This document shows positions 1-32,708 of a DNA stretch of 32,708 bases, piece after piece. The stretch covers positions 1-32,708 of the forward strand of contig CALZIJ010000051.1 of NCBI GenBank assembly GCA_945787655.1. The letters are read 5' to 3'. Each line of letters begins with the position of its first letter. Position 1 is the first letter of the stretch. The notes under the pieces were generated by a model. The model saw only the letters and a list, made by a program, of their open reading frames with translations. It did not search any database and was not told where the DNA came from. The DNA is from Nitrospiria bacterium. Lineage in GTDB: Bacteria > Nitrospirota > Nitrospiria > SBBL01 > JAADHI01. The position numbers and the translations under genes are program-made.

Positions 1-2
1 AA

Positions 3-233
3 GGCCTCCTCGAGGGCCAGCTGAAATCCACCCGCTCCAAGCCAAAGACTTGGAATTTCGGCCGGGCGCGCATCGCCAGAATCGGCCGCCGCACCCCGGA
101 AGTCATGGTCAAAATCACCGGCAACAACAAAAGGGGAGGGCCCCTGGCATCTCACCTCGATTACATCACAAGCAAAGGCAAGCTGGCCGCCGAAGATGAA
201 CCTGCTTCTTTATCAAGGGGCGGGCGGCCGTGA
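3..233 (+). pseudogene. Relaxase (MOB-family mobilisation nuclease) fragment
   Basis: The open frame entering from the window edge encodes 76 residues with the stretches KPKTWNFGRARIARIGRR, TPEVMVKITG and SHLDYITSKGKL. These resemble the N-terminal part of conjugative relaxases that nick the transfer origin (recognised from memory, not by search). The frame stops at 231-233, far short of a relaxase of several hundred residues. From about 203 the +1 frame reads FFIKGRAAV, which is what I would expect to follow in the family, before resemblance ends near 232. This suggests a frameshift near 195-205 and then a deletion or recombination junction. The base composition is richer in G+C than the flagellar genes. 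The 5' end lies outside the window. The 164 bases from here to the next gene show no gene. Confidence 0.55.
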
Positions 234-397
234 TCAACACTTCGATGACGCAGCGTAAATTTAGGCTGGGACAGAAATATAATTGCGCCGCGGTTTGGTT
301 GATTGTTAAAAGAGTCGCATAGGTTTTATCGCAGCTGGGTAAAGGTGATTGATGTGTTTGTATTAGGGGTTGAGATCGATGAGAAGGAGGATGCCGC

Positions 398-1807
398 ATG
401 CATGTGACATTGGAGCAACTTGAGCAATGGCTAACGACACCCTCTGAAGGTGAACACCTCGAATTTAAAGAAGCGAAAAATCGCTATGACTTTGAAAAGC
501 TCGTCGGTTACTGCGTTGCTTTAGCCAATGAGGGAGGTGGGCACTTGGTTTTTGGCGTGACTGACAAACCGCCGCGCAAAGTGGTCGGCACCTCTGCCTT
601 TGATATCCCTGAACGGACGGTCGGAGGCATTTATGAACGTCTGCATTTCCGGGTAACCTGGACTGAACTTGAACACACTGGTGGTCGGGTATTGGTTTTT
701 TCTGTCCCTTCACGACCGGTCGGCCAGCCGGTTGAATACAAAGGGCGTTACCTAATGCGTGCAGGCGAAGATCTAGTGCCGATGACACCTGATTATTTGC
801 AAAGAATCTTTGCCGAGGGGCAACCAATTTTTGAAGCGCGAATTGCTCATAAAGGACTGGGGGCCGAAGATATCATTCGCCTGCTCGATACCCAAAGCTA
901 TTTTGACCTGATTCAGCTTCCATACCCGGTTGATCGCCAGGGTGTTTTGGAACGTTTTGAGAGTGAAAAGCTCATTGAGGCTGACAACGGCAATTATTCC
1001 GTGACCAACCTCGGAGCCTTGTTATTTGCGAAAAATCTGGATGAGTTCGACCGCTTGGCACGTAAGTCTGTGCGAGTGACAACCTACGAGGGCAACAACA
1101 AGCTTACTATCAAGAAGGACATTGTCGGCAAGAAGGGGTATGCCGTCGGTTTTGAGGGGCTTGTCGACTATATCAATGGACAGCTGCCATCCAACGAAGT
1201 CATCGGTCAGGCATTACGCGAATCGGTCCCGATGTTTCCTGAAATTGCCATTCGTGAATTAGTCGCCAATGCCTTGATTCATCAGGATTTGGATCAGTCA
1301 GGCGCATCGGTGAGTATCGATATCTATTCAAACCGTTTGGAAATCAGCAACCCGGGGGTCCCGTGCATCGATCCCGACCGCTTTATCGATGAGTATCAAT
1401 CACGCAACGACAAAATGGCGGATTTGATGCGACGACTGCGAATCTGTGAGGAAAAGGGGAGTGGTATCGACAAAGTTGTTAGTAGCGTGGAAGCTTTTCA
1501 GTTGCCCGCTCCAGACATCCGTGTTGGACAAGCTCGCACGACGGTTATTCTTTTTGCGCACAAAGAATTAACTGATATGGATAGAAGCGATAAGCTGCGG
1601 GCTTGCTTCCAGCATTGTGTATTGTGCTACGTACTTGCGGAAAAGATGACCAACCAAAGCTTGCGCGAGAGATTCGGTTTGAATAATCGTCAAACGGATG
1701 TCGCTTCTCGGATTATCGCCACGGCGCTAGACGAAAACCTGATTAAGCTTGAGGACCCTGAAAGCAGCTCAAAGAGGTACGCCAAATATATTCCGTACTG
1801 GGCGTAA
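398..1807 (+). CDS. AlbA_2 (Schlafen-like) / HATPase_c_4 domain protein, RecG-like putative DNA-binding regulator
   Basis: This 469-residue protein belongs to the group often annotated as an ATP-binding or RecG-like helicase. It has no helicase motifs. Residues 18-130 form the AlbA_2 domain (EGEHLEFKEAK near 17-27, ALANEGGGHLVFGVTD at 41-56). Residues 280-320 carry a GHKL-like HATPase_c_4 segment (IRELVANALIHQDL at 285-298, then RLEISNPG), and KGSGIDKV lies at 353-360. Residues 400-460 look like a winged helix. The start is backed by GAGAAGGAGG 6-8 bases upstream. Such proteins occur as transcriptional regulators and in defence or mobile loci; the exact role here is unknown. The gene converges on fliJ and lies beside a relaxase fragment, so it is probably cargo of a past integration and not a flagellar gene. 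Confidence 0.8.
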   Translation: MHVTLEQLEQWLTTPSEGEHLEFKEAKNRYDFEKLVGYCVALANEGGGHLVFGVTDKPPRKVVGTSAFDIPERTVGGIYERLHFRVTWTELEHTGGRVLVFSVPSRPVGQPVEYKGRYLMRAGEDLVPMTPDYLQRIFAEGQPIFEARIAHKGLGAEDIIRLLDTQSYFDLIQLPYPVDRQGVLERFESEKLIEADNGNYSVTNLGALLFAKNLDEFDRLARKSVRVTTYEGNNKLTIKKDIVGKKGYAVGFEGLVDYINGQLPSNEVIGQALRESVPMFPEIAIRELVANALIHQDLDQSGASVSIDIYSNRLEISNPGVPCIDPDRFIDEYQSRNDKMADLMRRLRICEEKGSGIDKVVSSVEAFQLPAPDIRVGQARTTVILFAHKELTDMDRSDKLRACFQHCVLCYVLAEKMTNQSLRERFGLNNRQTDVASRIIATALDENLIKLEDPESSSKRYAKYIPYWA

Positions 1808-1897
1808 TGCTATTTGCTTTGTCCTTGTCGATGTTGCCTGTATTTCGAAAAAGACGTGACAGAGCGGGTACTTCCAATTTGCAAGCTAATGACAATC

Positions 1898-2278
1898 TTA
1901 TTCGCTGTAAAATGCTTTTCTTTGGCGTGTATCAATCTTCTCAACGATTTTCTTTTCTTTCACGACTTCAGAAAGTTCATGCCTTTTTAATTCGACACAT
2001 TCTTTCTGAGCCCGAATAATTTCATGCTGTTCATTGATTTTTTCGGTCTGAAAATGGATGAAATCATAATGCCGTTGTATCTTTCCCGGCGCACCGATTT
2101 TTCCTTGGAGCTTTTTAAGCCTTTCAAGGGCGGCTTCAAGTTCAGCCGTCAAATCATTTAGTTGGTTGACCTCGATTTTTAATAAATTTTCCTGCTCAAT
2201 AAGCTCCCGGTATAAAACCTCTTGCTGGTATGTTCTGGCTTTAATGAGTCCTTCAAGATGTGAATGATATGCGGCCAT
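1898..2278 (-). CDS. fliJ: FliJ, flagellar export chaperone / ATPase stalk
   Basis: FliJ is the coiled-coil stalk inserted in the FliI hexamer of the flagellar type III export apparatus, on the cytoplasmic side. From the ATG at 2278 the product is 126 residues, almost wholly charged helix with heptad-like leucines (LEGLIKARTYQQE at the start, then LNDLTAELEAALERLKKLQG). The family is recognised by helical character, size (about 130-150) and position directly after fliI. A longer frame runs up to 2353, but that would overlap fliI by 65 bases; the ATG at 2278 lies 10 bases after the fliI stop and gives the usual N-terminus. It is the last gene of the operon. I see no clear terminator in the 90 bases separating it from the convergent upstream gene. 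Confidence 0.85.
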   Translation of the reverse strand: MAAYHSHLEGLIKARTYQQEVLYRELIEQENLLKIEVNQLNDLTAELEAALERLKKLQGKIGAPGKIQRHYDFIHFQTEKINEQHEIIRAQKECVELKRHELSEVVKEKKIVEKIDTRQRKAFYSE

Positions 2279-2288
2279 CAGCTCATTT

Positions 2289-3629
2289 CTATTCTTGAGC
2301 GGGAAGAGATTCTTCCAGTTCAAAGACGTGATTAAGGGATTCAATGCTTTCATTCAGGTTTACTTTTTTATGCGTGTTTTGCTGTAGGTACGACTCAATG
2401 TTCTCCCAAAGTGCAATGCTTCGGTCGATCTTTTGATTGCTCCCGGCTTTATACGCTCCGATATGAATCAAATCTTCCGCGTTTTTATAGGTGGCGATCA
2501 TGTCAATCAATTGATTGGCAGATGCCATATGTGTTTTATCGATCAAATCCATCATGACCCTGCTTTTACTGTTTAAGATATCGATCGCCGGATAATGATT
2601 ACTGGCCGCCAATGATCGGGATAAAACAATATGGCCATCCAGAATAGACCGGGTCGCATCAGGAATTGGATCATTTAAATCATCGCCTTCAACCAGTACG
2701 GTGTAAAGCCCGGTAATACTGCCTTCGCCGGAACAGGTCCCAGCGCGTTCGAGGAAGTTGGGAAGGAGGGTGAAAACCGACGGCGTATATCCTTTGGTTG
2801 TGGGGGGTTCACCGATTGCCAATCCGATTTCGCGTTGTGCATGTGCAAGCCGGGTTAAAGAATCCATCATGAACAATACCTGCTTTCCGCAATCTCTGAA
2901 ATATTCTGCGATGGTAATGGCCAGAAATGCCCCTCGGCGTCGGATTAAGGGGGGTTGATTAGAGGATACGACAATGACGACGGAACGTTTTAAGCCTTCC
3001 TGCTTCAGTTCTTTTTCGATGAATTCCTTGGCTTCTCGTCCGCGCTCGCCTATGAGAGCGATGACATTGACCTCTGCCGAGGTATACCTTGAAATCATCC
3101 CCAGCAAGACGCTTTTTCCCACCCCGCTGCCGGCAAAAATCCCGACGCGCTGTCCACGGCCGCAGGTCAATAAACCATTGATGGCCCGGATACCCAGGTC
3201 AAGGGGCGTTTGTATCCGTTTCCTGGAAAGGGGATTGAGCGGTTCGTTATATAAGGGACGTTTTTCATCGGTATTTAGAGTTCCCTTATTGTCAATGGGA
3301 CACCCCAAGCCGTCGATCACTCGGCCCAAAAGCGGATCTCCTACATTGGCGGAAGCTTGATTGCCATGAATGACCAGGGGAGATCCGGGTCCAAAACCTC
3401 TAATATCTCCAAGCGGCATGAGTAATACCTTGTCTTCCCGAAAGCCCACGACTTCCGCCAGAAGTTGTTGTTCAGATTTGTTTGAAACAATTTTACAGAC
3501 TTCTCCAATGCTGGAATGCGGTGCATAGCCTTCCAATACCAGTCCGATGGCATCTGTGATTTTTCCCAGAATAGGGAGAGAATCAATCTGTTCAATGCGT
3601 TGCAAGGTTTCCGCTAAAAAGGCCTTCAT
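2289..3629 (-). CDS. fliI: FliI, flagellum-specific export ATPase
   Basis: FliI is the F1-beta-like hexameric ATPase that energises unfolding and entry of flagellar export substrates at the membrane. The 446 residues match the family length. Visible are the Walker A motif AGSGVGKS at 166-173, GERGRE at 194-199 with the catalytic glutamate, and Walker B VLFMMDSLTR at 251-260, followed by the family segment around AQREIGLAIGEPP. The start codon overlaps the fliH stop in an ATGA arrangement, and AAAGGAAC within the end of fliH is the ribosome site. This implies translational coupling with fliH and fliJ. Confidence 0.97.
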   Translation of the reverse strand: MKAFLAETLQRIEQIDSLPILGKITDAIGLVLEGYAPHSSIGEVCKIVSNKSEQQLLAEVVGFREDKVLLMPLGDIRGFGPGSPLVIHGNQASANVGDPLLGRVIDGLGCPIDNKGTLNTDEKRPLYNEPLNPLSRKRIQTPLDLGIRAINGLLTCGRGQRVGIFAGSGVGKSVLLGMISRYTSAEVNVIALIGERGREAKEFIEKELKQEGLKRSVVIVVSSNQPPLIRRRGAFLAITIAEYFRDCGKQVLFMMDSLTRLAHAQREIGLAIGEPPTTKGYTPSVFTLLPNFLERAGTCSGEGSITGLYTVLVEGDDLNDPIPDATRSILDGHIVLSRSLAASNHYPAIDILNSKSRVMMDLIDKTHMASANQLIDMIATYKNAEDLIHIGAYKAGSNQKIDRSIALWENIESYLQQNTHKKVNLNESIESLNHVFELEESLPAQE

Positions 3630-4266
3630 GTTGTTCCTTTGTAAAATTCAGCTTCAAAAACATCCAGTTGATTTTTTAAACGTGCATCCACCATGCGTTC
3701 TTCGCCTTCAACGACGCAATCCCCCGGCATGAGTTCGGCATCGGTTTCAAACCGCAGACGAACATTTTGTTTCATCGGCCCAAGAAGATCCTCGGCATCC
3801 TGGGAAATGACTTCATAATCATCGGGATGAAGACGAATCAACACTTTTTCAGTCTGTCCGATTTTTTTGATGGCCGTTTGTATATTTTTAATAATGACCT
3901 CCGGGTTTTCCATGACTTCCTTACGAACGATTTGACGGGCGACGGCCAGCGCAATCGTAAGCATGTCTTCTTCTGATTCTTTCAGTATCTGTTTCTTCAA
4001 ATGATTGACATTGTGAACCAGATTCAGCAAAATATTTTCAATGGTATCCAGTTTTTTAAGACCCATTTCCCGGCCGGCCGCTTCCCCCGCAGAAAACCCT
4101 TCTTCATAGGCTTCCTGTTCTATCTTGGAAATAATGCTTCATCCGCTTTGTTTTTGAGGTGTTCCGGAGTTTCTTTCTTTGATTCCACTTCTTGGAGAGA
4201 AAATGGGCTGAAACCGGTTTTTTCAAAAGGGTCGGACTTAATGATGTTAGATAAGTGCTTCGCCAC
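3626..4266 (-). CDS. fliH: FliH, negative regulator of the FliI ATPase; reading frame broken by an apparent 1-nt deletion
   Basis: FliH is the peripheral stalk that binds FliI and docks it at FliM/FliN. The C-terminal part (frame of the ATG at 4066, 146 residues) is typical: LTIALAVARQIVRKEV, then VLIRLHPDDYE, then GDCVVEGEERMVDARL. The same frame is coding before that ATG: at about 4134-4064 it reads ISKIEQEAYEEGFSAGEAAG, including the glycine repeat GFSAGEAAGREMG that characterises FliH. The N-terminus (LSNIIKSDPFEKTG) lies in another frame, from a GTG at 4266 inside the end of fliG to a TAG at 4120-4122. The frames would join as KADEAL-ISKIEQEAYEEG if one base were restored near 4130. So fliH is mutated or the assembly has an error. 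Joined length is about 213 residues, normal for FliH. Confidence 0.85.
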
Positions 4267-5251
4267 CTCCGCCCCCTTTCCCTCCAAGTGAGATGGTGCC
4301 TTTTTCTGCCAGGTTTTTCGCTGTTTTTAAAATCATTTGCTGTGCTTTTTCGACTTCGGAAACCTTGACTGGTCCTCTTGCGTCCATGTCTTCTTTTAAA
4401 AGCTGGGCCGCACGGTCAGACATATTGGAAAAGAATTTGTCTTTAATTTCTTCCTTGGCCGCCCGAAGCGCCAGGGTCAGATCTTCTTTGCTGATTTCTT
4501 TCATCAGGCCTTGAATACTCCGGTCGTCAAGTTCAGTCAGATCATCAAAGACAAACATCAAAGAACGGATGTTTTCCGCCAGTTCCGCATTATTTTCCGT
4601 GATCGCCCCCATGATGGCCTGCTCAGAAGCTTGGTCGACCTGATTGAGAATATTGGCAACGAGTTTGACGCCTTTGATCTTTTTTCCACCTACATGACTT
4701 TCCCCTTCGTTGGAAAGCTCACTTTGAAGCGCTGCCCCGATTTCCCGCATTACACCGGGAGGAATATCTTCGAGGGTCGCCATCCGAATCATGACATCAC
4801 TCCTTAACCACTCGGGCAGGTTGGGCAAAACTTGACTGGCTTGTGATGTATCCAATGAAGTGAGAATGAGTGCGACTGTTTGCGGATGTTCGCCTTTGAT
4901 CAAGCTGGCAACCTGTTTCGGTTCCATCCACTTGAGGGCTTTCATACCGCCTTCGTCCGCTTCAGCCATATTTTCTATAAATTGACCGGCTTTATCATCT
5001 CCCAAGGTTTTGGACAGTAATTTTTCAATATAACTTTTTCCTTCCACGCTTAGGCCGCTGGGTTCCGTAGCGGTTTTTTCAAACTCTTCATAGACTTCCT
5101 TTAAATCTTTTTCAGGGATGTCGGAAAGGTCTTTTATTTCCGTACCGAGTTTTTTAAGTTCTTTCGGATCGAGGGTTTTCATAATTTCCGATGCGGAATC
5201 TTCTCCCAGCGTGGCTAAAAAGATGGCCGCCTTGTAGTATCCGTTTCCCAT
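4247..5251 (-). CDS. fliG: FliG, flagellar motor switch / torque protein
   Basis: FliG sits on the cytoplasmic face of the MS ring and meets the stator; it carries torque and rotation sense. The 334 residues cover all three domains: an N-terminal FliF-binding part (YKAAIFLATLGED from residue 5), the middle EHPQ motif at 121-124 that binds FliM, and the C-terminal charged helix region (LTELDDRSIQGLM near 238-250, then AAQLLKEDM at 281-289). The tail GGKGGGGGEALI is an unusual glycine-rich end, and the fliH start GTG lies within its codons. The ribosome site (AAGAAGGAT) is formed by the last codons of fliF. Confidence 0.97.
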   Translation of the reverse strand: MGNGYYKAAIFLATLGEDSASEIMKTLDPKELKKLGTEIKDLSDIPEKDLKEVYEEFEKTATEPSGLSVEGKSYIEKLLSKTLGDDKAGQFIENMAEADEGGMKALKWMEPKQVASLIKGEHPQTVALILTSLDTSQASQVLPNLPEWLRSDVMIRMATLEDIPPGVMREIGAALQSELSNEGESHVGGKKIKGVKLVANILNQVDQASEQAIMGAITENNAELAENIRSLMFVFDDLTELDDRSIQGLMKEISKEDLTLALRAAKEEIKDKFFSNMSDRAAQLLKEDMDARGPVKVSEVEKAQQMILKTAKNLAEKGTISLGGKGGGGGEALI

Positions 5252-5259
5252 GCGAATCT

Positions 5260-6882
5260 CTATCCTTCTTTAATCCATCTTTTTACGATCAGGTTTGCGG
5301 CTTCCGGGTTCCCCTCGGCAAGATCCAATATTTTTTCTTTTGTGGATTTGAGTTTTTCGGGTTCTTCAATTTGATCTTGACCCGTGCCGCCTTCAAGTGT
5401 TCCAACCCCTCCAGCCTCGGATAATGCCGGTTCTGGCAGCATCACCGGTTGTGGTGGAACAGCCGTTACAACCTTGAGGATTGGCCGGATAATGGCGCTA
5501 AGCACCATTAAGATGAGAAGGGGTCCTAGAATTTGCCGGACGATCGGCATCCAGCGCATGATCTTGTCGATTAAGGACACCTCAATCTGCTCATCTGGCG
5601 CCAGCATTTTACTTCCTTTAAACGGGATATTGACCACTTCCACTTCGTCCTGCCGTTCGGACGAAAATCCCATGGCTTTTTTGACAATGGCTTCAAGGGT
5701 CGCCATTTCCTCATCCGCACGAGGCACATATTGCTGCGTCACCACACCTTCTTCATCGGTGATCTCTTCATAAGAGCCGTCGATTAATGCCGCAACGGAG
5801 AGGCGTTGTATGGTTCCAAAAGGCTCAACCACCCTGCTGATGGTTTTACTGATTTCATAATTGATAATTTCACTGGAGTTATTGGAGGCATTCTCATTGG
5901 TGGCGCCGGCTCCGGCAGATTCTTGTCCTCCGGGCGGTACATTGGATGCCACTCCGGGTATCCCGCCTGGCCCGGTTGTTTTGGAGGTCCCGTTTGAATT
6001 GCCCTGGGATCGTTGCTGGCTGCGGACGACTTGCGTGTCGGGATCAAACTTTTCTTCTGTCATCTCCACTTGTCTTAAGTCAAGCTTCGCAGTGACACGA
6101 ACCAGGGCCTTGTCCGGTCCAACGACCTGGGCCAGCATGGACTGAATTTTTTGCTGAATTTTCTGTTCCAGATTTTTTTGAAATTCAAGCTGGGAGCCAC
6201 TCATTTGAAGCGCGGAAGATCCTTCAGAACCTGTCGTTCGGATTTTCCCGCGGCTGTCCACAATGGTAACTGCCTCAGGTTTTAACCCTTCTACACTCCC
6301 GGAAACCAGATGAGAAATGCCTTGAACCTGAGATTCACTTAAGACTTTCCCCGGCTTCAGGTTAATGACAACTGCCGCGCGGGTTAATTCTTCCTGCTCA
6401 CTAAAAAGACTGGGTTCAGGAATAACGAGGTGAACCCGTGCATTGCTGATTTCTTCCAGTTGACTGATGGTCCGCGCGAGTTCTCCCTGCAAGGCCCGTC
6501 TATAATTCAGCTTTTGTGCAAATTCGGTGGTCCCAAAGGAACTTTCATCAAATATTTCAAATCCGACACCACCCCCCTGAGGTAAGCCTTGACTGGCTAA
6601 AAGCAGCCTCAGTTCATGCACACGTTCAGAAGGGACAAGCAAGGATTTCCCGTCTTCAGAGAATTGGTACGGCACGTTCATTTCTTTAAATTTTGTCACG
6701 ACCACCGAGGCGTCTTCCGAACTGAGGTTGGTATACAGAATGCGAAAATCCGGTTTCTGAACCCAGAGCCAGATCACAGAAAGGATTGCGAGTCCGCATG
6801 CGAAGAGACTTGCAAGCGCAATCTTTTTTCCCAAACTCATTTCAGAAAGGTTTGCGCTGAGTCGTTCTAAAAGCTCACCCAT
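5260..6882 (-). CDS. fliF: FliF, flagellar MS-ring protein
   Basis: FliF oligomerises in the inner membrane into the MS ring, the base on which switch, rod and export gate assemble. The 540 residues have a first membrane helix at about 21-41, a YscJ-type ring-building region (ILYTNLSSEDAS, then LRLLLASQGLPQGG, then NYRRALQGELARTI), a low-complexity Gly/Asn/Ser loop in the middle, a second membrane helix at about 450-468, and a cytoplasmic C-terminal tail that ends in the FliG-binding segment (GNPEAANLIVKRWI). It ends 8 bases before the fliG start, and its final codons hold the fliG ribosome site. The length is normal for the family. Confidence 0.97.
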   Translation of the reverse strand: MGELLERLSANLSEMSLGKKIALASLFACGLAILSVIWLWVQKPDFRILYTNLSSEDASVVVTKFKEMNVPYQFSEDGKSLLVPSERVHELRLLLASQGLPQGGGVGFEIFDESSFGTTEFAQKLNYRRALQGELARTISQLEEISNARVHLVIPEPSLFSEQEELTRAAVVINLKPGKVLSESQVQGISHLVSGSVEGLKPEAVTIVDSRGKIRTTGSEGSSALQMSGSQLEFQKNLEQKIQQKIQSMLAQVVGPDKALVRVTAKLDLRQVEMTEEKFDPDTQVVRSQQRSQGNSNGTSKTTGPGGIPGVASNVPPGGQESAGAGATNENASNNSSEIINYEISKTISRVVEPFGTIQRLSVAALIDGSYEEITDEEGVVTQQYVPRADEEMATLEAIVKKAMGFSSERQDEVEVVNIPFKGSKMLAPDEQIEVSLIDKIMRWMPIVRQILGPLLILMVLSAIIRPILKVVTAVPPQPVMLPEPALSEAGGVGTLEGGTGQDQIEEPEKLKSTKEKILDLAEGNPEAANLIVKRWIKEG

Positions 6883-6905
6883 TGTTGGTATCCTTGTTTA
6901 AAGAA

Positions 6906-7202
6906 CTATATTTGCATTCGGCTGATTTCTTCATAAGCCGACAGAATTTTATTTCTGACCTGCATCATTAATTGAAAAGAAACATCCGCTTTTTCCACAG
7001 CAATCATCGCTTGATGCAGTGATTCATCCTTCCCTGCCGCCAAATCAGTCACGGACGCGCTGGCGGTTTGCTGGAGCTGGTTGACCTTTGAAATAGAATC
7101 TTTCAATGTATCAATAAACGGTTTTCCATCGTTGGGGATGGTGTTCCGTTCCTGTATAGATAGCTCCGGTAGAATGGACTGAGCGTCGGGTTTGATTTCC
7201 AT
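6906..7202 (-). CDS. fliE: FliE, MS ring-rod junction protein
   Basis: FliE links the MS ring to the rod and is the first exported substrate. The 98 residues carry the family C-terminus: VEKADVSFQLMMQVRNKIL followed by AYEEISRMQI at the very end. GGGAGG lies about 9 bases upstream of the ATG. It sits between flgC and fliF, the classical flgBC-fliEFGHIJ order. Confidence 0.95.
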   Translation of the reverse strand: MEIKPDAQSILPELSIQERNTIPNDGKPFIDTLKDSISKVNQLQQTASASVTDLAAGKDESLHQAMIAVEKADVSFQLMMQVRNKILSAYEEISRMQI

Positions 7203-7228
7203 TGTATCTTCCTCCCGTTTCTATGGTT

Positions 7229-7663
7229 TTATCGGCTGATTTCCAGGGCTTTTTGGGCCATGGATTTAATGGAATTTAAGACGGTGACATTGGCCTCGTA
7301 GGAACGCAGAGCAGAAATCATGTTCACCATTTCTTCCATGGCATTCACATTGGGATAAAGGACATAACCTTCCTCATCAGCGCCGGGATGGGCGGGTTCA
7401 AAAACTTTTCTAAAGGGGCGCGGGTCATGAACGATATTTGAAATTTTAACTTGCTGTACCCCGTTTAGTTCCTGATTCAGGGTATTTTCAAAACTTTGAT
7501 TTAAGGGGGCTGCGGCAAAAACCACATCCCGTCTGCGGTAAGGACCGCCCTCAGGGGTTTCAGTTGAGTCAACATTGGCCAGATTACTTGAAATAATATT
7601 TAAGCGTTCCCGCTGTGCATCCAGTGCGGCGGCGGGAATCGAAAAGGCTTGTGAGATGTTCAT
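7229..7663 (-). CDS. flgC: FlgC, proximal rod protein
   Basis: FlgC is a structural component of the proximal rod in the periplasm, exported by the flagellar type III system. The 144 residues start with the rod/hook N-terminal heptad region (LDAQRERLNIISSNLANVDST, around 14-34) and end with the typical C-terminal EMVNMISALRSYEANVTVLN segment. AAGGAG lies upstream of the ATG, and flgB stops about 20 bases before it. The length is typical. Confidence 0.96.
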   Translation of the reverse strand: MNISQAFSIPAAALDAQRERLNIISSNLANVDSTETPEGGPYRRRDVVFAAAPLNQSFENTLNQELNGVQQVKISNIVHDPRPFRKVFEPAHPGADEEGYVLYPNVNAMEEMVNMISALRSYEANVTVLNSIKSMAQKALEISR

Positions 7664-7684
7664 TGATGATTTCTCCTTTCGGCA

Positions 7685-8092
7685 TTAACGTCCTTCATTG
7701 ATGGCGTTTTTAATGCCTCTAAATTTTTTGGCGATAAATTGGGCAGTGGCCTGATACATAAAGGTATTTTCTGCCAATCGAGTCATTTCTTTTTCAGGGT
7801 TGACGGTGTTGCCGTCGAGCCGCTTAGCGCCCTGGTCGGCGGACAGCGTGACCTTGGGAACTGCCCCGTGACTGGTCTGCAAAGCGGGCAGATGGTTTGC
7901 ATTGGTCTTGGCCACTTTCAAGCCCGATTCAGGCCCGGTGGCATCCGCCATCGCCTCTTTAAAATCAATTTCCTTTGATTGATAACCGGGGGTATCCTGA
8001 TTTGAAATATTACTGGTAATAACCGCGTGCCGGTGACTTCTGATATCCAGTGCCTGCTCAAGTCGTTTTATGGACTGGTCAATCAATTTCAT
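7685..8092 (-). CDS. flgB: FlgB, proximal rod protein
   Basis: FlgB is the most proximal rod protein, above FliE. The 135 residues hold the flagellar basal-body rod motif ITSNISNQDTPGYQSKEIDF near the N-terminus and EKEMTRLAENTFMYQATAQF near the C-terminus. GGAGG lies about 9 bases upstream of the ATG. The gene follows the FlrC/FleR-like regulator by 30 bases with no promoter visible between, so it is read from the upstream sigma-54 promoter or an internal one. Confidence 0.96.
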   Translation of the reverse strand: MKLIDQSIKRLEQALDIRSHRHAVITSNISNQDTPGYQSKEIDFKEAMADATGPESGLKVAKTNANHLPALQTSHGAVPKVTLSADQGAKRLDGNTVNPEKEMTRLAENTFMYQATAQFIAKKFRGIKNAINEGR

Positions 8093-8122
8093 GATCTATC
8101 CTCCAAACAATACGGTTTAGTG

Positions 8123-9508
8123 TTACTTTGACTGACTTGTTTCACAATCCGGGTCCAAGCGATGATACTCTCTGAGTTTGTTTCGCAGGGTTCGAATACT
8201 AATGCCCAATTGCCGTGCGGCATGGGTTCGATTCCCTGACACCTGATTTAAGGTGTCCAGGATTAAACTCCGTTCCGCTTCCCATACCGTGGTGATATCC
8301 GTCGAAACATTGGAACCCTGTTCGGGACTGTTTTCCGGAAACAGTAAATGATCCGGTGTAATGGCCTTGCCTTCAGAAAGCAGAAGCGCCCGTTCCATAA
8401 TATTTTCAAATTCCCGGACATTGCCCGGCCAGGGCATGGATTTTAAAACAGACAGCGCTTCGGGCGTGATCATGGTTTCAGGCTTTTTATTTTTGGCCGC
8501 ACCGAGTTTAATAAAATGTTCTACGAGAAAGGGGATGTCGGACAAGCGCTCCCTGAGCGGTGGAATTTGCAGCGGAAAGACGTTTAAACGGTAATAGAGA
8601 TCTTCCCTGAAACGGCCTGCTTTGACTTCTTCGAGTAAGGGCCTGTTTGTTGTGGCAATCACGCGGATATCAATAGGCAATGCACTTTTACTGCCGAGAA
8701 TATCCACTTCCCGTTCTTGCAGTACGCGAAGGAGCTTGGCTTGAAGGGAAAACTGCATTTCACTGACCTCATCGAGCAGGAGCGTCCCCTGGTGTGCCAA
8801 TTCAAACCGCCCGGATTTTTTAGAGGATGCACCCGTAAAGGCCCCTTTTTCATATCCAAAAAGTTCACTTTCCAAAAGGGCTTCCGGTACGGCTGCGCAA
8901 TTGACCGCCACGAAAGGCCGGTGCGCGCGTGGACTTTTATCATGGATATATCGGGCCAGCAATTCCTTGCCTGTACCGCTTTCAGCCTGAATCAGGACGG
9001 TGGCCTGGCTTGCCGCAACCACTTCAGCCATTTTCAACATCTTCTTCATGCCCGCATCTTGCGTAATGAGCTGTTTTTCGCCGGAACGTTTGACAGGACG
9101 TTCTGTTTTAACTGGATTTAACGCTTTTTCAATGACCGCGATCAGGGTTTCTTCAGGGAAAGGTTTGACCAGATAATCAAATACGCCGGATTTCATGGCC
9201 TCTACAGCACCTTCTACCGTGCCGAATGCGGACATCAGAATGACCGGAACCTGGCCCCATTTTTTTCGGACATGATGATAAAGCTCAATCCCGCTTAAGC
9301 CCGGCATTTTAATATCCGTCAGAATGGCGCTAAATGGGGCATCCTTGGCGCGTTTTGTACAGATTTGAAGCGCCTCTTCTCCGTTCGATGCTGTTAAAAC
9401 GAGGAATCCGGCTGAACGAAGTGTGGCGCTGATGGCGATTCGCATCGCGGATTCATCATCAACGACAAGGATGGGATGTCGAGTGGGCTTGGATACGGGT
9501 GATTGCAT
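8123..9508 (-). CDS. FlrC/FleR/FlbD-like sigma-54-dependent response regulator
   Basis: This is a phosphorylation-controlled activator of sigma-54 flagellar promoters. Receiver: acidic pocket DD at 17-18, phospho-acceptor D65, K115. The AAA+ domain has Walker A AESGTGKE at 175-182 (the usual first Gly is Ala), the sigma-54 contact loop GAFTGA at 222-227 and Walker B LLLDEVSE at 243-250. The C-terminal Fis-type helix-turn-helix reads THAARQLGISIRTLRNKL, close to FlrC/FleR. I start at the ATG at 9508 with GGAG 7-10 bases upstream; a GTG at 9517 is in frame but lacks a better site. It follows its sensor kinase by 5 bases and precedes flgB. In Vibrio and Pseudomonas the equivalent pair controls hook and basal-body genes. 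Confidence 0.92.
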   Translation of the reverse strand: MQSPVSKPTRHPILVVDDESAMRIAISATLRSAGFLVLTASNGEEALQICTKRAKDAPFSAILTDIKMPGLSGIELYHHVRKKWGQVPVILMSAFGTVEGAVEAMKSGVFDYLVKPFPEETLIAVIEKALNPVKTERPVKRSGEKQLITQDAGMKKMLKMAEVVAASQATVLIQAESGTGKELLARYIHDKSPRAHRPFVAVNCAAVPEALLESELFGYEKGAFTGASSKKSGRFELAHQGTLLLDEVSEMQFSLQAKLLRVLQEREVDILGSKSALPIDIRVIATTNRPLLEEVKAGRFREDLYYRLNVFPLQIPPLRERLSDIPFLVEHFIKLGAAKNKKPETMITPEALSVLKSMPWPGNVREFENIMERALLLSEGKAITPDHLLFPENSPEQGSNVSTDITTVWEAERSLILDTLNQVSGNRTHAARQLGISIRTLRNKLREYHRLDPDCETSQSK

Positions 9509-9513
9509 AAATA

Positions 9514-10377
9514 TCACTCCTTTTTTTGAGGCAGACGCAGTGTAAAACAGCTTCCCTGACCGATCCGGGTGTCGACCCGAATCTGGCCTTTATGGGCGGC
9601 GATTGCATTTTGAGCGATGGCGAGACCAAGCCCTGACCCTGTGCTTTTCGTCGTAAAAAAAGGATCGAAGATATGGGAAAGAGTCTTTTCCGAGATGCCG
9701 GGACCGGTGTCCTGAATGTCAATTACGCATTCATCCTGTCCTATCGATTCCGGGGTGTAGGCTTTTATTGTTAATTGGCCTGAGTTTGGCATGGCTTCAA
9801 TCGCATTGGTGATGAGGTTTAATAAGGCTTGTTTGATCAGATTCTCATCACACCACAGCGGTGTTAAGAGCGCTGTGGTTTCTATTTGGGTGTGAATCCG
9901 GTTTTTCTGTAAAAGGTGTGAAACAAAAGCGAGTAGTTCTGAAAGCAGGGGGTCTACTTCAACCCATTGATATTTTGGCCGGGGTTTTCCGGTATAAAAC
10001 AGAAGGTTGCTGATGGCATAGTCCATTGTTCGAACAGCCGAAGAAAGGTGTTTTCCCCAATCCTGTTTTTCCGGATCTATCGTGTGCACCGCCACTTCTT
10101 TTTGAAGCAGGGAAGAGAACAGCTCGATGCTGCCCAGTGGATTTCTCAATTCATGGGCCATTCTGGCGGCCATTTCTCCGACAACGGCTAAGCGATGATT
10201 TCTTTCGGCTTCTTCGCGAAGACGCTCTTTTTCGAGCTGGCTCTCGTGAAGCGCTTCTTTAAGATGGTGAACTTCTTCTCTTAATGCACGGTAGCTTTCT
10301 GCCAATGTATCGGAAGATAAGGTAAATTGACTGAAAGCCTCCTTTAAAATCTCGATGTCTTGATCCTTAACTGCCAT
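9514..10377 (-). CDS. FlrB/FleS-like cytoplasmic sensor histidine kinase
   Basis: This is the cognate kinase of the downstream regulator. From the ATG at 10377 it is 287 residues: an N-terminal coiled coil at about 25-65, H-box MAARMAHELRNPLGS with H75, N-box LLNLITNAIEAM, and G-boxes DTGPGI and GSGLGLAIAQ. There is no membrane helix or obvious PAS fold, so it is cytoplasmic, in line with FlrB/FleS, which read an intracellular assembly cue. The open frame extends to a TTG at 10419 overlapping the previous gene, but AAAGGAG is placed 5 bases before the ATG at 10377, which decides the start. The regulator follows within 5 bases. Confidence 0.9.
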   Translation of the reverse strand: MAVKDQDIEILKEAFSQFTLSSDTLAESYRALREEVHHLKEALHESQLEKERLREEAERNHRLAVVGEMAARMAHELRNPLGSIELFSSLLQKEVAVHTIDPEKQDWGKHLSSAVRTMDYAISNLLFYTGKPRPKYQWVEVDPLLSELLAFVSHLLQKNRIHTQIETTALLTPLWCDENLIKQALLNLITNAIEAMPNSGQLTIKAYTPESIGQDECVIDIQDTGPGISEKTLSHIFDPFFTTKSTGSGLGLAIAQNAIAAHKGQIRVDTRIGQGSCFTLRLPQKKE

Positions 10378-10415
10378 CCCGGCTCCTTTATACAGTGACG
10401 GCCCTGTACTCTTTA

Positions 10416-12446
10416 TCAAAGAGGGGGGTCTTCGATTTTGTGTTTTGATAAGGTTTGAATGATGCGTTCTTCCGCATTCTTACCCAGTTGTTCGTAAAGT
10501 GGCGCGCCTTTTTCATTCAGTCCGAGTTTTTCATAGCTTTGGGCGAGCTGAAAACTTGCCCATTCCTTTTGTTCTTTTGGGATTTTTTCTTGTAAGGCTG
10601 CATTGTAGTAATGCGCACTTTTTCTAAAGTTTTTTAAACGGAAAAAAGTATCTGCGATTTTTAAAGAAAGACCCGCAGGTTTTTCGCCTCGCTCTTGATT
10701 GGCTTTTTGGTAAATGACGAGTGCTTGCTTGAGATTCCCCGTTTCTGAATAGGTATCGGCCAGGCGGATTAATATTTCTTTTCGTTTAAAATGGCCGGGA
10801 TATTTCATTAACCAGCGATTATATTTTTTAATCGCATCCGTTTTATTCCCGTTTTGATAGGTGATATCCGCCAGTAACTGATGCGCTTCGGCCCGCTCTG
10901 CTCCGGTTTTGTATTCTGTTAGATAGGATTGAAGCGTTTCTTTTGCGGTGACATAGCGGTTTTGTGCATAATAGTTTTGCGCGAGTACAAACAGGGCCTT
11001 TTGTCGATGCGGATTGTTTTTTGACTGAACAATGGGCACGAGAAGTTGAATCGATTCCTGATAAAGCCCGGTTTCAATAAATCCTCTACTGAGATTGATC
11101 CCGGTTTCTTCCATAAGCCTTTCAGGAGTAAAAATTTCATGGTGGTGATAATAGATGTCAAGGGCTTCCAGGTGTTTTCCCTGTTGTAATAATTGATTCG
11201 TGCTGGACAAGGCGGTGCGGTTAAGCAAGGTTTGGGCTTTTTTGTGAAAGGCTGTTTTAGCTTTTTCAGGTTGGATCATACGGGCCAATTTGAGGGACGA
11301 TTCAAAAATGCCATGGCGCTCAAGCGCCTGGGCGGCTTCCAGAATCATACTTTCGGTAAAATCGGATCGTTGTTTCGTCATGAGAAAATGGCTTGTTTCT
11401 TCTATCTTTTGAAGCGCGAAGCGTCCTTTTTCTTTTTGAAGGGCCTGGCCAGGAATACAATGACCGTTTTGACAGCCCACGAGGTGTAGCATGCCCACCG
11501 CAGCAATTAAATTAGACCGGTTATATCCCCTCTTGTTTTTCCGTTCTAAATAGACTTGTTGGTAGGCTTTTTCAGCCCGTTTAAGATCTTGATCCAGCCG
11601 ATAGGCGTCACCAATGCGCGCCATTGCTAAAAGAGAGAACCTGCTTTGGGGGTATTTGTTGTGCAATATAAAAAGAGCTTCTCTCGCTATTTTGTAAGCA
11701 TTGGAACGATAAGCGGTAATCCCGTACTGATAAAGGTCCAGAGGGGATGATTGCAATACGGGGTTTTGCAATGGAACCAATTGATAATATTCATAGGCCG
11801 TCTTCAGGTTTTCCATCTGGAAATATACTTCTGCATAATTCAAGAGCAAAGCAACCCGTTCTTCCGAAGAGAGCGCCGCGGGTTCAATATCATCATAGGC
11901 TTGAATGGCTTTTTCCCATTTTCCCCAGTTGAGATAAACATTGCCTCGAAGCATCCGCGCGGGAATGATATAGGGGCTTTCCGGGTGCTTGTTGATAATG
12001 CGGTCAAAACTGGCAAGGGCTTCATAGAAAAGAGAAATCTTTGTATAGATTTGCCCCATCTTCATTAACGTGGGGAGGGCCCGATCGGACATGGGGTGGC
12101 GTATGCGTGCATTGCGGTAGGCATTCAGTGCATCTTTAAAAGCCATGGGCTTGTTTCGTTCAGCGATCACCAGGTAAAGGTCTCCCAGAAGATAGGCGGC
12201 CGTTTCGGAATGTTTTTCATCCTTTTTTTTTCGAATCAGACGCTTTATTTCGTGTACGGCTTTTTCAAAGTTAAAACTGTTAAAAGCAGTTTTGGCCGCT
12301 TGAAATGCAGGATCATCCGGGATGAAATCTTTCTGTGGCGCGAGACTTTCAGGTTCAATGGAAGAGAAGGCAGTACTTGGCAGCACTGAAACAGAGAGCA
12401 GCAATAATAAGCTGATAAAATGATTTTTCTTAAATTTTAAGGGCAT
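10416..12446 (-). CDS. Periplasmic tetratricopeptide-repeat protein, first gene of the flagellar operon
   Basis: I do not recognise a named family. From the ATG at 12446 the product is 676 residues with a Sec signal peptide (KFKKNHF, a run of leucines, then LPSTAFSS as a likely signal-peptidase I site; no lipobox cysteine). The rest is tandem TPR-like helix pairs, for example LPTLMKMGQIYTKISLFYEA, FVLAQNYYAQNRYVTAKE and IRLADTYSETGNLKQALVIY. It should be a periplasmic or outer-membrane scaffold. A frame to 12500 exists, but the sigma-54 promoter at 12485-12499 falls in it, so translation must begin later; GGA lies 6 bases before 12446 (12461 is also possible). A position ahead of flagellar regulators and rod genes suggests a motor or assembly role, perhaps analogous to Campylobacter PflA; this is inference. 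Confidence 0.85.
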   Translation of the reverse strand: MPLKFKKNHFISLLLLLSVSVLPSTAFSSIEPESLAPQKDFIPDDPAFQAAKTAFNSFNFEKAVHEIKRLIRKKKDEKHSETAAYLLGDLYLVIAERNKPMAFKDALNAYRNARIRHPMSDRALPTLMKMGQIYTKISLFYEALASFDRIINKHPESPYIIPARMLRGNVYLNWGKWEKAIQAYDDIEPAALSSEERVALLLNYAEVYFQMENLKTAYEYYQLVPLQNPVLQSSPLDLYQYGITAYRSNAYKIAREALFILHNKYPQSRFSLLAMARIGDAYRLDQDLKRAEKAYQQVYLERKNKRGYNRSNLIAAVGMLHLVGCQNGHCIPGQALQKEKGRFALQKIEETSHFLMTKQRSDFTESMILEAAQALERHGIFESSLKLARMIQPEKAKTAFHKKAQTLLNRTALSSTNQLLQQGKHLEALDIYYHHHEIFTPERLMEETGINLSRGFIETGLYQESIQLLVPIVQSKNNPHRQKALFVLAQNYYAQNRYVTAKETLQSYLTEYKTGAERAEAHQLLADITYQNGNKTDAIKKYNRWLMKYPGHFKRKEILIRLADTYSETGNLKQALVIYQKANQERGEKPAGLSLKIADTFFRLKNFRKSAHYYNAALQEKIPKEQKEWASFQLAQSYEKLGLNEKGAPLYEQLGKNAEERIIQTLSKHKIEDPPL

Positions 12447-12484
12447 CTCATATCCATTCATAATGCGATTCAGATAAGATAAAA

Positions 12485-12499
12485 GCAAAATTAATGCCA
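12485..12499 (-). promoter_or_regulatory. Sigma-54 (RpoN) -24/-12 promoter of the TPR-kinase-regulator-flgBC-fliEFGHIJ operon
   Basis: On the minus strand the sequence is TGGCATTAATTTTGC, with GG and GC separated by exactly 10 bases. It agrees with the consensus TGGCAY-N5-TTGC at every fixed base. Transcription should start near 12474, about 28 bases before the TPR start codon. Confidence 0.85.
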
Positions 12500-12649
12500 T
12501 TCAGCCAGGTTTTCAGGGTTTAAAACAGTAGCACGTTTTGATTAAGGGCTTAGAACGAATAGAAAGGGGTATGCGCTTTAAAACGCTGTGATGAACGATT
12601 TTCTATGTTTTATAGAGAAAAGATAGAAACAGGATGTGAGAAGGGTTTT

Positions 12650-12663
12650 GTCAAAGCTTTGAC
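12650..12663. promoter_or_regulatory. GTCA-N6-TGAC palindrome, candidate FleQ-type upstream activator site
   Basis: GTCAAAGCTTTGAC is a perfect 14-bp inverted repeat. Its outer GTCA...TGAC and 14-bp span match the Pseudomonas FleQ box. It lies about 150 bp upstream of the -24 element, typical for enhancer-binding proteins of sigma-54. A further GTCAA half site lies at 12671. A second full copy occurs at 19349-19362. Confidence 0.6.
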
Positions 12664-12687
12664 GGATTAAGTCAAGCCCTGTGCAAA

Positions 12688-12715
12688 AGCCCAAATGTCT
12701 CGAAAGGGTGGGGCT
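12688..12715 (-). terminator. Possible weak terminator after the FleQ-type regulator
   Basis: On the minus strand AGCCC (12715-12711) can pair with GGGCT (12692-12688) around an 18-base loop, followed by TTTTGC. The stem is only 5 bp and the T-run is short, so this may be nothing more than chance. Confidence 0.25.
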
Positions 12716-12742
12716 GACTATAAAAATATGAACTGGGCTCTT

Positions 12743-14179
12743 TCAGGAAGCCTGTTCTTCTTCTCGGTAAAAAGGGCGGTTTGAATCCTTGCCCGAAGCG
12801 GAGGCGGCCAAGCGGCGCTTTTTAAGTTTTTCGACCAATGTGGTCCGGTTCATGTGAAGCAGCTGCGCGGCTCTGTTTTTAACCCCGTTTGCACGGGACA
12901 GGGAAAGATCAAGAATCTGGTTTTCAAAGGCAGAGACAATTTCTGAAAAAACAACCCCTTCTTCAGGAAGCTCAAAATGAAAAGGAGAAGTCTTCCGACG
13001 GGAGCGGATCAGTTTTTCCGGGACATCTTCCGAATCAATGTAACTGTCATTTTTCATTAAGACCATCATCCGTTCCACCAGGTTTTCAAGTTCCCTGATA
13101 TTTCCAGGCCAATAATAGTTGTTGAGTAATTTTAAGGCCCCTTGCGTCATTCCCTTCACTTCCTTGTCTTTTTTCTTATTAAACTTTTTTATAAAGTGCT
13201 CAACAAGAAGCGGGATGTCTTCTTTTCGTTTCCGAAGCGGGGGGATATTGATTGGAATGACGTTCAGTCGGTAATAGAGGTCTTCCCGAAACCGTTTTTC
13301 TTCGATGGCATTCTCAAGGTCCTGATTGGTTGCAGCGAGAATCCGGACATCCACCTGAATGGAGCGGACGCCGCCGACCCGTTCAAAGGTTTGCTCTTGC
13401 AAGACCCGGAGCAGTTTGACTTGCAGGGAAAGCGGCATTTCACCAATTTCGTCCAAAAAAAGGGTTCCGCCATGAGCCAGTTCAAATCGACCGGTTCTGG
13501 AGGAGGAAGCGCCGGTAAAGGCTCCTTTTTCGTGGCCGAAGAGTTCACTTTCAAGTAAAGCCTCAGGGATGGCGCCGCAATTAATCGGGATGAGGGGTTT
13601 GTCGCGCCTTGTACTGTTGTAATGGATGGTTTTGGCGACGATCTCCTTTCCTGTCCCGCTTTCCCCCTGGATGAGTACGGTGCTGTCGCTGTCAGAAACC
13701 CGCTCAATCAGTTCATAGACCTGGTTCATTTGAGGGGATGAGCCCACCATATTATCAAAACGGTATTTGTCCCGGACCTGTTTTTTAAGGGAGATATTTT
13801 CGGATTTAAGACGACTGAATTCGATGGCGTTTTTAACAAGATTTAAAACCACATCAATTTGAAAGGGTTTGCCAATAAAATCAAACGCGCCCGCCCGCAT
13901 GGCCTGGACTGAAAGCTCAATGGTCGCATAGGCAGTGAGGACAATACAGACCGCATCTGAATGGATTTCCTTGATTTTTTTCATGGTTTCGATACCGGAC
14001 ATGCTGGGGAGCCTGAGATCAATCATGTACAAATCAAAAGACATTTTTTTTGCAATAAGAACGGCAGGCGGGCCATCCACTGCGCTTTCGACTTCATAGC
14101 CTGATTTTTTAAGCAGGGCGTTGAGTGTCTCACGCACGCTGTCATCATCTTCAACAATTAAAATACGTTTATCATTCAT
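12743..14179 (-). CDS. Sigma-54-dependent response regulator with FleQ-type DNA-binding domain
   Basis: This is the probable master activator of the cluster. 478 residues: a canonical NtrC receiver (acidic pocket EDDD near 10-13, phospho-acceptor D54, KPF around 104-106), an AAA+ domain with GESGTGKE at 172-179, GAFTGA at 219-224 and LFLDEIGE at 240-247, and a C-terminal helix-turn-helix reading RAAQLLHMNRTTLVEKLKKR. The TTLVEKLKK recognition segment resembles FleQ/FlrA and not the adjacent FlrC-like regulator. Unlike FleQ, whose receiver is atypical, this one keeps all phosphorylation residues. The ATG at 14179 overlaps the kinase stop codon by one base (TGATG), so the pair is translationally coupled; the in-frame TTG three bases earlier is less likely. 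Confidence 0.9.
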   Translation of the reverse strand: MNDKRILIVEDDDSVRETLNALLKKSGYEVESAVDGPPAVLIAKKMSFDLYMIDLRLPSMSGIETMKKIKEIHSDAVCIVLTAYATIELSVQAMRAGAFDFIGKPFQIDVVLNLVKNAIEFSRLKSENISLKKQVRDKYRFDNMVGSSPQMNQVYELIERVSDSDSTVLIQGESGTGKEIVAKTIHYNSTRRDKPLIPINCGAIPEALLESELFGHEKGAFTGASSSRTGRFELAHGGTLFLDEIGEMPLSLQVKLLRVLQEQTFERVGGVRSIQVDVRILAATNQDLENAIEEKRFREDLYYRLNVIPINIPPLRKRKEDIPLLVEHFIKKFNKKKDKEVKGMTQGALKLLNNYYWPGNIRELENLVERMMVLMKNDSYIDSEDVPEKLIRSRRKTSPFHFELPEEGVVFSEIVSAFENQILDLSLSRANGVKNRAAQLLHMNRTTLVEKLKKRRLAASASGKDSNRPFYREEEQAS

Positions 14180-15714
14180 CAATCAATTTTACTTTCCTGT
14201 TTGTCGGATGCGGTTTTTGAGCGATTGAGCACCTGCTCGATCGTGGATTCGAGTTGTTTAAGAATAAAAGGTTTGTAGAGAACGGGAATCTGATGTGTTT
14301 TAAAAAAAGTCCGGCTTTCTTCGTTTAATGTATCACCCGTGATAAATACAAGCTTGTGAGTGAGTTGCGGGTGGTTTTTTTGTAAATAAGAGAAAAAAGT
14401 GCGCCCATTCATTCGGGGCATCTTCATGTCGGTAAAGATGAGGTCAAACGCCTGGTTTTTTAAAGCGGCCAAGGCTTCCGGGGCGGATTTAAAGAGTTGC
14501 GGACGGTGTCCCAGTTGTTTAAGCAGATGATATTGAAGATCCAGAATCACTTCTTCATCATCCACCACCATGATGTTTAACGATTGTTTTTTATGAAGGC
14601 GGACTGATGCGCCTTTCGTGTCGGAAAGTTCTGTTTCTGCTTCTGAAACAGGAAGGCAAATGGTAAAAATACAACCCCGTTTAGGCAAGTTTTTAAAGGT
14701 AATATTGCCCCCATGTTCGAGAATAATGGTTTGACTGATATTTAGACCCAATCCTGAACCTTCCGGCTTGGTGGTATAAAAGGGCTGAAATATTTTCCTT
14801 TGAACGGATTCTGGGATACCTGGACCGGAGTCTCTGATCCGAACAATGACGGCGCCGTCATTTGAAGCGGTTGAAATCGTAAGCTGTCCTTTTCCATGGG
14901 CTGAACTCATGGCCTGGTGGGCGTTATTGATGAGATTTAAAAAAACTTCTATGAACTGTTGATAATCCCCCACGACTCTGGGCAGATCCTCATCTTTCAC
15001 CAGCTTTTTAATCACACGGATATTATCGACATGGAGCTGACGGCGCTTTAATTCCAAAACATTCATAATCACGCCGTTAATACCAACCAATCGTTTTTCC
15101 GGTTTGTATGCTCGGACGACTGAAAGCAGGTTTTGAACAATTTTGGAGGTCCGAATCGCTTCTGAGGAAATCATGCGCAGGCCGCGCTTGATTTCCGGAC
15201 TGGTTCGTTTTCTAAGCAAAAGCTCCGAAAAACCGACCACGCTGGTTAAGGGATTATTCAACTCATGCGCAACGCCAGCAAGCATTTCTCCCACTGCGGC
15301 AAGCCTTTCGGAATGCAGGCGGCGCTGACGAAACTCTATTTCTTCAGAAAGGTCTTTACACAGAGAAACAAAACCGACTGCGTCATCCCCCGTGTCTTCA
15401 ACCTTAATACTGGAAATCGCCAGGGGAAAATGCTCACCGTGATGATTGATTCCCTCAATTTCATCTTTACTGATGCCGAAGCGCATAGTCTCTGGAAGGA
15501 TTTTTTTATGGATCTTTTCAAGGCTTTCCGTGGGAAAGAGCCGCTCAAGTCCCATTTCCAGAATTTCTTCTTTGGATGCGCCAAAAATATGACAAAGGGC
15601 CTGGTTCGTATAGACAGGCCGTCCCCATTGATCCTGGAGAAGAAGGCCATTATCTGTCAAACCCAGTGCTTTCTCGAAATGAAGGAGGGTAGGCTCTTGT
15701 ATTTGCAGCGACAT
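14179..15714 (-). CDS. PAS-domain hybrid sensor histidine kinase (PAS-HisKA-HATPase-REC)
   Basis: This is a cytoplasmic sensor kinase coupled to the FleQ-type regulator. Of 511 residues, about 15-125 form a PAS domain (LLLQDQWGRPVYTNQAL near the start). H150 lies in the H-box AGVAHELNNPLTS, followed by N-box NLINNAHQAMSS and G-boxes DSGPGIPE and GSGLGLNISQ. A C-terminal receiver begins near 379, with D429 in FTDMKMPRMNG. No membrane helix is seen, so the signal must be intracellular. The C-terminal receiver without an Hpt domain in the window is notable: it may serve as a phosphate sink or input for another kinase. GAGGT lies 4 bases before the ATG. It is transcribed divergently from fliK. 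Confidence 0.9.
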   Translation of the reverse strand: MSLQIQEPTLLHFEKALGLTDNGLLLQDQWGRPVYTNQALCHIFGASKEEILEMGLERLFPTESLEKIHKKILPETMRFGISKDEIEGINHHGEHFPLAISSIKVEDTGDDAVGFVSLCKDLSEEIEFRQRRLHSERLAAVGEMLAGVAHELNNPLTSVVGFSELLLRKRTSPEIKRGLRMISSEAIRTSKIVQNLLSVVRAYKPEKRLVGINGVIMNVLELKRRQLHVDNIRVIKKLVKDEDLPRVVGDYQQFIEVFLNLINNAHQAMSSAHGKGQLTISTASNDGAVIVRIRDSGPGIPESVQRKIFQPFYTTKPEGSGLGLNISQTIILEHGGNITFKNLPKRGCIFTICLPVSEAETELSDTKGASVRLHKKQSLNIMVVDDEEVILDLQYHLLKQLGHRPQLFKSAPEALAALKNQAFDLIFTDMKMPRMNGRTFFSYLQKNHPQLTHKLVFITGDTLNEESRTFFKTHQIPVLYKPFILKQLESTIEQVLNRSKTASDKQESKID

Positions 15715-15769
15715 TCAACCTCTTTACACACAAACGGATAAAAATAGCTTAAAGCCAAATGTATAGACT

Positions 15770-15783
15770 GTCAAGTTTTTGTC
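15770..15783. promoter_or_regulatory. Imperfect GTCA-N6-TGAC-like site upstream of fliK
   Basis: GTCAAGTTTTTGTC keeps the left half GTCA and the TTTG core of the palindrome at 12650 but has TGTC in place of TGAC on the right. It lies about 113 bp upstream of the -24 element of the fliK promoter, so it could be the activator site for that operon or for the divergent kinase gene. Confidence 0.3.
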
Positions 15784-15806
15784 GGTCTGTTCATTTTTTC
15801 CGGCCG

Positions 15807-15855
15807 CTAGGCAAAAACCCCTTGTTTTATCAGGAAATCGGGACGCAAAGCCTAA
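15807..15855 (+). promoter_or_regulatory. GEMM-like (c-di-GMP-I riboswitch) core sequence, possibly degenerate
   Basis: The string GGGACGCAAAGCCT (about 15839-15852) is identical to the most conserved part of GEMM-I riboswitches, as in Vibrio Vc2. Upstream, TAGGC-AAAAA-CCC pairs with it as in the GEMM P2 helix: TAGGC with GCCTA and CCC with GGG, leaving an A-rich internal loop opposite ACGCAAA. Against it: five As instead of three, no GNRA tetraloop, and no recognisable P3 stem downstream. It also lies upstream of the sigma-54 promoter of fliK, so it would be transcribed only from an earlier promoter that I cannot identify. Treat as a candidate only. Confidence 0.3.
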
Positions 15856-15895
15856 AAAACATCCAAAAATAGCAGACATAAAGGCACTCTGATAT

Positions 15896-15910
15896 TGGTC
15901 TCATATTTGC
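15896..15910 (+). promoter_or_regulatory. Sigma-54 -24/-12 promoter of fliK-flgD-flgE
   Basis: TGGTCTCATATTTGC has TGG and TTTGC with GG and GC 10 bases apart. The CA usually following TGG is replaced by TC, so it is weaker than the promoter at 12485. Transcription should begin near 15922, about 29 bases before fliK. Confidence 0.65.
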
Positions 15911-15950
15911 TAATCAAACCGGTGAAGAATGTAAACAGGACATCGGACTC

Positions 15951-17264
15951 ATGATGAATCTTTTTCAAATCATACCCCCGGAGAGCAGTCATTCACTGTC
16001 CAGGGGGACCGCTGAAAACAACCCGAATATCCATCTTCAAAAGAAGGGGCGCGGGCAGAAAGAAGAAGCCGCACCCCTTTCAAAAACACCTAAAAATCCG
16101 TCAGAAGACGATCTATTTTCCTACGAATTAAAAAGGACTTATAAAGATAAACATGAAGTAGAAGGTAAGAAATTAAATGGAGGACTGAATGAATCATCGA
16201 TGTCCACTCTCCAATCGGATGTTCAGAATTCCGGCCACCCTGGAAACCTTCCTTCTATAAGCACAGCACTCGATACGACTACATTTTCTTCGGCCATAAC
16301 AGAGGCCAAAACACAGAAAACGGCTTCAAGTCATATTTTGGAATCTTCACAAAGCAAGCCAGAGATGGGTCAATCCAGTTCAAGTCATACCATGGCAATT
16401 CATGCATTATCGGAGTCCAGCGACAGTGCTGCATTCCCTCAACTGGTCAGCCGGATGCCGGATCATGGAGAACGCCAGAAAGGCTTAAACAATCCGGTTG
16501 AAAACAAACCTGTCCATCCAATGCCTCAAGCACTTCAGGCGAATTCGGGTGGAGCAAATCCCTATCTGATGGCCAAATCCCTCCAGTCTGGAAGACCGGC
16601 TGTTCAGTCGTTACAGGGACATGACTCGATCATTCCCTCTGAAAGCCCGGTAAATAGCACAACACTGTTTTCCAATGATCACAGTCTAGAGTCGCAAAAA
16701 GGGTTTGAGCAGGGACAAGGCCGGGGCTTTTTATCCCATTCACCCTTAGGGCTTTCCACGACATTACAGGAGTCAAAAGCGGCCTCCGATATCCAGATCA
16801 CGGGGGCGCTTTTTGAATCATTTTTAGAGACTGGTATGGATTTTTATGACGATCAATCCATTTTAAGACAGGTGGAGCATCATTTGAGGTCTTGGCGACC
16901 GGGTCAGAATGAGTCAATCCGCTTTTTGCTTGAGCCAAAGCAGTTGGGCATACTTCAAATTGATATTTTATTTCAGGAAAATGAAGTCACTGCGCATATG
17001 GTCACCGGAGATCCTTACGTAAAGGGTTTGCTTGAAGGAAATCGGGATTTTCTAGAGACAAACCTGAGAAGCCAAGGTTTTCAGATGCAACAATTCTCGG
17101 TGGACTTAGGCCGTCAGCAGGGTTTTTTAAATCATCAACATCCTGCGCCCGGGTTTTTAAAACCTGAATGGGCTGACCCGAATCAAACACAAACCGGGCC
17201 TTTGGATTTGCCTGAAAAGAATACAATGATTCAGGAAGCAGGACGCCTGAGTCTCTACATTTAG
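15951..17264 (+). CDS. fliK: FliK, hook-length control protein
   Basis: FliK is exported during hook growth, measures hook length and switches FlhB to filament-type substrates. The 437 residues have a long polar, Ser/Gln/Asn-rich, probably extended ruler region (about 1-290) and a compact Flg_hook C-terminal domain at about 310-400 (SIRFLLEPKQLGILQIDILF, then NRDFLETNLRSQGF), followed by a Gln/Pro-rich tail. The family usually sits after fliJ; here it leads a divergent operon with flgD and flgE, grouping hook genes under one sigma-54 promoter. Two tandem ATGs (15951, 15954) are possible starts; only a loose AGGA precedes them. Confidence 0.9.
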   Translation: MMNLFQIIPPESSHSLSRGTAENNPNIHLQKKGRGQKEEAAPLSKTPKNPSEDDLFSYELKRTYKDKHEVEGKKLNGGLNESSMSTLQSDVQNSGHPGNLPSISTALDTTTFSSAITEAKTQKTASSHILESSQSKPEMGQSSSSHTMAIHALSESSDSAAFPQLVSRMPDHGERQKGLNNPVENKPVHPMPQALQANSGGANPYLMAKSLQSGRPAVQSLQGHDSIIPSESPVNSTTLFSNDHSLESQKGFEQGQGRGFLSHSPLGLSTTLQESKAASDIQITGALFESFLETGMDFYDDQSILRQVEHHLRSWRPGQNESIRFLLEPKQLGILQIDILFQENEVTAHMVTGDPYVKGLLEGNRDFLETNLRSQGFQMQQFSVDLGRQQGFLNHQHPAPGFLKPEWADPNQTQTGPLDLPEKNTMIQEAGRLSLYI

Positions 17265-17278
17265 GAGGAAGAATAATT

Positions 17279-17911
17279 ATGGAAACTGTGAAACCGGACC
17301 CCTTGGGACAGGATGTGTTTTTAAGACTCTTAACCACACAATTAAAACATCAAGACCCCCTGGAGCCGATGAATGGAACAGAATTTGTGGCTCAGCTTGC
17401 ACAATTTACACAACTGGAGCAGACCACGGGGATGAATCAGCGCCTGCAGGAATTGGTGGATGGAAATGTGGCATTGAACCAATTTGGCGTTACGGGTTTG
17501 ATTGGAAAAGAAGTCAAAGTCGAGGGAGATCTGGTGATGTGGTCCGAAAATGGGGCTGTTGATCTTCCTTATTTGTTGGACGCCGAGGCGGCCGAAGTGG
17601 TGGTTCAAATCTCAAATCGCAATGGACAGATTGTGAGAACCTTGAGGCCGGGTTCGCAGGCTGCGGGTTTACAGTCCTTAAGTTGGGACGGACGGGATCA
17701 GGATGGCAATGCCCTGACATCCGGAGAATACTTGTTTGAAGTGGCTGCCAAAAATATCGAAGGGGAAGCTGTCGGGGTGGTCCAGTACAGTCAGGGAGAA
17801 GTCAGCCGGGTGTCGTATGAAGAGGGCATTTCGTACTTGGTCGTCAATGGCCAAAAGGTGCCCGCTTCTCAGATCGTTTCTGTGAGTCATTCATCAGGAA
17901 TCGACAATTAG
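17279..17911 (+). CDS. flgD: FlgD, hook-cap (basal-body rod modification) protein
   Basis: FlgD forms the cap under which hook subunits polymerise and is then discarded. Of 210 residues, the N-terminal export and cap part is clear (FLRLLTTQLKHQDPLEPM, then FVAQLAQFTQLEQ). The rest is a beta-rich FLG_D region with the FlgD_ig signature LSWDGRDQDGNALTSGEYLF. AGGAGG lies about 10 bases before the ATG. It lies between fliK and flgE, with 14 and 48 bases of spacing. Confidence 0.96.
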   Translation: METVKPDPLGQDVFLRLLTTQLKHQDPLEPMNGTEFVAQLAQFTQLEQTTGMNQRLQELVDGNVALNQFGVTGLIGKEVKVEGDLVMWSENGAVDLPYLLDAEAAEVVVQISNRNGQIVRTLRPGSQAAGLQSLSWDGRDQDGNALTSGEYLFEVAAKNIEGEAVGVVQYSQGEVSRVSYEEGISYLVVNGQKVPASQIVSVSHSSGIDN

Positions 17912-17959
17912 AGCATATAGAACAAATTTTAAACGGATTTCATAATAAGGAGGGTCAGC

Positions 17960-19264
17960 ATGGCAATATTAACATCCTTGTTTGCAGGGGTCAGTGGTCT
18001 TAATGCATTTGGTTCAGGGCTTTCAGTCATTAGTGACAATATCGCCAATATGAACACAATCGGGTTTAAGAATTCAGAAATCTCCTTTGCGGATTTAATC
18101 AGCAGCGGCCAGGGCCGGCGACAAATTGGCCGCGGGGTTTTTGTGAGTGACATACGATCCAATTTTGAACAGGGATCTTTTGAAACCACGGGAAATAACC
18201 TTGATCTTGCCGTAGAAGGGGAAGGGTTTTTCGTGATGCATGATTCTTCCGGTGCAGAATTTTATACACGGAGCGGGGCATTTAATATTAGTCAGAACGG
18301 TCTGGTTGAAAATTCAGGCGGGCTCCTGCTTCAGGGGATTCAGGCCAGCCAGTCTGGTGTCCTGACGGGGCAGATTGGGGATATCAATTTATCGCAAACG
18401 ACCTTCCCTCCTTTTGCCTCGACACAGATTGATGTTGTGGCCAATCTGGATTCGAGAGTCACCATCCCCGCGGCATTTGATGTCAACTCCCCCTCGACCA
18501 CGTCTAACTTTTCAACGAGTATCACGGTGAACGATTCGTTGGGTAACGGACATTTGGTTTCCGTCTATTTTAGAAAGAACACGACGGCACCGTCAGGCAA
18601 TACCTGGCAGTACTTTGCCGTGGTGGATGCGGCGGATGCAGAGCCCATCGCCCCTGCAACCACCGGGGTCGATACCATTATGGCCAATGGTACACTGACC
18701 TTTGGACCCGATGGCGCTTTAAATACGGCCAGCGCAACGACTTATCCTTTAGGCGGGTTTGATTTTTCTGGCGGGGCCACACAAAATCAGGTCATTGCTT
18801 TTGATTTTGGAATCAGTACGGGTGCAGGAGGCACAGGTCTGGACGGGATCACGCAATTCGGCGCGTCCTCCGGTACGCTCATTCAAACCCAGGATGGCTT
18901 CGCATCCGGTTCACTTTCTTCTGTTGCGATTAATAAAGATGGTATTGTGACCGGTCTTTTTACCAATGGTGAAAGTCGTACTCTGGCTCAACTGACGCTG
19001 GCCCGCTTTAACAACAAACAGGGGTTAAGCAAGGTGGGTGATAATCTTTACACGATTACCGCCGATTCGGGGCAGCCTGTTTTGGGGGTCGCCAATGCCG
19101 CGGGTTCGGGCCGTATTCTTTCAAATTCTTTGGAACTTTCCAATAGTGACCTGGCGCAGCAATTTGTAAAAATGATTGAATATCAACGCGGATTTCAAGC
19201 CAACTCCCGTATCATTTCGACGACGGATGATCTACTTCAGGAACTGGTTAATATCCGAAGATAG
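17960..19264 (+). CDS. flgE: FlgE, flagellar hook protein
   Basis: FlgE polymerises into the hook, the universal joint between rod and filament. 434 residues: N-terminal D0 segment (LTSLFAGVSGLNAFG, SDNIANMNTIGFKNSEISF), middle domains with DSLGNGHLVSVYF, and a C-terminal D0 helix (SNSDLAQQFVKMIEYQRGFQ, then ISTTDDLLQELVNIRR) typical of hook proteins. AAGGAGG is well placed before the ATG. A strong terminator follows the stop codon within 15 bases, making this the last gene of its operon. Confidence 0.97.
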   Translation: MAILTSLFAGVSGLNAFGSGLSVISDNIANMNTIGFKNSEISFADLISSGQGRRQIGRGVFVSDIRSNFEQGSFETTGNNLDLAVEGEGFFVMHDSSGAEFYTRSGAFNISQNGLVENSGGLLLQGIQASQSGVLTGQIGDINLSQTTFPPFASTQIDVVANLDSRVTIPAAFDVNSPSTTSNFSTSITVNDSLGNGHLVSVYFRKNTTAPSGNTWQYFAVVDAADAEPIAPATTGVDTIMANGTLTFGPDGALNTASATTYPLGGFDFSGGATQNQVIAFDFGISTGAGGTGLDGITQFGASSGTLIQTQDGFASGSLSSVAINKDGIVTGLFTNGESRTLAQLTLARFNNKQGLSKVGDNLYTITADSGQPVLGVANAAGSGRILSNSLELSNSDLAQQFVKMIEYQRGFQANSRIISTTDDLLQELVNIRR

Positions 19265-19277
19265 CCCTCTTCTTTAT

Positions 19278-19331
19278 CCGGGTGAAGGGAATGCAAGGCA
19301 TCTCCCTTCACCCGGTGTTCTTTCTTTATTT
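19278..19331 (+). terminator. Rho-independent terminator after flgE
   Basis: A perfect 13-bp stem (CCGGGTGAAGGGA at 19278-19290 with its complement at 19303-19315) has a 12-base loop and is followed by a T-rich tract (TGTTCTTTCTTTATTT). It ends the fliK-flgD-flgE operon and separates it from fliL. Confidence 0.9.
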
Positions 19332-19348
19332 AAGAGAATCGTTCTTCT

Positions 19349-19362
19349 GTCAATATCATGAC
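19349..19362. promoter_or_regulatory. GTCA-N6-TGAC box, candidate FleQ-type activator site for fliL operon
   Basis: GTCAATATCATGAC shares the GTCA...TGAC arms and 14-bp span with the palindrome at 12650 and strongly resembles the Pseudomonas FleQ box (GTCAATAAATTGAC form). It is centred about 110 bp upstream of the -24 element of the fliL promoter. Confidence 0.6.
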
Positions 19363-19465
19363 ATTTCAATATTATTGCTTGACGACCTCATCACTTTAAA
19401 GCCTTTTTGATCGCACAGGGGCCTGTTTAGACGGGCCTATCCCTTGTTTCTTCCCCATTAAAACA

Positions 19466-19480
19466 CGGCATAAAGATTGC
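19466..19480 (+). promoter_or_regulatory. Sigma-54 -24/-12 promoter of the fliL-to-flhA/fliA operon
   Basis: CGGCATAAAGATTGC has GG and GC exactly 10 bases apart, GGCAT at -24 and TTGC at -12; only the first T of TGGCA is changed to C. Transcription should begin near 19492. No other convincing promoter was seen before 32604, so this probably drives the whole 13-kb gene run. Confidence 0.8.
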
Positions 19481-19600
19481 TATATCAGAGATTGCTATTG
19501 GGCAATAGAACCAGAAAGAGACATACGCAACACGGTGGGTTTCCTGCGCGCTGGCCTGATTCAGTAATTAGGGGGGTGTTGTCTCTGTTAGGAGGACGAT

Positions 19601-20152
19601 ATGGCGGATGAAGAAGAGGTACAGGAGAAAAAGGGGCCTGGAATAAAACTCATTTTAATTATTGGTGTGGTGGTCGGCGCAGCCGTTGGCGGCGGTGTGG
19701 CTTTTTTTCTGAAAGGGAGCAGTCCACCTCCGGCTCCCCCAGCCGCGGCCGCTGATGCCTCAGCGGGTGAAGAAGAGCCGGCGGAGACCTCTGAAGCCAA
19801 ACCTGAAGCAGAAGCGGAAGAAGCTGAAGGGGAGGGTGCAGAACTTGAAGAAGGGGGTATTTTCGAGCTTGAACCCTTTATTGTGAATTTGGCGGACACC
19901 ACAAAAATCCGATATTTAAAAATTAATATCAAACTGGAGCTGATGAAATCCAAATACGCCGATGATTTAAATGCCAGGCTGCCACAAATCCGGGATACTT
20001 TGCTGCTCCTCCTGAGCAGTAAGGAATTTGCGGCGATTCGTACGGTAGAAGGCAAAATGGAGTTGCGGGACGAAGTATTGCAACGAGTCAATGCCATCTT
20101 TAGAAACAATAAGGTGAAGATGGCCTATTTTACTGACTTTGTCACCCAGTAG
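19601..20152 (+). CDS. fliL: FliL, stator-associated basal-body membrane protein
   Basis: FliL is a single-pass inner-membrane protein that rings the stator and supports torque. 183 residues: a short cytoplasmic acidic N-terminus, a membrane helix at about 15-37 with glycine-rich spacing, a Pro/Ala/Glu-rich periplasmic linker (about 41-84), and the FliL domain (FELEPFIVNLADTTKIRYLKI, then LLLLSSKEFAAIRTVEGK). The acidic low-complexity linker is longer than in many FliL proteins. TTAGGAGG lies before the ATG. It is the first gene of the operon. Confidence 0.95.
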   Translation: MADEEEVQEKKGPGIKLILIIGVVVGAAVGGGVAFFLKGSSPPPAPPAAAADASAGEEEPAETSEAKPEAEAEEAEGEGAELEEGGIFELEPFIVNLADTTKIRYLKINIKLELMKSKYADDLNARLPQIRDTLLLLLSSKEFAAIRTVEGKMELRDEVLQRVNAIFRNNKVKMAYFTDFVTQ

Positions 20153-20165
20153 CAGGAGCTGAGTC

Positions 20166-21146
20166 ATGGCAGAAAAAATTCTCTCCCAGGATGAAGTTGA
20201 AGCTTTACTTCAAGGGGTCGAAGGAGGAGAGGTTGAAACTGAGACAAACGTCAATCCCGGTGAGGCGCGCGACTATGAGTTCGGCAATCAGGAACGGATT
20301 ATTCGTGGGCGTATGCCCAGCCTGGAGATTATGAATGAACGCTTTGCCCGTTATTTTCAAGCCTCAATGGTGAATTTTCTCAAAAAAGATATTGAGGTGG
20401 TTCCGGTATCGATCGATATGCCGCGGTTCGGCGCTTTGATGCGGAAAATTCCCCTTCCCAGCAGCATTAATATCGTTAAGATGAACCCTTTAAGAGGGAC
20501 CAATTTGGTTGTTCTGGATACCAAGTTTGTGTATCGCTTGGTCGAACTCTATTTTGGCGGATCGGGGCAAACCTACGTCAAAATAGAGGGCCGAAACTTC
20601 ACTCCCATTGAACACCGCATTATTAACAAAGTGGTGAGCAAAATTCTCGTTGATCTTGAAAAAGCCTGGAAACCGGTTTTCCCCATAGAAATCTCGACGG
20701 TCCGAACCGAGATCAATCCGCAATTTGCCAATATCGTCGCGCCGACCGAAATGGCCATTACCTCGCTCTTTAAAGTGGAAATTGACGGGGAGGGCGGGGA
20801 TATTTTTATCAGCATGCCCTACACCAATATTGAGCCCATCCGTGAAAAACTATACGGGGGATTTCAAAGTGATCAGGACGAAGTCAACAAGGTCTGGTCG
20901 GACCGGTTTAGGGCGCAGCTGATTGAAAGTCCCTTGAATCTTGTTGCCGAAATCGGCTGTTCAGAAATCACGGTTCGGGAAGTGACTCGGCTTTCTGTGG
21001 GTGACGTCATTATGCTGAACAAAACGGTCAATGAAGACCTTGAATTAAAAGTGGAAGGGAAAACGATCTTTCAAGGGAAACCCGGTCTTCATCAAGGCAG
21101 TGTTGCAATGCAAATTACCTCACTGGCCAACAGCAGAGAGCAATAA
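20166..21146 (+). CDS. fliM: FliM, flagellar motor switch protein
   Basis: FliM makes the C-ring wall and receives CheY-P. 326 residues: N-terminal CheY-binding peptide LSQDEVEALLQGV at 6-18, middle CheC-like domain (LEIMNERFARYFQASM, then RLVELYFGGSGQ), and C-terminal SPOA domain (LVAEIGCSEITVREVTRLSVGDVI). AGGAG lies 7 bases before the ATG. The intact CheY-binding peptide implies chemotactic switching in this organism. Confidence 0.97.
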   Translation: MAEKILSQDEVEALLQGVEGGEVETETNVNPGEARDYEFGNQERIIRGRMPSLEIMNERFARYFQASMVNFLKKDIEVVPVSIDMPRFGALMRKIPLPSSINIVKMNPLRGTNLVVLDTKFVYRLVELYFGGSGQTYVKIEGRNFTPIEHRIINKVVSKILVDLEKAWKPVFPIEISTVRTEINPQFANIVAPTEMAITSLFKVEIDGEGGDIFISMPYTNIEPIREKLYGGFQSDQDEVNKVWSDRFRAQLIESPLNLVAEIGCSEITVREVTRLSVGDVIMLNKTVNEDLELKVEGKTIFQGKPGLHQGSVAMQITSLANSREQ

Positions 21147-21163
21147 ACGCTTGGAGGATGTCG

Positions 21164-21664
21164 ATGGCAGAAGAAGCAGAAAATCAGGCCGCTCCTGACG
21201 AAAAAGAAGATGAGATGGCCCGTGAAATGGCAGAAGCCATGGCCGCTGAGGGACAGTCTGGCGGAGAGTCCCCGGAAGGAAAAGAGGGGAATGAAGCGGC
21301 GGCAGAGGCTTCCGGGGACAAGGGTGATGTCGGCGCCGAGAAAGAAAACGGAGTCAAGAAAAAATCGCTTGAGCCCTTAAAGGCTAATCCTTCCGGAGAG
21401 CCTTTGGGAAATCTTGATTTTATTTTGGATGTCCCTCTCCAGGTCACGGTCAATCTGGGAAATGCAAAAATGCAGATTAAAGAACTCTTGCAACTCGGGC
21501 AAGGCTCGGTCGTCGAGCTTGAAAAGATGGCCGGGGAACCGATGGATGTGTATATCGGAGACAAACTGGTCGCCCGTGGTGACGTGGTGGTGGTGAACGA
21601 GAAATTTGGCGTGCGCTTAACTGACATTGTCAGCACTGTCGACCGTATCCAGAATCTAGGTTGA
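21164..21664 (+). CDS. fliN: FliN, flagellar motor switch protein with acidic N-terminal extension
   Basis: FliN forms the base of the C-ring and a docking site for FliH. The SPOA domain is at about 83-164 (LDFILDVPLQVTVNLGNAKM, then LLQLGQGSVVELEKMAGEPM, VYIGDKLVARGDVVVVNEKFGVR). Ahead of it lies about 80 residues of Glu/Ala/Gly-rich, disordered-looking sequence, which raises the length to 166 against about 137 in E. coli. GGAGG placed 6 bases before the second ATG (21164) favours that start over 21158. Confidence 0.96.
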   Translation: MAEEAENQAAPDEKEDEMAREMAEAMAAEGQSGGESPEGKEGNEAAAEASGDKGDVGAEKENGVKKKSLEPLKANPSGEPLGNLDFILDVPLQVTVNLGNAKMQIKELLQLGQGSVVELEKMAGEPMDVYIGDKLVARGDVVVVNEKFGVRLTDIVSTVDRIQNLG

Positions 21665-21768
21665 ATAGAAGTTGGATTTTGAAAACAGACACCTCAAGAA
21701 GAAACGGGGCATGGCCTTGATAGAGTTTATACCAACAATACCTTTGAAACTTAAGGTAAGGGGCAGTC

Positions 21769-22074
21769 GTGGATGATCCTTTTGCCAGCTTGGTGAAAAT
21801 GGTTTCGGCCTTACTGCTGGTGCTGGGCCTTATCCTCTTCTGTGCCTTTGGCGCAAGACGTCTTCTGCGTTCGCGTTTCAGCCGCTGGAGCAATACCCCT
21901 ATGATTCAGGTGATCTCAACTGCGTATCTGGGGCCAAAAAAAGAAGTTTCTATTATCGAGGTTGGAAAACAATACCTGGTGCTTGGCGTGACACCCAATC
22001 AGATTTCGCTTTTAACACGTTTGGATGAATCTCCCATACAACAGGAAACGAAGCCCTTGGCGGAAATAAAATAA
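21769..22074 (+). CDS. fliO: FliO, flagellar export-gate assembly protein
   Basis: FliO is a small bitopic membrane protein that helps FliP form the export pore. 101 residues with one membrane helix at about 7-27 ([16 protein letters not shown]), then the basic cytoplasmic part characteristic of FliO ([22 protein letters not shown]). The start is a GTG with AAGGGG upstream. It follows fliN after 104 bases in which no gene or promoter is clear. Confidence 0.9.
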
Positions 22075-22075
22075 T

Positions 22076-22858
22076 TTGGATACCACGATTAAAAAAAACC
22101 GGATGTTGTTTACTGTGCTGGGACTGCTTGTCTTGGGCATTCTGTTTATTTTTCCTTGGAGTCTTTTTGCTCAGGAAGCCGCATCCGGTGCGCCCTCGGT
22201 GACCGTCAGCCTCGGTGAAGGAACCCCGAATCGTTTTTCAGTGGCCATTCAAATATTAATCCTCTTAACTGTTTTATCGCTGGCGCCCGCGATTTTTATC
22301 ATGATGACCTCGTTCACCCGAATTGTGGTCGTCCTTTCTTTCATGCGGCAGGCTTTTGGAACCCAGCAGTCTCCCCCGAACCAGGTCTTGATCGGTCTGG
22401 CCCTTTTTCTCACCTTTCTGGTCATGGCGCCCGTCTGGCAGGAAGTCAACAAAGAAGCTTTGCAGCCTTATCTTCAGGAAGAAATATCACAGCAAGACGC
22501 TCTGGATTTGGCCATCATCCCGGTCCGTAATTTTATGTTGAGACAGGTGCGGGAAAAGGATTTATCCCTGTTTGTGAAAATTGCCAAACTGCCCCAGCCT
22601 AAAAATCCGTCGGAGCTACCCACATTTACCGTGATTCCGGCCTTCATGATCAGCGAGTTGCGTACCGCTTTTCAGATTGGATTTTTGGTGTATTTGCCGT
22701 TTCTTGTGATCGATATTGTTGTGGCCAGCATTTTGATGTCGATGGGGATGATGATGCTGCCTCCCGTGATGATCTCTCTCCCGTTTAAGCTGATCCTTTT
22801 TGTACTCGCGGACGGCTGGTATCTCGTGGTGGGTTCATTGGTGAAAGGATTTGCATGA
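22076..22858 (+). CDS. fliP: FliP, flagellar export-gate protein
   Basis: FliP forms, with FliQ and FliR, the helical export pore inside the MS ring. 260 residues: a cleavable signal peptide ([17 protein letters not shown] to about residue 33), then the family core ([39 protein letters not shown] in sequence) and C-terminal membrane helices. The start is taken as the TTG at 22076, which gives the signal peptide its basic n-region; an ATG at 22103 would give an uncharged one. It begins one base after the fliO stop. Confidence 0.95.
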
Positions 22859-22922
22859 ATATACTTATTCGGAATCAAGATCGTATTCGTTTTTTGCCGT
22901 TAGCAAGATGGTGGGATAAGAC

Positions 22923-23192
22923 ATGACGCCTGAATTTGTGATCGAAATGGTCCAACGCACAGTAGAAGTATCGGTTTTGTTATCGGCCCCGGTGTTGGTG
23001 TCCAGTCTATTAATCGGTTTGGTCGTCAGCTTGTTTCAGGCCGTGACCCAGATTAATGAAGCGACATTAACTTTTTTACCCAAAATATTGATCGCAGGGC
23101 TGTCATTGGCTTTTTTCCTGCCTTGGATGCTGACGGTCATTATCGGATTTACCAGCAGAATTTTAATGAATTTACCGGTTTATACGGGGTGA
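22923..23192 (+). CDS. fliQ: FliQ, flagellar export-gate protein
   Basis: FliQ is a two-helix hairpin component wrapped around the export pore. The 89 residues match the family: PEFVIEMVQRTVEVSVLLSA, VSLFQAVTQINEATLTFLPK, then the second helix and NLPVYTG. The stop codon overlaps the fliR ATG (TGATG). It lies 64 bases after fliP, a gap that holds no gene. Confidence 0.96.
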   Translation: MTPEFVIEMVQRTVEVSVLLSAPVLVSSLLIGLVVSLFQAVTQINEATLTFLPKILIAGLSLAFFLPWMLTVIIGFTSRILMNLPVYTG

Positions 23193-23992
23193 TGAAAGAG
23201 AAGATGATGAGTATTCCTGCCATTCAAGAAATCCTTCAACACGGACCGGCCTTCCTGTTTATTGTGGTCCGTGTTGCGGCCTTTTTTGTTGCAATGCCGC
23301 TCATTGGCGGAGGAAGTGTCCCGGCCATGATTAAAGTCATGCTGGTGCTCTCCATGTCCTTCGTCCTGTTTCAAGTGGTAGAGGTGGCGCCAATGGCGCC
23401 TTTGACATTGCTTTCATTAACGACGGGCCTCTTTGGCGAGTTTTTAATCGGTTTGACCATGAGTCTGGGCGTGAACATGCTTTTTGCGGCGGTGGAAATC
23501 GGTTCGGAAATTATTGGCATGCAAATGGGTTTTGGCAGCGCAAACCTATTTGACCCAATATCAAACCGTCAAACCTCCCTGATTGCGAGACTTGAGGGTT
23601 TGGTGGCCATGCTGGTGTTCCTTGCCATCAACGGTCACTACATTGTCATCGAAAGCCTGGTGTTCAGTTTTGAATTCATTCCGTCATCCGGGTTTTATCC
23701 GTCGGGAGCATTGATTCAATATTTAATGAAATTGGCGTCAAGAATGTTCCTGATTGGTTTGAAAGTTGGCATCCCGGTCATTGTCGCTTTGCTGCTGGCC
23801 AATGCCATCATCGGAATCTTGTCACGTGTTATTCCGCAAATGAATGTCCTTTTATTCAGTTTCCCCGTTACGATCACATTGGGGCTTTTAATTGTGGGAT
23901 TTTCATTGCCTGTCTTTGTCAGTATTTTGACCGAGGAAATTTCCTCGTTAAAACAGGTGTTGCCTGGTGTACTCATCAGGATGTCACCGTAA
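23192..23992 (+). CDS. fliR: FliR, flagellar export-gate protein
   Basis: FliR completes the FliP5-FliQ4-FliR1 pore. From the ATG at 23192, which overlaps the fliQ stop codon, the product is 266 residues, the usual length, with several membrane helices (VRVAAFFVAMPLIGG, GLFGEFLIGLTMSLGVNMLF, ALLLANAIIGILSRVIPQMN). An in-frame ATG at 23123 would run through fliQ and add 23 polar residues alien to the family. Typical gene order fliP-Q-R-flhB supports the call. Confidence 0.95.
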   Translation: MKEKMMSIPAIQEILQHGPAFLFIVVRVAAFFVAMPLIGGGSVPAMIKVMLVLSMSFVLFQVVEVAPMAPLTLLSLTTGLFGEFLIGLTMSLGVNMLFAAVEIGSEIIGMQMGFGSANLFDPISNRQTSLIARLEGLVAMLVFLAINGHYIVIESLVFSFEFIPSSGFYPSGALIQYLMKLASRMFLIGLKVGIPVIVALLLANAIIGILSRVIPQMNVLLFSFPVTITLGLLIVGFSLPVFVSILTEEISSLKQVLPGVLIRMSP

Positions 23993-24018
23993 TCATTAAT
24001 GAACACTAGGGCATAAAT

Positions 24019-25083
24019 ATGGCGCTGGATGATCAGGAAAAAACAGAAAAAGCGACCCCTAAAAGGCGGGAAGAGGCCCGCCGAAAAGGACAGGTTCTCA
24101 CAAGCCGTGAACTGAGTTCTGCGTTTTTGGTTTTATTTTCAATTCTCATATTCAAGGGCTTTGGACTGGATCTTATTTTGAAAATGAAAATAGCCATGAT
24201 TCAAAGCTATACCACGCTGTCCACAGTAGAAATGACCCCTGTTTTATTTAGCCGCTTAATCCGGGAAGGTATTGTGTATTTTTTTATGGCCACTTTACCT
24301 GTAATGGCCTTTATCGCCCTGGTTGGGGGAATGTCTGTCGTGGTCCAGCACGGCGTGCTCTTTACGACAGACCCTCTGATTCCTGATTGGGGACGGATTA
24401 ACCCACTTTCAGGGTTGAAGCGGATTTTGTCGATTGAGGGTCTGGTTAATGGCATAAAAACATTTATGAAGTTCCTGGTGATTGGCGGTGTGGCTTATTT
24501 TGCCGTCCGTGAAAAAATACCCGACATTCTGGCTCTGGGTCGTTTGATGCCAGGCGATATTGTGAATATTACCGGAGAGATGCTCAGTAGTGTGGCCATT
24601 CAATGCGGTGCGGTTGTTGCGGTCATCGGAGTCGCTGATTTTGGTTTCCAATGGTGGGAATATGAAAAAAAGCTCCGTATGAGCAAGCAGGAAATCAAAG
24701 AAGAAAATAAACAAACGGAAGGCACGCCTCTCGTTAAATCAAGAATTCGAAGCCTACAACGGGAAATGGCTAAAAAACGCATGATGGCGGATGTGCCGGA
24801 AGCCGATGTGGTCATCACAAACCCGACGCATCTAGCAGTGGCATTACGCTATCAACTTGAAAATATGGCCGCACCAAAAGTCGTCGCAAAAGGGGCGGGT
24901 TATGTGGCGGAAAAGATCAGGGAAATCGCGCGGGAAAACGGGGTGCCGCTAGTGGAAAACAAACCGGTTGCTCAATCACTTTATAAAACAGTCGATGTCG
25001 GGAAACCCATTCCTGCGGCCATTTACAGAGCGGTGGCAGAAATCTTGTCTTATGTTTACAAGCTCAAGGGGAAAACGCCATGA
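24019..25083 (+). CDS. flhB: FlhB, export substrate-specificity switch protein
   Basis: FlhB is an inner-membrane gate protein whose cytoplasmic domain cleaves itself to switch export from rod/hook to filament proteins. Of 354 residues, the N-terminus KTEKATPKRREEARRKGQV, four membrane helices up to about 210, and the autocleavage motif NPTH at 268-271 are all intact. C-terminal PVAQSLYKTVDVGKPIPAAIY is also typical. It follows fliR by 26 bases; flhA comes next after 65 bases. Confidence 0.97.
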   Translation: MALDDQEKTEKATPKRREEARRKGQVLTSRELSSAFLVLFSILIFKGFGLDLILKMKIAMIQSYTTLSTVEMTPVLFSRLIREGIVYFFMATLPVMAFIALVGGMSVVVQHGVLFTTDPLIPDWGRINPLSGLKRILSIEGLVNGIKTFMKFLVIGGVAYFAVREKIPDILALGRLMPGDIVNITGEMLSSVAIQCGAVVAVIGVADFGFQWWEYEKKLRMSKQEIKEENKQTEGTPLVKSRIRSLQREMAKKRMMADVPEADVVITNPTHLAVALRYQLENMAAPKVVAKGAGYVAEKIREIARENGVPLVENKPVAQSLYKTVDVGKPIPAAIYRAVAEILSYVYKLKGKTP

Positions 25084-25148
25084 AAATCACATGGGTGAAA
25101 AATAAAATCCTGATGAATGACGGATGGAACGAGGGGTGTCATTAAGCG

Positions 25149-27242
25149 ATGGCCGATGTTTTGACACAAAACAGGCCAGTCAACCGGGCGGCCAGAAACG
25201 GGGATGCCGTCATGGCCATTGGGGTCATTGGAATTTTACTTTTGATGATTATCCCGACCCCTCCGGTTTTACTTGACCTCTTGCTCGCGTTCAGCATCAG
25301 TTCCGGCCTTGTCATTTTGTTTGTTTCACTGCATACGGTGAAGCCGGTCGAGTTTTCTTCGTTTCCGTCCATTTTGCTAATTTCGACCTTGTTTCGTCTG
25401 TCGCTCAATATTGCCACAACCCGTTCAATTTTAATGAACGGGAATACCGGCGTCGGCGCGGCTGGAAAGGTGATTGAAACCTTCGGCAATTTGATGATTG
25501 GTTCAAATTACGCCGTGGGTTTAGTCATTTTTATAATTTTGGTTGTGATTAATTTTGTGGTGATTACAAAAGGCGCAGGTCGAATCGCGGAGGTTGCCGC
25601 CCGGTTTATGCTGGATGCGATGCCTGGAAAACAGATGAGTATTGACGCGGATTTAAACGCGGGTTTGATCGACGAAAAAGATGCCAAGGATCGGCGGGCC
25701 GAGATTTCAAGGGAAGCGGATTTTTATGGCGCCATGGACGGTGCGAGCAAATTTGTCCGCGGAGACGCCATTGCGGCAATACTGATCATACTGGTGAATA
25801 TCATCGGAGGATTTGTCATCGGCGTGCTGCAACAGGGCATGAATATCACCACCGCGGCACAAAATTATACCCTGTTAAGTATCGGAGACGGCCTGGTGGG
25901 ACAGATTCCGGCCCTGATTATTTCGACTGCGTCGGGCATTGTCGTCACCCGTGCCGCTTCGGAGTCGAATCTGGGGGCGGATATGACCCGCCAGATGTTG
26001 GTCCATCCCAATGCCCTCATGGGTGCGGCTTCGATTATGTTTATATTCGGATTAATTCCGGGCCTGCCTCACTTTGCATTTTTTGCCTTGGCGGGGGGCA
26101 TTGCCTTTGTCGGGTATTCCGCAAAACAGTCAGAAAAAAAGGCACTGCAGGAAGAAATGAAGCATAAGCCGGTGCCGGCCAAAGGGCCAAACAAGGATGA
26201 ATGGATTGTCCCGCTTGATCTGATGGAATTGAACGTGGGTTACGGCCTCATTCCGCTTGTTGATGAAGCGCAGGACGGGGATTTATTAAAGCGTATTACC
26301 GCGATCCGCCGTCAACTTGCCCTCGAATTAGGGTTTGTTGTTCCGCCAATTCATATTCGTGACAATCTTCAAATTAAACCGAATGAATATTCGATTGTTG
26401 TCAAAGGCGTCGAGGTCAGTCGTGGAGAAGTGCTGCCCCGTCATTTTTTGGCCATGAATCCGGCGGGCATTGAAAATCACGGGATTGAGGGCATTCCAAC
26501 CCGGGAACCTTGTTTTGGTTTAAACGCCTTATGGATTACAGAAAAGGAAAAAGAGCATGCGCAGCTGGAAGGGTTCACCGTTGTGGATGTCCCGTCCGTT
26601 ATCGCCACGCACATTACTGAAACCATTCGGGCCCATTCTGCTGAATTACTGGGCAGGCAAGAAGTACAGCATCTTATTGATCAGTTTGGAAAAGATAACC
26701 CGAAGGTCGTGGAAGAACTCATTCCAAACCTGCTTTCTTTGGGGAGTGTGGTAAAGGTCCTCGGAAATCTTTTGAAGGAGCGGGTGCCCATTCGGGATTT
26801 GCGAACCATTCTGGAAACTTTGGCGGACATGGCCCCGGTCACGAAGGACACCGGCCAACTCACGGAATATACCCGCCAAGCCCTGGCCCGATCCATTACA
26901 AAACAGCATGAAGGCCCGGACGGGACCTTATCTGTCATCAGTATTGATCCCCAGTTGGATCAACTGATTGCCCAATCCATCCAAAAGACCGAGCAAGGGT
27001 CGGTGATCACTCTCGATCCCTTGGTGATTCAAAAGGTGATGATGAAAATACGGCAAGGTTCTGAGGAAGTGGCGATGCAAGGGCATCACCCCGTTATTCT
27101 CTGCTCCCCCGCAATCCGGTTTTATTTGCGGCAAATGGCAGAGCGTTTTATTCCGAATCTGGTGGTGTTGTCCGCCAATGAGATTGCTTCCAATGCAAAA
27201 ATGCAAACCGTCAATACAGTGAGATTAACGGATGAAGATTAA
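25149..27242 (+). CDS. flhA: FlhA, flagellar export-gate ring protein
   Basis: FlhA is the nonameric export-ring protein, converting proton motive force and docking substrates. 697 residues: N-terminal hydrophobic domain with about eight membrane helices, the FHIPEP-family cytoplasmic loop near 141-205 (GRIAEVAARFMLDAMPGKQ, then ISREADFYGAMDGASKFVRGD), and a four-part cytoplasmic domain from about 350. It overlaps the flhF start by 11 bases, so the two are probably translationally coupled. Confidence 0.97.
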   Translation: MADVLTQNRPVNRAARNGDAVMAIGVIGILLLMIIPTPPVLLDLLLAFSISSGLVILFVSLHTVKPVEFSSFPSILLISTLFRLSLNIATTRSILMNGNTGVGAAGKVIETFGNLMIGSNYAVGLVIFIILVVINFVVITKGAGRIAEVAARFMLDAMPGKQMSIDADLNAGLIDEKDAKDRRAEISREADFYGAMDGASKFVRGDAIAAILIILVNIIGGFVIGVLQQGMNITTAAQNYTLLSIGDGLVGQIPALIISTASGIVVTRAASESNLGADMTRQMLVHPNALMGAASIMFIFGLIPGLPHFAFFALAGGIAFVGYSAKQSEKKALQEEMKHKPVPAKGPNKDEWIVPLDLMELNVGYGLIPLVDEAQDGDLLKRITAIRRQLALELGFVVPPIHIRDNLQIKPNEYSIVVKGVEVSRGEVLPRHFLAMNPAGIENHGIEGIPTREPCFGLNALWITEKEKEHAQLEGFTVVDVPSVIATHITETIRAHSAELLGRQEVQHLIDQFGKDNPKVVEELIPNLLSLGSVVKVLGNLLKERVPIRDLRTILETLADMAPVTKDTGQLTEYTRQALARSITKQHEGPDGTLSVISIDPQLDQLIAQSIQKTEQGSVITLDPLVIQKVMMKIRQGSEEVAMQGHHPVILCSPAIRFYLRQMAERFIPNLVVLSANEIASNAKMQTVNTVRLTDED

Positions 27243-28515
27243 AACATTCGAAGGCCAGAGCATGGCTGAAGTGTTGAAAAAGATCAAGGCGGATCTCGGA
27301 GAAGAGGCAGTCATCTTGTCTACAAAGGAATTGGAGAAGAAAATATCTTTGCCCGACGGGAGGTTTAGAAAAGTCTCTGTGGTTCAAATGTCGGCGGCAA
27401 TTGATCACGAAGAAATGCATCCTGAAAAAAATCAGTCCGGCACAGAGTCATCGGCTGCGTTTGACGAGACCTTAACACGCGCAATCCAGGGAGACCTTTA
27501 CAAAGAGCTTCAAGAGATCAAGACCTCTTTAAAGACCCTGAAGACAACACCAGTATCTGGCGGCTCAAACTCAAGTGCCGCCTCGGCTCCTGAAGAAAAA
27601 GAGGAGCTCGAAATACAGCAAAAAAAACTGCAAGAAACCTGGCTTGAAATGAAGATTATGCTCAAATCTTTAAATGATCTTAAAAATACCGCTCAAGGCA
27701 AGACCCAGCATCGGGTTTTGATCCGCTTGCACGATCAGTTGATTGAAAGCGGGGTGGATACGGAAACGGCGGAACATCTTGTGCGTGCTGTTACGGAAGA
27801 GCTTCCAAAGGTTGAATTGTGGCGGCCGGACCGTGTTCAAAGTTCTATTCAGAAAATTATCGAAGGGCTGGTTCAGGTATCCGGACCTTTGAATGTTGAC
27901 GAAAATACATGTCCGGATGGGCCCAAGATCGTGGCATTGATTGGTCCAACGGGGGTTGGAAAAACGACCACGATTGCCAAGCTGGGCGTGGATTGGAAAA
28001 AAAGAGAAAAGCCGGTCACGCTTGTTTCCTTGTTTGATCCGCACCAAGTAGATGCTGATCCCCTCATGCATTACGCAGACCATCATGGACTTGCAATGGT
28101 GCGGGTCAGTTCATGGAAAGGTTTGGAGAAATGGGTGACACGGAGGAAAAAAGGGGAACTCGTTTTGGTGGATACTTCGGGAAGAAGCCATTTAAATTCG
28201 AAGGATGTATCTGTTTTAAAGGGCCTGGTCTCTATGGGCATGCCTTTGGAAACCCATTTGGTGCTTTCCGCCAATATAAAAGGCGGAGACCTTTCCGACA
28301 TGATTGATCGTTTTTCAGTGGTGCCGATTGATTCGTTACTGTTTACCAAAATGGATGAAACGAAGACCTATGGCCCCTTGTTGTCCGCCATGGGCAGGAA
28401 GCGCAAACCGATTTCTTACCTGACGACAGGGCGGCGGGTCCCCGAAGATATCGAAGTCGCGACTCCAAAAAGACTGACAGATTTGATGTTAAAAAGCGCC
28501 TTGGAAAGGGTTTGA
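27232..28515 (+). CDS. flhF: FlhF, SRP-type GTPase for flagellar placement, with degenerate G2 motif
   Basis: FlhF is an SRP-family GTPase that marks the site and number of polar flagella. 427 residues: N-terminal MKIKTFEGQSMAEVLKKIK typical of FlhF, a linker, the N-domain from about 150, and the G domain with P-loop GPTGVGKTT at 238-246, G3 DTSGR at 314-318 and G4 TKMD at 372-375. The G2 motif, normally DTYRIxA or DTFRIxA, reads DPHQVDA at 269-275: the aspartate stays but the threonine and arginine are lost. The usual GQ near VPEDI is GR. GTP binding seems possible; hydrolysis or dimer activation may be altered. Overlaps flhA. Confidence 0.93.
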   Translation: MKIKTFEGQSMAEVLKKIKADLGEEAVILSTKELEKKISLPDGRFRKVSVVQMSAAIDHEEMHPEKNQSGTESSAAFDETLTRAIQGDLYKELQEIKTSLKTLKTTPVSGGSNSSAASAPEEKEELEIQQKKLQETWLEMKIMLKSLNDLKNTAQGKTQHRVLIRLHDQLIESGVDTETAEHLVRAVTEELPKVELWRPDRVQSSIQKIIEGLVQVSGPLNVDENTCPDGPKIVALIGPTGVGKTTTIAKLGVDWKKREKPVTLVSLFDPHQVDADPLMHYADHHGLAMVRVSSWKGLEKWVTRRKKGELVLVDTSGRSHLNSKDVSVLKGLVSMGMPLETHLVLSANIKGGDLSDMIDRFSVVPIDSLLFTKMDETKTYGPLLSAMGRKRKPISYLTTGRRVPEDIEVATPKRLTDLMLKSALERV

Positions 28516-28556
28516 GGAAATCAGCACAGACTAAGTCGAAGAAAGGGTAAGAATAG

Positions 28557-29435
28557 ATGGAAGAAGCCGGAACAATAAACGGAAATGGCAGGAAGGTCAT
28601 TTCCAACCCACCTTCGCAGACTTCACGGATTCCCAAGGTGATTGCAGTGACCAGCGGAAAAGGCGGTGTGGGCAAAACAAACGTCGTTGCAAACCTCGCA
28701 GTGGCCTTGGCCCGACTTGGGAAGTCCGTCGTTATTCTTGATGCGGACCTGGGTTTGGGGAATGTGGACGTCCTTTTCGGGATTATTCCGAAATATACGA
28801 TTGAACATGTTTTGTTGGGTGAGAAAAAACTTTCCGAAGTCATCATTGAAGGTCCGCTGGGTATTAAAATTTTGCCCACCAGTTCCGGGTCTGAAGATTT
28901 AACCCACTTAACCGCTGAACAAAAAATGGTGTTTCTTTCGGAGTTGGATCAGTTAGAAAAAAACATAGATATTTTTTTAATTGATACCGCTGCGGGCATT
29001 TCATCAAACGTGCTTTATTTTAATACAGTGGCTCAGGATATTCTTGTGGTGGCGACAGCAGATCCCACATCGGTCACGGATGCCTACGCCATCATGAAAA
29101 TTCTGTCAAAGCGGCATGGGGAAAAACGCTTCAAGCTGCTTGTGAATATGTCCCGTGGTATTCGGGAATCAAAAGATGTTTTTAGAAAATTAACGCTTGT
29201 TTCAGATCAGTTTCTGGATATTGCCATTGAGTATTGCGGTTTTATTCCGCAGGACGATTATTTAAGGATGGCTGTTTTGGAACAGCGTTCTGTCGTGGAC
29301 GTTTACCCGACTGCAAAATCAAGTGAGTGTTTTATCGGATTGGCAAAGGAAATATTGAAATGGCCTTCCAGTGAGTTCCCGAAGGGAAATGTTCAATTTC
29401 TTTGGAGACGGTTGCTTGGAGATAAGATTGAATAG
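28557..29435 (+). CDS. flhG: FlhG (FleN/YlxH), MinD-type ATPase limiting flagellar number
   Basis: FlhG antagonises FlhF and sets flagellar number. 292 residues: deviant Walker A GKGGVGKT at 34-41, VVILDADLGLGNVDVLFG, the switch II region IDTAAGIS, and the remaining MinD-like fold. The protein begins with a polar tail and shows no DQAxxLR activator helix, which in FlhG proteins normally lies before the P-loop and stimulates FlhF. A stop codon (TAG) directly precedes the ATG, so no longer in-frame start is possible. It is next to flhF, which itself has a changed G2 motif. Confidence 0.95.
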   Translation: MEEAGTINGNGRKVISNPPSQTSRIPKVIAVTSGKGGVGKTNVVANLAVALARLGKSVVILDADLGLGNVDVLFGIIPKYTIEHVLLGEKKLSEVIIEGPLGIKILPTSSGSEDLTHLTAEQKMVFLSELDQLEKNIDIFLIDTAAGISSNVLYFNTVAQDILVVATADPTSVTDAYAIMKILSKRHGEKRFKLLVNMSRGIRESKDVFRKLTLVSDQFLDIAIEYCGFIPQDDYLRMAVLEQRSVVDVYPTAKSSECFIGLAKEILKWPSSEFPKGNVQFLWRRLLGDKIE

Positions 29436-29447
29436 GAAATATTTTGG

Positions 29448-30194
29448 ATGAAATTATCTAAAGAAAAAGATTCCGGAACAATCGAAAAGCCGACCAATCA
29501 GTCCGAAATGGATGTTCTGGTCCGGGAATATGCGCCGATGATCCGAATGATCGCTCAACGGCTTGTTTTCAGGCTGCCTTCTTCCCTTGATATTGACGAC
29601 TTGATTCATTCAGGGGTCATCGGATTAATGAAGGCCCTTGAACGGTATGATCCGACGATCAATGCCCGTTTTAAAACCTATGCCGAGTTTAGAATACGGG
29701 GCGCAATGCTCGATGAAATCCGTACGCTCGACTGGGTTCCCCGGTCGGTCCACGATAAAACCAAACGATTAAAACAGGCCTGTGATGAATTGATTAAATT
29801 AAAGGGACGGCCGCCCAGTGAAGAAGAACTGATCGAGGTGCTTGAAATGGATCAGGAATCTTTTGATGAATTCCTGTTTAAGGCCCGCGGCGCAACGCTT
29901 TTAAGCCTGGATGACATGGGCGTGAAGGACGGCGCGGAGTGGCGTTTTATCGAGGCGATGGCCGACCCGGACAGTGAAGATCCCTTGCTTTCCCTGCTTT
30001 CTCAGGATGACCGGGACCGGCTGATTCAAGCCATCGAGCAGTTAAATAAAAAAGAACAGATGGTGATTTCACTTTATTACGATGAAGAACTCACGATGAA
30101 GGAAATCGGCTTGGTCTTGAAAGTTTCTGAGTCCCGTGTCTGCCAACTCCATTCGAGGGCGATATTAAAATTGAAAGGGCTTCTCAGTGAGTGA
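29448..30194 (+). CDS. fliA: FliA, flagellar sigma-28 factor
   Basis: FliA directs RNA polymerase to late flagellar and chemotaxis genes and is held by FlgM until the hook is complete. The 248 residues show region 2 (LVREYAPMIRMIAQRLVFRLP, DDLIHSGVIGLMKALERYDP, FKTYAEFRIRGAMLDEIR), region 3 (WVPRSVHDKTKRL) and region 4 (KKEQMVISLYYDEELTMKEIG, then VSESRVCQLHSRAILKLK). All core parts are intact. It follows flhG by 12 bases. Confidence 0.96.
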   Translation: MKLSKEKDSGTIEKPTNQSEMDVLVREYAPMIRMIAQRLVFRLPSSLDIDDLIHSGVIGLMKALERYDPTINARFKTYAEFRIRGAMLDEIRTLDWVPRSVHDKTKRLKQACDELIKLKGRPPSEEELIEVLEMDQESFDEFLFKARGATLLSLDDMGVKDGAEWRFIEAMADPDSEDPLLSLLSQDDRDRLIQAIEQLNKKEQMVISLYYDEELTMKEIGLVLKVSESRVCQLHSRAILKLKGLLSE

Positions 30195-30251
30195 AAAGGC
30201 ATTCAATGTGAGTATGGATTGGCATTTTAAGATGTGGGGAAAAGGGCAGGC

Positions 30252-30875
30252 ATGTCGTTAGGGGAAAATCGTGAAGAAGAGAGTGATCCTTTTTCACAAA
30301 TTCGTCTGATTTGTGATGGACGGTTTCCTCATAAAGTCGCCCAAATCATGCCGGGTGAATACTATGTCAGTCAATCACCGACTGTTATCTACACGGTTCT
30401 GGGCTCCTTTTTTTCGGTATGCGTTAATGATCCGCTTAAAAAAGTCGGCGGGATGAATCACTTTATGGCCCCGGACAAAACCTGCGGAAAACAAGAAGCG
30501 GTGACAAAGGCGGTGGCCCTTGAAAGCCGTTACGCGATCGACCGGCTTGTAGAGCGCGTGATTGCTCAGGGTGGGGATAAAACCCGCATGGAGATCAAGG
30601 TGTTCGGCGGGGCGACCCTGCAAGAGATGGACAGCCCAAATTCCGAGAACCGGGCCGAATGGGTCATGGCCTATCTTAAAGAAGAGGCCCTTACACTGGT
30701 CAAGTCGGACGTGGGGGATATTTATCCAAGGAAGCTCTATTTTTATACCGATAGCGGACGGGTTTTGATGAAAAAAATTACCCGGATGAGGAATCAAACA
30801 ATATTGATTCGGGAAGATCGTTTTAGGAAAAAACAGATAAAAGAAGGCATCTCTATGGCCCCTCGTTTTGGATGA
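30252..30875 (+). CDS. cheD: CheD-like protein lacking the catalytic cysteine
   Basis: CheD proteins deamidate glutamines of chemoreceptors and bind CheC. The fold is recognised by GEYYVSQSPTVIYTVLGS, VGGMNHFM and KVFGGA. The catalytic cysteine of the GSC(V/A)xVC motif is replaced: the protein reads GSFFSVC (residues 51-57), Phe at 53. The histidine (H70) remains. The codons are TTT TTT in a T-rich run; an indel would break the frame, so this looks like true substitution. The ATG at 30252 is chosen because it has AGGGCAGG directly upstream; a GTG at 30234 is also in frame. 207 residues, longer than most CheD by a basic C-terminal tail. Probably a binding pseudoenzyme. Confidence 0.85.
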   Translation: MSLGENREEESDPFSQIRLICDGRFPHKVAQIMPGEYYVSQSPTVIYTVLGSFFSVCVNDPLKKVGGMNHFMAPDKTCGKQEAVTKAVALESRYAIDRLVERVIAQGGDKTRMEIKVFGGATLQEMDSPNSENRAEWVMAYLKEEALTLVKSDVGDIYPRKLYFYTDSGRVLMKKITRMRNQTILIREDRFRKKQIKEGISMAPRFG

Positions 30876-30919
30876 TTTCAGAACGTTGGGATAGGTGCAG
30901 GATAGGGAAGGAGGCGGAA

Positions 30920-31231
30920 ATGTCACTTAATGTCACAGTAAACAAGGATCACGGAAAACTCAAGTTTCAGCTGTCTGGACGTTTTGATTTTAATTCAAAC
31001 AAGGCATTCAGAACAGCGTATGAATCCGGACTAAAGGATGTGTCTACAGGCAGTATCATTATTGATCTCGGAGGCGTGGATTATATGGACAGCTCTGCCT
31101 TGGGGATGCTGTTGTTATTCAAGGAAACCGCAGACGAACAAAACAGGATGATTACCCTGATGAATTGTCAGGAGACGGTGCGGGAAATACTGGATATTGT
31201 AAATTTTGGAAAACTGTTTTCTATTCAATAA
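30920..31231 (+). CDS. STAS-domain anti-sigma factor antagonist (HsbA/SpoIIAA-like)
   Basis: 103 residues form one STAS domain with the phosphorylatable serine in DYMDSSALGMLLL (S58, preceded by D57). Such proteins are phosphorylated by a partner-switching kinase and, unphosphorylated, bind an anti-sigma factor or another target. AGGAGG 6 bases before the ATG at 30920 decides the start over the open frame from 30872. The next gene encodes a PP2C phosphatase fused to an anti-sigma-type kinase, and fliA lies two genes upstream, which is the logic of the Pseudomonas HsbA-HsbR module acting on FlgM. Confidence 0.88.
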   Translation: MSLNVTVNKDHGKLKFQLSGRFDFNSNKAFRTAYESGLKDVSTGSIIIDLGGVDYMDSSALGMLLLFKETADEQNRMITLMNCQETVREILDIVNFGKLFSIQ

Positions 31232-31301
31232 AGTGCAAAATATGAGAACAGTCCATGAATCGGAGACGAGATTGTAAAGAGGGAACACAGAGCGTTATTT
31301 A

Positions 31302-32603
31302 ATGATGCAAGAAGCAGAATATACAGGGTCTGAAAAGGGATTGACCCTGGCCCGATATGTGATGGGAAACCTGGTGCGTGATATCCAGGTTGATCCGGAT
31401 TTATTTCAGTACTGGCTGCTTCCAGCGGCCGAATTTTCAGGGGATGTGGTGGCGGCCAGGATGACTGCCGGGCAGCAACTCCATGTCATTCTGGGAGATG
31501 GTACGGGTCATGGCCTGGCGACGGCGCTTTGCATGATGCCGGTTTCTGAAATATTTTATGCCATGACTGGAAAAGGCTTTCCCATCGGCAGTATTGCCAA
31601 AGAATTGAATAAAAAAATGCACGCCTTGCTGCCAAGAGATCGTTTTATTGCAGCAACACTGGTGTCGGTTAATCCGGCAAACCGGACGATTGAAGTCTGG
31701 AACGGCGGGGGACCGGCCGCTTTTTTTGTCAGCGAGGATGGGCAGTATCTTCAAGAATGGAAATCCAATCATTTGCCGATCGGGGTGTTGCCTGATGATG
31801 CCTTTGATGAAAAAGTATCCTGTTATCAATGGGACCAGCCCGGACAGCTTTTTCTTTATTCAGATGGGTTAATTGATGCGAGAGATCAAGGGGACGCGGT
31901 TTTTGGTGTGAAGTGTGTTCAAAAATATCTATTGGAAACGAAGGCGGAAAACCGTTTTGAGGGCTTAAAAAAGGCGGTTTTAGATCATGTCGGTAAAGCC
32001 GAGTCACTGGATGATATTTCCCTCGTGATGCTGAATTGCCATTTGGGGTTTCAGCATAAGCCGCCTCAAAAAAATGAAGATCAAAGCAAACCTTCTAAGG
32101 GCCCAAGGGAATGGAAGGTTGCCCTTCGTTTAAATGAATCCGATATTAAAAATCTCGATGTTCTGCCCATCCTGCTGACCTGGCTGAAACAGGCGGATAT
32201 TTCTCAAAGAGACACGCAGCGCCTTTTTCTGATTTTATCGGAGCTGTACACAAATGCCGTTGATCATGGTTTGTTAGGCCTTGATTCTTCATTAAAATCG
32301 TCTTCATCCGGGTTTGAAGGGTATTTGAACCTAAGATCCGAACGCTTGCATACCTTATCGGAAGGACAGGTCGACATCACGATGGAACGCACCTTTCAAT
32401 CAGAAAAGGCGTTGATCAAAATACGGATAGAAGACAGTGGAAGCGGGTTTGAGCACCAAGATTTTTCGATCGACACCGCGCGTGATTCTGTAAAACCTTC
32501 AGGCAAGGGGATTTCACTCATCCATTCCCTATCCAGTGACGTTCATTATGTCGATCCCGGAAATATCGTTGAAGTGACTTATGCATTAACACGGGACGAA
32601 TAA
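31302..32603 (+). CDS. PP2C (SpoIIE) phosphatase fused to HATPase_c_2 anti-sigma/serine kinase (HsbR-like, no receiver)
   Basis: A bifunctional partner switch: the N-terminal half dephosphorylates and the C-terminal half phosphorylates a STAS protein, presumably the upstream gene product. 433 residues. PP2C domain at about 30-245 with metal-binding aspartates in FSGDVV (D48), GDGTGHG (D66), SDGL (D188) and DDIS (D237/D238). HATPase at about 272-430 with N-box SELYTNAVDHG (E314, N318), EDSGSGF (D378) and GKGISLIHSL. HsbR of Pseudomonas has the same two domains behind a receiver, which is absent here. The start at 31302 has no strong ribosome site; AGAGGGAAC lies about 20 bases upstream. Confidence 0.88.
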   Translation: MMQEAEYTGSEKGLTLARYVMGNLVRDIQVDPDLFQYWLLPAAEFSGDVVAARMTAGQQLHVILGDGTGHGLATALCMMPVSEIFYAMTGKGFPIGSIAKELNKKMHALLPRDRFIAATLVSVNPANRTIEVWNGGGPAAFFVSEDGQYLQEWKSNHLPIGVLPDDAFDEKVSCYQWDQPGQLFLYSDGLIDARDQGDAVFGVKCVQKYLLETKAENRFEGLKKAVLDHVGKAESLDDISLVMLNCHLGFQHKPPQKNEDQSKPSKGPREWKVALRLNESDIKNLDVLPILLTWLKQADISQRDTQRLFLILSELYTNAVDHGLLGLDSSLKSSSSGFEGYLNLRSERLHTLSEGQVDITMERTFQSEKALIKIRIEDSGSGFEHQDFSIDTARDSVKPSGKGISLIHSLSSDVHYVDPGNIVEVTYALTRDE

Positions 32604-32625
32604 GCGAAAGCGCTCGGGGCAGACC

Positions 32626-32653
32626 TAAAGTATTTCTATAGGCTTACCGATAG
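32626..32653 (+). promoter_or_regulatory. Possible sigma-28 (FliA) promoter
   Basis: TAAAGTAT, 12 bases, then ACCGATAG resembles the FliA consensus TAAAGTTT-N11-GCCGATAA, with one extra spacer base and two differences in the -10. The position before the next gene and just after a FliA-linked operon fits. ACCTAAA (32624-32630) and TTTAGGT (32666-32672) form an inverted repeat around it, and GCTTACCGAT is nearly repeated as GCTTATCGGAT at 32674-32684. Confidence 0.45.
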
Positions 32654-32700
32654 AAAAGAGTGGTGTTTTAGGTGCTTATCGGATCTAAAAGAGGGAGAAA

Positions 32701-32708
32701 ATGGAGGA
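32701..32708 (+). CDS. Start of a further gene, cut by the window end
   Basis: An ATG at 32701 follows AAAAGAGGGAGAAA, which is a fair ribosome site, and continues ATGGAGGA to the window end (Met-Glu-...). Only two full codons are visible, so identity cannot be given. The position after a possible sigma-28 promoter hints at a late flagellar or chemotaxis gene. Confidence 0.4.

Follow-up and report, generated by a model that had tools for sequence, protein, structure and literature searches.

A decayed G2 loop in FlhF beside an FlhG without its activator helix in a family of Nitrospiria, and recurrences of the double loss in other lineages

The FlhF encoded in the window (the whole stretch of DNA that was analysed, 32,708 nucleotides of contig CALZIJ010000051.1 from a Nitrospiria bacterium) lacks the catalytic Asp, Arg and Gln of the G2 loop (DTxRxxAxxQ), and the neighbouring FlhG lacks DQAxxLR, the helix whose Gln is co-catalytic and is supplied to the FlhF dimer (PMC12826062). 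Both losses are specific to their motifs and their association recurs across phyla. The arrangement is a variant of a known switch that extends throughout the lineage and has been replicated elsewhere; a literature search found no description of a co-loss of the G2 loop and the FlhG helix. When the motif losses are taken together with the literature on the co-catalytic Gln and on the Vibrio FlhF mutant R334A, the FlhF of this family is probably a GTP-binding scaffold with a defective G2 and without FlhG-stimulated hydrolysis, with FlhG acting through its ATPase core only.

The window is an ordinary flagellar supercluster, whose minus strand carries fliI, fliG, fliF, sigma-54 activators, and kinases and whose plus strand carries fliK, flgD, flgE, fliL, fliM, fliN, fliP, fliR, flhB, flhA, flhF, and flhG, alongside a FliA-like sigma factor, CheD, STAS, and SpoIIE-domain genes (the names of flhB, flhA, and the FliA-like factor rest on sequence and position). 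By the order of the reading frames, flhF (27232..28515, plus strand, 427 aa) lies between flhA, the end of which its start overlaps, and flhG (28557..29435, plus strand, 292 aa). No second FlhF was found in the genome, where the two other SRP GTPases were read as Ffh and FtsY, nor a second FlhG, the other matches being distant ParA/MinD-type ATPases. The assignment of FlhF as an SRP-type GTPase orthologue draws on the locus, on PF00448 (SRP54-type GTPase domain; 98.2 bits, cut-off 22.7) and on a Foldseek structure search in which the top matches (8r9r, 2px3, and 2px0; TM to target, 0.82–0.87) were all FlhF; the score against the NCBIfam equivalog TIGR03499 was below the curated cut-off (147.6 bits compared to 174.15), though this was still the best-matching family. 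An AlphaFold2 model has the NG fold (mean pLDDT, 83.7), preceded by a linker and by a predicted FliG-interacting N-terminal region (MKIKxFEG..EVLKxIKxELGxxAVILSTRE) that aligns with relatives. FliM begins with its usual motif, SQDEVEALL. A different mode of polar marking, which the sequence-only reading had offered as one outcome, found no support, as nothing unusual was seen in the cluster, in FlhF's N-terminal region, in the core of FlhG, or in the FliM motif; a repurposing of FlhF to another marking mode or flagellation pattern is very improbable against a gene content that runs conventionally from fliF and fliG through fliM, fliN, fliP, fliR, flhB, flhA, flhF, and flhG to the FliA-like gene.

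The nucleotide motifs of an active SRP-type GTPase are present in the window's FlhF on both sides of G2, including the G1/P-loop GPTGVGKTTT (27943..27972, plus strand; residues 238–247), G3 DTSGR (28171..28185, plus strand; residues 314–318), and G4 TKMDET (28345..28362, plus strand; residues 372–377). The family was sampled in eight species from three genera, all eight of which possess an flhF with an open reading frame. Among these eight, G1 reads GPTGVGKT[TS] (exceptions, one GKTE and one GLTGVGKT), G3 reads DT[ASVP]GR (with one DTVGC), G4 reads FTKxDET, and G5 and the N-terminal region are likewise kept; judged from these motifs, GTP binding is probably retained across the family.

At the G2 site (28033..28065, plus strand; residues 268–278) the window's FlhF reads FDPHQVDADPL, where relatives have DTYRIGAVEQL. 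That DPHQVDA is the G2 site was borne out by its usual distance from the P-loop, by its alignment to DTYR in 38 FlhFs, and by the AlphaFold2 model, in which it lies between a strand (262–267) and a helix (277–285). In a gap-free alignment the positions of the G2 Asp, Arg, and Gln are occupied by F268, H271, and P277; a gapped alignment places D269 at the Asp, one position away from where it falls without the gap. Of the earlier proposal that Thr and Arg were lost and Asp kept, the loss of Arg stands and the retention of Asp holds only if the alignment is gapped, while Thr is not a marker of G2, as helix-bearing FlhFs show T, S, N, V, I, or D at that position and the near-invariant residue is the Arg. 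The structure 8r9r is from S. putrefaciens, and its DHYR shows only that the Thr is dispensable. The one-residue ambiguity over the Asp is what an artefact (a misplaced G2 site, a frameshift, or an assembly error) would have in its favor, but such an origin is hardly conceivable given that eight species agree, the flanks are conserved, the model puts the loop at G2, and the loop has the same length in the window and in relatives (TLVSLFDPHQVDADPL versus TLATLDTYRIGAVEQL).

Within the family the G2 loop is hypervariable, occurring as FDPHQVDADPL, IETQTQNIDPL, DVSESGGADVL, DETESGRGDIL, DETARHTGETL, NDAGEMDGGRL, and DPFESGDEARL. Mean pairwise identity among the eight species was 0.91 for G1, 0.24 for G2, 0.73 for G3, and 0.94 for G4 (the last over LLFTKMDET), compared to 1.00, 0.87, 0.92, and 0.73, respectively, among 13 helix-bearing relatives. 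When the whole G domain was compared in 11-residue stretches, decay in the family relative to such relatives was greatest at G2, far more than chance would give. Twelve columns fixed in the helix-bearing controls were lost in the family, six of them in G2 and one just before it, and a column comparison of the eight members identified no family-specific conserved residue within the loop. For the closest pair examined, dN was 0.76 in G2 and 0.15 in the remaining G domain, with a dN/dS of ~0.05 outside G2 (dS is saturated and the ratios are rough). FlhF is under purifying selection outside G2. This bears on the possibility that FlhF has become dispensable and is turning into a pseudogene, for which it can be said that within the genus FlhF identity is mostly 0.62–0.75 compared to 0.84–0.92 for FlhG, the two being about equal in helix-bearing clades. 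All eight frames are open, conservation extends to G1, G4, and the N-terminal region, and dN/dS in the G domain outside G2 is low, all of which makes that course very unlikely.

The FlhG of the window possesses the MinD-like ATPase core of the FlhG type and is closest to P. aeruginosa FleN (5j1j; E = 6.7e-77, residues 27–287); within the genus this core is 85–89% identical to that of the window. DQAxxLR does not occur anywhere in its 292 aa. An in-frame TAG stop directly 5′ of the ATG (28554..28556, plus strand) had been reported and was confirmed, and together with a TAA at 28548 rules out a longer start. That FlhG lacks the motif was thus upheld, though not as a plain absence, because the start MEEAGTIN (28557..28580, plus strand) resembles a worn MDQAxTLR in register. 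Congeners begin with MEQAGIIN, MGQTGTVN (two species), and MERTGIIN compared to MDQAxTLR in relatives, and starts of this type are a probable relic of the enhancer helix.

The family shares both losses, and its DQAxxLR-bearing relatives from the same order and class all have an intact G2. A survey began with 80 loci found via FlhG across phyla, which gave the same pattern; four lineages were then enlarged because of their defective G2, and the final set consisted of 198 FlhF–FlhG neighbour pairs after removal of near-duplicates, with an intact G2 scored as Arg plus Gln/His. G2 was intact in 88 of 89 helix-bearing pairs (strict motif, 72 of 73; near motif, 16 of 16), whereas the 109 helix-less pairs were divided between intact (n = 56) and defective (n = 53). 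A likelihood test of correlated evolution on all 198 pairs favored a helix-dependent rate of G2 loss over independence (LR = 24.9, p = 6e-7), with the rate of loss estimated at 0.76 when the helix is absent and ~0 when it is present; the gene tree was built from the FlhG core, its N-terminus left out, and helix states were defined by regular expression. In the untargeted subset of 137 pairs gathered before the enlargement, intact and defective G2 loops numbered 72 and 0 with the helix and 46 and 19 without it (Fisher p = 1.4e-7), and the correlated-evolution test gave LR = 11.7 (p = 6e-4) with seven parsimony changes of G2 state. A conservative independent-pairs sign test limited to strongly supported branches did not reach significance (median p = 0.25) and had little power, with ~3 informative pairs, of which nearly all pointed the expected way. 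The sole helix-bearing exception was L307 (DSFKVGAGFHL), from a group whose helix-less members show a freely varying G2. The suggestion that both partners of one interface had changed together therefore held and proved more general, with a defective G2 occurring almost only beside a helix-less FlhG, across phyla. A stricter rule, by which G2 would be lost whenever the helix is, was ruled out, as many helix-less Nitrospirota retain DTYR; G2 is intact despite helix loss in most sampled Nitrospirota outside the class, in most Nitrospira, and in Pseudomonas. With so many helix-less lineages keeping an intact G2, loss of the helix permits G2 decay and does not force it. We infer that the helix was lost before G2, though in the window's family a single stem carries the two losses, which counts against resolving the order there. 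An apparent intermediate occurs in another genus of the family (L010, genome G006), with G2 DSDRIGGVEKL and an FlhG without the helix.

Two other groups, a further Nitrospiraceae genus and a class from a second phylum, show decay of the kind found in the window, independently to judge from the sequences. In the former (L040) G2 reads DRESSGGADPL, and the nearest FlhG relatives keep both DTYRVAAVEHL and the helix; the G3 of L040 is also altered, DQPGH compared to DTAGR. In the latter, the class of L181 (L283–L310), two members (L309 and L310) have the helix and DTYR, helix-less members have DIHRGGQGFHL, DPVRSSHEMSL, AAEGSLKGVEL, or DQSQSAQEMSL, and L287 is helix-less yet keeps DTHRIGGVEQL. By spanning helix with DTYR, helix with DSFK (L307), and helix-less members with a variable G2, this class is a useful one for ordering the two losses. 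The recurrence of the double loss in unrelated bacteria suggests that evolution has taken this textbook flagellar switch apart on more than one occasion, and on balance we favor, by a modest degree of confidence, a repeated dismantling that has left several phyla with FlhFs that bind GTP without hydrolysing it and would still direct flagellar assembly.

Two further lineages share with the window a helix-less FlhG and the loss of the G2 Gln, but have a new conserved G2 consensus where the window's family is hypervariable. The Desulfovibrionales-type loci (L193–L219, L221, and L222) typically read NADCLRGNGRLxLRHWAELS, which looks like remodelling rather than decay, and their FlhGs start only a few residues ahead of the ATPase core. 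In the Zetaproteobacteria-type loci (L224–L252) G2 is mostly D[TV]xR[MI]GG, in most cases D[TV][ED]RMGG, with the Arg mostly kept and the Gln lost in all sampled members. Loops of these two kinds (DCLRGNGRLxL and D[TV][ED]RMGG) make re-use possible in other lineages, and Pseudomonas FlhF functions with a motif-less FlhG (PMC12713375); both points favor a rebuilt loop, with which FlhF would still hydrolyse GTP through other residues, intrinsically or with another activator. For the window's family this is unlikely, as its G2 is unconserved (identity, 0.24) and has no residue of its own in common. A loss of stimulated hydrolysis, the first outcome put forward by the sequence-only reading, is the best-supported interpretation of the window's FlhF.

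The canonical FlhF–FlhG pairs of B. subtilis (2px0/2px3) and S. putrefaciens (8r9r) share with the window the flhA-flhF-flhG order, the N-terminal region, the NG fold, G1, G3, G4, and G5, and the FlhG ATPase core, but differ in possessing the G2 Asp/Arg/Gln and DQAxxLR. In Pseudomonas, FlhG/FleN, the closest solved relative of the window's FlhG, also lacks DQAxxLR (PMC12713375; likewise in L140, L142, L150, L158, and L176), but FlhF retains the G2 Arg and Gln (DS[YF]RIGAQEQ[LI]). In V. alginolyticus, FlhF is active as a GTPase only when FlhG is present, and the R334A variant of FlhF, altered at the Arg of DTYR (by counting from G299, K305, T306, and K311 given in the same paper), has no activity even with FlhG, yet its localisation and the flagella are normal (PMC6092412). 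In P. aeruginosa, R251G, stated to be the corresponding residue, is GDP-trapped and the flagellum is paralysed (PMC6855561), so that losing the G2 Arg is not harmless everywhere. Both mutants lack the catalytic Arg, as does the window, but are single substitutions, whereas in the window the whole loop has been replaced naturally and together with the loss of the activator helix.

In the scaffold interpretation, FlhF would keep the guanine-nucleotide pocket and the predicted FliG-binding N-terminal region while having lost the SRP-type catalytic loop, and would bind GTP and serve as a scaffold for the earliest parts of the flagellum with no hydrolysis stimulated by FlhG, similar to the viable Vibrio R334A. 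FlhG, without the helix carrying the co-catalytic Gln, would act with its ATPase core only, in C-ring delivery and transcription. Selection on the G2 Arg and Gln would be lifted once the helix is lost, after which the loop may drift or be remodelled. The need for a GTPase cycle in FlhF is contested, the Arg mutants being normal in Vibrio alginolyticus and paralysed in Pseudomonas aeruginosa, and natural lineages that have lost the G2 Arg and the helix more than once are evolution's own experiment on the question. The prediction is that in such lineages the G2 Arg and Gln had been selected mainly for FlhG-stimulated hydrolysis, and that flagella can be placed with GTP binding alone.

Two additional FlhF variants were observed among the sampled loci. 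In three Thermodesulfovibrionia-type loci (L096, L112, and L127) G2 reads DTYKIGAAEQI, with Arg replaced by Lys in an otherwise intact motif beside a helix-less FlhG. In a genome from the same order as the window (G008), the flhF frame (L023:199-2265) extends over 689 codons, far beyond the usual length, and is possibly a fusion or an extended N-terminus.
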